The notes below the pieces were generated by a model. The model searched no databases. It saw only the letters and a program-made list of their open reading frames with translations, and had not been told where the DNA came from. The translations under genes and the position numbers were made by a program. DNA of 64,000 bases from Clytia hemisphaerica (taxonomy: Eukaryota; Cnidaria; Hydrozoa; Leptothecata; Clytiidae): NCBI GenBank assembly GCA_902728285.1, contig CACVBU010000046.1, positions 1,047,997 through 1,111,996 of the forward strand. The letters run 5' to 3'. This document shows, piece by piece, positions 1 to 64,000 of the stretch (positions are counted from its first letter, which is position 1; each line of letters begins with the position of its first letter).

Positions 1-324
1 TTCGAAATTTCGAAGTTTAAAAATTATTGAGACCTATGAGATGCTAAAAAAGATTGCTGGCCACTCTAAATTATCTTGATCGTTGCCGTTGGGGTAAATT
101 ACATGAAAAAAGTTTTTCCAGACTTTTTTAAACTTTTTTTATTTGACTATTTCACTTTCTTTAATGAAAGATTTTTTACTTTTCTTTTGACTTTTTTAAA
201 ACTTTTTTGAAAAATTAAAGTCAAATCTACAACCCTTATAGCTTTAAAACTCTAAAAATTAGATATGGGGGAATTTAAGTTGAATATAGTCAACTTCTCT
301 CAACCTAACTCGAGAAAATTGATT
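1..324. other. AT-rich non-coding stretch
   Basis: AT-rich sequence with T-runs leading into the satellite. I see no gene or repeat that can be supported. Confidence 0.5.
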
Positions 325-1903
325 TCATGGATAAATAAATGCATGAAATGTAAGTTGTATGGATAATCAAACGTATCGATAAGTTGATCATGGATACGCA
401 TGGATATGTGGATGCATAGATATGTAGACGCATGGCTAAGTAGATACATAAATAAGTAGATGCATGCATATGTAGACGCATGAATATGTAGATACATCGA
501 TAAGTAAACGGGCGTGGATATGTGGATGCATAGATAAGTAGACGTACGGATAGTAGATGCATAGATAAGTAGATGCATAGATATGTAGATACATAGATAT
601 GTAGATGCATAGATATGTAGATGCATAGATATGTGGATGCAGAGATATGTAGATGCATAGATATGTGGATGCGTAGATAAGTAGATGCATAGATAAGTAG
701 ATGCATAGATAAGTAGATGCGTAGATGCATAGATATGTGGATGCATGGATATGTAGACGCATAGATAAGTAGATGCGTAGATAAGTAGATGCATGGATAT
801 GTAGATGCATAGATAAGTAGATGCATAGATATGTAGACGCATAGATGCATAGATAAGTAGACGCGTGGATATATGTATGCATAGATAAGTAGACGCGTGG
901 ATATGTGGATGCATAGATAAAAAGACGCGTGGATATGTAGACACATAGATAAGTAGATGCGTAGATGCATAGATATTTGGATGCATGGATATGTAGACGC
1001 ATGGATATGTGGATGCATGGATATGTAGATACATAGATATGTAGATGCATAGATAAGTAGACCCATGGATTAATGGATGCAAGGATACGTAGATGTATAG
1101 ATAAATAGATGCATGGATATGTGGATGCATAGATAAGTAGACGCATGGATATGTGGATGCATAGATATGTGGATAATTGGATATGTAGATGCATAGATAA
1201 GTAGACGCATAGATATGTAGATACATAGATATGTAGATACATAGATATGTAGATGCATAGATAAGTAGATGCGTAAATAAGTAGATGCGTGGATAAGTAG
1301 ATGCATAGATAAGTAGATGCATAGATATGTGGATGCATAGATATGTAGATGCATAGATATGTAGATGCATAGATATGTAGATGCATAGATATGTGGATGC
1401 GTAGATATGTAGATACATAGATATGTAGATGCATAGATAAGTAGATGCATAGATAAGTATGCATGCCAGATGTAGATATAGTAGATGCATAGATATGTGG
1501 ATCTGTGTATATGACGCATGCATGGATATGTGGATTGCTGGATATGTAGATACATAGATATGTAGATGCCATAGATAAGTAGACCCATGGATTAATGGAT
1601 GCAAGGATACGTAGATGTATAAAAAGATATAATGCATGAATGTGGATTGCATGGATGCATAGATATGTGGATAATTGGATATGTAGATGCATAGATAAGT
1701 AGACGCATAGATATGTAGATACATAGATATGTAGATGCATAGATAAGTAGACGCATGGATATGTAGACGCATAGATAAGTAGATGCGTAGATGTATAGAT
1801 AAGTAGAGGCATAGATATGTAGATGCATAGTTATGTAGATGCATAGATATCTGGATGCATAGATATGTAAATGCATAGATATGTAGATGTATAGATAAGT
1901 AGA
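325..1903. repeat. 16-bp satellite array, about 95 units
   Basis: Tandem 16-mers such as ATGCATAGATATGTAG and ATGCATAGATAAGTAG with point variants run almost uninterrupted; the first ~60 bp are degenerate. Because 16 is not a multiple of 3 and the unit lacks stops on the minus strand, all three minus frames are open for hundreds of codons and encode the same 16-residue periodic peptide, so these reading frames are not genes. A block containing GGATTAATGGATGC at about 1,068 recurs about 522 bp later, so part of the array was duplicated as a larger unit. A scrambled patch at 1,621-1,660 interrupts the second block. Confidence 0.95.
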
Positions 1904-2729
1904 CGTGTTATCAACGCTCTTTTGCATGAGGCCAACGGTGTCCGCTGTTTCTTGTATGACAGTCTAATTGAAAGTGATGAAGGTAATTGTACAACATTTC
2001 TATAAGAAAATAAACTGCAGTTTCTTCAATGTGTGCTTCCTCTGATTGCTGCAAATGCCTTTTCTCTTCCTATTTTGGTGATACCTTCGTGTCATGGAAT
2101 GCCCATGTTTCCCATCTTACCTGAGGAAATAAGTAATGAGTTGATATTTGTTTTTTATGACATAACCATGTCTTCATATCATTTGCTAACCAAACATGAC
2201 CCTGGAAAATCCAGAGCCTTTTGTCGTTGTGGCACAAGAATCAAAAAGAAAGAAGGCAAGTCAGAACCACGCTGTATCAATCCTTATGTGTCCTTGCAAA
2301 AAAGAAAATGTGCCGTGCTCAAGTAAATGTACTTGTCGGAACTGCGACAATGCAAAGACACCACTTCAAGAGGAAACGAAACAGAAAAGAAGAAAGAGGT
2401 CACAATACTTTCTTTCAAAATCATCAGTAAATGAAATTGATCATCAATCATCAACATCACATATTAATGGAATGCATCACTACATTCTGGAAGCCTGTTT
2501 ACATTTAATGTTGAAGGAAATGCACTGTGACTTTACAGATTTAACAGTAATATTTCTGGCTACAAAATTAACTGAATATTTTAACAATGTTAAAGAAGAA
2601 TTGCAAGCTTCTGAAATCAACAATCTGGAGGACTTAACTTTTGATACTGTGAAAAACTGGATTAAATGGAGGCAATGCAAAAGCACAATTTTACAACAGA
2701 TACCCGCATCTAATCTCTCATCTTTTTAG
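1904..2729 (+). pseudogene. broken OTU-like / CXC cysteine-rich gene, C-terminal part
   Basis: The fragment begins directly at the satellite edge. The piece at 1,908-1,981 reads NALLHEANGVRCFLYD and ends in a possible GT donor. After a CAG at about 2,024 come residues resembling the end of an OTU-like fold (NAFSLPILVIPS, then HLLTK). The cysteine block is split between two frames: CRCGTRIKKKEGKSEPRC in the 2,033 frame, and CPCKKENVPCSSKCTCRNC in the frame that continues to the stop at 2,729. A single-base shift near 2,276 therefore breaks one CXC-type metal-binding module. The 177-codon 3' part ends in an unrecognised, lysine-rich then helical tail. Similar OTU-plus-CXC proteins are, from memory, repeated in cnidarian genomes, probably with mobile elements. 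The product is not functional as written unless the shift is a sequencing error. Confidence 0.55.
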
Positions 2730-3615
2730 CTTTATTTTTTAGTCCAATTAGTTTAAGGCTATTTTGCAGGGATTCACCATAGAGTTAGAATTTTAACTTC
2801 TTAGAAGATAATTGCGAAAAACTCTTTAAAAGCTTCAATGCCAATGGAATATTTTCACTGTGATTTATGACTCACATGTTGATAATTCAAACCCTGATTC
2901 AATTTATTGGATGAGAAAATTTTGGCAGTGCCTTCTCTTGCTTTTCTAAACAAACATACCATTTTGAAATCTTTAGTGCTGAGGTTGGTCTTCCTCATCC
3001 TCTTTTCGAAAATATATCCACTTTAATAAGTTTAAAGTTAAAAGCCAAGATTTATTATCATACATAGAGTGTCAGCTTAACTGGACTTAGCTGGACAACT
3101 TTTTTCACATTTGCATAGCACTTACATAAGTTTATATCTAATATCTAATATATTATTACCTATTCTGTAAAAAGGTTTTCTTGCTATTCATTTAACACAA
3201 CATTACTGTCTATAGGTGTTTGAAAATATTCTGACTTTTAAAGATGACAATGAGAACAAGAGTCCTTATCAATAAACTGTTTTAAAATATGTTTACTTTA
3301 TGTAATGTAATGTATGTCCGGGTTTTCTCAGGGTCCGGGGTCCGGTCCGGGTCCTGGTTGTACAGTACGCCTTTTATTTCCAAAACCCAATTTGCTTGAA
3401 AATTGGGCCTATAGAGATATTTAACATTGTAGTGATGAAAGGGCCAATGACATAGCATCAGCAATCTAAGAAAAGCGTAGTTTTGGAGATAACATTGTCC
3501 TACGAAACGTTTACCATCTGCCGCATAATATCTTAAATGTTCTTTGGTAAGCTTGAGTACATAATCTCCTGTTGATTTTCTGAAAGCTCTTTAGTTTTGC
3601 GACAAAAAATCACAT
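2730..3615. other. non-coding, short GC-rich patch
   Basis: AT-rich sequence without a supportable gene. A GC-rich microrepeat of GGTCCGG-type words lies at 3,318-3,357. Confidence 0.4.
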
Positions 3616-3712
3616 TTCTTTTATAAGCAACCAGGTTGCTAAGGGTCAAGGCCTCAAGTTTGCTTTTTTTTACTATTTTGTAAAGTAAAAGCATTTTAGA
3701 TAATCTAAACAT
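3616..3712. repeat. dispersed repeat, first copy
   Basis: About 95 bp are clearly similar to 57,468-57,550, including the shared words TTTTATAAGCAACCAGGTTG and GTAAAGTAAAAGC and the ending TTTAGATAATCTAA. The second copy lies in an intron of the large broken gene. Similarity stops on both sides, so this is a small dispersed element or a fragment of a larger one. Confidence 0.6.
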
Positions 3713-3942
3713 GACAGAAGATGTTAAAAATTCCAAATGACTTTTAATGTTTTAGAAAACTGTCCTTATGATTATGCGGCTAATCAGGGTTAATGGCAAT
3801 GGACCTTTTTTAAAGTATGCCAGCAGTGAAATTCTTTAAGGATATATCAGAAAACAATACACGTTGAAAGTCTACCCAAAAAAATTAATGTCCCAGAATT
3901 TATAGAATGTGAAATATTTATGTATGCATTATTTTTTTCCAG

Positions 3943-4663
3943 AAACTGGCGATCGTACTTCACAATGCACGACATGAATTCTTTTACCTCAATCGTTAAA
4001 GCAATGAAGAACAAGGCTTCATTACTGACAATACAGTATGTCCAAGGCACAAAGTATGACCACTTTTTGTCACGGCTGTTTCTGAAAACCATAGACGCAT
4101 ACAACGAATCAGACAATCCAGTCAAACTAACAACCTTAATTGTGAGTATATCAGATAAGCTCTGTCTAGGTAGACTTTTAATAATGGTGTTCTACCTGGC
4201 TGCCGAACTATTTACAACTCTGCCTTTCAGATTGAAAGAAAGGTCTACATGAAGATTAATTCCCTTATAATATGAAATTTAGGAATTACAGAATAACTTC
4301 TTGTAGATGCTACAGATTTCAATCAAAGTTTTCGTGGGTAGACACCAAAAATAATGTGATTATTATATTATTCCCGCTAAAATTAGTCTCTTATTAAGAT
4401 AGCTCAACAGGCTACAAAGTATTGTTGTAGTATTCAGCATTTTAATAAATATCAATAACCATTTTATACTTTTTCTTTTCTTTCTTCAGCGTCAGGGTAA
4501 GCAAAGTGAAGATACCTGGGCTTATCGAGTTCAATCAGAGTTAAACAGACCTGGAGTGGTGTTTTTAAAAGGATTAACGGAAAAATTCAAAAAGTGGGAG
4601 GGGAACACTCGGGCTATACAGTTACCATACCAGTCAAAAAATTCAACAAATGTCTTGAACTAA
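3943..4663 (+). CDS. two-exon 3' end of an unrecognised gene
   Basis: An exon at 3,943-4,141 is bounded by TTTTTTCCAG and GTGAGTAT and reads NWRSYFTMHDMNSFTSIVKA onward to KLTTLI. A second exon starts at 4,490 after TTCTTTCTTCAG and reads RQGKQSEDTWAYRVQ to a stop at 4,661-4,663. Both exons are phase 0 at the junction, giving an uninterrupted reading frame of about 124 codons. Good splice signals and phase agreement support a real gene end. No start or upstream exons were found. The sequence is basic and mixed, with no family I recognise, so no function is offered. Confidence 0.45.
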
Positions 4664-5158
4664 ATTAAGCATAATTTTTAATCCTAAAATACTCTTATTT
4701 TTTTTCTTTATTTTTTTTTCAATGATTTATTGGCTGCAAAAATAAATTTAACAGTTGGAAATAGAAAAATCAAAAAGGAAAGCAGGCCAGGAAATTACCA
4801 TTCACCTAGATGTCTAGCATCTAATCAAAATGGCAACCTCAGAGAGACTTTTCAAAAGATTTGGTCCAGGGGGGCTCCTCAGAGAATTTGGGTGTGTGTT
4901 TTAGGGGCCTATTCTCAAATGATACAGCCTGTTTATAGGACAAGGTATGATTTTGATTTTTCTTTGGCTTCATTCCTTGATTCCCTGCATTCCCAGATCT
5001 TGGTAACTGTTTTAAATGGGCGAGAAACTGTATGATTAAAGAAGGTGTATCGCCTTGATAACAAAACGGTTTTAGCATCTAAGTAGATTGAAGCTGTTTA
5101 AAATTGAAGTATGTTTATTTTAGAAATATCATTTCTCATATTATTGACTTTTTTCTAG
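4664..5158. other. intergenic or intronic, nothing recognised
   Basis: Open frames here overlap on both strands without splice support. I see nothing to annotate. Confidence 0.35.
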
Positions 5159-5268
5159 TACAAGCTGACATGAATTTCAAAAGCATGATCAAATTCGTTC
5201 AACAAAAGTCAGGAGGGAATTTTCCTGCAGCAATCCAAATCTTTCGTCGTCGTGTGCAACTGTCTTAA
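5159..5268 (+). CDS. possible terminal exon, unknown gene
   Basis: After a TTTTTTCTAG acceptor the frame reads QADMNFKSMIKFVQQKSGG, then FPAAIQIFRRRVQLS and stop. Codon-like composition and a good acceptor suggest a last exon. It could belong to the gene at 3,943-4,663 only if the stop there is skipped by splicing, which is speculative. No family recognised. Confidence 0.3.
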
Positions 5269-6645
5269 GTCCGAACATCGAGAATTGTCAGTTACACCCG
5301 ACTGTCTATTGGAAGTATTACGTAATGGATTTTTTCCAAGTCGAGCTCCGGCGTGAAAAACAGTAGGATGTTTTTTATACGACGATGAATTACGACGTCA
5401 TTTCTTCGAGAAACGTCCCGGGAAAATATAAGTATCCTTCTCGATCGGGAAACTTCAATCGGTTCGGAAGCGTATTGTTGATCGGACCATACTGCCTTTT
5501 AACAGTCAAAACAAAGATGGCGGCAAAAATAAACAACTGGTTGCTACTGCTCTTTTGCTATTTTTCTTTGGTTTTTATGCTTTAATGAGTTGAATTGGAT
5601 CATGATTTTTGTGTGATTGTTACAAGAAAACTACAAACTAACCTCAATTTTGCCGTATATTTACACAAATTCTAACAAGGCAGTTGACTGAATATTTGTG
5701 GATAAATCTGACCATGCTATATTTAAAAAATTAAATACTTGCGACATCAAATAAGTTTGAACTCACTTCTTTATGATGGTCAGATGGTAGATGCGGCACC
5801 CAAGGAAATGGTTGTGGTTGGATATGAACTGGTTAGCTTTAATGTAAAAATTTAAACCCACAGCATAATTTACTGATTGATGATTGATGTTTTAAAAATG
5901 CAACGTGGAAAACTTTTGGTTGTTAATTTGGATATTTTTTTTCCCCGTGCGTTTAAAATGTGGAAAATGTTTGTCTTTAACTTGACATTTTCTTCCACAT
6001 GCATTTAAAAAATGTAGAAAAATTTTGCTGTCAGGCAAAAATAAAAAAAAATGTAGTGTTTCCGGAATGCGAGTGAAGGAAAAAAGCTTTCATGCGGCCG
6101 GCCAGAAGAAATTTTTTATTTGATTTTTTTGATGACTTTAATAATTTATAAGATCATTGAAATAGAACTTTAACAATAACTTTTATGTACAAACAGTATG
6201 AAGTAAGCCCTGAATATACTAATGTATCAACTACTAACTAACAAACAATTCTTGATCTACAAGTGGGTATATCTAACCAAACTACTTTTATAGCTTAAAT
6301 GCTCCAACTTGATTTTTTTATAATGAACTATACTGTATATGACCCATAGTCTGTGGCCAGATCAGAAATTATTAATTTTTCACCGGTTGGTTTCCAGAAA
6401 TGCTACATTTTTTATTTTTGCTCAATTGAAAATTTTTTCAAGGCATATCCTGGCATGAAGACTTTTTTTCTTTTTGGAAATTTTGGAAATTATGATTGCC
6501 AATTATGTGACATTTTCTGCATTTGCAGCATGCTTTTTAAAATTACAAAATGCCTTCTGCTAGGGGAATTTTTTCCTTTCCGCGTTCTTTCAGATTATGA
6601 AAATGTTTCCCAGTAAATGAGATTTTTTTTTCTTCTTTTGCATTA
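5269..6645. other. long non-coding stretch
   Basis: No exon pair, RNA gene or complete element could be supported. A short frame at 5,385-5,585 is open but has no recognisable content. Confidence 0.35.
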
Positions 6646-6912
6646 CACTTTTTTTATTTAAGAACCAGTAAAAATTTTCTGAGCCTCGACTGTTCTTTTT
6701 TTTTTTTTTTTGCACTTTGAGCTTCTATCATGTTCTTATTAATAGGATGTAAGTCAGGTACTTTAGGAATCATACCCAATTTTTAATTACTTTGACCCTA
6801 AATTGAGTGAATTGAAGTAGTTTCAGGCTCAGCATTTTTCTTAATTGTTTCTTATTTTTTGGCGATTTTGAGCCTCGTGTTCTTATAAAATTGTTCTTAT
6901 ATTAAAAAAATG
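6646..6912. mobile_element. TA-flanked MITE (family A), degenerate copy
   Basis: Ends are CACTTTTTTTATTTAAGAAC on the left and the inverse of CATTTTTTTAATATAAGAAC on the right, each next to TA. The body has the words shared with the copies at 10,514 and 22,870 (GAGCCT with GTTCTTA, in both orientations). No coding capacity. TA duplication suggests a Tc1/mariner-type mover; that assignment is inference. Confidence 0.55.
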
Positions 6913-8032
6913 TAATGTTTGAAATTATGAAATTGTTTCCCTTTTTGAAAGTTTTTTACTTTTTGACATGCATTTCAAAAAATATAAACTTTGGATGCTA
7001 TAATTTTTAACTTTTTTTCCAATATTTTTATATTTTTACCTTTTCTCAATATTTTATATATTAATTAACCTTTTTTCCACTATTTTATATATGAAAGTAA
7101 TATGCCAAAATTTCATCTATTTCGAAATATAAATTTTCCTTTGGTTTTCTTATCGTAAAATATTCTCAATTTTGATGAACAAGATCAATTTTTGTAGATA
7201 TACATTACCCCCTGATTGAAGAAACGAGAAAAGAGAAAAAGTATTTTAGGTTGAAATTTTAAGATATTTGAGTTAAAAAAACTTCAAAAAAGCAGTTTGT
7301 TTTGAAAATAGAATATCAACTTTCTTTTGGTTCACCAGAGTTTGTACATGTTTAAAATGCATTAAGAGAAATTTCCCTTGCTCTCGTGACGATCATGAAA
7401 ATTACCAAAAAAGGTTTGTTCACCATGCAAATATCGCGAAAATAGCCCAAATCATGCCTGAATTATTTCCCGATCACACATCACGCAATCGGCTGGGTAC
7501 AACTTTTTAAAATTGTATCATAAAATGGCTAACTTTCTCATTCCCGGGAAAAAACCTGCCCCGTCTCCGGGATCTTTTTGCTTCTAGGCGTCTCCGGCTA
7601 AAATCGGTGTTAAATCTACTTTTGTGGCGTTTTGGTCCTTTTCTTTTACACTAGCAATCAGAAAGTTTCGCTGGGAATAAGAAAGTTTAGCAATCCTACT
7701 ACGGTATGTAGTGTAAAAAACCTTTCGCTTGCGAACACGAGATTTTCGTATCGTGCGTATCCCCTTACAATTGATTAGGGAATCTTTCTTTTTATTTGGG
7801 GAATAATTTTTTTCAAGGGGGAATTTTTTTTCTTTCAGGGAATCTTTTTTCTTTTGGGAATTTTTTTTTTTCCGAGGGAGAATATTTTTTGGATTCTTTT
7901 TTTGGTGCACGTGTTTCATAAAACTGGCTATCAGTCGGGTCTGACTTTGGTATGTAGTATATTATTGGAGCAACATCTTGTATTGTAATTATACTATATT
8001 AGGCTATATTATATCATTTCGTTAATGCTTTA
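6913..8032. other. non-coding; T-rich GGGAATYTTTTT tandem words
   Basis: At 7,770-7,900 a short motif of GGGAA followed by T-runs repeats about six times and creates a lysine-rich open frame on the minus strand. I treat it as low-complexity sequence, not a gene. Confidence 0.4.
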
Positions 8033-8258
8033 GTCTTATAGCGTGGAAAGAGTACAATCTAACATAATAAGATTTTTTAGTATACTACAGCTAAACCCAA
8101 CTGCATCAAATCACACTTGGAAAATTGAAAGGTTGGAAGACTATACATACATCATTCCTCTGACTGCAAACGTACAAATAAACAACACTGATCAAGCAGA
8201 AAACCTTTTATTAAAAACCAAGTTAAGTGGTTTGGTTGGCTGTGTGGTTGGTTCTTAG
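8033..8258 (+). CDS. possible terminal exon, unknown gene
   Basis: The frame is open from a TTATAG acceptor to a stop at 8,256-8,258 and reads RFFSILQLNPTASNHTWKIE and LEDYTYIIPLTANVQ. Residue composition looks like a soluble protein, not random AT-rich translation. No upstream exon found and no family recognised. Confidence 0.25.
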
Positions 8259-8304
8259 CTAAAATGTGTTAAACATTAGGGTATTATAGATAACTAGCCG
8301 GTAC

Positions 8305-8321
8305 CCGGCGTCGCACGCCGG
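8305..8321. other. GC-rich hairpin
   Basis: CCGGCGT and ACGCCGG form a 7-bp stem around CGC. The preceding CCGGTACCCGG wording resembles end sequences of some animal retroelements, but no element body can be followed. Confidence 0.4.
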
Positions 8322-8576
8322 TTAAGCTGTAGCTGAACGCAATAAAAGTCCTTTGGATGTAGACGAATTTTTTGTTTAAGTCAAAAGTTATCAGGAAGAG
8401 AATCGTTTACTGTACCAGTGTCGTCTGAAACAACTCTGAATATGCCGTCCAGTTGAAATGACAATTCTTCAGGAAAAAGTGGGAAAGTCACAAAGAATAA
8501 CAGTGCAACTCTTTGTTTTTATCAGATTGAAAAAATAAGACAATTCTAAGTTGCTTTTTTAAACCCTTGTCATAAC

Positions 8577-9062
8577 TGGCTGCGTTTAAACCAGCTGGCA
8601 TTTTGTAAATTGTTCGGTTTGTCAAATGCCTAATGATGCCAGCGTGTTGGCATTTCGTTGGCATTTGAAATGCCATTTTGAGCAAAGGAATCCCCTTTTC
8701 TGGCATTTCAAATCAAACAAAGAAACCAAAACAAAGAGAAAAAATGACATTTTTGATTTTTTAAAGTATTTGCACGTTTTTTATTCAGTTCTTTCTATAG
8801 ATTGTAAAATTTGCAACATTTGCCATAGCCTAGTCCTACGGCAAAAAGTTTCAGTCTTAATGACTTCAGTTTTTGAAAGATTACATGCTTTTCATTGTTT
8901 GATCTGTCAAAGTTGAACTTGAGGGAATCACCTTTTCAGTAATGACTCTAAAAATTCCTTAAATGCCTGCCATGACAGAAAATACAATGGAAAAGCTATT
9001 AAAATCGAATCCCTCATGAGCAAATGCCAAACTACAAATGCCAGTTGGTCTAAACGCAGCCA
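8577..9062. mobile_element. 486-bp MITE-like element with 30-bp imperfect inverted ends
   Basis: Left end TGGCTGCGTTTAAACCAGCT matches the inverse of the right end (TGGCTGCGTTTAGACCAACT), continuing through GGCATTTTGTA/GGCATTTGTA. The interior contains further GGCATTT words in both orientations and no coding frame. A clear target duplication is not visible. Confidence 0.65.
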
Positions 9063-10513
9063 CTTTTCAAATTTAAACATGTAAAATGACGTACACACTT
9101 TTTGACAGTAACGACGACTTGAATGTTTTTATATGAAGAAAGAGGTTGACTAATTTTCTCTTTTTGCTTTTTATCGCCTTTTGAATGCTGTCGTTGTTTG
9201 GTTTGACAAACTTTTTGACTGTTATGTTTTGATTTACATTTGAATTATTAAATATTTCCCGCTTTCCAAAAGGGAAATATTTATTAAAACGGGCTTTCTC
9301 CATAATTTCCCGTGTCAAAACGCCTTCCGTACGCCCTGGCTGACGCCCGTTTTTATTTTCACAGCGAAAGATGCATCCAGTGAATTATAAGTAATGCATC
9401 ATGATTCAAGTCGACTGATAAACTATATATATAATATATGTTACAAGTTCCTTAGGGATTCTCAAGCCCAGTTATAATAAAACTATAACATGTTAGTAGC
9501 AGACCCGACTGGCAAATGTTATGTAGCAGGTTGAAACATGAGTATTTGCTGCTAGAAAGATGCAGTTTGTTTTCAAGTTAAAATCTTTAAAATAAATCAA
9601 ACTGTGTGGGTTTCTTTACTTCCAAACAACCTACCAATAGTTTTGGAACACTCCATAATAAAGGGAGATGGCTGTTCTTGTGGATTGACTTTCTGGTTAC
9701 CCCATATAAACACGATGTGACATGAAAGTGAAGAGACTTGTTGTTTGTTTGATTTCTTGACTCATATATCTCATGGCAAATGGGATAGCAAATGACTTTT
9801 CATGTATTGCTTGGCTTTACATATGATACATCTAACTTTGAACCCTCCAGAATGTTGAAAAAAGCATTTTATGAGATAAGTTTCGATTGTGATTGTAATT
9901 TTCATGGAAATTTTTAATCGACAGATTTGACTTGGCGTCAGTTTTGTTTGGTTGATAAATCTTTAGCTTTACCATGACCGTGGGATGATTTTCAATAAAC
10001 TTTTGTTGTTATACACAGTTTTGTTTCCTACACATGATGACTCCAGCCATGATTGGTATCAGAATTTTGGAAAAAAAACATCTTACGACGACGAGAAATT
10101 GTTGATAGAAATTATATTGACTTATTTTTACAATTTTTGTGGTGTGGGTTTTGTTGTTGTTTACACCGTGGGATCCTGTTAAGGTATCTTGATTGTTGTT
10201 TGTTGGAATTGATTACCAAAAAAAAGAGAACCTTTTTTTGATAAAACTTTATTTTTTTCATGAACCGTGTGGATGGTTGACATCTTTCTCTAGTCTTGTA
10301 AACCAATGCAGTGTCTGTTTTCAAATCTTGAATTCTCTATACCTACTGAACTGAATTTAAACTCTGACTAGCTCTGTTTAAAGCTATATAAATGCTTTAA
10401 AACTTTGAGGCATATTCTTTTCTTTGTTGCTATTAAAGATAGATTTTTACTTTGTCGTATAAATGTAAATTTATTGTAAAGTTTTAGTTTTTGAGTTTAG
10501 TTCATCTGCAGTA
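9063..10513. other. non-coding stretch
   Basis: AT-rich sequence with scattered short open frames only. Nothing supportable. Confidence 0.35.
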
Positions 10514-10877
10514 CACGTTTTTTTTTTATTAGAACAACTAAAATTTGGCTGAGCCTGGATGTGCTTATTTTTTTAGCAATTTTCAGCCTAAAATGTTCTT
10601 AAATGCGTTCTTAATTTTTCAGACTAATCTAAATCGATAATATGATACAAAATAAAGAGCACTTTAATTTGGCAAAATTTGGACAATATTTGACTCTCGA
10701 CTTTTGAATATCCACCCCTAAATTCGGTTAAAACTGCTTAAAAAGAGGAAAAAATTGTAGTTTCTTGTCATTTTTTTCCAAACTGAGGCTGGGCATGTTC
10801 TTAAGATGTTCTTAATTTTTCGACGAATTTCAGCCTATATGTTCTTATAAACTAGGTTCTAATAAAAAAAAAACGTG
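10514..10877. mobile_element. TA-flanked MITE (family A)
   Basis: The ends CACGTTTTTTTTTATTAGAA and its inverse are each flanked by TA. Inside, GGCTGAGCCTG, AGCCTAAAATGTTCTTA and similar words recur in both orientations, as in the copy at 22,870. No coding frame; a non-autonomous Tc1/mariner-like element is the best guess. Confidence 0.7.
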
Positions 10878-11879
10878 TAGTATTTTTTCAGTAATCCTTA
10901 AATCTTGTGAATAAAGTAACATTTAACCAGACTTATTGCCCTCATTATATTCAAATTTTTATTTTTTTTAGGACTGATGAGTACATATTTTTAAATACCA
11001 AAACAAAGCAAACAACATGCCAGTTCTTTCTGGACAAATATATATGTATACTTTATTATGTGTGCTTTGATTTCTATTTTAATCAACCCTCTCAACTGCT
11101 GATCTTTCAACTATCATTTAGGAGTATAGAATGGGCTTTCATAGTACCATTTTCTCTAAGTATTTTTTACCACTTGCGTGGATTAAAATATTATTTTCTC
11201 ACGATAAAAGCTCACCCTCAATAGGGTGACACGACATTTGTAGAGTTGTTGAACAACTTAAGACTTGGAATTGTAACTTGTAACTCTCACCTTGCTTTCT
11301 TTTACTAAGGCTAATTATCCCTTTTTATATATGTCAATAATGACCTTCATTTTTAAGGAAATATTTAGTCGCAATTTTGCGATTCTTGTTCTTTTCTATA
11401 AAAGGAATTTGTTTTGAAAAGAATTCGAATGTCATTAATAAATACGATCGTTAATTACATTCGAAAAGAATTTAAACAAAAGAAAAGAGAAAAACAAAAA
11501 ACGGGCATGCCTAGGCAGAAATTAAAATTACTAAATGTAGACGGGCCTTAAATTTCAAAACAAAGGCTGAATAAAGTCTAAACCAGGCTCTATCTGATCT
11601 GTCAATCAAAACAAACTTACTGAGAACAAAACATTGCTTGCGAAATCGAAAGTGACACACAGACAGAAAACAGAAAACAAAATGACATACGCGTTATACT
11701 ATTAATATATAGACTAACTTTCAATCTTTTATTTGATCACTCATGACTCATCACGCCAGGGGGTCTGCCTTGCAGGTCACAATCTTGAAAACAAGGATGA
11801 AGGAGTGCTCTGGCACCTCTTGGTACGCTTGTGGCAGTGGGTGTTCTGCTGTCGTCTGAAAAATGGACCCTACTACATG
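10878..11879. other. non-coding stretch
   Basis: A frame at 10,907-11,224 is open for 105 codons, rich in Phe/Tyr/Ile as expected from AT-rich DNA, with no motif or splice support. I see nothing else. Confidence 0.35.
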
Positions 11880-12105
11880 TAGCCTGGATATCCAGACCGT
11901 AAACTATTTCACCGTCTAGTTTTTTTATAATCTTTTCTCTGGTTGTTTATGGTCTGGTCCAAGTAACTGCAGGTATATTTTCCCTGCGACGAGTGAATCT
12001 GATTGGTCAGTTCTCTCCGACTCACTGAGCAGAATTTTTTACTTGTATTTTCTATGCGCTCGCATAATTTATGGAAAAAAAAGCTGACATTCTTGCAAAA
12101 ACGAC
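11880..12105 (+). mobile_element. truncated copy of the TAGCCTGG family
   Basis: Starts TAGCCTGGATATCCAG and contains the subterminal inverted pair AGACCGTAAAC/GTTTATGGTCT, then CTGATTGGTCAG and GCGCTCGCATAATTTATGG, in the same order as the complete element at 15,432. The right half is missing; other repeat sequence follows from about 12,122. Confidence 0.7.
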
Positions 12106-12121
12106 CCTGCCGGTGCACCTG

Positions 12122-12345
12122 ACAGTCGGGATGCTGTTGTCGGGTGTTCGAAGTTAGAAATTTAAACACCCAACAGTCGGGTGCATTTTGTCGGGTGCTA
12201 CATCTTGGCGCTTTTAACAGCACCCCACATGCAACGGGCGGGTGGCGATTTCCAGAGGGCGGAAACAAGAGGGTCTTCTTACTACCAACAAATGCCATCA
12301 GGTGGTGTTGGGTGTTTATTGTCGGGTGCTCTCACAAGTTAAGCA
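12122..12345. repeat. GTCGGGTG-motif repeat element
   Basis: The word GTCGGGTG or its inverse occurs at about 12,140, 12,167, 12,175, 12,191 and 12,328, surrounding a GC-richer core ending in GGCGATTTCC. A shorter related block lies at 33,331-33,425. Probably a small inverted-repeat element; open frames across it are not genes. Confidence 0.5.
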
Positions 12346-12462
12346 CACAACATATTCTTATGATTAATTCTATTGCCAACGGAAGAAAGAGAAAGTTTAT
12401 TATTTCAAAGTATATCCTTAGAACACCTGAATAATGTGATTTTTGTAATATTTCCCTTTTAG

Positions 12463-13400
12463 GCTTTCCTGAACTGCAAACCGTACGATCAGTTCGAAAT
12501 TTATTTGTTTCTCGAGAAAACATATTGATTTACGTGTTGCCTCAATACATTAATGACTCTAATTTGGAGGAAGGTCTGAATTTAGAGTTTGATGGAGAGC
12601 CAGCAATCGACTTCAACGGCGTAACTAAAGATATGTTTTCCTCTGTGTGGAGAGATGTGAAGAAGAAGTACATGCAAGGTGAAAATTTTCAGAGATTTGT
12701 GTCAGTGCCGTGTAATATCCCAACAATCGAAGAGTTGGAAGGGTCCTTCAGCATGGTTTCAAGCTGAAACGATTCATCCCGTCGTTCCTCAACCAGGCTC
12801 AACTCTACACGGTCCTGACAACTGAAATGATGTCTGATGAAATGGTTGATATCTTGGTCTTCGATCACACAATGAAAGTTACATTATTAACAACCTTTAC
12901 ATCGTTTCAAATACGAGGGCTTCCAGAGCCTAATAATTTCAAACAATTTCTACTTGATCTCGGCCATGTCGAGATGATCATCAAACCATATTTCTTCTTG
13001 CGTAACATTTCGAGGAAGGTGTGGCCCGCCAGTGAGAAATCTTTTGCCCGTCGCATAAAAGGTCTAAAACCGACGGGGGAAACTTGTCAAGGCGATTTTA
13101 AATAGTGAACCAAGTGATCCCCATGAAGAGCGTGTTATTGATTTCTTGAAAACATTTTTCGATGGATTAGATAAAAGTGTAAAAGCCAGCACTATTACGC
13201 GGTACATCATAGGTATGGAGGTGTTGGATGAAGACACATTTATCAATGTCGAGTTTAACAGTGTGACCCACACACAACTCATGATGCCAAGATCAAATCC
13301 ATGTGGGAATGTGTTACATTTGTCGCGGTATATTTTCACTTTCGAACATTTATCCGACTTACTTCATGCCATATACATGACCCATCTGCTTGGAAGCATT
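12463..13400 (+). pseudogene. HECT-type E3 ubiquitin-ligase domain relic
   Basis: After a CCCTTTTAG acceptor the frame reads LNLEFDGEPAIDFNGVTKDM, the strand-and-glycine start of a HECT domain, then VPCNIPTIEEL. A frame change near 12,739 leads to GRVLQHGFKLKRFIP and MMSDEMVDILVF. A second change near 13,085 leads to VKAILNSEPSDPHEERVIDF and ends VTHTQLMMPRSNPCGNVLHL, then LSRYIFTFEHLSDLL. The PCGNVLHL cysteine lies where the thioester cysteine of HECT ligases is expected. HECT domains transfer ubiquitin from E2 to substrate; repeated copies associated with transposons are known in cnidarians and fish (from memory). Only the catalytic module is visible, with no N-terminal region, so this is likely a dead fragment or a gene with assembly errors. 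Confidence 0.65.
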
Positions 13401-15097
13401 TTACTTCATCTTAAAATCATAATTTTTCTCACAATGATAGTGACTTTCCTGTGATAATGTATTTTTTGCCTCTTCAGTTTGAATAAAACATTCTGAAGCT
13501 TTTATGATGCAAGACTTTGGCTGAAAATTTGAGATCAAAAGCATTTTCAGTTCTTTTTCTACGGAAGCCGAGAAGGGACATCCAAACTTTCTTTTTTGTC
13601 GTCTTTTTTTCTTTCTTTGCCGACTTTTTTTTCTTTTTTATCGACTTTTCACCCTCGCGAGCCAGGGCCGATAAACGATTCTGCGACTTAAAGAAGCCAG
13701 TACCGTATAATTGGAGGAATCGTTTAGGGCCCTGGTACTTTAGAAGAGAAAATATCAAGAATCTTGATATTTTTCGACCTTTGGACTCTGGCAGCTTGAG
13801 TGTGGGCAATATGTTGCGAAGACAAGTACAGCCGAGCTGCGAGCACACTTACTAAAATAATTTATATCAAAATGCTGTAAATAGTTCTTCTCCGTATGAC
13901 CATTTGGCATGGGAAAAGAAAATAATGTTGATTTGGACATTTGGAAGGGAAATGCAAGTAGAAAATGACTGTGTTTATTGTTTGGAATAGAATGGCTTTC
14001 CTCTGTCTTTTAATGTTTTTTTACTGGCTCAAAATAAATTAGTAGCCTTGCAATAAGTCTCAACTTCCAATTACTGTTTTTTAAATTTGGCTCTCTGATA
14101 TGGATATTTTTTTGTGGTGAAGTTTTAGGGTTGGTGCAGAAAACTGCTGTGAACTGGTCTTAAAAAGTTAAAACTATAAATTAACTGGCTTTAAACACAC
14201 TCAGCAAATCTAAAGAAATTTCAACCTTGAAATTATTGCTTTGTTTCTCACTTTTAGATTATGTGAAAAATAAATAAACTATTTTCAACAGCTCTAATGC
14301 TTTGCTGCTGACTCTGCTGATGCTGCTCATCCCAAAAAGTAGCCGATAGAATTTTTATATCCAGCCTCAAGAACGTAAACTCCAATTGTCCACCCATATC
14401 ATGTCACCACAGCTGGGAACGATGAACGACAGTGACAGTAGCAGTAGGATGAATTCAATCAGATTTTTGTACAACAACATAATGTTTTAGTGTGTAAAAA
14501 CATGAAAAGTATCATGTCCTCAACATCATCATTGCATCTTGCTTTTGTGACTAATTGGCTGATTGGAATAAGCATGAGCTATAAAAACTCTGAGAGATTG
14601 CACTATTTGTTAGCCCTGGTTTTCCAGGATGCTAAATAACTAAATGCATTGCTCAGTCATCAGTGTCAGTTGAAGTTAATTTTAAACATTTGGCCACTGT
14701 TATGATGTTTAACTGGTTTAAATAATAAGAAAGAAAAGATTGATGGACACTTTATGGACTGTGTAACTATTAAGAGTGAAAATGCTTGATCTTTGTTACT
14801 TTCACTTCACTGAAAAACAATTATTTAACGAAAAGGGAGGGACAATTGAAGATAAAATGGTGAAATCAGCAAGAGGCAAAAATTGCGAAAAAATAAGAAT
14901 TTGGGGAATACAATTGCTTTAGAGAGAACTTATTTTGGCAAGGAGCTAAATTAAATAGGATTTTTTATAAATGTGGTTTTGAAGAGAAATGCAATTTTTA
15001 ATTTGGGCAAAAACTAATTTGGGCAAATAGCACAGTATATAAAGTGGTTCTTTTATTCTAAAAATTAGTGTTTCAAATAGAACTTTGGGGTTACTTA
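13401..15097. other. non-coding stretch
   Basis: Open frames at 13,474-13,855 overlap on both strands and are driven by T/A runs. Nothing else is supportable in this 1.7 kb. Confidence 0.35.
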
Positions 15098-15364
15098 GGG
15101 GCCATCCACATAGTACGTACGCACTAAAATGTCAAAAATTGAGTATATATATACCCCTCCCCCTAGGAACAAGCGAATAATAATTCTCTTTTTATTCTCT
15201 TTCAATCAATTTTACAAGCAAAAAAAGGGCTGTGAATTTTTTTTCTGCGTACTTACTTTTTCTTTCGACCCCTCCCCTTCCCCTTCCCCTCTGTACGCAA
15301 GCATATGCTTTTGAGAAGACACCCCCTCTCCCCCTTAGTGCGTACGTACTATGTGGACGGCCCC
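15098..15364. mobile_element. 267-bp MITE, TTA-flanked, 27-bp inverted ends
   Basis: The left end GGGGCCATCCACATAGTACG continues to 27 bp and matches the inverse of the right end with one mismatch. TTA lies immediately outside both ends (15,095-15,097 and 15,365-15,367). The interior is C/T-rich without coding capacity. A three-base TTA duplication fits PIF/Harbinger-type elements; the class is inferred. Confidence 0.85.
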
Positions 15365-15431
15365 TTAGGAAAATCACTGGAAATTTTAATTCTGGCAAGA
15401 ACTTATTAGAGGCCCTTATTATGGTGAGGCA

Positions 15432-15997
15432 TAGCCTGGGAATCCAAGCGTTAAACTTTTTTCACAGTCTAGTTTATGATATTTTTGCTGCTGGTTTAAC
15501 GCTTGGTGCAGGTAACTCGCCTGCAGGGACATTTTTCCCTGCAATGCAGGTTCGGCCTGATTGGCCAGCTTTCGGCGTATTACTTAGCAGTACTTTCGCG
15601 CGCATTTTGATAATTTCGATGCGCGCGCATAATTTATGGAAAAAGCTGACTTTGCAGAAAAAAGGAAAACAAATGAAAATGAAAACATAGATTCATTTAC
15701 AAAACAAAATGGCTGTTGACTGGAAGTCTAAATACATGTGGCTGATGTTTTGATGCGGTTTTTAGTAGTTTTGAAAGTCTTTAGAGCTTGTGAAAGAGTT
15801 TTTATGGTAAGTTGATTATGTGTGTTTGCCTGGGTTTCCAAAGTTCAGCAAGTCTGTCAACAAGGGTTCACACACAGACTGTTTATAACATTCTGTGTCA
15901 GACTAATCTACCTGTACCAAGCTCTATAATTTTAGAACTTTGTGAGGTGAGGTATTTTTTGTTTTTTCTAAAATTATGAGCTTGGATTCCCAGGCTA
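15432..15997. mobile_element. complete 566-bp non-autonomous element, 18-bp perfect TIR, 9-bp TSD
   Basis: TAGCCTGGGAATCCAAGC at 15,432-15,449 is repeated exactly inverted at 15,980-15,997. The nine bases GGTGAGGCA flank both sides (15,423-15,431 and 15,998-16,006). Next to the left end a 13-bp inverted pair, CCAAGCGTTAAAC and GTTTAACGCTTGG (15,444-15,456 and 15,494-15,506), forms a subterminal hairpin. No transposase frame. A 9-bp duplication suggests a Mutator-like mover, but the ends do not let me name a superfamily. Related partial copies lie at 11,880, 16,745 and 28,637. Confidence 0.92.
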
Positions 15998-16359
15998 GGT
16001 GAGGCAGGGTGAGGAAGCAATTCTTTCAATTTTGGCGATAACTAATTTTGGTGAATTTTGTTCTGTTACTATATCATCATTCATTAAGAATTTATTTATT
16101 TATTTAGAACACATTGAATTATGTAAAATACCCATTCGAAGTTTTATGTAAATTTTAATGCTAGCTATGAATCATTGTATATAAACGATTTTCAACTCAG
16201 GGTTTTGATAATAAAAACATGGTGTAATAAGTTTTTTAGAGATTTGGTAGAAATCTGCAGGAATACATTTTACATGAAACTTTAATAAACTTGGAACATT
16301 TCGTTTTATTCAATTAACAAAAAAAGTAAGAATTATTTACTGGTCCTATCAGGGGGGTG
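15998..16359. other. non-coding stretch
   Basis: AT-rich sequence; nothing recognised. Confidence 0.35.
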
Positions 16360-16397
16360 AAGCAGTTAGTACAAGACATTATGCCTACTAACTGCTT
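16360..16397. other. perfect 12-bp hairpin
   Basis: AAGCAGTTAGTA pairs with TACTAACTGCTT around a 14-nt loop. Further GTTAGTA words follow to 16,460, so it may be the core of a small inverted-repeat element. Confidence 0.55.
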
Positions 16398-16744
16398 TCT
16401 CGGAAGAAGTTAGTAACACCACCACCTTGGTACACTTAGTACAGTTAGTACTAACTGAATTTAGCCTTTAAAAAGGCTTTTGACCTTCATAAATTCAATA
16501 AAATAAAATTTAATATCTTAAAAATGATTCAATTTTCCATAGCTTTCAATAGGAAAAAACAACATTTTAGAAAATCAAATTTCAATTGCAACCAGCAAAT
16601 TGTTTTTAAGATTTTAAAAAAAATTTCGAAAATTTGAAAAAAAAATCTACTTCCGAAAAATTTTTTTTGGTAAAATACGGCCATTTTGTTTAGAAATGAA
16701 CCTGTGTTTTCATTTTCATTTGTTTATATTATTTTGCAATATCA

Positions 16745-16942
16745 GCTTTTTTACATAAATTATGCGCGCGCATAGAAAAATATCGAAAACCCCGCGAAAA
16801 TTCTGCTCGGTGACTGGGCGCGTACTGACCAATTAGAGACACTCGCATATGCAGAGGAGTTAATTGGACCAGACCGTAAACCAGAGACAAGATTATAAAA
16901 AACCAGACGGTGAAATAATTTACAGTCTGGATATCCAGGCTA
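16745..16942 (-). mobile_element. truncated inverted copy of the TAGCCTGG family
   Basis: Read on the minus strand it starts TAGCCTGGATATCCAGACTG at 16,942 and contains the family landmarks in order (the TCTGGTTTACGGTCTGG half-hairpin, TTGGTCAGTACGC, GCGCGCGCATAATTTATG). The distal half is not visible. It abuts the coding relic at 16,943 exactly, so it inserted into that exon. Confidence 0.7.
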
Positions 16943-17356
16943 CCTCCATCCCCCTGCTTGCCATCTTTTTCTTCTTGGATAGATCAAGATGTTGTTTTAA
17001 TTTGATTCTCGTCGTAAAGGTCACGTTGAACAAGCGTAGAATATGAATGGATGATCTTTTGGATTCTTTGGTGTACAATGTTCCTTGGATTTGACAAAAA
17101 TTTCTTAAGACCGAAAAGACGTCGTTGTTGATCTTATTTGTTAAGGCGACTGTTCAATCGATCAAACATTTTCTATAATCAACGCCACGCTTGGCTTCTT
17201 TTAATGAAAATGATGCGTCTTTCGTAAATTTAAAGACACCTCGATCACGTTTCGCCAAATTGAATGGGAACAACTCGTATACGTTCTTCAAATGTCCTAG
17301 GTTGTATGGAGTGGCTCGATGGTTAAGTTTTCGAGATGGCATTTCTCTGAAACAGA
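16943..17356 (-). pseudogene. relic exon of the large repeated gene family
   Basis: The minus strand reads LGHLKNVYELFPFNL, then FTKDASFSLKEAKRGVDYRK and, after a frame change, TLYTKESKRSSIHILRLFNV and QHLDLSKKKKM. These match the plus-strand exon at 59,333-59,720 (LGHLKNVYELLPSNL, ITKDASFSLKEAKRGVDYRK, ILYSKESKRSPIKVLRLFNV, QHLDPSKKKKM). Even the acceptor context TGTTTCAG|AGAAATG is conserved with TATTTCAG|AGGAATG. The exon is cut at its 3' side by the element at 16,745-16,942 and has frame shifts near 17,135 and 17,310. It is a second, independent copy of the family and certainly non-functional. Confidence 0.85.
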
Positions 17357-17697
17357 CTTTTTTTTTTAATTTATTTTATAATGAATAGTATTATATGTAG
17401 TAGAATAAGGTAGAATTTAGGCAATTTTATCATTGTTGCATAGGGATTAAGATATTGTATTTCCAAACTCAAAATGAATATTAGAACTTAATTTTTTTTA
17501 CCTGGAGTCAATAGTGGATCACGACAAAACAAAGCCGGTAGTCCCAGGGATTTTTTCCCTCAGTATCTCAATAAGGTCTTTTCTATCCTCAGATTTACCA
17601 TATTCGCCTCGTAAACGCAGTTCCTCGGTGATTTCAATTTTAACTATTCCATCTAGCATACTAGTTGATCCTTTAAGAGCGCATTGTTCGTCATATC
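17357..17697. other. non-coding stretch
   Basis: Nothing recognised between the relic exon and the TTAA-flanked element. Confidence 0.35.
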
Positions 17698-17701
17698 TTA
17701 A

Positions 17702-18264
17702 CCCTATTCATACTAGGCTTTTAGGGGCGGTTCAGAACTAGGGGGGGGGGGCTTTTCCTGTACCACCCCTTAACTTTTGATCTAGTGGGTCTTTTTGGAT
17801 GAAATTTGGCACACAAGATCCTTGTCACGTAAGGTAACTTTTTACAAAAATTTTTTTTTGATGACGTCACTCATCATGCCCAAAGTGAGCAAAAACCGAA
17901 ATTTTCCATTGTTCTTATAAATAGCTATTGTATTCTAACAAAGGCTTTAGAAAAAAGTTGCCTGAGTTTAAAATGCTTATTCTATCCTAAATATTCAATA
18001 AATTACGGTTTAAACGATATATTTGACATTACAAAATAAATTTGTATTGGAAAAGTGTCAATTTTTGTGACACCTTACTGTCAGAAATGTCATCATGCTC
18101 AAGGTGTGAAAATATTTAGGTGTCAAATTTTTTTTATTTTGAAGCAAAATAAAAGTTAGGAATTTACAGAAAATTTCACGGCAAAAGCTCTATTATTTCA
18201 GGAGCTATTACCAATAGTTTGACTTCCGAACAGAAAGAGCCCCCCCCCCCTAGTACGAATAGGG
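17702..18264. mobile_element. TTAA-flanked MITE (family B, CCCTATT ends)
   Basis: CCCTATTCATACTAGG at the left and its inverse (one mismatch) at the right sit inside TTAA copies at 17,698-17,701 and 18,265-18,268. Poly-G and poly-C tracts adjoin the ends and GATGACGTCA occurs inside. No coding frame. CCC-starting ends with TTAA fit piggyBac-type elements. Sibling of 27,111-27,866. Confidence 0.85.
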
Positions 18265-18268
18265 TTAA

Positions 18269-20045
18269 GGAGAACATAGTATATCAGCTTTTAATGTATA
18301 ATGGTTTCTGATGATAAAAACTATGATTTTTTTCCACAAAATACGAAAGTAATATATAGTAGACATAAAAAATACATACGTTTAGTGCAGGATCCGTTGA
18401 TTCATTACCTTACCATTACCAAGAATACGCACTTGATTTCACAAACATACGTTGTTAACAACGTTCTTAACAACGTTCTTTCAATTTTGGATGCAAGAGT
18501 TTTCCGAGGGAAGTTTTTTTTCACGTAAACTAAATTGTTCATATTCTTTGCGTCAACATCACAGGCCCAGCAGAAAAGGCCTTTCTGATCTCCTGCCTCA
18601 AGCTGACAGGTTGGAGCGTCACCAAGTAGTAAAAAATGTATGTTGAAACTTTTATCGTAAGAAAAAATGGTTTTCTACGCAGATGATGTCGTGCTGAGAT
18701 ATGAAATATTTCAATGGAAATTGAAAGAAATTGCCAATTGAGTATCCCCTAGAATTTAGCCAGATAAGTTACCTGTCATTTAAAAAGGCAAGCTCGCAAT
18801 GTATGGATGGATTGAAATAGTTGGACAATTGCATATTTAGTCGGCGTATGATGTGCAAAAATCTTATTATACATTATATCACTGAGTGTTTTCGAAAGTC
18901 TCCATAAATAGATTGAGGTGAATCCCTTAGTGATATCGATAATCTAATCTGTAAGGGCGCACAGTATAAAGACGGGACTCTAAGGACTCCTTAACATATT
19001 AATGAAAGTCTACCTTTAATAATGGTATTGTTCTTATAGTAAGACCCTCTGATATCGATAATCTTGTCTGTAAGCGTACAGTATATTCGATGCTCAATTC
19101 AATTATCATTTTTTGAGCGGTGCAAGGATGATTGTTTTCAATCACAGCTTATAAAAATGTAGCGTGCGTGGAAGAATAAAATACTATTTTCTTTTCAAAA
19201 TGCAAGTACAATATCTAAATACGTCACATAAATACTTTTTCTTTTTAAAATGTAAGTTAGTAGGCACGCTATGTACAGTAACTAGCAAATAAGTTGTCAC
19301 TAAAACATAAACAAAATTTTTACATCTTCTAGCAGGTGACGACGCATGTAACCTAGCAGAAGAGAAATGCAATGTTGGTTAAGTTGGTATACTCTCTTTA
19401 ATCATTTTTCAACTTGATTATTATAGGAGCCAAGAACACGTTTGAATTTGTCAAAGAAAAATTTAATCGGGATATTTTTCGCAGAATTATTTTCAACAAA
19501 TGATCTTTATGCTTTTATTTCAAGGAGAAGAACGCCCCGTTAAATGTTTACTGGATTCGCAGTCCTCGACTTCATTAAAAGAGACCAAACTTTGAAATCA
19601 TTGATAAATTCTAAGAATACCACCCTCAAAAAGAATTTGGGCCATCTTACATGAATCCTATAAAGGATTAGTTGAAAATGCAGAAGAAAAGGAGATTTTC
19701 GGTTTGTCATACAATTAAAGTCAAAATTATACATTCGAGATCATTGAAGCTCTCACGTATACAGAAACAGTTGACCCAAAGGACATGACAAGTTTTGCTG
19801 GATTGCAGCAATAGACAAACCTATTTTGAGACGGTTCGCTACTGCATTCTTCCTGAAATGTTAGTGCTATTTCAAATGAAATTTTTCAACGAATCTTATA
19901 AGCAAGCTACTGAATAGCAAACCACGTGAATATACTTTCCAGTGTAAGCTCATTTTATTCAATTGGTTGGTTTAAACCGCCGGGGTGACTCATATTGTTT
20001 GACTAAATTTAACCAATTTGTGGAATCATAATTATGTTGTTGTAG
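18269..20045. other. mostly non-coding; one weak exon candidate
   Basis: At about 18,558-18,637 a frame reading SRKGLSDLLPQADRLERHQV ends at a GTATGT donor and may be an internal exon, without partners. The rest shows no supportable gene. Confidence 0.3.
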
Positions 20046-20301
20046 AGACCGAGTGCAACATTGTAAATCGAAAAATAAAGGAAAAAAGAATGCCCTACAG
20101 AAGGAAGAGAATCTCTTGGAAAAACAAGTCGAGGTTATGAGGATGGCTGTGAATGTTTTGAAGGAGAGTTGTAATGGTCGAACAAACGATCAAGATGATG
20201 AGAATGAGGTGTTTGGAAGACTCATCACCACTACCATAAGAAAGATCCCAAGTGGAGAAAAGAAGGAAAATCTAAAATTAAAGTTGCAATCATATATGTG
20301 A
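20046..20301 (+). CDS. BESS-like C-terminal exon truncated by a transposon
   Basis: After a TTGTAG acceptor the frame encodes a basic, Glu-rich helix (KEENLLEKQVEVMRMAVNVL), then DDENEVFGRLITTTIRKIP and LKLKLQSYM. The last part has the pattern of the BESS or BESS-like C-terminal helix found in MADF/SANT-type DNA-binding proteins (acidic stretch, VFG.L....RK.P, then a helix). The final ATG codon and the TGA stop overlap the terminal repeat of the element that begins at 20,297, so the native C-terminus was replaced. No upstream exons are identified. Function would be DNA-bound transcriptional regulation if the family call is right. Confidence 0.45.
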
Positions 20302-21773
20302 CTCCCCAAGCGATTTGAAGTACACAAAAGTCCGGTCGGCTAAAGCGGGTAAAAGACTGGTCTCATAGCGGGCGAAGTGAAATTTCAAGCGGCCTAACAT
20401 TTTAGAAGATCGGCCATGAAGCGGCCAATGGAATTTTTCCAAGAACGGCCTCAAGGCCTCTATTAGAGATTTTTTCTTGATCGAGAGACCGGCCAAGCGG
20501 CCAGCGGCCTATTAGCGGCCTTCTTTAGGGATCTTCTCAAAAATATAATCGATTTCGTTTATGAAGTTCGATTAATGATTCGACTATTTAATCTCCCATA
20601 TTCGATTATTTAATCCTTGTATTCGATTAATTAATCCTTTTTCGCTTATATCTTAGGGATCTTCTCAAAAATATAACCGAATTTCGGTAAAAAGTTTAGC
20701 TAATTCGGTAAAAGTAATTATTGAATTCGGCTTAAGCTTGTGGAATTCGGCTATAAAGAATTTTACATTGTCTAAAATAATAATAGAGAATTCCACTGAC
20801 TGAGACGGGAATATGAACAAAACGAGGATCGTTCGTGGTGAGACAGGGTTATCTCGAAAATTGTTCTTTTAATTACTTACAGATTCTGAATTTGTTTATC
20901 TAGTATTTTTGAATAGCGAAATACTTTGCTCTCTTACATTTCTTTTCAAATCATATAATATAGAATTGGAAAGCAAGAAAAATGTCTCGAGAGACCAAAT
21001 ATATTGAGGTTCAGCCAAGCCCAGCATGACCCACAACAAACGACGGAGAGTGCAGACTTTTACTAAATGTTTGTTTACATTGAGCTCCCTCTGCGTGCTC
21101 TCCTTTGTGTTATCACGTGAACTTTTACCAAAAATAGTGATGAAATACACTCCTTCTGAGTGGGTTCTCTTTCTTTTCACGTGATTTTCACTTTTTCTCT
21201 CTCTTGCATACTAAAAGTTGCATCAAACATTCGAAACGTCACAAATCAGGAGCTTAGAAGAAAGCAAAGCCTGCGAGATGCCCTTTTGGAAGCTTTCCTT
21301 CTCTACTGGGGAAGCAATCATTTTATTTTATTTCACAACATTTGATGGCTTCTGAGGTCCTTCTTTATTTTGAGCGCTCTCCCTTTTATCTTTTTTTTTT
21401 GTTTTGCCCTTTTTGATTTCTGAAAAAATCTTTCTTTGTTCCAAATTTACTTGAAAATAAATGTAAGTAAATTGAAAAACAAAGCTAAGGGACGCTAATG
21501 GCCGCTAATGGCCACTAAAGGCCACTAAAGGCCACTAAAAGCCGCTTATGGCCGCTAATGGCAGCTAAGGGCCGCTAAGGGCCGCTGTTAGCGGCTTAAA
21601 ACTTACTATGTGGCCGCTTCACTGTGGCCGCTTTTAATAAGCGGTCTCGCATCGGCCTTCTTCAATATCCGATCGGCCCAAAAGGTAAAAAGACCGGTCG
21701 AATAGAGGCCAAAGAAGATCGGTCTTTTTACCGATCGGACTTTTATGTACTTCAAATCGCTTGGGGAGTCACA
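20297..21773. mobile_element. 1.48-kb element with 43-bp inverted ends
   Basis: TGTGACTCCCCAAGCGATTT at the left continues to 43 bp and matches the inverse of the right end with two mismatches. Next to the ends are GGCCG-rich blocks in inverse orientation, and inside are a direct repeat of AGGGATCTTCTCAAAAATAT (20,526 and 20,654) and a decamer array. No transposase frame, so non-autonomous. CATATAT lies beside both ends, but with a one-base offset, so the target duplication is unclear. Confidence 0.85.
21494..21594. repeat. GGCCGCTAAT decamer tandem array
   Basis: About ten 10-bp units of the form GGCC(G/A)CTAA(T/A/G) with drift, inside the element at 20,297-21,773. It raises local GC content sharply against the AT-rich background. 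Confidence 0.8.
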
Positions 21774-22867
21774 ACATATATATATTTTTAAAAGAGACAA
21801 TTCTTTGTTCTAGGAACTCATTTTGTTTCTTACACTCTCAGGTAAAGGGAGGGGATGTAAGAATAGATTTCGGATTTTCCTCATTATAGAGGTATTCTCA
21901 AAAAAGAGTAAGTATCTGTCATCAATTTATTTCCCATAATATTATTTACTTTTTTCAACTGTTCTTTTGATTTTTGTAAAGAAAGGAAACATTAGTATCG
22001 AGAATAACTATAAATACCAGAATTCTTGTTTATTTTTACTAATGTTCTTTTCCAATGGTGTATAATTATTTTTTAGTAAAGCTTCAGTCTGGCTAAAGCC
22101 TATATAAAGCCTATAAAGACAGTGGGCAACCTTTCTAGAAGGATTTAGATTGATCTTTATCCGTAATTTTGGTAATCAGCAAAACTTGAATATGCAAAGG
22201 AACACTATTTGACTAATCTAATTGGATAAATCTTCACGAAATTCGATTTCGCGAGGCAAAATAATCACAAAACTTTCGGAATTTAATTTCATGCCTTGGC
22301 TAAAATTTTCTGAAAGTAGCACTGAAAACGGCCTATATCTATCCAAACACAATACTTTTTTATCACTCTGTTGGTCTATGACTTGTTACCACTTTCACGT
22401 CTACGATGGAGAACTTTTTTTCCGTATACGGTTGGAAATATCTTTTAAAGGTCGGCAATATCATTTGATGGTCGGCTATATCGTTTGATGGTTGGAAACA
22501 TAAAAAAAATAGCCCCATTCTAAGATTTCAAAGCGCGCCATTCGAAACTGCTTCATCAGCAAATAAAATTTCCAAAGATGGTAGCCAAGCTGTGCTGTTG
22601 TACACACAAGGCAAGGTACACGTTTTCTCTGGATAAATATTTTGACTTTTCCATAGAGAGTTGTTCATTTCAAAGCCTGAATGAATTCTATTGATTATTT
22701 TTGTTTGGTTTGGTGTTATAATGGTTATAAAACACACTCATCTAGGTGGTATTTTAGGGTCCTCTCCACCACACACACATCACATCACATCATGATGATA
22801 GATATATACAATCAATACCAAGTTTTCTCCCATCATGGACTAGCCAATGAATTGGATATCGATTGAT
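21774..22867. other. non-coding stretch
   Basis: AT-rich, with several GTCGGC/TTTGATGG words near 22,450. No gene supported. Confidence 0.35.
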
Positions 22868-22869
22868 TA

Positions 22870-23144
22870 CACGTTTGTTGTTTTTAAGAAACACACTTTT
22901 AAGAAACGTGAGGCTCAGAATGCCTAAAAACTAAGAAACATCTAAGAACCATGCTGAGGCTGAGAATGAGAAAAGAACATTTTTTAATTCGTTTTTTTTA
23001 AGAACCTTCCAATCCAGCCTTCCATAAGGCTGATTATGTCAAAAAGTTTAGAAACATGTAAGAAACATCTAAGGCTCAAAAGGCCAATTTCTTAAGAAAC
23101 ATTGAGGCTGCTTGGTAGAACCATTTTCTTACAAAAAAAACGTG
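22870..23144. mobile_element. TA-flanked MITE (family A)
   Basis: CACGTTTGTTGTTTTTAAGA and the inverse of CACGTTTTTTTTGTAAGAAA form the ends, flanked by TA on both sides. GAGGCTCAGAATG, CTGAGGCTGAGAATG and AAGGCTGATTATG recur inside. Same family as 6,646 and 10,514; no coding. Confidence 0.7.
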
Positions 23145-23266
23145 TACCTATTTGATTATTGATCAGCAGCAGATTGACTGATCATTATAGATCATTTTTA
23201 TCATTGATTGGCTTTTGTTCGTTAATGAACCTGCCAATCGATTGATCATTTAAGAGTCAACATTAA

Positions 23267-25286
23267 AGGAATAGTGTATTGCTACGCAAATCAAAATATT
23301 ATGGTCACGTGTCTGGAATTTGATTGGTCGAACGGGATTTCACTTTCGTTTTCGTAATGTAAACAAACCGAAAAAAAATACTTTGCGACATAAAAAAGTT
23401 GGGAGGGGAATGAGAAATCTTTCGTGTAATTTCTTCTGTCTTGTATCATACTTATATGAAGGAAATTTTCTGTTTTGCTATGCCAAAATTGATTCACAAA
23501 TGTAAATACTACACAAGAGTTTTTCTATACACAAAGAGATTGTGAGATGAGAAGATATAAACAGTTCTTTTTTGTTTTCCTGTGTTCTTTGTGTTTCATC
23601 AAGAGCAGATGAACAAAATAACAAATAGTAAATAATGCATAAAACATTTTTTGAAAAAAATAACATCACATTACAAAATTCCTGTATATACATTTGGATT
23701 TTGAAAACTATATAGGTATTTACAAATTCTTTATGGCTTCACTTTTATCAAGAGTGATGCAAAAGTATTTGAATAATAATATGACCTCCTCTTTGAAGTT
23801 GCCTTCCAAAATATTTCTTTCCATTCAAAAAAAAATTCTCAATTAAAGCACCCTCAGAGTTTTTCACACAGTAGCACTTCATAGGGAAAAAGGTTACCTA
23901 GAAAATAAAATTTTATCAATACTGTTGGTGAAAAAATACTTCCTTTTTTTAGCAGAAAATGTTTTAATATCTTAAAATTTTATCATTGAGTATATATGTA
24001 TTTATCGTCACTTCATACAACACCAGTCACAATATTCCACAATCACTCAAGTTAACAACGTAAATAAAATGTAAACAGTTCTTCTTACAGCAGCATATCC
24101 ATACCACTGTAAAAAATGCAGCTATGTCCATCCATAACGAAACAAACTGGTACATGAAAAATATGTTCAACTGTTCCCAAATCATAGCATGTACGAGGAC
24201 TTTCAAAAAGGATGCAGAGATATGTAGCTTCAGAGTCGAACCATGCCAGAAGCACAAGAAGACAAAGTCCCTTGATCGATGGTTTGATCTTAATTTTCAA
24301 TGATACTACAGGATTTTAAATTTAATCAAATCAATGTGTCCTACTGCTACTTCCTCAACATTATTTCATAAAATTCCAAATCAGTACAATATGATGCTCA
24401 GAGTTTTTCGTTCATCGTAGAGTTACTTTTCACTTCATTTTATTTGGTTCGTGCAAAATCTCACGATACAGTGCTTTTATTATCGAGAAAATAATATCCG
24501 CGTTCCATGATTCTATCGAAGTATTCTGAAGTTATGTAGACTACAGTGTCCAGAGTTGATTTTTCAAGTCATTGGATGAACAAAAATGTCCCATATTTTG
24601 AAGTACGAACCATGAAAATCTTCTTTGAACATGACTTTCTTGTCTTGATGAGTTTGATTCACTTCTCAGATCCATATGCACACTTTCGAGAGAAAATAGA
24701 AATCTCTTTCTCCTCTTGAGTGTTCAAAATTGACTACATTGTTATTTAACTGAAAGCAAGAGAAGAGATAGTTCTGTATAAATTGGTTACTGTAGCAAAA
24801 GAATTCAATCTTGATATTAAATATCTTCTTGTATCTTCAGCATCATAGAAAAATAAACATTGAAACTTTGCACAAAGATAGTTGAATAAAAACACTTTAT
24901 GATTTTGGTGCTTTACCTATTTGCTTGACACTTAAAAGTTTCACATTAAAAATCATATCCAGCTGAATCTCGAGCATCACTGAAAAATATGCTTTGAAAC
25001 TTTCCATAATGATAGTTCAATAATAATATGACCTATTTCAGTTAATATTAACACTGCTCAGCCACAAAATGATCAATAAAGATCTCGTAAACATTACAGT
25101 TTTTCTCAATAAGGATTTTCCAGTCGCCATTTTCTTCTAGCTCGTTTTTTGAGCAAGACTAGAATCTCGTTCGGTTTTCTCGCGCCCTTGACGGGAAATA
25201 CTCACTCGGGTAGTTTCACTTTTTGCGGGAAAAACATGAGCGAGTTTCTTTGCTGTCGAGTTCAACTGTAGCAATACACTATTCCT
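23267..25286. mobile_element. 2.02-kb TTAA-flanked element without coding capacity
   Basis: AGGAATAGTGTATTGCTAC at 23,267 is exactly inverted at the right end (to 25,286), and TTAA lies outside both (23,263-23,266 and 25,287-25,290). AGG...CCT termini with TTAA fit Kolobok-type elements better than piggyBac. The interior shows internal direct similarity (about 24,810-24,900 against 24,945-25,035) and only short AT-type frames. Probably a non-autonomous derivative. Confidence 0.8.
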
Positions 25287-25685
25287 TTAAATTGGTAATC
25301 GAGCTCGAGAGAGCCCAGTTCTCAATAAAAAAAATGCCGAGTATCAATAACTTATCAATTATCTAAATCATTCAATATTTAGTCCATTGATAGGGCAATA
25401 TGCTTTTGAAATAGAGAAAAAATACAAATTTTCATCACACCCTCTTATTCTAATCTCACAGAATTACAGGAATTTGATTATTCGAGAAGGATTTTAAGGA
25501 TAACAATTAATGAATGTCCTTCAGACTCAACAAATTACAATTTTTCCTTGTTACTCGAGTGATGAATCGTTAATTGTACTCAAAAATGTGCGACAAGATT
25601 GTATTAATGGTGTAGCTATTTCTTTCTTGCAACACAGGTCTACTGAGAATTATCATTAATCAAGTCAAGCTCTTTGAAAGCGAAG
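25287..25685. other. upstream region of the HMG/zinc-finger gene
   Basis: About 400 bp between the element and the candidate ATG at 25,686. No core promoter motif can be asserted. Confidence 0.3.
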
Positions 25686-26211
25686 ATGTCACAAAATGAG
25701 GGTAATGAATTCTATCTATATGTAGATCGGCTACGATTAATGTTTGACGTTTACTCTAGATCTTTTCCCTCTCAACTCGATTTCTATAATTATGAATTCC
25801 TCTGAAGTAAACAAAACAAAGAGCAACTGGAAAGTGAATGTCAATCAAAATGGTAGTGTGATCACATAAAGGACTATTTTGAAACAACTGACTGAAGTAG
25901 TTTCAATTTTTTTTAAATGAATTAGACCTTTTTTACAAATATATAAATATTGTCTCTAATTTCTTAACTGAAAACCTTTAATGATTTTCTTTATTCAACT
26001 TAAAAATGTTACTAACCATTTGAGAATGATTTGTTTGTGGTTAGATCATGATAATGATTAGATGACCCACTTTAGCCTATAATTATTCATCTTTGCCAAT
26101 TTAAAATGTTTGTTAGTAACATTTATCTTTTTAGAAGCACAAGTAAATTCTGCGGCTGGGTCCACTTTGACATCTAGTGATGATGAAGTGGCAAATGGTC
26201 TTTTTCATTTA

Positions 26212-26420
26212 CTGTCAATTGGGGTTACTTTCATAAGTGAGGGGTAACTTTTATCACTTCCAAACAGCAGACTGTTCTGGTCTGCAATTTGTAAATTTAG
26301 CTAGAATGTAAACAATCCATGTCATGACTTTTGGCTTTTATTAATTGGGGACCAGAAAATGTTGTGGGGTGCAGTTGATGAACGTTACCCCTCACGTATG
26401 AAAGTAACCCCAATTGACAG
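26212..26420. mobile_element. 209-bp MITE with 37-bp inverted ends, TA-flanked
   Basis: CTGTCAATTGGGGTTACTTT, extending to 37 bp, is inverted at the right end with one mismatch. TA lies on each side. It sits 13 bp after the donor of exon 2 of the HMG-type gene. The interior is short and non-coding. Confidence 0.8.
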
Positions 26421-27110
26421 TAAAATTTTCAGGGAGTTTTGATTTAAACAATATCAATTCTTCTCTTCCAACATTATCTTTACATTTAGAAGTATCCTTA
26501 TCATTGATTTTTGAAATTTTTCACATTTTCTAACCCTCCAACTTATTTATTATTTATGGGAAAGTATTTTTCATATATCAAAGTATTTTTACTAAGTATA
26601 TTATGTACCTAGATTAGATGTTTACTATCTTTAGACCTTGAGGCAAGTATGTTATGATTCAAAATCATCAAAGAATTAATAAAAAGTAATAAATGACATC
26701 ATCAATTTTTTTACAGGGCTAGGTACAGTTCAGCTCAAAAAGAAGACGAACGGCTATCATTTGTACTTAAAGAAGAAATCTGTAAGTAGAAACAGCATCC
26801 TAGAGGAACTACATTTTAAAACACTCCATGGGAAAAATCACTTCATAGTTGTTTTCAAGTAGGACAAAGATATACTTTTCTATATTTTTCAAATCGTAGA
26901 AATCACTAGTGGAGGAAACAGAGCAACAGAAGAAGCATCCCCCAACGATTCAAGAGATCAGCAAGATAGCAGGAAAGAGTTGGAAAGGTATACTCATAAT
27001 AGTTTTCATTGCTTGGTTTATATTTGGACCAAATCCTGAAATCGGTTTTTCTGATAGTCTTAAAATAGTTCTGTAAAAACTACAGTAATTCTAGCAGAAA
27101 CTTTCCTTAA

Positions 27111-27866
27111 CCCTATTTTTATCAGGGGGGGTGTTTTCCACCAGGCTTGCACTCTTTTGCTAATAGCTCACTGAAAAATTTTTTTAACACTCTGAAAGTT
27201 TTTGACTTTTAATATAATCCTATTAGCAGCATATATACCAAATTTTACAATTATACACCGACCAGATCAGGTTTTATGACTTTTTTGTGCAGGCATATCA
27301 TAAAATCAAGCTAAAACCCTGTAAAATCCCAGAATCTTAAATTTAGCATAACTTTGGATCTAGGCATCCAACTGACTTCAAATTTTGACAGGTTTTAGGT
27401 ATCAATGATAAATTTTAAAAAATATTTTAAAAATTTTCAAAAACTGCTGACGTCATCAAAAATGACGTCATAATTTTTTGAAACAATTTACTCATTTTCT
27501 GCATGGATTTTAAACCTCGATTTTATTAGTATGTTAAAAACCGGCAAATATATTAAACATATTCTTTTTGGCTTTTAGAAATTTAAAACAGAATTGAAAA
27601 ATCTCCATTCGTTAAACTTTAACTGCTATTTTATTGAATATTACTTTATCATTGGTAAGCGTTAATTGTGAAACTTTGCGATGACGTCATCATCTTTGTG
27701 ATGATGTCATCAACCCAAATTTTTTTCTATGAACTCCTTTTATGGTAGAGAACATTTGTGCCAAATTTCAAGTCCATACCTTTTCTAAATCAAAAGTTAA
27801 GCAAGGCTGGTGGAAAACACCCCCCCTTGAGAATACAAAATCCGAAAAAGCCTGATAATAATAGGG
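27111..27866. mobile_element. TTAA-flanked 756-bp MITE (family B)
   Basis: CCCTATTTTTATCAGG and its inverse (one mismatch) are flanked by TTAA at 27,107-27,110 and 27,867-27,870. A second inverted block, GGTGTTTTCCACCAG with GCTTGC, extends the ends. GATGACGTCAT and a conserved TTTGATTTAG-type inner block are shared with 17,702-18,264. No coding frame. It occupies an intron of the HMG/zinc-finger gene. Confidence 0.85.
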
Positions 27867-28330
27867 TTAAGACCTTTTCTATAGGAATTACTGTCACAGG
27901 AAAGCTTTCTGCATTTTCCAATTTTAAGGTGGAGAAATTGATAAGAGAACTGCATTAGTTTAATAGGATTGAAATGAGCCTTGAGCCCCCCCCCCCCCCC
28001 CTAAATGGTGTATATTTGACCATTTGTTCACTTCTATGTAGGAATGGATCAAGAAAGGCAAAGCAGAGAGAGATGAACATGAGCCTAAGGAATTCAAATG
28101 TCGAAAACGTGGAAAGAAATTTAACGAAGAGAAATATCTTAGAACCCACGATAAAATATATTAATGTGCTGTCTGTGGCAAGAGGTTTGGCACCCCTCAA
28201 ATATTGAAAGTACACAGCAAAAGTCACAGCAAGTCGTATGAATGTGCATGTGGTAGATTCTTTGGGGTCAAGTACAATTTCCAGCGACATAAAAAAAATG
28301 TACACAAAATAGGGTTGTAACGTTTGTATA

Positions 28331-28636
28331 AACTGTGAAACAGACAGCATGTTTGTTAAATGTATACTGGAAAAAGTAAGGTGGAAATATAAACATTTCG
28401 ACGTTGCTGATGCATCATTACTCGGCTATCCACTCTCAGCTATCTTTAATATATTTTGACTTCTACCTCTTGAGACGGTACAAAGTCATGCTTGAACTTA
28501 GTAGTTTTTTAAAGGTAATTTTTACTTCTAACTTTTTTGCTGTACTCTGTAGACAGTAAATAGTAAATATACTTCGAACATAGTAAATATATACTTTATA
28601 ACTTTCTTTTAAAAAACGTTCTTTCGTCACTTTTCC
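28331..28636. other. non-coding stretch
   Basis: Nothing recognised. Confidence 0.35.
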
Positions 28637-29157
28637 TAGCCTGGATATCCAGGTTGTAAACTATTTCACAGTCTAGTTTTTGATATTTTATGTTCTGGTT
28701 TACAGCCTGGTCTCCCTAGTGCGATTTGCATTCTCTTTAAGAGAATGCAGTCCGCTTGCTCGCGCTCACTTCGCTAAAACCGTAAGGTCCAATCTACACG
28801 GCGTTGAGCAATTCTAAAGCAAAAATAGGATAGTCCTCCAGTTGCTAGCAATGAAGATAGGGCTTTCTGTTACATGAAAAAGAAGAAAACAGAGGCAAGT
28901 TCATTTTCCAAGAAAACATGGTTGGTCATGATAATGCATGCAAACTTTTTTATGGACTTTGGTGTAATCTTTGGACGTTTTAAATAGTTTTAGATCTTGT
29001 AAGACTGCTTTTTATAAATTTCTGTTTTGTTGCCCTGGGTTGGCTGGGAAACATGGGTTTTCATTTTCATTCTCTAGGGAGACCAAGCTCTATAATTTTA
29101 GAACTTTGTATGTTCAGGTGAATTTTGTTTTTTCTAAAATTTTGAGCTTGGATATCC
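28637..29157 (+). mobile_element. copy of the TAGCCTGG family with a nested insert
   Basis: Starts TAGCCTGGATATCCAGG and ends with CTCTATAATTTTAGAACTTT ... GAGCTTGGATATCC, matching both arms of the complete element at 15,432. The last six bases of the right repeat are altered. The middle is replaced by another inverted-repeat element. Confidence 0.75.
28708..29085. mobile_element. nested inverted-repeat element
   Basis: TGGTCTCCCTAG at the left and CTAGGGAGACCA at the right are perfect 12-bp inverse copies. Between them is sequence absent from the other host copies, including a GC-rich start (CTTGCTCGCGCTCACTTCGC). No coding. Confidence 0.6.
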
Positions 29158-29274
29158 TTTCTCTCCTTTCTCTAGGATCCAGAATTCAAGGTTTATATTT
29201 TACATTGTTGTTTACTAATTCAGCTACCTTCAAAGGGGGCTATTTTCTGGGGAACTAATTTCCCTTGAGGTATT

Positions 29275-29544
29275 TTATTGATAACACTTCCCAGTTTCGA
29301 AAATTAAAGTATACGACGCTTTTTCAAGAAGAAACTCAGCAAATTTGTGACATGTCTGGTATTGGATGATTTGCTTTCCGGCTGGACATTTTGATGGAAG
29401 GTGATTGTCTTGTCCGGACTCGGAGTCGCAGATATTGCACAGTCTTTTGGCTGGGTTGTTGTAGTAGCCTGATCTGCCTTTGCAGATATGGCAAATTGAG
29501 ATTAGATAAAGGAGATGACTTTTTAAATCAGGAATTTGCACCAC
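29275..29544 (-). CDS. possible small cysteine-rich exon
   Basis: On the minus strand a frame contains CHICKGRSGYYNNPAKRLCN, then ICDSESGQDNHLPSKCPAG and a C/H pair, ending KCYQ stop at 29,275. Spaced CxxC pairs suggest a zinc-ribbon-like fold. The plus strand overlapping 29,490-29,544 is also open, so only one of the two can be right there. Family not recognised. Confidence 0.3.
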   Translation of the reverse strand: MVQIPDLKSHLLYLISICHICKGRSGYYNNPAKRLCNICDSESGQDNHLPSKCPAGKQIIQYQTCHKFAEFLLEKASYTLIFETGKCYQ

Positions 29545-31110
29545 CTCCTCAGAAATTCAAAGAAAAGCCTGAGAATGAGAGTGCTCAAGAAATTGAAGAC
29601 CTTGAACAAAAAACTCAAAATCTCGTTGTCTGGTTCAACAAAGAAAGCCAAGACAAGGCAAAAAATTCCAAAGAACTGAAAGAAATTAAAAAAGACACAA
29701 ATTCTCTTTCTCGTCGACTTGATAAAGCACTGACAAAAATTAATACCCGCAATGTCAACAAAAAGAATTAACAGACAAAAAGAAAAAACAATTGAATTTG
29801 AGGAAATGCTAGGTAAAAAACAAGAAGAAATGGACAGTCTTTAAGAAAACTTTTTAAAAATTGATCAAAGACTAAAAAAAAATTGAAGAGTAACAGCCGG
29901 TTCCGCAAATCTCTTTGTGTTTGGAAGAAAAAAGCAAGAAGGCTCAGAAAAAAAGAAAATGCTAGAGAAGAAACAGTTTTTCAATCTTATGTGAAAGAGC
30001 TTAAATAATTTGCCAGTTCTTACTGCTGTCAAGCATGATTTAAAATGTTCATAATTTATGTAGAATGCCGAGCTATGGGATTAATTAACAAACTTGTCAC
30101 TGGTCCCTTATGGAGAAAAATGGCAGAAGAAAAGTCTGCCATAGATATGTCTGAACACTACCAAAACATGTATGAGTGCTTCAAACCCAGACTGTTTTAT
30201 TGAAGGAAAGGAGTCTCTTTTTGAAAACCTCCTGCATAAGGATGATATTTTTGAAGCCTTGATTGTGCCTAATGAAGTTGATTTTGATCTTTTGAAGCAA
30301 CTTTTAGGTATTGTTTTCACTACATTTATTTGTAATGATCTCTGAGCAAATGCTCCATGAGTATTTGCACAGGAAATACAAATCTCCTTCTGCCCAAATA
30401 GCTAAAGAGGCAAAAAATGTTCCAACAACAAATGTACCTGCAGAAAGAGACTTTGGACTTCTTGATAGGTTGCTTAAGAGCAAGCCTAAACCCCTTGATT
30501 TAGTTTATTAGGGGTTAATAATGTGTAAAACAAATGGCACAAAAGAATGGCTGGACAAATTAAGCCCTTCAAAATTAGCTGAAGTAATGAAAGCTGCTGG
30601 ACTTTCTAAACCACAGCAAAGGATGTGGAAAAGGAAAAGGAAAAATTAACGAGATTCGGGCTGAAAATCAGGCACAAAAGAAACAAAAGCTTATTGCTGA
30701 CAAAGAGCAGCTCACTATTTCAATCCAGCAACATGGTTGTTTAAGGGTATATTCTGTAAAGCTTAAGTCTGCTTTAGAAAAACTGAGTACTGATGAATTA
30801 AAAAGAGAGGCTTTGAAATGTCAATAACAATTTAGGAAAAATGTAATAAATAGTAACGCTGAAAAGAACACTTTTTTACATGACTACTTTACTGATTCTT
30901 AAAATAAACCAATAGATGAACTCCAAGAAAATTTAATCAAAATAATAGAATGGAAGGTTTCTGAACCGGCAGAAAGAGATTTCAGTACTCCAGTCATCCT
31001 AATTGATGATTTGGTGCAGCAAGAGAGAAAAAAACTTCTTGCAGTAGCCAAAGAAATTAAAGATTGCTTTTTGGGCGGTAAGCCAAAAAGTTAAAAAAAA
31101 GGTTTCTAGG
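29490..31110 (+). pseudogene. decayed coiled-coil element gene, multicopy cnidarian type
   Basis: The first part (to 29,771) is a Glu/Lys coiled coil with heptads (EIEDLEQKTQNLVVWFNKES, LSRRLDKALTKIN). Around 30,060-30,310 come CRAMGLINKLVTGPLWRKM and SEHYQNMYECF. At 30,335-30,510 come EQMLHEYLHRKYKSPSAQIA and TNVPAERDFGLLDRLLKSKP; then KEWLDKLSPSKLAEVMKAAG and a charged helix. The order (GLI.K.VTGPLWR, then NV..ERDF..LDRLL, then a charged coiled coil) matches, from memory, uncharacterised multicopy proteins of corals and Hydra. Stops and frame changes occur at about 29,771, 29,840, 30,200, 30,510 and 30,825, so this copy is dead. Function of the family is unknown to me. Confidence 0.6.
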
Positions 31111-31139
31111 GAGGACAAAATAAAAAATCATCAAGCTCC

Positions 31140-31642
31140 CAAGCTACCAAAAAACAAAAAATAAATCACTTAAAAGGAAAAGTGGTGTTGCAAAAGGTTC
31201 CTCTGGAACATCTAAAAAGAAAAAAAGTGATCTCTTTTCTCTTGAACATGTGCCAATCATTTCTTCTCCAACAGATCTAGTAGGAAAACTTGTTGAACAT
31301 CTCATCCAACTCTCTGTGTCTAGCAAAAATGAAATGGAATGGCATAAAGGCCTTGTTCATGAAATAAAATAGGACTCAAAGGATGATGAAGGTGACACAT
31401 CTGTTTATAATTTATACCACGATTTAAAAAATGACGAGCTAAAATTGATCCAAGTAACATCTGAAGACTTTGAAAGTGCTGATATGATGGAGTGCCTTTA
31501 TGCAGATGAGAACAGTGGTCTTGAAAATTGGTGGAAAGGACAGGTTGATGATATTGTTGAAAATAGCGATCCAAACATGTATTCTATAACAGTAGTTGAA
31601 TTTGCTTTTTTGACAACTTCAGTATTGAAGGGTGAAATTTAG
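31140..31642 (+). pseudogene. Tudor/SGF29-like domain segment of the same decayed gene
   Basis: After a lysine/serine-rich linker the frame reads SPTDLVGKLVEHLIQL, then NEMEWHKGLVHEIK, a TAG at about 31,370, and TSVYNLYHDLKNDELKLI. The pattern VGK.V.H ... W..G.V...... Y.L..DL...DL.I resembles Tudor-like (SGF29/Agenet type) folds that bind modified tails. The frame then continues (ADMMECLYADENSGLENWWK) to a stop at 31,640. The internal stop shows it is broken. It is in line with the coiled-coil part and probably its C-terminus. Confidence 0.45.
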
Positions 31643-32000
31643 TTTCAATATTGTGCATGTTTACAGCAGCAGCATAACATAACAGGACCATTAATAATAC
31701 AATGGAAGTGAGGTCCGCGGTATCTCACATTTTATTATATAAAGACCAATTTTTGGCTTACAATTTCCCCTAAAATATTGAATGTCAAGCAAATTCTGAA
31801 CCAAAAAAAAAATATTGAAATGCTTGAAGCATTAATGATTAATGGTAGAGATTGATTAAACTAAAAAGCAGGTACATCATACGAGAAAGAGTTGTTTCTG
31901 TGTCCAGGTATGACATTCTACAACCCTTCCCCTTTAATTACACAAAAACAGTTGATAATTATTTTCTGTCTGTTTTTCTATTCACTTCTTTCAGCAATAA
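31643..32000. other. intron-like AT-rich stretch
   Basis: Nothing recognised between the Tudor-like segment and the next exon. Confidence 0.35.
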
Positions 32001-32360
32001 CATAAAAAAATGATGGAACCATTGGAGGACCTTCCAAATCTACCTTTACCAGCCTCTCCAATTGCATATGTAAGAATTGAATTAATTATTATCTTGTTTG
32101 ACTGGCTGTTTTGTAGTTCATCTTGCTCTTTCCCATAATATTCTATATAACCTGTAGAGTTTATGTTTTCATCAGGTTTTGGATGGTGGTAAAGTTGGAG
32201 TTACAGCAGAGCATGTCGTCCTATTGGTCAAGGACACTGAACAGGTGTCCAATGATGGCCAAGATTCAGATGAAACAGATTCTTTAGTAGGGGAAGTCGA
32301 TGAACATTTAGTAGTATATAATGTGTTGCCAGTACAACAGATGTAGTGCAACAGCAACAA
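32001..32360 (+). CDS. two short exons, acidic/Gln-rich, unrecognised
   Basis: A frame from about 32,009 reads MMEPLEDLPNLPLPASPIAY up to a GTAAGA donor at 32,070. A second exon starts after CATCAG at about 32,177 (VLDGGKVGVTAEHVVLLVKD, acidic, then EHLVVYNVLPVQQM stop). Downstream, Gln-rich frames and the GNPNRGCGA repeat follow with shifts, so this is the front of the repeat-bearing gene. Function unknown. Confidence 0.35.
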
Positions 32361-32470
32361 GTAGAAGGACAGCAACAAGTCAATGTAGAACATCAATTAG
32401 ATGAAGATGTAGATCAACAGCAAATAAACCAGGTTTATCAAGTAAATTAGATTAATAATCAAGTAAATCA

Positions 32471-32607
32471 GGTTGCTGGTAATCCAAATCGTGGTTGTGG
32501 CGCTGGCAATCCAATCGTGGTTGTGGCGCTGGCAATCCAAATCGTGGTTGTGGCGCTGGCAATCCAAATCGTGGTCGTGGCGCTTGCAATCCAAATCGTG
32601 GTTTCCA
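32471..32607 (+). repeat. 27-bp coding-type minisatellite, five units
   Basis: The unit GGYAATCCAAATCGTGGTTG TGGCGCT (27 bp, encoding GNPNRGCGA) repeats five times. One unit is 26 bp, shifting the frame. If translated without the deletion it gives a Gly/Asn/Arg-rich tail. Confidence 0.8.
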
Positions 32608-33076
32608 TCCATCCAAACCCAATTGATACGGTCTACTTGTTGTTGACGACAATAAATGATTTTTTTTTAAATTTTTACTATTTGTTACTACATCTGCAAT
32701 GAGAAAAGAAAGTATTGGTAATTCTAAATGTGGTAATGTTTCATATTTTCATGTTTCTCATTTTATAGATTAGCAACTACTTCTTGCTGAAATTTCTTGC
32801 TGAAATAAATAAACATTTTATATTTTTAGAGCAACTTTTCGATTGAAAGTAGAAAATCTTTTTCAATACTTTGAAGATTTCTTTAATAATTTTTATTTTG
32901 AAACGGGTGAAACATCTGTGTTAAATGAATTAACAGTTAAATTTGATTTTATTATGTTTTCTCGTTACAGTGAACGAAGTAAAAGCTCAACAAAGCCTGG
33001 ATATTTCTTTTATTGTAATCAATGGATTTGACCATCAAAAGAGAGTGAGCTTGATCTTTCCACATAGCATAAATCC
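32608..33076. other. non-coding stretch
   Basis: A 62-codon frame at 32,843-33,031 is open, but without motif or splice partners. Nothing else seen. Confidence 0.3.
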
Positions 33077-33318
33077 CATAGTATGATGCATTTTACAGAT
33101 CAGTCTTTAAAATACGACTCAATGGTCCGAAAAAGATGAATTTTGAATTTGACCCATTTTTTTCAATCCTTGTTAGTATGCAAATTTTCAGCTGAAACCA
33201 AGCATGGAAACATGTATTTTCCATAGCATAGTGTATTTTACAGACCGGTCTGTAAAATACCACCCAGTGGTCCGAAAAGTATGAAATTTTAAATTTGACT
33301 CATTTTCATCAATACCTG
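33077..33318. repeat. tandem pair of ~90-bp units with a palindrome
   Basis: Units at 33,077-33,170 and 33,228-33,318 share TTTTACAGA, AAAATAC, CA(A/G)TGGTCCGAAAA and TTTGAC(C/T)CATTTT. The second contains a perfect 28-bp palindrome at 33,233-33,260 (GTATTTTACAGACC and its inverse); the first has a decayed version. Confidence 0.75.
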
Positions 33319-33330
33319 TGCACCCAAAAG

Positions 33331-33425
33331 TCGGGTGCTGTCGGGTGCTGAAATTTCTAAATTTTCGAAAACACCAGACACCCAACACCCGACATCGCCC
33401 CATAGGCGTTTGGCGGTTTCCGGCC
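33331..33425. repeat. short copy of the GTCGGGTG-motif repeat
   Basis: GTCGGGTGCTGTCGGGTGCT and later CACCCAACACCCGAC flank a short core and are followed by GGCGGTTTCC, as in the block at 12,122-12,345. Confidence 0.5.
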
Positions 33426-33821
33426 CGTTATTATTTTATCGCTACATTTCCGAGCGACCACTTTGAGTTCGCCCATCGTCCGCTGATTTCGTGGCCACCT
33501 TCACTTTTCGTACATAGTGTGCTAGTAGGTTGGTTCCCCCCCCTAGAAAATGGAAAAAAATCCCTCTCCCCCCTTTTTAAATTCCCCCTCCTGAGATTTG
33601 AAAAAAAAATCCCCCCCCCTAGAATTTTTTTTTCAATTTTTGCTCTTGATGCTTCTATTCACGTTATCTCTGTTATATATACAATGAAAAATTTAAAAAA
33701 AGTTTCCACAGAGTGAAATGAAAAGTTAAAAATGAACTGCTAATGAAAGATAACTTCTAATCAATTTATTTACAAAGCGATAGGCCACACCAGAAAGATG
33801 CAAACTAGCTGGTGTCTTTTT

Positions 33822-36800
33822 CTAATATTTTTTTATCTCCTCCACATATTCAGCTGATCCTTTAACAGGAAGCTTGAGTGTTGCAAAGATGTAGAGCGTC
33901 TCTATGTTTTTTGGAGAAAGATGATTTCTCCTTGGGGAGCAAACCATTTGAAGAAATGAATAACTTCGCTCTAGTGGGGAAGTGTTTGATTGTGTTGCCA
34001 ACAAAATCATGATGAGGGCACTGAAATGTGGAAACATTATTCCAGTGTCCCCTGATAATAACATATCACTGAGCACTTCCATCTGCTCAGTATGGCTTTT
34101 GCCTTCTGTCATCTTCTTCATCATCCATCTTCTTGACAAGAGAGGCCACAAACCTCTTATTTTCTCGACTAATTCTTCTTTGCTACACCCAATCACTTGT
34201 GGATAATGCAGGTTGATTCTAAAAATAACAGACATTAAATTCAAATGGTAATAGACAATGGATAGATGTTAGTTTCAATTTCTACATTCTGGGAAGTTCC
34301 TTGATCATTGGTAAAAATTGGCAAAAACCTGAACAAATCATAATCATCTGGCACAAACACAATAATTACTTACTTGCAAACTTGCCATTCAGCTTTAGTG
34401 GCTTTCTTGTCGTCAACTGATTTTAAGATCTGATGTTTCCTGGTGATTGTGAAGGATTTAATTAATGGCATCAGCTTTTCAATTTGATTGTTTATCTGAT
34501 GAGAGAAGATTACCATTTTCGAATGATTTTTAACAATATTCATTATATTTTTTTATAAAATCATAAAACCAACATAACTTTTTTGTAAAAGATACAGAAG
34601 GTCTGAGGTCTAATCCTGACCAGGCATAGTAAAATGTTGTCTCGTCAACTTGACTTCGGATGTTTTCTTCAATGTTTTGGAGGATTTCTTTCTTTATATT
34701 TTCAAGTTTTGATTTCAAATTTTCTTTGCGTTGGTCTTTAGATACGTTTTTCGTTGGCTTGTGAGAATTTGTCAGTCTAAGTGAATGGAGATTGCCATTG
34801 AGTCCCTAAAAATTCAAAATTTTTATAAGTGAATTAACAAGTTTGCACAGGTGGGATTAATATTTCGAAACTTTATGTTGAGAATTTTCAGTTTTCAACA
34901 TTCTTACAGTAATAGATTTTTATTACCTCTTTAAAATCTACATTTCCATTGGAGTCAATATCTATTGATTGGAGAAATTGGTCAGCATTGGGTGTTTTCA
35001 AATTACGAACATTTTTTTTTTCTTTTTTTTTTCGTTTCTCTCTAATCACCAAAAATATGGTATAATATATAACTCTTGTTTGAAAAAATAATTTCGTTTT
35101 TATTTACTTTTTTTTATAGACTAACTGTCAAACGAGTTGGAGTGACTTCGCTTCCCTGGGGGGGGGGGGGGGGCGGGCTCATAGATCCGCTACAGGGCCT
35201 ATCCGTATGGAAGTATGATATGCCCTAGGGAAAGCCAGGTCATCTCGCTTACCCGTATAAAATAAAAAGGGAATCACCTAGGATGAGCCCGCTGATATGT
35301 GTCACCTAACAAAGAAACTGTGATTCCCTGACATTTGTGGCAGTAGTTTGAGCTGTTTCATAAGTCATACTGACCAAGATAGCAGATTTGTCAATTGATC
35401 TGAGATATTTGTTGTAAAATCCACGTCAGTCATCAGCTGCAAAATAAATAAGAAAAATTTTGGTTTAGTGGAGCTAAATCAAACTTTAATATTTAAAAGA
35501 AACGTTGGTGCTAGCTATCAATTGTGGGGTAATCAATTACACTGTACTGATGTTATATTATGGTGAATGTGTTAGTGAAATATGAAGGAATAACATGATA
35601 GGGTTGATTTCTAATAATTTGGTGGTCGACTTGTTATTGCAGCATCATCCAACTTTGGCAAGTGTTTGTAGATTTCTTGAAATGCATTATTTTCTACATT
35701 TATGTATTCAGCCATCATGTCGAATAGAGAATCAACCAAGTCGTAAGCATTGACACCTCCTTTAAGATGATTCAACTTGTAAGGTACAAGAACAGGTTTG
35801 TACTTCTCTGTATCCACACCTAGTGATTAAAAGATGTATGGAAACATACAGTAATAACTTGAGATTAAAATTTTAGTGGCTTAATGTGGATTTGAAAAGC
35901 ACTGCATGAAAAACTGGGATTACCCAATTCTGCACTGTACGTAAATTTGATTTATTTTGGCATTTCCCAGTAGAAATATCATTTCTTGGAAATATGGTAT
36001 TTCTTTTGTAGTAAATATAAAATAAACACATGTTCATTCATATTTTCACATGCCGAAATTTCACATTCAGACATTTCCTCAAAATAAATACCATATTTAC
36101 TACAAAAGTAAACGCGACAGAAATTTCACATTCAGACGTTTTCTGACCTTTCTCAAACGGATTTCTACAGATTTAAGAAAACCGAAATCCCAGTTTTTCA
36201 TGCAGTGAACGAGTATTTGTACGGATTTCTAAATGAGGAACTTGTCTGACAGACCATAAATCCACAAAAACAAAAAAAGAATAAATTTTTCATACCATTG
36301 AGATATATTCCATTGAATTCCATGCTCAATTTTGTGATGCCATCGTGCATGAAGCCCCAGTATGGTGACCGCTTGATTATCCCATAACTTGGGTTTTTGT
36401 CTTTCTGGTATGCCTCCAAAAGGCAACCTTCCCAGTCGTGGATATTATTTTTGTCTAACGAACATTTGGGTGGTTGGAGAAGATGGACCTCAGACTTTTC
36501 AGGAAATTGCTGTTGCAACCCAGCTTTTTGGATCAAGTAGTGGTTGTAAATACCTCTGTAGGAGGTGTTGTAAATCTCAATTGTGATAGATTCTGAAATG
36601 CACTTATTTAAGCTATTGTGGACTATAGATAGTGCAACCCTTTAGCTATTTTGTCCATTTCAGACGTGGACTTTTGACTGGCTCTCAATTTACTGTCAAT
36701 AAAAGTGGAAATGTTCATATATTTATATTTCTTATGGTACTTCCCAATCAGTGTTGTTTGATTTTCTGAGGATGAAGTGGCTTCCAGTGGTTTTGGCTTT

Positions 36801-36980
36801 TCCAAATTGAGTATCTTTTTCTTTGGGGTGGTTTCATTGTTACCATCAAGGGCTTGTTCCAGTAGGTTGATGCGAGTTTGAATTTTGCTATTCATGGTTC
36901 CTTCTTCAGTGTATTGCCCAGGATGCATTCCTTTGATGTGAGCTTCAGGGGACCGAATGAAGCGTCGTTTATTGGGACCT
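33822..36980 (-). CDS. hAT-like transposase, spliced
   Basis: Minus-strand exons read in order: MHPGQYTEEGTMNSKIQTRI and KYHKKYKYMNISTFIDSKLR (36,623-36,980); then PPKCSLDKNNIHDWEG and SPYWGFMHDGITKLSMEFNG (to a GT at about 36,294); then DTEKYKPVLVPYKLNHLKGG to SRPPNY (35,611-35,817); then short pieces at 35,385-35,440 and 34,927-35,025; then LRLTNSHKPTKNVSKDQRKE with a helical region (34,577-34,806); INNQIEKLMPLIKSFTITRK (34,376-34,500); and the last exon 33,825-34,218 with SALIMILLATQSNTSPLERS and LSPKNIETLYIFATLKLP. The last exon has the hAT C-terminal dimerisation pattern (small residues, ERS.S, R..L......L). The WGFMHDGITKL block may be the first catalytic-Asp strand. The exon ending PPNY has its own stop, so it may be alternatively spliced or damaged. 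Upstream start not located. Confidence 0.5.
35157..35295. repeat. poly-G tract and small inverted-repeat insert
   Basis: A run of about 17 G is followed by GCGGGCTCA, whose inverse TGAGCCCGC occurs at 35,284-35,292. The roughly 120 bp between are GC-richer than the surroundings. It lies in an intron of the hAT-like gene. Confidence 0.6.
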
Positions 36981-37289
36981 GTTGGTTAAGAACACATTAA
37001 CATTGTAGAATAATACATTGAGTATGAAATTCAAGCATGTATATATTTTAGATTTTAGTTTAGACAAAGTTAGCTACAGAGATTAGAAAAAATATTTTTC
37101 CACAGTAGAAAAAAATAATGTACCCAGATTTTTTCTCCCCCCCCCCTAGACTTTTTGGGCCATTTTTTCTCCCCTCCTTTTGATTACCCCCGCCCTAGAT
37201 TTTTGAAAACCATTTTGCCCCCCCCCCTTTTCCTATTTTCTGAAGAAAAAAAACCCCTCCTTTTAAAAGGGGGGGGGGAGGACACTATG

Positions 37290-37559
37290 CCGTAGTACTT
37301 ATTCCACAAAATCGAGTTTAAATTAAGTAAGTAAAGGCACGGACTATCCAGCGAAATGAAATACATACATAAAATCAAAGGCTATTGCAAAAGAAGAGCT
37401 TGCTTCAACCAGCGCAAAATTGGTGTGCTAAATATTTGGTTGGGAAGTACCTAAACCAACAGACTTCCAAGTCTGTGTCACCTTCTGACTGAAAGCAGTT
37501 CAATGAAACGTTCTAAGCTATGTAGCTACTTGCCACTGCAACCTAAGTAAACTTTTAGT
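37290..37559. other. non-coding stretch
   Basis: Flank of the probable hAT element; nothing recognised. Confidence 0.3.
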
Positions 37560-38760
37560 AAAGATGGTGGTCCTGTCATAAACTATTGCATTGCTGTGGA
37601 TTGCTTAAAGAACATATTCATGATGGCTGCTCCTTTTATCGGGGATCTACCACGAATAATGACCCAAAAGCAATTACACTGGCTACGTAAGCTAGTAAAG
37701 TCGTCAATCCCACTGCTCACTGTTTGGGTGATTATGTTGTCACATTCCTATCTGTATGTGACGTATATGAAATGGGGCCTGAGTTTGGTTTCTTGACTCG
37801 AGACATCGATACCAACAATAAATCCGATCAAGCTTTTGCAGAAAGGTTAATATCAGCAGAATGCATTTCCAGGCTCAAATTAATACATTGGTTAAAAGCT
37901 ACACAATTTTTCATCTTATGTGGTAAATTGGGCTGTCAAGGCTGGTGAAATACTGATCTTAGTGTCATACAACGAATTGGCTTTTGTTATTATGTCTGCA
38001 AAGCACTATTATCTTGGCACTTATGGATCAAATTGGTCAAGCTAAATTTGAAATCATGTTTCATTCCAATGGAGCTCCTTAGAGACACTGTTCTGATGTG
38101 TTCATTGGTGTGTTTGGGTTCAAACTCTTTCAGCCTAATGTTCCCTTCCTTCCTTGGAAATGGTCAGAATACTCCTGTTGGGAACTATTACAGCTATGTT
38201 TGGTAAGTCTTCATAAGAAGTATACAGTAATTCAAAAAATTTAATTTAAAGGGTGTGTAGCCCAAAACAAGGCTAAAACTTTTCTTTTAACAAGAACTTT
38301 AATTTTTATGTTTACAATTGGGCCTACGAGTAATTCAAAAGATACTAAAGTTGAGCCAGTGCGGTTAGCACAACAGTTTTATAAACGTTATCTTTTATTA
38401 ATGGGTTTTGCTGGTTTTCCCAAATGATACTTTACAGGCTTGGTATAATAGATTGATAAGTTGTGTTGGTTACATTCAAAACATAAATACTTACCTTAAA
38501 ATGATTTTTTTTCAGGATTTATGTATGACAATAATGATGAATTTAGCGCGCTTCAATTTTCGGAAAGAACAGCAAAACTGGCTTGACAACAAAAGGTTAA
38601 CCTTGGTGGAAATATTTCAGACCCTCGCAACAATCATAAGGAAAACCACTGGAACCACCCTGAAAATCCAACTCCTGAAAAGTATCCACACCTGTTTGAT
38701 CACAACTGGACTTTGTTGGATCTTTTATCGCATCTGGAAAGAGTTGATGCATCATTGATT
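37560..38760 (+). pseudogene. decayed plus-strand gene, unrecognised
   Basis: Coding-like stretches in changing frames: GDYVVTFLSVCDVYEMGPEF and DIDTNNKSDQAFAERLISAE (37,724-37,948), VFGFKLFQPNVPFLPWKWSE ending at a GTAAGT donor (38,204), and from about 38,515 DNNDEFSALQFSERTAKLA and HPENPTPEKYPHLFDHNWTL to DASLICRF stop. Frame breaks between the pieces argue for decay. I do not recognise the family; its position beside mobile elements suggests it was an element gene. Confidence 0.35.
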
Positions 38761-41700
38761 TGCAGATTTTAAACGTCTGGGAATATTATCAGAGCAATCA
38801 CTTTACAAAGTATTCACTTATTTTATAGTGAAATTAGTTGAATTTGAACACAACTGGACTGAAATCTTTGGGAATTATTTTTGAAGACACATTTTGCTGT
38901 TTTCCTTTCCATCCCTACTGCCTATTCCAGACAGGTGAGATGGAGTTTTTATAAGATACTTTAATGACCCATTCAATAGTTATACCAGGTAAATTGATCT
39001 CGAGTGAATCAATGAGCCGGAAAATGTGGGTCAGCAAAATATACCGAATTTCGAGATTTTAACGAAAGTGATTTTCGAGGTGTATTTTTGAGTTACTTAC
39101 CAATTTGAAGATAGTGAAATAAGTTTTTTTTATAAAATATAACCTTTATTCTCTCTTTTAAAAGAAAAATCATGTCTCTAGATGCCTTTTTGCGCTCAGA
39201 ATTTGAGTTCAAAGTTTGGTCCTAAAACTGCAGTTTTTCTAAAAGTGACGCTGACAATGACTCTTCTGACCTAAATCCTTCTGAATTTTGTAGGCCTATT
39301 TAGGGGGAATCGAACCCAGGGTCGGGGCTAATTTCTAAAGCCTTTGAAAAAATACTAATTCATTTTGAATGTCAGAAAAAACAGATCTTTCAACTTTACC
39401 CATCATTAGGTCCGCAATTTTATCTACTTTTTGAAAAGTACAAAGTTGCTATCCTCCTGAGGTCCAACCTTTTGCACTTTGTAATATGCTGCTACTTCGT
39501 ACCTTTTCTTTAAAAATTAGCAAAAACCCCCCGGAAATTCATCAAAAAACAATTTACAGACCAGACGAAAATTTTCCCGCCAAAATAATTTTGACGAAAT
39601 ATTTTTCGGAGGCGAGAGTCAGTCGGCAACGCAAAAATTTTATTATACGCTACCATTTTTTGATACTCTTTTCAATATTGAAACCGCTTCGTACTTTTTT
39701 CGGCACCGGATCGAAAAGAAAGCCGTGGTAGAGGACGATGAAAACCGTATTCATATTAGCAGTAAAGTACCCTAATGGAAAATTTCAATCGCAATCAAGA
39801 TTCTGGTGGACAGTGAACATTTCATTTTGACAGGATATTATTATGATATATTTATAGCTGCTTTTGATTGTTAATTTACTAGAAAATATCTCTTTCTCTT
39901 CGTCTCCATTATATAATTGGAACATGTCTTGATTCCTGCGAAGAATTCACCTGGTAAGTTGAGAGTGAAACTACTGGCTTTCCTCTCTAAATGTGATCTT
40001 TTTTTATTCTTTCACTTTGCCCTTCCAATTTAAAAACATTAAACTTCACCTTACTGCTCCAAAGTGAAGAGAGGGTGAATGGGCTGTTCCAGTTTTAGTT
40101 CATTTTAGTCCCTTTATGTGAACGACATATAGAAGGATAGAACTGACGGAATTTCCTTACTTAACCTTAGGCGGTCATCGAAAAAATGCTCTGATCTGTA
40201 CGCGTCACACAACGGGTGTTGTCAAAAAAATTCCCGGTTTATTTTAAAACACGCCAGTAATTCGAGGGCGGGGGTAACGCGAAAAAAACAATTTTAGATG
40301 GCCGCCAGCAGAGTGATTGAGAAAAAAGCTATACTTTAAATAAAAGAACAAATTATTTTTCCCGAATTTTTTTCCGCGTCTCCGCACCGGAAAATCAGCA
40401 AATAGTATGATGCGGGTGGGTGACGCGAATAGAACAATTTTTCGATGGCCGCCTTACTTAGCCAGGCAGTTAGCAAAAAGTTTGCGTCATTCGTAAAAAA
40501 ATGTTTGGTTTACCGTCACCCGATCGATGATAATTCTACTGAAAAATCAGAAAACATTTTTCTTGACCAGCTGAAACCCACCATCACCCCTCTATGTTTT
40601 CTTTTTCAAGAGAAAAGCAAACACTTTCTCGCCAAAAAAAAATATTAAAAACTTTTTAATTCCATTTCTCCCGATTTCGAACTCTGATTTTCCATTGATA
40701 TGGAGGACGTTCGTCAGAAATTTTTGCGCAGATACAAGTAGAAAATCTAAATATCACATTCAATCCATCATAACTTACCTTTTACAATCCCAAACTTGTT
40801 CACGTTCGAATCATAAACATCAAAACAAACCTGCAGAACTTTTGTGAAGTGAAAAAGAGGCTAAAGGGGGTAATGAAACACCCGTCCTTTTTAAAAGAAA
40901 ATTCCACCGTCTCAGACTTTTTTGCTCAATAAACATATTTGCCCGACCAACCGACCCACTTTTTGATGGATGGAATGATGGGAACCAAGGATTTTTTTAC
41001 GAAATGCCTTGAGAAAAATTGAGGAATTCCTGTTGCAAAATCTAAAAAAATCGCTAAATTATTAACCAATACTTAGGTATGGCCACTAAATCAGGGGAAA
41101 TTTATGAAATCCGATACCTTTTGCCAAAACGTTGGCTGGAATTCAGCAAGAAATGTATTTTTGTGAATTTATCCACTAAAGGGGGTTTTCTTTCCAATGG
41201 CCTTATCATTCACAAACTTGTTGTGTGTGGCTGTTATTGGATAATAAAGAAGTGAATTGTGTCAGCAATAGCCGAATGCCAACGCGAGTTAGAATGGCTG
41301 ATCACACTCCAAAAACCTTAATTTTAGTAATTTAGGTGTGTGATAAGCAGTGTCAAACGTATTGCCCTCACAATACTTTTTGACATGACATTGGTCAATA
41401 TTTTCTGCCTTTGCCCTCATAAATAGTTGGTAAAGGGTTAGTAATAGCAGACAATTTGAGTGTAAATTATGAGAAGGTAATATTGACTAAATTCTTAATC
41501 ATTTGTACACTAAATGTAGTTTAAATATTGAGAGTATTGCAAAGTAGACATAACTTGTTTTAAGTTAGTTAGTTTCAAGCTTATTGTTTCTAAAACATTG
41601 TATAAGTAATTACATTGATAATCCTACTCTCAATCAGAAGACTATCACATTTAAATCAATTAATTTGCAACATAATTAACCCTTTTCATTCTATATTTCA

Positions 41701-42249
41701 GCTCAATAACTAAAAAATCTAATGGATTGCATTAAAAATAATACTACCTTTAAATTTAATTACCTTAATTATATCAAGTTATTCTCTGGGACAAATTAGA
41801 TTAGCCTTACACGGTGCAAGAATTTCGCTCAAAATCTCCAACTGACTGATTATTTTGAAAAACGGTAGTGAATTTTTTTACGGTAACAACAAAGGATTTC
41901 CCGCTTCAGTTCTCTTGTATTTTTATTTTTGTTTGCCGTGAAAGTTTGATTTTTGAAAAGTTTTCCCATGCAGAGCAATTTGTGGTTTGTAAAACTAGGG
42001 GGGACACCATCCGAAAAACTGAAGCAGGGGGGCTCATTAATTTTCCTGGAAAATTGGGGGGGGGTTAAGAGAATTTTAGAAAATTTAGTGTGAAAAGCTT
42101 GGGGGATGCCAGAAGGGGGGATCAGACTCCTTTCCGCACTATGGCCACTTTAGTCTTAGTGTCTTGAAAGTTTCCCATGGATTTCTAGATTTAGAGAAGA
42201 TAAAATATTCTTAACAACTTCTCATAATAAAAATGATAAATTTCTTAAA
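38761..42249. other. long non-coding region with minor repeats
   Basis: No supportable gene in 3.5 kb. A direct repeat of about 45 bp at 40,264-40,306 and 40,412-40,455 shares GACGCG/TAACGCGAA and CAATTTT...GATGGCCGCC. At 42,000-42,145 a G-run-rich block ends in GCACTATG, similar to the hAT-type ends at 33,513 and 37,289, suggesting a solo or truncated element end. Confidence 0.4.
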
Positions 42250-42830
42250 GTGAACGATGAGAGAGATATGTATTTGATATTTTCTAATAAATTTCCTAAT
42301 TCATTTTCATCTATAGACCTTAAAAATAGTATAGAAATGAATAATAACAACCACAGAAACCAGAAGATGGTAATTTGTTCATTTTGTGGTGAATTATTTC
42401 CAAAGGAAGAACAGGCTTTGCATATAATGAAACATAAACCCAAAGACGATGGTACAGCAGGATGCCATATATGCGAGAAAAGTTTCCGTGGTAACTATGA
42501 ACTGAATGTGCATGTAAGAGTTGTTCACGATGGTGATTTATTTAAATGTGAAGATTGTCCCAAAGAGTTCAAGAGTTTACCACAAGAAAGTTGTTCACAA
42601 AATCGCATTACTAGAGGCAAAATTTGATACTTCATCAGAGGAAGGACCATGGTAAAAATCCCTTGAAGTGTAAAGTTTGTAATATTCCATTTAATTACCC
42701 TTGGATATTCAGAAAACATGAACAGGATTGCACAGTTAGACCAGGTCAGAATGTTAGAATATGGTTATGCCGATACTGTTTAAAAAAGTATAAAGAACGA
42801 CATGAAATGAACTGTGAATCAAGAAAATAA
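42250..42830 (+). pseudogene. C2H2 zinc-finger protein, frameshifted
   Basis: The first frame (ATG 42,250) encodes CSFCGELFPKEEQALHIMKH, CHICEKSFRGNYELNVHVRV (then VH), and CEDCPKEF, then stops at 42,627. From 42,624 another frame supplies the rest: ILHQRKDH, CKVCNIPFNYPWIFRKHEQD (C) and CRYCLKKYKERHEMNCESRK to the stop at 42,830. The third finger is thus split by a single-base shift between about 42,580 and 42,620. Five fingers are seen in all; the fourth ends in Cys and the fifth is incomplete. Such arrays bind DNA or RNA in the nucleus. Either a recent pseudogene or an assembly error. Confidence 0.65.
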
Positions 42831-43771
42831 TCCCTTTTTGGATCAGCACCCTGTAATTTGAGTTGAGAAAAACTGTTTTTGTTTCGCACTTTTAGCTTTG
42901 TTGAAGTGAACTTTTTGGTTCTTGTATTCAATTTCATCATAATTTTTTGTTTCTCCATATTTCTGAGCTTAACATCAGTTTGATTTTGATCACTAATTAT
43001 TTTTCTTTTTTTGTCATCATAATTTTTGTGCCTCTCGCTATTTTGACCTATTCTGAGCTTTCTTTTGTCCTTTCTAGCCCTTAAAAAGGTTCTATTGTTT
43101 AGCATCCGCATTATTATTATTTTTTTTTTAAAGAAAAGTATATTTATTTCATAGACTTTAGATCAATGTATATATTTATTTTTAACTGTACATATTATCA
43201 TAGTTCATTTTGCCAGTCAACAGTGGTTCTGGAAAATATATTCTTTGATGAAAAAAATTTTTTTTGAACTGAATGAAGCACAATCAGTTTGAATTTGATC
43301 ACTAATTATTTTTCTCTTTTGTCATCATAACATTTTGCCTCTCCGTATTTTGAGCTTGATGAAGCACCATCAGTTTGAATTTGAAAAAATAGAATTGTTT
43401 TCGCGGTAGACACTCACTTTTGGATTAAATTCTTTCATTTTCCTAGGGGATTTCAAGGATTTCTAGTAAAATTTCCAAATCGCGGTTTTTTCGCGGTAGA
43501 CATCCAAAAACGCGAAAATTAGTTCCTGCGACAATTAGTTCTGCGAAAATTAGTTCCCTTAAGGTATTATCTTTTTTCTACAATTTAATTCCTGTCCGTT
43601 AACCTATGGAAAACTTTTAAAAAGTCTTTTTCCTCTGAGAATCACTTTCTTTAAAGTAAAAAAAACTGACATTAAGTTGTAGTTTATCCAGTGACATTAT
43701 TTCAAGAACTTCGCATTATCTCTAGACTAGTCATAGCTTTAACTAACTGCCCCCTCTAAAAGTTAGAAAAT
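42831..43771. other. non-coding with TTCGCG/TTAGTT repeat words
   Basis: 43,390-43,570 carries TTCGCGGTAGACA twice and GCGAAAATTAGTTCC-type words, ending CCCTTAAGG, similar to the right end of the TTAA element at 60,538-60,810. Probably a degraded relative. A repeated block (TCAGTTTGA...TTTGATCACTAATTATTTTT) occurs at 42,974 and 43,285. Confidence 0.45.
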
Positions 43772-44355
43772 GAAGCAACTTTCTCCAGAAGCAATTTTTT
43801 TGATTAATTTGAGCAAGATTTATTTTCTTCCTGAGCCGAAGCAACTTTCTCCCGAAGCAAATTTTTTAATCAATTTCAGCAAGATTTCTTTTCTTCCTGA
43901 GCCGAAGCAACTTTCTCCCGAAGCAAATTTTTTAATCAATTTCAGCAAGATTTCTTTTCTTCCTGAGCCGAAGCAACTTTCTCCCGAAGCAAATTTTTTA
44001 ATCAATTTGCTGAGCAAGATTTCTTTTCTTCCTGAGCCGAAGCAACTTTCTCCCGAAGCAAATTTTTTAATCAATTTGAGCAAGATTTCTTTTCTTCCTG
44101 AGCCGAAGCAACTTTCTCCCGAAGCAAATTTTTTAATCAATTTGAGCAAGATTTCTTTTCTTCCTGAGCTGAAGCAACTTTCTCCCGAAGCAATTTTTTG
44201 ACCGATTTGAGCAAGATTTCTTTTCTTCCTGAGCCGAAGCAACTTTCTCCCGAAGCAAATTTTTTAATCAATTTGAGCAAGATTTCTTTTCTTCCTGAGC
44301 CGAAGCAACTTTCTCCCGAAGCAAATTTTTAAATCAATTTGAGCAAGATTTTTCT
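43772..44355. repeat. 66-bp minisatellite, nine units
   Basis: Units begin GAAGCAACTTTCTCCCGAAG at 43,772, 43,838, 43,904, 43,970, 44,039, 44,105, 44,171, 44,236 and 44,302; lengths are 66 except one of 69 and one of 65. In six units both strands are open (plus: KQLSPEANFLINFSKISFLP per unit). It lies 180 bp before the first putative exon of the large gene. I treat it as a non-coding tandem array, though translation cannot be excluded. Confidence 0.9.
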
Positions 44356-44533
44356 TTCTTTTAAATTCAATTCAATAATATAAAATGACTAGATAATTAC
44401 TAAACACTCTCTCTGAAACGCAGTAATTATTTTAAAATGGACCAAGTAAATTTCTATTGATTGACCTCTCGAAACTTTGTAACGCCTAAAGTAACGTATA
44501 ACAGTAACAGGGTAATATTTTTTCCATTAGGTT

Positions 44534-46560
44534 ATGACAACGTCAATTCTTGACCCGGCTACGTGTGGCTTTATGAAAGTAGTGACATTCACTCTGCTCA
44601 AGAATTCAACTGTGGATAATGACATATACGAAAGGTCTGAAAATTATATATTATAAAATTTTCTTTTTATTCTTTTATCTGGATGTTTTTATATCTAAGT
44701 TTGCTCTGAATCTTTCTGTAATATTATCGTTCAGTAGGACCCGTAGGACCAGTGTAATGTCCGTAGTGTTAATTTATGTTAAATTCCGTTTAATTGTGAA
44801 ACTCTTAGAATTAATGTTTCGCATGGTTTATTCCAGGTTTACCGTGATATTCAAATCAATCAGAGGAGTAGGAGATCTTGATTATGGTATATTTTCGAGA
44901 AACTTTGTCAGGATCAAGGATCAGATTCACAAAAATGTTTGCAAGAAAGATCTTGAAGTTAAAGCAAAAGTTTTAGAAGTATTCAGCGAGGAAAACTGGT
45001 CATCTATAAGTGAATCTGACCAAGAATATCATTCTGTGTTCGATTGCTTTGGGTGTGTAACTAATGACGAGTTTCGCCTAGTTTTGGTACATTTGGTCAA
45101 CAAGAAAGACACTGCAGCAATGAAAAAGGCTGAGCGTATCGGAATGTTTCGAGCGGTGGAAGTTTTGGAAAAAGCTAAACAGAAAAAGAAGAAGCAAAAA
45201 GTGAAGAAGAAAATATCCAAAGAAGAAAGAGAGAAAATTATAAAGGAGGCAAAAGAAGATATTGAAAGACAGGATGCTGAAACGAGTGTTATAAGGTAGT
45301 TAGGTCTTGTCAGTTGTTTGGCAGTTAGACAGACATTTCTCTTTTCTGTTGTACCAAAATCTAGAGGAAATTCCAACACGGCTAGAAAAAATCTTTTGAG
45401 AAAGTTGAAAGTTGACCAATTAGCGATCTTAATACCTATATTTAAAAATATTATTTTAGGAGTTTAGGTGGCGTCACGTCAAGACGTAGGCGAAACGAAC
45501 TGCGAAAATTAAAATCGATGGAGCCAATTGAAAAAGCCATTGAAAGAACGAAACAGGCAAAGAAGAAAATTGAAAACGGAGAAAAAAAAACCTCGTAATC
45601 CTGTTGGAAATTTGGATAATTACACTTGGGATCGCGAAAACTGTATTGCTGAGGTTTGTACGGCTAACTTCTTTTGTTGTATGTTAGAATGAATATACCA
45701 AGTTACTTTTTGAATACATTATCGGTATAAAATTAGTAGGCAATAGTTTTTAGCCGACGAATATTTCTTACTAATACCAAATGCCTTTAGATTAATACGA
45801 TCATTTTTTCGTTTGAAACGAAATACTTTGGATACCAAATTTCGGGTTTATGTACTATTTTATGACAAAACTGAAGAAAGGTTAACCTTTGATGCAGGGT
45901 TGTTTATGGTTCGTTCTAGGTCAATTCTTTACCCGACGATACACCTCCTAACTACGAAGAGCTTGCTCGCGTTCACAATTTGGAACATAAAAATGGTATG
46001 TCTCAAATTATTCATGATTGTGTTCACGCCGTAATGTTTAACGGAAGCATTCCAGTTTATCAGAAATTCACTTGTTTACACTTTGCTAGCGTAGTCCGGA
46101 GGGACGCATATCCCGAAGAGAAGCTCATATAAGCTGGACGTAGCCTAAGAAACTACATTATTCAGATTACATACAGCTAACTAATAGAAAATTTTTTGAA
46201 AATTTCTTTGAAGGCAATGTTCCAGGTAACGGTGGCCAAAAGATAAAAGCACTCCTCAAGAAAAATGAAGTAAATTTGGAGAGATTTGAGACTGGATCAA
46301 AGAGAGAAATTATCCGACGTGCAAAGCGAAGGTACGTGTCGTTTTATGTAGATCATTTGTGTTTGGCGGGGACTTCGTTTAACAGAACATGAATTTTTGG
46401 TCACTCCTTTGAATTTAAGGTCCTTCCTAAAAGCATGATACAACATCCACTATTACTTTCTGCCTTGTTTTTAGAACTTTAGAGACTAACGTGTCAGTGC
46501 CAATGAAATTGAAATGACAGATAAAAAGCTAATGGAGGAGTTGAAAAATGAGGTAGAGAA
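44534..46560 (+). pseudogene. N-terminal exons of the large repeated-family gene
   Basis: Candidate first exon at 44,534 (MTTSILDPATCGFMKVVTFT to a donor at about 44,635). Better exons: 44,837-45,295 (FVRIKDQIHKN, FGCVTNDEFRLVLVHLVNKK, then a Lys/Glu helix), 45,460-45,653 (LGGVTSRRRRNELRKLKSME, then after a shift in an A-run near 45,590 PVGNLDNYTWDRENCIAE), 45,920-45,995 (VNSLPDDTPPNYEELARVHN), 46,214-46,331 (NVPGNGGQKIKALLKKNEVN) and 46,475-46,560 (TLETNVSVP, a shift near 46,500, EMTDKKLMEELKNEVEK). Junction phases agree. The donor at 46,561 joins in phase to the exon at 57,290. NYEELAR.HN...NG....NGGQ is, from memory, a signature of an uncharacterised cnidarian multicopy family. The basic N-terminus hints at nucleic-acid binding. 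Confidence 0.6.
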
Positions 46561-46571
46561 GGTATCTTTTT

Positions 46572-46622
46572 TGCGGAACGTGCGTTTGAGCGCGCGCAGC
46601 GCGCTCAAACGCGCGTTCCGCA
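46572..46622. other. 24-bp GC-rich stem with 3-nt loop
   Basis: 46,572-46,595 pairs with 46,599-46,622 around GCA; all but one of 24 positions are Watson-Crick (one G-T). The stem contains GCGTTTGAGCGCGC. It begins 11 bp after the splice donor of the large gene and about 390 bp before the Helitron reading frame. Confidence 0.9.
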
Positions 46623-47012
46623 TCCTTTGGCAAGATCTGCGTACGCGGGGCGTAAATTTGTATATGTTCGAGAAATGCTACCGATTTGGCTCACGAAAAA
46701 ACACCGAGCAAAGTAGACTTTTCTTTATTTTATAAAATAAAAGAGTTTTTAAAATTATATCGAGTTTGACTATCCAATCAAGTGCGAGTTTTTGTGCTGT
46801 AAATTGTTTCATTTTTTCCCGCCGGTCCAAATTGTTAGATCCAACCCTCCAGTTTGTTATTTGTATACCGTCACAGACAAATCACAATTTTTTGAATGTT
46901 GAAAAGTATTTCAAGAAGAAAAGTGTATGCAGAAGTGTAACCATTTGAACATCACAAGATTTAGATAATTATTATTATTTTTGGCTCAAAGATATATACA
47001 TATAATTTTGAA
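46623..47012. other. leader of the Helitron reading frame
   Basis: AT-rich except the first 40 bp. It presumably holds the Helitron 5' end and promoter; neither can be pinned from sequence alone. Confidence 0.3.
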
Positions 47013-49877
47013 ATGTTTATCCCCAGCCTTAATGTTGATAATATTAGAAACTTAATTGAGAGTGCCAGAAGAACTGTTGTTGGGAATTTTAGAAAACTTC
47101 CAAGAACAGTCTGGCCCAGGTATAGTTGTGTTCCCCAGATTTTAAGAACTGCTCGTAACCATGGCTTAAATGTTTTTTGTGTGAGTGAAACCCCCGGGGA
47201 TGGTAATTGCTTTTATCACGCCATTGTAGAACAACTTAACGATCGTACAGATTTTGGTGATGTTTCAGCCTTAAGGTTACAGTATCCAAACCATCTTATC
47301 TTACGCCAGGCAGTCGTCAATTTTGTGCGGGATCAAAGTCGTCTAACTGTAGAGGAGTCTCCATACATTGTTGGATATAGAACTTTCTTTGAACAGGGGG
47401 CAATTGATATTCGCAGGGCTGAAGGGTTTTCTTGGGAGCAGCTTTTAACCCAGCAGTTGTGTGATACTGTGTACACCACAGAGGTCTTTATCAATGCTGC
47501 AGCTATCTTGCTTGGTAGAAATATATGCATCAATTCTGAAAGCTGCAGCGTAAATAATCCCCTAAAAGTTATGAGTTGTTTCCGTGATTCTCCTCATCTA
47601 GAATTTCATGTAGATATGCCGGTCAGCTCTTACTTTCTTTTGGCCGGAATTAACAATAATCATTTCCAATCATTATTACCTGGTGATGGGGGGATTTTAG
47701 CCAATTTTAACCAGCAAGAAACTGTTGACTTCTCGATTGAAAATGTAGAGATAATAAAAAAACGAGAGTCTGAAGGTATGAAAGATCAAACAGCTCCTCC
47801 CAGGAAGAAAAACAAAATTCAAAAACCTCCTCTAAAAAAGGTGTCTGTTGACCCTGAAATAGAAATACAGGCAAAGTGTACCCTTTATGGTTTAAAATAT
47901 ATTGAGCCTTCTGCTGAAGAGTCTGTTTCAGACAAGCGTAAAAGAAGAAAATCTCTTAGATGTAAGATAACAAGTGCAAAGAAAAAAAGCAATGTAGAAG
48001 AAGAACTTAAATTATTATGTGCTCGTGATGGTATCGCATACATTGCACCTTCTGATAATGAAACTGTTCGCGAGCGAAGAAATCGTAGAAATAGAATGAA
48101 TCGTGTTATGAGAGAAAAATCTATTCATAATGCTGAAGAAAGGTCTGACAGTAACAACAGTTGTCTACATTCAAATCCTAGGGTTGTTGAAGCAGCAGAA
48201 TCTGTTCATAATGCTGAAGAAAGACCTCTCAGTAATAACAGTTGTTTACATTCTAATCCTAGGGTAGTTGAAGCAGCGAGCATTTTTGAGGAAGGGGAGT
48301 TAAAACACAACATCGATCGATGTAAAATTTGTAATGAAGTTAGACCTGTTTTTCATGAAACTGTTCATGTTGAGCCTGAATTGAACAACAATGATTTGTT
48401 TTCCCCAGCTTCATGGTCAGTAGGGGAGGATGGTAAGTGCATTAGATGTCGCCAAGAAGAAAAAAATAATCGTAAAAGAAAAAATCCACCTGCCGCCCCC
48501 AAATTTTCTGGTATTTTTTCCATGCACGGGAATGATGATAGTAGTAGTCATGGAGATGGGACATTACATAATAATATGCATTTTGAAGAAATTCCCCCAT
48601 ACCTGAAAAATCTGAGTATTCTGGAAACGGCCATGATTTCAAAAATCAACATAATAACTAATATTACCATCCTTAAATACGGCATGCTGAAAGGACGCGG
48701 CCATTCTATTGCAGTTCCACATGACATGAAAATTGCAAAGACTTTGCCAAGCCTCCCCCAAGAAGTAGGAATTATATTGGTTCGAAAGAAAGGCGAGAAT
48801 GGGGAAGTTTTGAAAGACTTTATTGTCAAACGAGATAATGTTGAACAGGCTTTGAAAGGGCTCGTCTTTGGTTTTCCACATGGTGGAATGGGTACTGCCT
48901 TTCCTAGTTCTAAAGTTTATGATGGACCAGATCATATTAACACACCTTTAAAAGGCAGGTTTTTTCTATGGCTTCCCAACCCTTTTTATTTTGATGTTAT
49001 AATTGACCATGTAAGATTAGAGAATTTGCCTAATGATGGCCGACAAATTTGTCCAGGTGTTCCAAATCTTGAATACAAAACAAAGGTTCCCAACTTGAAT
49101 AAGAATTTATCTGAAGGTCAACCAGGATCCTCAGATTTGGAAAATACACATTCAGGTGTTGTCTCACCACTTGAACCTAATGATGTTGATAAGAATCTTG
49201 AGAAACTTTTACAGAAAATTGTTGATGATGAAGAGACTGTACAAGATCTTGTACGCCTTCAAAGAGTTGGGGTGGCAGAAATAACAAGTGAAAAACGTGA
49301 ACTTGTGCCTGAAAGGAAAACATGTGGTTTTTTTGCAATGGCTTTTCCAACAATATTTATCAATGGTTCAGCAGACATCACCATTCCTCAACTAACAACC
49401 CCTGATTATCAAGAGTGGGTGGATCATATTTACCACTGCGGTGACAACCGTGTGAGCTCCCATCCAACACTTCGATTTTTTCTTTTAAATCTTGGCCTAA
49501 GGGAAAGGGCTTTAAACCAAGGTTCATTTATTGTTGCACAACAACTTCATGACGCACATCTTTCTGTTGAAGAATTACGTGAAAATTTAGAGAATAATGA
49601 TACTTCTGTACCAAGAAAATTGATAAGTGTTGGTGCTAAGTTTGCTAATAGTGATCCATATTGGCGAGACAGGAAAATTGAACTTGACAACCTTGCTTTG
49701 TTTAGAAAGATTGGATATGGGGACCTTCCAGCCTACTTTGACACAAACTCTATGGCTGAATACCACTGGGATCCCCTTAAGCAATTGCTTGCCAAGTATG
49801 AATCTGTTGTTAAAGGGGTACCCGTCGAAACTGTCCTCGAGTGCATTAATAATGATTTTCATACCATCGTAAATTAG
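47013..49877 (+). CDS. Helitron protein part 1: OTU protease, DUF6570-like, Helitron N-domain
   Basis: 954 codons from ATG to an early stop. Residues about 56-225 form an OTU cysteine-protease domain: the loop ETPGDGNCFYHAIVEQL has the Asp and nucleophile Cys, and NNNHFQSLLPG near residue 215 supplies the His. OTU enzymes remove ubiquitin; in Helitron proteins the role is unknown. Residues 285-375 hold two related basic segments (EIQAKCTLYGLKYIEPSAEE and EEELKLLCARDGIAYIAPSD), followed by a 27-residue tandem duplication. From about 437 CKICNEV starts a zinc-knuckle/DUF6570-type region (IPPYLKNLSILETAMISKIN, VFGFPHGGMG). From about 790 the Helitron N-domain begins (PAYFDTNSMAEYHWDPLKQL). The stop comes from a one-base frame change near 49,865; the domain continues in the next frame. 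The ATG is the first in frame but could be internal to a spliced product. Confidence 0.85.
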   Translation: MFIPSLNVDNIRNLIESARRTVVGNFRKLPRTVWPRYSCVPQILRTARNHGLNVFCVSETPGDGNCFYHAIVEQLNDRTDFGDVSALRLQYPNHLILRQAVVNFVRDQSRLTVEESPYIVGYRTFFEQGAIDIRRAEGFSWEQLLTQQLCDTVYTTEVFINAAAILLGRNICINSESCSVNNPLKVMSCFRDSPHLEFHVDMPVSSYFLLAGINNNHFQSLLPGDGGILANFNQQETVDFSIENVEIIKKRESEGMKDQTAPPRKKNKIQKPPLKKVSVDPEIEIQAKCTLYGLKYIEPSAEESVSDKRKRRKSLRCKITSAKKKSNVEEELKLLCARDGIAYIAPSDNETVRERRNRRNRMNRVMREKSIHNAEERSDSNNSCLHSNPRVVEAAESVHNAEERPLSNNSCLHSNPRVVEAASIFEEGELKHNIDRCKICNEVRPVFHETVHVEPELNNNDLFSPASWSVGEDGKCIRCRQEEKNNRKRKNPPAAPKFSGIFSMHGNDDSSSHGDGTLHNNMHFEEIPPYLKNLSILETAMISKINIITNITILKYGMLKGRGHSIAVPHDMKIAKTLPSLPQEVGIILVRKKGENGEVLKDFIVKRDNVEQALKGLVFGFPHGGMGTAFPSSKVYDGPDHINTPLKGRFFLWLPNPFYFDVIIDHVRLENLPNDGRQICPGVPNLEYKTKVPNLNKNLSEGQPGSSDLENTHSGVVSPLEPNDVDKNLEKLLQKIVDDEETVQDLVRLQRVGVAEITSEKRELVPERKTCGFFAMAFPTIFINGSADITIPQLTTPDYQEWVDHIYHCGDNRVSSHPTLRFFLLNLGLRERALNQGSFIVAQQLHDAHLSVEELRENLENNDTSVPRKLISVGAKFANSDPYWRDRKIELDNLALFRKIGYGDLPAYFDTNSMAEYHWDPLKQLLAKYESVVKGVPVETVLECINNDFHTIVN
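48120..48282 (+). repeat. 81-bp tandem duplication inside the Helitron gene
   Basis: Two adjacent in-frame 81-bp copies encode NAEERSDSNNSCLHSNPRVV and NAEERPLSNNSCLHSNPRVV contexts. The divergence is mostly synonymous, suggesting the protein was under selection after the duplication. Confidence 0.85.
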
Positions 49878-49879
49878 TT

Positions 49880-50962
49880 TTGTCGAATCTCCATATTGTC
49901 ACCAAATACTTTGAGAGGAGGACCCTTAATTATTACAAAACTGTCGGGAAAGAACTATTTCAAACATCTGACATGTGGATTAGATATGAGTTTGCAAAAG
50001 GTCGTGGTGAGATTCATAGTCACGCTATTGTTTTTAGTGAATCGCACGCAAAGAAAATAGAAAATGCAATGGCTCTGATTACCGATGATGGAAAAGGTAA
50101 TGTAAATACATCTGATGCAGCATTTGAACTTCATAGTTTACTTCAGACTGATTTACAAAATACAGAAGATTTTCACTCTCCTAATTTTGTATCTATGCAC
50201 CCTGCAGGTGGCCATGAAGAAATTGACGAGAATGGCAAAAGGGTATGGATCCCCAACAAATCTGAATGGCCCAAACCTGATGGAGATTATGAACCTCCAG
50301 ATTATAATCCTTTGTCAGAAAAACTCTCTGACCACTCAAGCCAAGAATCCATGAGAGATTTTCATATTGCTTTGACAAATAAGGTGGGCTTGCATAAGTG
50401 TAATAATACTTGCTTAAATGTGAAGTCTGATGGTGCTAAAACAAAATATTGTCGTTTCCATTTTGGTAAGTTTGATATCGAAAATAGAACTTCAGAAGGA
50501 AAAGAAACTCATCCTTTCCATTCACTAATAACACCAGGAGAACATCCACGTTTTGAAGGCAACAGAGATCATTCTTTTCTGATATCTCATGTCAAAACAC
50601 GACTGTTAACATGGTTAGCCAACTCAGACACGCAAGCCATCATTGATCAAGACTTAATGGCTCTGTTGAGATACATCACTCAGTATGCTTGCAAGGGTGC
50701 CAAATCTACAGACGATTTCATTCGTCTATATAAACATTTATTAGATGTTAATAGTGATGTTGCATCTGTAAGAAGTATTGCCCAACAGTTAATTTTAAAA
50801 ATTATTGGATTGATTGATATGCCAGCAGCTGCTGTTGATTTTCTGAATTGTGGGGGTCGTTTGTTTCATTGCACTCGACAGTTCAGGAGAATTGGTCTTA
50901 GTGGTTTTCGTGCAATAAATTCAAGTTTTCCGATGGGGATGCAACAAAAGAAACACCTCTAG
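49880..50962 (+). CDS. Helitron protein part 2: HUH Rep nuclease domain
   Basis: Continuation of part 1 in the -1 frame; coding similarity starts a few codons before the ATG (KLVLSNLHIV). Residues 33-52 read WIRYEFAKGRGEIHSHAIVF, whose IHSHA is the metal-binding HUH motif. Residues about 260-270, LLRYITQYACKGAKS, carry the two tyrosines (YITQY) and lysine typical of Helitron Rep, which nick and join DNA through a 5'-phosphotyrosine. HKCNNTCL and KYCRFHF between them form the usual Cys/His cluster. The C-terminal part (MPAAAVDFLNCGGRLFHCTR) leads to the linker. It ends after a frame change near 50,930; true coding resumes as DGDATKETPLEKFLSEKRRT. Not an independent gene. Confidence 0.85.
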   Translation: MSNLHIVTKYFERRTLNYYKTVGKELFQTSDMWIRYEFAKGRGEIHSHAIVFSESHAKKIENAMALITDDGKGNVNTSDAAFELHSLLQTDLQNTEDFHSPNFVSMHPAGGHEEIDENGKRVWIPNKSEWPKPDGDYEPPDYNPLSEKLSDHSSQESMRDFHIALTNKVGLHKCNNTCLNVKSDGAKTKYCRFHFGKFDIENRTSEGKETHPFHSLITPGEHPRFEGNRDHSFLISHVKTRLLTWLANSDTQAIIDQDLMALLRYITQYACKGAKSTDDFIRLYKHLLDVNSDVASVRSIAQQLILKIIGLIDMPAAAVDFLNCGGRLFHCTRQFRRIGLSGFRAINSSFPMGMQQKKHL

Positions 50963-50970
50963 AAAAGTTT

Positions 50971-52863
50971 TTGAGTGAAAAACGTCGAACACGTTATCCT
51001 AATATGACTTTGTATAATTGGGCTCAAATTTGCGTTTGCACCCCTAAGTGTGCCAAAAACCATGTTCCTGTTTTTACTGGGATTCCGACTCTTCCCATAT
51101 GGCCACTAGAAGAGGATTATTGTAAGGGTCAATTAATGATTCACTCGTTGGGAACATGGGAAAATGTAAATGACCTTAAGAACGGGAAAGACTCATTTTT
51201 AGAATCATTCATGGAGTTTTTAGAAAGTGACCTATGTCCTATGATTGTGAAAGAACTTGTCAAAAAAGCAAAATCAGAGCATGACAAAAAGCTAGAAAGG
51301 GATCGTCAAAGAGCAAAAAAGAGGAAAAACCTTGATGTTGATGATAGCTCTATTGACCACGAATCTGGATCTGAAGATGAGTTTGAGAATGAAATCAGAA
51401 ATGAACATGAATTTTTAAGATACTTGGCTGAAAATAGACCCCAAGATTTTGAAGATTTGAATGCTTTTAGAGATCTGCCTGATGGTGGAGAAGGTTTTGA
51501 TTGGCATCAGTATGCAATTGAATCTTTTGGAGGTGGTTGGCCTGATAATGCTTCAGATTGGCTAGAAAACATCTCAAAGGTGGCAGCTGCACAGCAACAG
51601 GCTCAAAATCAGAATTGTGATTTGCCACCAAATATTGATTTATTGAAGGCTAATGCTCTTCAAAGAGTAATAGCTATTAACATTCTTAATATTATGTCTG
51701 TTGTGAATAATGAACACCAAAATAAAGTGCGTCTCTTAGTGCAGGGGACGGCTGGAAGTGGTAAAACATTTACAATTGTTGCCTTGACCTATTTGTCGCG
51801 AAGAATTTGCAATCGAAACAATGCTGTAATGAATTTAGCACCTACTGGAGCAGCATCTATTCTCCTACCCTTAGGACGAACTGTTCACTCAACAACAAGC
51901 ATCCCAAGAGTGAAGAAAAAAGAATCCAAAACATTGCAGTTAACTGATAAGCCATTGAATAGCATATCTCTCACTGCCTTACGTGAACTAACTGGTAGCA
52001 CTCTGGAAGGTAATTCTATGAAATTGATGACCTTGAATTTAGATGAAAGAGGTATGTATAGTCATCGTATGTTAGCATGGTGTAGTCAACGTTTTAAGGA
52101 GGCAACATGTGATTTTTTCAACAACTTTGGTGCAATACCAACTGTCAATTTTTTTGGAGATTTAGGGCAGCTAGGTCCAGTTGATTCTCATGATTTGCAT
52201 GTTGAGCCATTATCCTCAGACGCCCCAGATAAGCTTGCCGGTTATGGAATCTATCGTACATTTTCACATTGTATTCTGTTAAATGAAACTATGCGACAAG
52301 GCCCAGATCAGTTGTCTTTTTTGGAAATGTTGCTGAGAATCAGAGAGGGTAAACTCAATTTGAATGACTGGAAGACAATAAATTCAAGATATGAAGGTGA
52401 GCTTCCTGAAAGTGCCAAAGAGGGATTTAGATCAGACACATGTTTGACCGTTATGGAAACGTGGCAAGAGGTAAATGTTGAGAACCACAACAAACTAGCT
52501 GATTTGGGGATCCCTGTTGCTACTATACCAAGCAAAGGAAAAGGACGTCATCACACTCAATCTGTTAATCAGATGGGTCAAATTCCTGCAACCTCTCACA
52601 TTGCTGTTGGAAGTCGTGTGCTTTTGACTAAAAATCAGCTCAGCTTAACACCTCTTGGATTGAATAATGGAGCAATTGGGAAAGTGATTGCAATATTATA
52701 TGCTGAGGGAGAAGCACCTCCATCATTTCCAGAAGCAGTTGTTGTAGATTTCCAAGATACAAAGGCCCAAGCTGGCTTCCAGAACACCCAACATGGGTTC
52801 CTATACCTGTCAATGAAGCACGTTGTGATACTAACTGTTGCTCTAGAAGGGGGTTGCCCTTGA
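50971..52863 (+). CDS. Helitron protein part 3: PIF1-type helicase
   Basis: 630 codons. A Rep-helicase linker with CVCTPKCAKNHVPVFTGIPT is followed by a charged segment. Walker A is QGTAGSGKT at residues 258-266. Motif Ia is NLAPTGAAS. The Walker-B region is unusual: LNLDERGMYSHRML, where DE.SM is typical. Motif III is FFGDLGQLGPV, and motif IV region LNETMRQGPDQ. These are SF1B/PIF1 hallmarks; the enzyme unwinds DNA 5'-3' during rolling-circle transposition. The frame ends after a third one-base change near 52,795; the correct frame reads VNEARCDTNCCSRRGLPLMP into part 4. The ATG at 50,971 is internal to the full protein. Confidence 0.88.
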   Translation: MSEKRRTRYPNMTLYNWAQICVCTPKCAKNHVPVFTGIPTLPIWPLEEDYCKGQLMIHSLGTWENVNDLKNGKDSFLESFMEFLESDLCPMIVKELVKKAKSEHDKKLERDRQRAKKRKNLDVDDSSIDHESGSEDEFENEIRNEHEFLRYLAENRPQDFEDLNAFRDLPDGGEGFDWHQYAIESFGGGWPDNASDWLENISKVAAAQQQAQNQNCDLPPNIDLLKANALQRVIAINILNIMSVVNNEHQNKVRLLVQGTAGSGKTFTIVALTYLSRRICNRNNAVMNLAPTGAASILLPLGRTVHSTTSIPRVKKKESKTLQLTDKPLNSISLTALRELTGSTLEGNSMKLMTLNLDERGMYSHRMLAWCSQRFKEATCDFFNNFGAIPTVNFFGDLGQLGPVDSHDLHVEPLSSDAPDKLAGYGIYRTFSHCILLNETMRQGPDQLSFLEMLLRIREGKLNLNDWKTINSRYEGELPESAKEGFRSDTCLTVMETWQEVNVENHNKLADLGIPVATIPSKGKGRHHTQSVNQMGQIPATSHIAVGSRVLLTKNQLSLTPLGLNNGAIGKVIAILYAEGEAPPSFPEAVVVDFQDTKAQAGFQNTQHGFLYLSMKHVVILTVALEGGCP

Positions 52864-53249
52864 TGCCTGGTTATTGTATACCTATATCAAAAAGCCAAGG
52901 TATGACAATAGGTCCTAATGAGCCATGTACTCATATTCGGATAAAGTTAAATAAAGAGATTTTTATGGAGAAGCTTAACCTTGGCATAACTTATACAGCC
53001 CTCAGTAGGGCATCTAAACTAGAAAATGTTGCTTTGGTCGAAAAAGTGCCATATGATAGGCTAAATTATATCAATAATCATCCATGGATGCCACGAAGAA
53101 GGGAAGAAGAAGAAAGATTGAAAATTTTGAGTGACGAGACTCTTCAAACATTTGGCCATTACAGCGATTTGAATACCTACAGAGAACTATTATGTGGTGA
53201 ATTTGATCGCTTTGTCAATGATGGTCTAACATGTTTTCAAGACCATTGA
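52854..53249 (+). CDS. Helitron protein part 4: helicase C-terminus
   Basis: 131 codons that complete the helicase: GYCIPISKSQGMTIGPNEPC is motif V (SKSQG), and YTALSRASKLENVALVEKV is motif VI (ALSRA). The stop at 53,247-53,249 is the natural end. The ATG is internal. Together with parts 1-3 this gives a product of roughly 2,080 residues, normal for a Helitron with an OTU domain. Confidence 0.85.
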   Translation: MPLMPGYCIPISKSQGMTIGPNEPCTHIRIKLNKEIFMEKLNLGITYTALSRASKLENVALVEKVPYDRLNYINNHPWMPRRREEEERLKILSDETLQTFGHYSDLNTYRELLCGEFDRFVNDGLTCFQDH

Positions 53250-53730
53250 TCACATTGCCTCAACATCGTTTCAGGGCATCGTAATGCTTTTTTTATGCGA
53301 TTGTTAAATTTTCTGCTTAGCATAGAAAGGCGTTTTCAATTACATGTTTTATAAATAAGACTGATAAAACCTTAAAAAATTAAGACAACAATATTATAAC
53401 TTAATTTACTCTGCATTGAAACAGACCTTTTGACAATGCATGACATTTTCAAATGTTACTGTCATGAATGGAACAGCAGCTCAAAGATAGAATTCTGAGT
53501 ATCTCAATCAAGGAACTATTAAAACAATTAAACATGGGAAAATGAAGGCTCTAAATCAACTCAAACAAACGGTAATTCGGCAGTATTTTGAAGGATAAGA
53601 ATCATCTAAGCTCAATTTTTCTTCTTTTGGAAAGGAACTGTTAAAACATGTAATTGAATTTGTCTCACTATCATTAGTTTAAATCAAGGCTGTTCTGTCT
53701 GTCAAGCTGCAAATGACTTTAAGTTGATGA
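53250..53730. other. 3' flank of the Helitron frame
   Basis: Non-coding, AT-rich; no CTRR-plus-hairpin Helitron end could be chosen with confidence. Confidence 0.4.
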
Positions 53731-53916
53731 TTGATGGATGTTGATAGTTGTTTCCATCAAAGGTGGATGTTGATAGTTGTTTCCACCCTCTGGTGACATG
53801 TTGATAGTTGTTTGTCACATACAGAGATAATACCTATGAATGTTGATAGCTGTTTTCATAGTGGTATCGCTAGTCTATACCACCCTGAAACATGTTGATA
53901 GTTGTTTGTTTCAGGG
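53731..53916. other. array of five stem-loops with one shared loop and five different stems
   Basis: The core TGTTGATAGTTGTT (one T-to-C in copy 4) occurs at 53,739, 53,768, 53,799, 53,841 and 53,893. Each copy is bracketed by a perfect inverted pair: TTGATGGA/TCCATCAA, GGTGGA/TCCACC, GTGACA/TGTCAC, CTATGAA/TTCATAG and CCCTGAAACA/TGTTTCAGGG. Loop-closing pairs are always A-T. Spacing between cores is irregular (29, 31, 42, 52 bp), so this is not a simple tandem repeat. Stem change with preserved pairing shows selection for folded single-stranded DNA or RNA. It lies 482 bp after the Helitron stop, on the same strand. Function unknown; candidates are a Rep recognition or terminal region of the Helitron, or a 3'-UTR protein-binding array. 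Confidence 0.95.
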
Positions 53917-54596
53917 GTACATCAGCTTATCCACTCTTGTCCCTTTGATCCAGTAAGTGTGGAAAACTCAGTGGGGTGGGGCTCGAAATATCTAAGTTTG
54001 ATTTAGACGCAATAATCTTTCTAGAAGTGAACAAGTGTTCAATAGAATATTTTCATCTAAGTTGATCCCACCAAGGTTTGAGAGATAAATTTGAAACACA
54101 CGTAGCTTCAATAAAATATCCTGGCATTTTCTTTGGTAGCATCTAAAAGCGAACCAATTTTGTCCCTCTTTAATGCGAATTGTCTACCTGGGTACATAAA
54201 TATGTTTTGTGGGGTGAATTTCATCACAAAGATCGTCACAGCAGGAGGTTTCTTACTGGATCATAGAGACAGGGTATCCAAGTCAAAAACAGCTAAACAG
54301 TCTTGTACCCTAAAAATCGTTTCGTTGTAGTTATATTTTAATTTTAGGGTGGGATGCAAATCCTATGGCTTCACCTTCACGTGGTGCATCCTGTTCCACA
54401 TTTTCAAAGCATTCAAATTTATGCATTGTAAATGTCAACTAAAAGCCAAGGTTATCCAAAGGGAGATAAAGACTTTCTTAGAAAACCTTTAGCTTTCAAA
54501 TCTTTCGCCTTTCGTGCCGATGATTATTTTATCTCCTTTTGGATATGATGAATCGGGTTTGTACCGTATTGTCAGTAAATCTTTTTTCTTTTTAGT
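53917..54596. other. non-coding stretch
   Basis: Nothing firmly recognised. A loose inverted pair GGATGCA/TGCATCC occurs at about 54,353 and 54,385. Confidence 0.35.
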
Positions 54597-55020
54597 GTAC
54601 AAGGTTAAAGAAAAAACAATGAATAACGACATTGTGGACATGGTGGAAAATGATTTAAATGATTCGTTTTCGGCTGAACTGGCAGCCGAAGAAGAAAGGG
54701 AGAGTGGTAAAAAGTCTGAAAGAGAGAAAAATCAACAGAAAAATAGTGATAAAATTATTAATTTTAAACAGTACAAGAAAATGAGAAGAATTAATGGCGG
54801 CCCAAGATCGTACTCTTCATTCAAGTTTTGGAGTAATAACGGCGGTGAAGATATGGAGGGGTTCCTGGATTCATGGAAGGATAAGGATAAGAGGAAGTCA
54901 GAGAGAAGAGAACTGGAAAGAAAGACTAAAAGGATAGAAAGAACCAAACAAGTGACTTTGCAGAAAGTTTTTAATGTTCATCTTTATGGTGAAAACTCTG
55001 TAGGTGTTCATTTGTTATGA
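54597..55020 (+). CDS. Lys/Glu-rich protein or exon, unrecognised
   Basis: A strong acceptor (CTTTTTTCTTTTTAG) precedes an open frame with ATG at 54,619 and stop at 55,018-55,020, about 133 codons. It starts acidic (DIVDMVENDLNDSFSAELAA), has FKQYKKMRRINGGPRSYSSF and a Glu/Lys/Arg helix (DKRKSERRELERKTKRIERT) likely to be coiled coil. It lies inside the large gene's intron on the same strand, after the Helitron. It could be an accessory Helitron frame, a separate small gene or a captured exon. No function offered. Confidence 0.4.
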
Positions 55021-57289
55021 CAAACATTAAATTAAAATACATCGTTGTTTTAGATTGGCACTCTGTCACAGTTTTTCCCATAAATTCACCTTAAATTTAA
55101 ATTATTCAATCAATAAATTTAATTAATTAATTTAATTTGAACTCAGTATTTTGAACTTAGTATTTTGATGTTATGAAAACATTTTTTGACAGAATTCTCC
55201 ATTTGAGCTGCGGTAATGTAATTAAAGTTCGAATTGTTTGAGTAAGCAAAAGTTTTTTTGAAATTGTCGTGTTCAGAAGAGGAGGTTTATGAGATTTTAA
55301 TATAATTATAGTTCAGGTCCTGTGATGGTTTAATCATCTCAAGTTTTCTTGTTAGCTTAGCATAACTTTGAAGATATCTTTAATACAGTTTCTAACTAAG
55401 ACACTTTAGTTAATTTGAATCAGCATAGAATTTATTAATTTAAACCTGAAAATGTATAGTTTATCGTTATTAAAGTTTATTGTTATTATATGCGAATGTA
55501 ATTTGCCTATTGTTGAATTGAGGATTTGTAAACTTTTATACAAAAATTGTATTAATTATTTCCAAAATGTTAGCATCTTTTCCTTCCTCATTTTGGTGAA
55601 CTTCGCTCTTACGCAACCCATTTTGAATTAGATTCGGTCGTTCAATTTGTCTTTTGTCTTTTAGAACACTTCAGGTATAATAGAATGACAAACAAAATTG
55701 ACCATTATAACATGCATCAAGTCAACGTGTTCCAACAAAGTCACTTTAGAACCTATTTAAAAGTAAGTCCATTTCAATTCATATTTAGCTTTGTAATACA
55801 ATTCTCTATCACTGACAAACTTGCATATAAAAAATGATTATTTTAAACGTCTTCATTGCTGACTTAAATGAAAGAGGTGTTAGCCAAAATTTGGATTTTA
55901 GATTTTAGATTAATACATGCGAAAATTAATCCACTTAAAAGGTATTTGTTTTCCATTACAGAGAACGGCAGTTTGAGCCTGATTGAATGCTCCGACAAGT
56001 ATCTTTCTTCCTTTTCGTGCAACACAAACTAATTTAATGGTGGTAAGTTAACATTTTTCAAATAGATGTTATTTGTCAAATAACAATAGGTTATTACAGA
56101 CTGATTCTAAATAATACAACAAAAGACTGCCAAAATGTGCTCTTCAGACTGTCTAGGAGAAACAATTTTTTCCCAATTCTGTGATATTTTAATAAGACTC
56201 TTAAAATTAATATTTTGTTCTCTCTCTTCTCATGTAGAGTGTAGGTCGTGCAATTGTTCGAAAACGATACGGAATTTCCATGCATCAATAATGAAATGTA
56301 GTTTTGTTACCTATTTTTTGTTTGTAATATAAATGTATTATTGTATACAAATTAAAGAAACATAACAATCATTAAAATAATCACTTTAAATTGTGCTCAT
56401 GAAAATTTCTATATTTTTGAAGGGACAAAATCGTTACATTTTTAAAATTTACAACTAAATAAATACAAGCCTGGTCTAGATGACTAGGGAATCGTTTTCT
56501 GTTGACATTTAAAACACTTGATAATTTTCGTACGACGGTTAAACTTAGGCTGAATGTATGATAAGAGGCTAAGATTTCGCTTCGTCCCACCTACGAGTTG
56601 TTATTTCCGAGTCCTTTAAGTGACTGAGCTTTTTGACCCGATCTATAGAAGACATAGACAGTGTAGAGATGTACACAATATTGATGTAATGGGATCATTG
56701 TTGGTTACTATTTTCCATTGAGGAGTTAGCCCCCTTAAAGGTCATCAAGATGCCTGAATTCTTTGCATTGGCATCCTCTGAAACCCCCAGGGGCACTCAA
56801 GGCTAATGACCTACTGACGTGCGGCCCTTTTGAGGGTCCTTTTTCTAAACTTCCCAAAGCGTAGAGTGGAAACGAGGAAAAGGGGGAAAAAGTGCACTTT
56901 AAAGTCGGTATTTTGCCTTAAAGTGGTCAAAAATTTAGCCGTAATGCACCGATTTTTCGCCCAATTATTCTTTTCATTGTAAGGGTCTGATTTTAAAGGC
57001 CTAATTTTGGGTCACACAATAGACCTTTCCCTTTGTTTTGATATGAGTGCCCCGATCCAAAACCAAGAATTTTGACACCATTACCAGTCCCCTCAAAAGT
57101 CGATGATAGGTGATTTTCTTGTGGGGTCACTGATAATTTTTTTATGATTCTTCGCTTTGCGAAAACAGAACGCTCTTTCCGCAAGCCCTTTTATGTTGAT
57201 TGAATATTTTTCATTTATTGTATTTCGATATTTTAATCAGATATTATTTATCAAACTCAAACTATTAATTTCGTAATATTAACTTTTAG
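55021..57289. other. remaining intron sequence
   Basis: 2.3 kb with no supportable gene. Near 55,900 the words GCGAAAATTAATCCACTTAA resemble the repeat words at 43,500. 56,760-57,130 is richer in GC with AGGGGCACTC and GAGTGCCCC in opposite orientation, possibly a small inverted-repeat element. Confidence 0.35.
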
Positions 57290-57467
57290 GGGAAATATAC
57301 GTTTGGCGAGTTGATTGTTCCGCAGGAGTATGAAAAATTGGTTTTAAACGGCACAGATGTGACAATTAAAAAATTCAAAACATCAGGTAATATTGGATTA
57401 AGTAAATATAAATATCGCAGCATCAGACCTTTCATCTCGTTTTCTGGGTACACATTCTTTTTTATAA

Positions 57468-57550
57468 GCAACCAGGTTGTTAAGGCTCGAGGACTCAATT
57501 TGCCAATTTTGTTTGACTATCTCGTAAAGTAAAAGCTTTTTAGATAATCT
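57468..57550. repeat. dispersed repeat, second copy
   Basis: Partner of 3,616-3,712, here within an intron of the large gene. Confidence 0.6.
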
Positions 57551-58864
57551 AACTATTCATTTACATTTCACCAGGGAGAAAATTCACCATCAGCCAGGTT
57601 CGTGAAAAGCTCACAAAAAGGACAGCTAGATTCATGAGACTACATGACGCTGAATTTTACATTTCTGCAACAAGAGAGCAACTTGAAAACGAATTTAACA
57701 GGAAGGCAGAAGAATTTGATCAGTACAAAACTGTTGAAGAATTATCGTCACTACTTAAAAATCTACATAGACAAAGATTCTTGGCATGTTGGCATGACGG
57801 TTCCACGATTTGTAATGCATCGCACTTACTCATCATGTTTAGTATTATCTACGATACAGCTATTTTCTTCACTGACGAAGAATATTTCGCCGCATCAGGT
57901 AATTAATACACTTAATAGCAAATAACAAATTAAAACTATACAGTATGTACTACAAATTGAAAGAAAAAATACTTGTTTTATCCCATCTACCTTAATGTCA
58001 GAAATTTTCACGACCAGAAAAATTCGCGAGTCAGGCCATTCGAGAAATTTCCTGTAGTTTGATGGAGTTTGGTTTCGCGAATCAGCAGCATTGATCTATT
58101 TCATAGGAGTTAATTTTCGCGAAATTGGATTTACTAACAAAAAATGCTGAAAGTAAACTGAAAAGCACGTTTTTAGGTTCCATTTAGTAAAAAATTACCA
58201 AAAAGCTTTTTCTTTTTTAAGGAATGAAGACCTCTGTACAAATTTACGTGGAAAGACCCGAGTTATACCTCTTAGGGAGAACGAAGTCAACCACGGAGCA
58301 CCAGCTGCATTATAGCCACCTACGCCTGAAGGATATCATCGAACTCTACGACGCCGATATCCCTTGATGGTAAAGAGATCCGAGACAGAATGAGATTTTT
58401 AAAAGGTATTATACACTTCCGTTGAAAAGTGTCCTCTTCTACTACTGCTATATTCCAAGCTCACGAACATTTTATTTAAAAAACGCTTTAACTTGTGTAC
58501 ATAATTTCACTGTTCAAAAAGTTTTTAATTAATAACATTTTCCATTTAACAAGGTGATGCCCCTGTCTGTCAATTGGAGGCAGGGAATCAAAATGGAGGA
58601 GACTTTCCTTGTTGGGCCTGTGATGTCGACGCCAACAGAATGTCAGATCAAATTTACGTCGCTAATTGTCCAAGAAAAACCCTTAAATCTACGATAGAAA
58701 GATTAACAGCAACAACGTAAATAAAGATTTATGCTATTTGAAAGATTTTCATGAAACATTGTATTCGTTTCCATAAATTGTTGCATAAACAGTTTTCCTT
58801 AACCTCACTACCCCAACTACCTCTAACTTCTCTTACATTAGGGAGTATCTTTTCGAGAAACCTT

Positions 58865-58929
58865 CTCTCGGGTACTTAATAAACGGGGGTAGCCCCCCCC
58901 CCCCCCGGGGCTTATTAGGTACCCGAGAG
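58865..58929. repeat. foldback with poly-C centre
   Basis: CTCTCGGGTACTTAATAA pairs with the inverse at 58,912-58,929 (one mismatch), enclosing a G-run, TAG and 14 C. It lies in the intron between exons 58,554 and 58,958. Confidence 0.75.
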
Positions 58930-60331
58930 TAAGAGCATTTCCACTCTTCCTTTTTAGCTACGGTAAACAATGTGTGATCGAAGGATCAACAAGCATCCTT
59001 AAAGGGATACCAAAAGTTGAAATAACTGAAGAATTACGATTACGAGGAGAGAGTAAACAAGAGTATAAAATGTCTCAAACGATAAAAACACTGCTGGACA
59101 AGTTGAAAAAGAAAATGGCTGGCACTGTTCGACTTCCTGCTCTGTTTTTCGAAGACCCAAAACTGTCTCCAGGTTCAAAAATTGTTCTTATTTTAAAATG
59201 TAAAATTATTGCTTAAAGATTTCCTTTAAAAAAATACTAGTTCTAGTTTACACAAATTCCATGGTTATCTAGTATTCTCTTTTCAAGTAAGTTGAAAAGA
59301 GATATAATAGAAACCGTCATAATCTATTTCAGAGGAATGTCATCTTGAAAACTACGAAATCTTAGCTGTCGAACCACTTCACACAACGCTTGGTCACTTG
59401 AAAAACGTGTACGAGTTGCTTCCAAGTAATTTGGAAAAGGATGACAAAGACGCGTTCGAAATCACAAAAGATGCATCATTCTCACTCAAAGAAGCAAAAC
59501 GTGGAGTCGATTATCGGAAATCTCTCGTTGATTGTACTGTGGCATTGAAAAACAAAATCAAGTTTCTGTGAAATCCAGGAAATCTTATACTCCAAAGAAT
59601 CAAAGCGGTCACCAATCAAGGTTTTGCGTTTGTTCAACGTTGTGTTCATGACCAGAATGACGTCAAAGCAGCACTTGGATCCGTCCAAGAAGAAAAAGAT
59701 GACGAGCAGGAGGATTGAGGGCCAATACTTTCATGCCATGATGGACCATGCCGCAAAACAACAGCGCATCATGTCACTGGCATCAGCCAACACTGAAGAT
59801 GAAGAAAGGGCTTTCAACTATCTTAAAGTCGCGGCCAAACTTGCGTCCAATCACCATCCTGATAATGTCATCCAAACTTGTTTCATCAGGCTTCAAGTTC
59901 ACGGAGAATATGTCGACGCCACAGCCTACAACAAAGAATGTGAAAGCCTGAAAATTGTTCAAAAGAATGCGGAGAAACTTCCAGCAATTGAGGACACCCT
60001 CGTTCCTTTTGAGATGCTGGAAGAAAAACCCTTTGAATGGGAAGCGCATCTAGAAAGCATCGCAGACTTCCTGAGTATTCACGGCGTGTGGGAAGAAGTA
60101 TTTCAGGGAATTCTATTTCATGATGTTACAGGGCAATTTCATAAATCACTTCATCACTTCCGAACGTGGAAACTTGACACAGAGCTGAGATACGTTTTAG
60201 ATTGTTGGAAAACTCTGGATCCAAAAATGATTCCAGCATTTGTGCTGAAGAATGAAGACGGAAAGAGAACAGTCCTAGACACACTCAATCGGAAAAACCC
60301 ATTCCAAATGAAGTTATTTCGCTCTTTTTAG

Positions 60332-60537
60332 TACTAAACACTGAATTTGAAACACACTGTTACTTTTTGTTGATCTATGTCGATTTGCCGACCTTTCGTA
60401 CTGACTGACCGTCCCCAGTCGAAAGCGATGTTTTCCAATACTAGATTAGTCGTGGGGAAAAGATTCATATCTTCCCGTAATCATTCTCTCATTATCTGTT
60501 ATAAATACATTACAGATACAAAACCAAAATACCTTAA
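60332..60537. other. 3' flank of the large gene
   Basis: Short non-coding stretch before the TTAA element. Confidence 0.3.
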
Positions 60538-60810
60538 GGTAAGAAATTTTGACGAATGAGCCTGCTCGCCAATTGTGGCGCAATTTGGGGAATGTATTTT
60601 GACGAATTAATAAAATTTATAAATTTGGTGAGAATTAATTTCGACGAACGACCCATTTTATTTTAGGATAAATAGAAACTAAAGCAAACTGAAATTAAAA
60701 TTCGGCGAGGATTTTGACGAATGACGTATACATTTAAATTTGGCGGGAAGAGATGTTGGCGAATTTTTTAGGCAATTCTACAAAATTTCTTTCCACCAAA
60801 ATTTCTTCCC
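60538..60810. mobile_element. TTAA-flanked 273-bp MITE
   Basis: GGTAAGAAATTTT and the inverse of GGGAAGAAATTTT form the ends, with TTAA at 60,534-60,537 and 60,811-60,814. The interior is built of GACGAAT and GGCGA words, resembling other TTCGCGAA-type repeats at 43,400 and 58,000. No coding; purine-start ends fit Kolobok-like elements. Confidence 0.7.
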
Positions 60811-61113
60811 TTAAGGCATTCATAATCAAACTTGAAAAATCTCTACCTTCATGATAACCTTTGCATTATAGAATCAATCACTTAACCAAACGCCATTGCT
60901 CGAAGACATCATGAATGTCGATATTGATGCTGAAAGCATTTGGTAACCTAGAAATCAATGGTAAATAAAATTTTAAAATATAATGAAAAAAAGGCTCATC
61001 CCCTATCATCTATTCTGGTTTACTGTCGCATGGATTAGGAAAAGTATCTACTTTAATTTTTAGTAATAATTTTTAAGGAATAGTATCTAATCAGTTTATA
61101 TTGTTATATCTAG
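60811..61113. other. one weak exon candidate
   Basis: 60,871-60,945 could be an exon (NQTPLLEDIMNVDIDAESI between TTATAG and GTAACC), but its phase does not join the next exon. Confidence 0.3.
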
Positions 61114-62931
61114 ATTGCTCAGCAATAAGCCTGGAACCACAAGAGGATGAAACATTGGCCATGCCACTCATGAAGACCCCTTCTAAAAGAACGTCGCAAA
61201 ATCTAGGTACTGTATATATGTTTATTATAAAACCTTTTTCAGTGTCTAGGGATAATCAAAATACACAAACAAATCAAATCAGCACTTTTTTTAAAACTCT
61301 TATCAAAAGTTTTCTAAAAATAATTTTCACAAAACTCTTATCAAAAGTTTTCTAAAAATAATTTTCACTTTCTCTCTTGAATCTAGATTCAGCATCATCA
61401 ATGACGGCAATCATTAGCTGTCCCTCAAGAAAGCGCACTCGATGTACGGAGAGTACTTTAACTTTCAATGTTTGTGTTTGAATGTTTTAAATTGTACTTT
61501 AAACATAGAATAGGACCGTCAATCTTCTAAAATTAAACCAACAACTTTTTCAGATTCATCAAGCACAACAACAACAAGCACTTTGGAAGCAAGAACTTTG
61601 GATATATCCTATCAATCTTCCAGTAAAGGTAACATTTTGTTTCTAACTCCTTACTTAGGTACTCAGGAGGTTTAAGCAGTATGAGAACTAACTGGTTTTA
61701 AACTCTTTCAAAAAGACTATCACATTACGCAGACTCTATTTCTTACTGGAATATCCATCTTCTTCAATAAACTTATAAACTTGCTTTGTTTAGACTCGTC
61801 AAGCACAGCAACAGCAAGCATTGCGGAAGCAAGAACAGATACATCCTGTCCATCTTCCAGTAACGGTAAAAAATTTTTTTAGGAGATCAATAGTAAGACA
61901 GTGGTTTACTACCTTGGTGGTAGAGCAAAAAAAATGAAAAATCTTTTACTACCCGCGGGTAAAATACCAGAAAAGGTGAAACAAATTTTAGCTATTTTTT
62001 TCAACTTTTTTAATTTTTGGGATGACTTTTCTGGAAAAATCTGAAAAGTTTCATAATTTAAAAAAAATTCTGTTGTCAAGTTGTTTGCTTCAAACAGAAA
62101 AATCTTGCAATTTTTTGTCAATATAAAAAAGACGTTTTAATTATAAGGGCAAAACTTTTGCACTGAGTGAAAAATGTGTCACAAAAATAACGATTATTTA
62201 GTTTTTTTCGTAAAATCAGTCCCAGAATGTCCCAAAACTTTTTACTATCTGGGTAGTAAAATACCTCTTCCAAGAATTTGGGTGACACTAAATGACACAT
62301 AAAGGATACTGATTGACCTAATAATGAAAAGTTCTGTTTGGTTTTAGATACTTCAACTCCTGTTGCCATGTCAACCCCCCTGCTTAAACGAAAAAGAAAC
62401 CAAGCTAAAGGTACGCCCTCTCTGTCTCGCTCTCTCTCTCTCTGTCTCTCTCAAAGCATTGCTTGGTAAGAATAAATTATACACATTACATTAATATAGA
62501 AACTTTAGCCTAGGCCATAACACTGCATAACATATTAAAGTCGAAAAAGAAATCGATGTTCGATCTCTTTCCTCTTAGAACAAAAGGATGTCAAAACGAC
62601 CTACAGAAAAGTGGAAACAAAAACCTCTGTAGTATTGAAAAAGGTACTGGGCGACGACAGTTTGATACAAGAGTATTGTAAAGAGAGAAATCTCTTTAAG
62701 TTATCTGGAGCGAAAGGAGCAGCACCACACTCAAAATACTTGCTGCTCAGTTGGAAGTCAAGCTGTCCAACAAGTATGGTGAAGCTAAATCAAAATTAGA
62801 AGAAATTGAAAAAGAGACATTTGAACAACCGTCCACTATATTGTGTACTAGACCAAAAGAGGACGTTGTTTATCAAGAAATTCTTGACAAATTAACTGTA
62901 TTTGAGAAATTACGTGGGCAATTTAATTTTT
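61114..62931 (+). pseudogene. Ser/Thr-rich multi-exon gene with duplicated exon, frameshifted at the end
   Basis: Exons: 61,114-61,206 (EDETLAMPLMKTPSKRTSQN), 61,387 to about 61,442 (ASSMTAIISCPSRKRTR), 61,554-61,628 and 61,794-61,865 (duplicates, STTTTSTLEARTLD and STATASIAEARTD), 62,348-62,410 (STPVAMSTPLLKRKRNQ) and 62,579-62,931. Most introns are phase 1, so exons can be added or skipped without shifting the frame. The last exon starts QKDVKTTYRKVETKTSVVLK and LIQEYCKERNLFKLSGAKGA; a one-base shift near 62,735 then separates LAAQLEVKLSNKYGEAKSKL and DVVYQEILDKLTVFEKLRGQ. The N-terminal linker looks disordered with basic patches; the end is helical. Family not recognised. It may be a second gene of the element upstream or a host gene. 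Confidence 0.5.
61554..61865 (+). repeat. tandem exon duplication
   Basis: Exons of 75 and 72 bp, both starting after AG and ending CTTCCAGTAA(A/C)G before GT, differ by an in-frame 3-bp indel and point changes. Confidence 0.8.
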
Positions 62932-63891
62932 GATTTTTTTTCCAATATCTAGTAAATTATTCTTCAATATTTTTTATCTTTATTTTAAAATTAATTTATT
63001 CTTCAATCAAACAAGTTTCATAACAAAAATAGTCTGCAAAAAGAAGGGAACATTATTAAGTAGAAAAAGATGCTTCCTTGGTAGGAATTTAATTTTGCAA
63101 TTAGGGAGACAGTAATTTGGGAATTCAATTTTCCAACTGAAAGATTTTCTCCTTGCTTTGGTCTGGTTTAGCAAATTTTCAAATATGAAACCAATATTGA
63201 ACTCTCTCATAACATAAATTCTCAATCCATCACATTGAAAATGTATGAATGAAAATATTAGGCAAATACCCCCAAATAGATGGCTTTAGAATTATGAAAT
63301 TTATTTATAATTTTCAATTTTCAATTATTTCTTATACTGCATTCAAATTTATCACTGAATACAGTGAAATCAATTTCACATTTTAAACATAATTTTATAT
63401 TAACATTCCTAATTGTTCCTTAATTTATGGTATAGCTTGCTTTTTGTCAACGCATTTTTACATTGTAAATTTCTAATTTAAAAATTCAAGAAACATTTCA
63501 ATAAAGTTCAGTAACAAAAATAATTTCTTTTAAATCACTTACTTACTTACGATATTCGTCGAATAGTAGGGGTCAGAATACATGTGAAATAAGTCCCGTT
63601 CGATTTTTCTGATAAAAGCACTTTCTCAACGGATTTGAGATATTTGACCGTAGAAGAACCCAAAAAAATAGAGTGGCAATTTTTTAAATGTCGTTTTGGG
63701 TATTTTGCAGACCAGAATGGAAACGCCCTAAAAATCACTTATTGCGAAGCGAATATACATGAGCGAAGCAGTTTTGCTATAGTGTGTGCGTACCTTTAAA
63801 CTCTATATACCAGGGGAGCGCAGAAGGAAAATGAAAATTTAGTAGTTAATTAAGTATTTTGTTCAAGGTTGTGTTTCTCGTCCAAATATAG
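62932..63891. other. non-coding stretch
   Basis: AT-rich; the frames at 63,007-63,225 and 63,547-63,738 (minus) have no motif or splice support. Confidence 0.35.
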
Positions 63892-64000
63892 GTATCAATC
63901 TCGGTTTGGTAGATGGTTTCGTTAATAAAGTTGATCTTTACGGCACCGAAATTGTCCGAGTTAGGGCTTTTTACCAAAAGAGACATTTCGTCGTTTCCGT
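63892..64000 (+). CDS. partial exon running off the window
   Basis: After an AAATATAG acceptor the frame INLGLVDGFVNKVDLYGTEI, then VRVRAFYQKRHFVVS, stays open to the window end. The composition looks coding. Family not recognised. Confidence 0.35.

Follow-up and report, generated by a model that had tools for sequence, protein, structure and literature searches.

Repeated hairpins that carry a common motif act as redundant protein docking sites in the tandem stem-loops of roX and in the A-repeat of Xist, viral transport elements hold a short motif unpaired in several stem-loops of one RNA, and integron attC sites keep their structure while their sequence is free. RNA packaging signals likewise repeat a short unpaired motif across several stem-loops of one RNA (PMC9065705). 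Here, we describe, using genome searches, covariation tests and fold prediction, an array of five hairpins with one common loop in a Helitron2-like transposon of the hydrozoan Clytia hemisphaerica, which probably belongs to an RNA structure in the leader of a small reading frame, ORF2. The array differs from roX and the Xist A-repeat in that the common part is a 13-14-nt loop on free stems, at a transposon site beside an ORF; from viral transport and packaging signals in being compact and enclosed by two helices, P1 and P2, with no virion or export factor known; and from attC sites in its conserved loop, its several copies per element and the lack of evidence for recombination. Repeated motif-bearing hairpins as docking sites are thus a known principle, whereas the form and the Helitron setting appear to be new; among the open-access papers on Helitrons and Helentrons that were listed, none describes such an RNA in a Helitron by its title and abstract opening.

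The window, meaning the whole 64,000-nt stretch of DNA that was analysed, contains the following transposon:

46568..57201, plus strand: Helitron2-like element, about 10.6 kb, 5' TTTTTGCGGAACG.., 3' ..CTTTTATGTTGAT, borders defined to within 1-2 bases
46965..53249, plus strand: OTU, DUF6570 and PIF1-helicase (RepHel) frames from the ORF list (Pfam PF02338, PF20209, PF05970)
53937..54271, no strand assigned: MITE-like insertion with inverted ends of about 20 bp (repeat I10), splitting the RNA region in the subfamily to which the window copy belongs

A copy on contig C370 (L016, L049) is 98-99% identical up to the borders 46568 and 57201 and has different flanks, and more copies share the same ends. 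The element frames combine the PIF1 helicase (PF05970) with DUF6570, the Rep domain match being weak (REP_ORF2-G2P, E 0.09, below the cut-off), and the RepHel coding region of the window copy is distributed over four overlapping frames. The termini carry asymmetric inverted repeats, TTGCGGAACG / CGTTCCGCAA, with hairpins near both ends: the 5' end, TTTTTGCGGAACG, bears 24-nt palindromic arms (a near-perfect palindrome at 46572-46622), and the 3' subterminal CGTTCCGCAA lies about 17 nt before the end in the copies compared, with one mismatch in the window copy. At its 3' end the element reads ATGTTGA|T, and the flanks are compatible with T|T insertion. Neither an endonuclease family after the helicase, which would mark a Helentron, nor an integrase family was found in the window frames scanned. 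Helitron2 ends of this kind are described in the portions of PMC5148889 and PMC4067079 used for comparison, and the PIF1 helicase, the OTU domain, the asymmetric inverted repeats and the end hairpins liken the element to Helitron2 and Helentrons (PMC5148889, PMC4067079). It differs from Helentrons in the endonuclease, missing from the frames scanned, and from both groups in its RNA array and ORF2, which go unmentioned in the compared portions of these descriptions (PMC5148889, PMC4067079).

Other repeats occur in the window. A 16-bp minisatellite of about 96 copies with strong GC skew lies at its start (398-1903), a 66-bp tandem repeat of about nine copies at 43772-44360 is open in both directions, and a C-terminal piece of a hAT transposase gene on the minus strand (33822-34265) has a Pfam E of 0.0004, just below the cut-off. 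The stretch 46291-46308 is complementary to the left end of the MITE-like insertion at 53937-54271.

The array itself consists of five hairpins with the core loop and one without it:

53731..53760, plus strand: hp1, stem of 8 bp, core loop
53762..53787, plus strand: hp2, stem of 6 bp, core loop
53788..53826, plus strand: hp3, stem of 6 bp with a CTCTG/CAGAG extension, core loop
53834..53861, plus strand: hp4, stem of 7 bp, core loop
53862..53882, plus strand: hp6, coreless hairpin TGGTAT/ATACCA, one pair being GC/AU in relatives
53883..53916, plus strand: hp5, stem of 10 bp, core loop

An earlier note, made from the letters alone, had reported five hairpins with one 14-nt loop and perfect stems of 6-10 bp, and a recount over 53731-53916 bears this out: the stems of hp1 to hp5 measure 8, 6, 6, 7 and 10 bp, all Watson-Crick, each with the A-T closing pair that the note had seen. 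The loop, said there to be almost unchanged, is identical in four of the five hairpins, and hp4 has a single T to C change at loop position 10. The stems do differ in sequence, but "completely" was too strong, as hp1 and hp2 have TGGA/TCCA in common and hp3 and hp5 the loop-adjacent ACA/TGT. The cores, which span 53739-53906, start at 53739, 53768, 53799, 53841 and 53893, and this spacing (29, 31, 42 and 52) is irregular as stated; it does not exclude a tandem origin, however, since TRF finds a 29-nt unit in 2.6 copies at 53735-53813 and one genomic type of the array is a plain tandem. Among random window sites, a stem of at least 6 bp across a 14-nt gap has a frequency of 0.00072 (about 0.07%). 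The whole window holds seven core matches with at most two mismatches, five of them inside the array, and none of 100 shuffles gave seven. Rfam returned no match across the window, none at E 1 on L073-L075, and on the copy L020 twelve matches that all lie far under the gathering cut-off (best E 0.07); a search of viral contigs gave no match.

Outer helices enclose the array, which is one domain of a structured region at 53685-54545, between the RepHel gene and ORF2. P1 and P2 surround the hairpins and are followed by P3, P4, P5, a conserved linker, P6 and ORF2:

53685..53694, plus strand: P1 5' strand, CAAGGCTGTT, outermost helix
53721..53729, plus strand: P2 5' strand, AAGTTGATG, helix enclosing the array
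53920..53928, plus strand: P2 3' strand, CATCAGCTT, helix enclosing the array
54296..54305, plus strand: P1 3' strand, AACAGTCTTG, pairing with the P1 5' strand
54308..54349, plus strand: P3 helix, CCCTAAAA / TTTTAGGG
54352..54391, plus strand: P4 helix, GGATGCA / TGCATCC, with a strongly conserved loop AATCCTATGGCTT..CCTTCACGTGG and two compensated pairs relative to other copies
54398..54435, plus strand: P5 helix, with both-side changes in four pairs
54437..54451, plus strand: linker AACTAAAAGCCAAGG, strongly conserved
54453..54545, plus strand: P6 helix, TATCCAAAGGGAGATAAA / TTTATCTCCTTTTGGATA, similar pairs being seen by eye, uncounted, in other copies
54619..55020, plus strand: ORF2, a charged protein of 133 aa

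The two P1 strands lie at an insertion-long distance in 3 of the 22 copies in which both were located. By eye, the P4 loop could pair with the linker, so that a pseudoknot is conceivable. The 434-nt region of L020, folded as RNA, reaches -145.5 kcal/mol (z -7.7 against shuffles) on the sense strand and -118.8 kcal/mol (z -6.3) on the complement, and the fold of L011 has a z of -5.2. The window copy, over 261 nt as RNA, is modestly better than shuffles (z -2.65), and its antisense strand as DNA has a z of -4.8.

Is the array confined to this element? The earlier note had proposed a search of the host genome, and in 417 Mb on 951 contigs, array DNA was found at about 36 loci among the matches listed (56 rows, the best 40 of 52 candidates), so that the array is no single occurrence; the tally merges the C142 rows and drops second rows per locus and the fragments C839:40416, C207:460841, C793:511224 and C662:750754. 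Outside arrays, the core behaves differently: 11 of 20 fetched loci have a core without an array, and the Watson-Crick stem around it is at most 1 bp in all 11. The arrays fall into four types. In types 1a and 1b, which comprise the window copy and its relatives, hp4 is CTATGAA/TTCATAG and hp5 is CCCTGAAACA/TGTTTCAGGG, CCCTAAAACA/TGTTTTAGGG or a variant with G-U pairing. In types 2 and 3, hp4 is CACTGTGAA/TTCACAGTG, hp5 is TTGTAACA/TGTTRCAA and hp6 is missing. Type 4 (L073, L077 and L079) is built of 4, 3 and 3 tandem units of roughly 120-130 nt each, every unit comprising hairpins similar to hp4, hp6 and hp5 and having a 13-nt loop that is, or nearly is, TGTTGATARTGTT, and these arrays contain 8, 6 and 6 core sites, respectively. 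The number of core hairpins thus varies (5, 6 or 8) while the loop is nearly constant. Among ten other Helitron loci (L063-L072), no loop repeats of a comparable kind were recognised, only isolated stemless core-like sites. L076 has the conserved P4 block and no core array within the 600 bases examined, and may represent another form of the RNA region.

The type 3 RepHel has 38-55% protein identity to that of the window over the L009 pieces (49% for the C-terminal piece), and the hp1-hp4 DNA of C6, a lineage 3 copy, is 93% identical to the window's. The type 2 RepHel is near the window's, the C-terminal piece being 86-98% identical in most copies, and its 3' part resembles type 3. Judged by these sequences, type 2 (lineage 2) is probably recombinant, because a window-like RepHel is joined to a type 3-like 3' part, and module exchange may therefore explain in part how well the array is conserved compared with RepHel. 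L011, L013, L017 and L024 have this composition and are probable recombinant Helitrons; L011, L013 and L024 carry the window-type terminus.

The stems were compared between copies in alignments that include A1, with 14 of 30 array copies (types 1b, 2 and 3); A2, which omits the recombinant L024; and A4, which covers P4 and P5 in 11 of 15 distinct copies (L010, L014, L018 and L028 left out). Over the whole fold in A1, 93.9% of 1155 cells are paired, compared with 40-47% when the partners are slid. In A1, 42 cells are changed on both sides, compared with 18.3 +/- 3.0 for shuffles (reached in 0 of 500), and its score is 0.094 against 0.053 +/- 0.004 (0 of 500). The ten pairs with double changes were matched by 30 of 500 shuffles, and the 19 further pair types lie below the shuffle value of 25.3. 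Compensated changes between copies, which span types 1a to 3, occur in hp4, hp5, hp6, P2, P4 and P5; the P2 columns, drawn from a single alignment, are only 72-80% paired, and hp1-hp3 are nearly invariant, their pairing being mostly beyond the reach of covariation. P4 and P5 show six double-change pairs in the 11 copies (1 of 500 shuffles), with a score of 0.205 against 0.105 +/- 0.016.

Pairing between different stems was assessed as well. Ten distinct-stem hairpins of our own choosing have all 60 of 60 cells paired and a score of 1.015 against 0.256 +/- 0.073, although their double changes at five of six pairs were matched by 127 of 500 shuffles. When arms were swapped among 22 distinct stems, the own partner paired in 98 of 110 cells, and 5000 swaps gave a mean of 60.3 and a maximum of 84. 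At 33 fetched loci, 130 of 162 core sites have six of six Watson-Crick pairs, and 151 do so when G-T is included; this count covers clusters of at least three sites with at most two mismatches and a TG start, more decayed hairpins being uncounted. Covariation stands above both the shuffled and the slid controls, as expected of a conserved structured RNA. The copies are related and the shuffles consequently lenient, so that the slid controls and the wholesale changes in hp4, P2 and P5 weigh most. Together with the arm swaps, the compensated changes support the suggestion of the earlier note that a folded single strand is under selection.

Which strand folds? In distinct stems, G-T pairs (wobbles on the sense strand) outnumber A-C pairs by 9 to 2 (p = 0.065), and wobbles are fixed within subfamilies in hp5, hp6 and P2; by sequence, the window copy also has them in P1 and P2. 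Fixed G-T pairs are better suited to RNA than to DNA. The wobbles and the fold energies favour the sense strand as the folded one, and the stable G-U pairs favour RNA over ssDNA.

The array follows RepHel, as the earlier note had it and had proposed to check: 32 of the 36 array loci are preceded by a same-strand match to the RepHel C-terminus, at a distance of 119-732 bp for 30 of them, in a tally for which 43 of 150 RepHel rows were typed (the best 150 of 249 candidates). In ten of ten other RepHel loci examined (four of an 86-89% class and six of a 45-56% class, the 35-38% class left out), the next 1.35 kb or so downstream is free of the array. ORF2 lies 177-1161 bp downstream of P4 at 32 of 40 P4 loci, the other 8 having no listed ORF2 (best 40 of 92 candidates). 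Conversely, 36 of 45 ORF2 rows have P4 or the array upstream and nine have neither among the matches listed, an overlapping C234 row having been left out of the 46. ORF2 identity between lineages is 34-50%, and a Pfam scan found no family above the cut-off in it. At seven loci, ORF2 occurs without a nearby RepHel among the best 150 of 249 candidates (C142, C504, C229, C370:963k, C611:51k, C499 and C248:48k), and three of these (C142, C370 and C611) have the array; at C142, the one locus of the seven checked directly, tblastn of the 1.55 kb upstream gave no RepHel match. In type 4, ORF2 follows the array and no RepHel is among the matches listed. ORF2 at loci without RepHel and the ten RepHel loci without an array mean that the RNA region associates with ORF2 at least as closely as with RepHel. 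Comparison of the copies shows that the fold is selected, that the sense strand is preferred and that the region is linked to both RepHel and ORF2.

We regard it as reasonably probable that the array forms the multi-loop domain within a large cis-acting RNA, part of the sense transcript in the ORF2 leader, whose loops bind one protein and thereby control the ORF2-bearing RNA. P1 and P2 would hold the five hairpins, or in one type the 6 or 8 that carry the core, so as to display the UGUUGAUAGUUGUU-like loop, and P3-P6 would continue the RNA structure up to ORF2. The loops would be repeated sites for one protein, either a host single-strand RNA-binding protein or a product of the element, and multivalent binding would probably control how the RNA that bears ORF2 is exported, stabilised or translated. 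We infer that the region is transcribed and acts as RNA rather than ssDNA, that a protein docks on it, and that ORF2 is affected; pairing stems of variable sequence, a near-constant loop, hairpins that change in number and a compact platform would all be expected of a multivalent site for a single-strand-binding protein. The docking array that the earlier note had offered as one option fits better than its Rep site, although the region looks like the leader of ORF2 and not solely like the RepHel 3' UTR in which the note had placed it. Each loop contains two UGU sites, UGU-N7-UGU (N6 in type 4). Spaced UGU sites, whether in single strands or across hairpins, are bound by CELF1, with the best spacing at x = 2, y = 4 (PMC3737555), and CELF/Bruno proteins are for this reason a lead, not a finding, as the loop ligand. 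The array resembles CELF1 GU-rich elements in the UGU sites in single strands held near by hairpins and differs in the N7 (N6 in type 4), taken by sequence alone, against x = 2, y = 4 for CELF1 (PMC3737555).

The array might instead be an ssDNA structure for the HUH Rep, with an origin, nick site or terminator in its loops that serves rolling-circle transposition, and the earlier note had put forward such a recognition, replication or end structure. The sense strand would then be the mobilised strand, the 3' terminus ATGTTGA|T equals the closing A plus the first half of the loop, and the antisense strand as DNA folds better than its shuffles. The motif ATGTTGAT at the 3' end prompted the idea that the loop is the terminal nick site, which we dropped because the loop does not follow the terminus between lineages: three lineage 3 copies keep the loops and end in GGCTTGT instead of ATGTTGA. 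The ten arrayless RepHel loci among those examined, the type 4 arrays with ORF2 and no listed RepHel, and the fixed G-T pairs also speak against a Rep site, which we judge distinctly improbable. Non-autonomous copies were considered as a test in cis and set aside; some of the loci found through the 3' end (L053-L062) are elements whose long interiors are unrelated, and for this reason no conclusion is drawn from the 3'-end matches (best 40 of 394 candidates). In G000:C760:2782745-2810990, the same Helitron 3' end occurs six times in one direction at a spacing of 3.6-7 kb, a possible tandem series. The linkage of the RNA region with ORF2 across lineages, whether or not a RepHel match is listed, would also suit an independent non-coding RNA that is the RNP partner of the ORF2 protein and not an mRNA leader; no promoter, processing site or RNP partner was identified, however, the distance from P4 to ORF2 varies from 177 to 1161 bp, and we consider this reading unlikely.

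We think it quite unlikely that the region is an IRES-like or ribosome-directed structure that allows ORF2 to be translated from the transcript that also encodes RepHel, in which case the loops would have a structural role and bind no ligand. The array does lie upstream of ORF2, and the strongly conserved P4 loop and linker could pair mutually, but an IRES does not usually vary in its count of loop repeats, and type 4 has ORF2 without RepHel among the upstream matches listed. It is very improbable that no selection acts and that hairpins arising by mutation, through template switching or serial insertion of the core, were merely spread by transposition. Cores do recombine mutually, as L024 illustrates, where an array copy (L024:4963-5094) lacks the segment that separates two cores, the outcome that recombination between identical loops would give, and type 4 is a tandem; the compensated changes in hp4, hp5, hp6, P2, P4 and P5 and the stemless single cores argue against it. 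The two other options of the earlier note, an attC-like logic and serial insertion into palindromes, gained no support. Returning to the cis-acting leader RNA, a further step would be a transposon-borne RNP module, in which an RNA with a variable number of near-identical ligand loops and a dedicated ORF2 protein move jointly between Helitron lineages, also without an identifiable RepHel; we hold this to be possible but doubtful.

In conclusion, Helitrons have been described by their proteins and their DNA ends, and a large conserved RNA structure in coding copies would add an RNA layer. The near-identical loop on free stems isolates the putative ligand-binding motif, and the ligand can therefore be sought with one short RNA. 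The finding also raises the question of what role the linked ORF2 protein has, and the RNP module, if true, would be an RNA-based accessory system of rolling-circle transposons.
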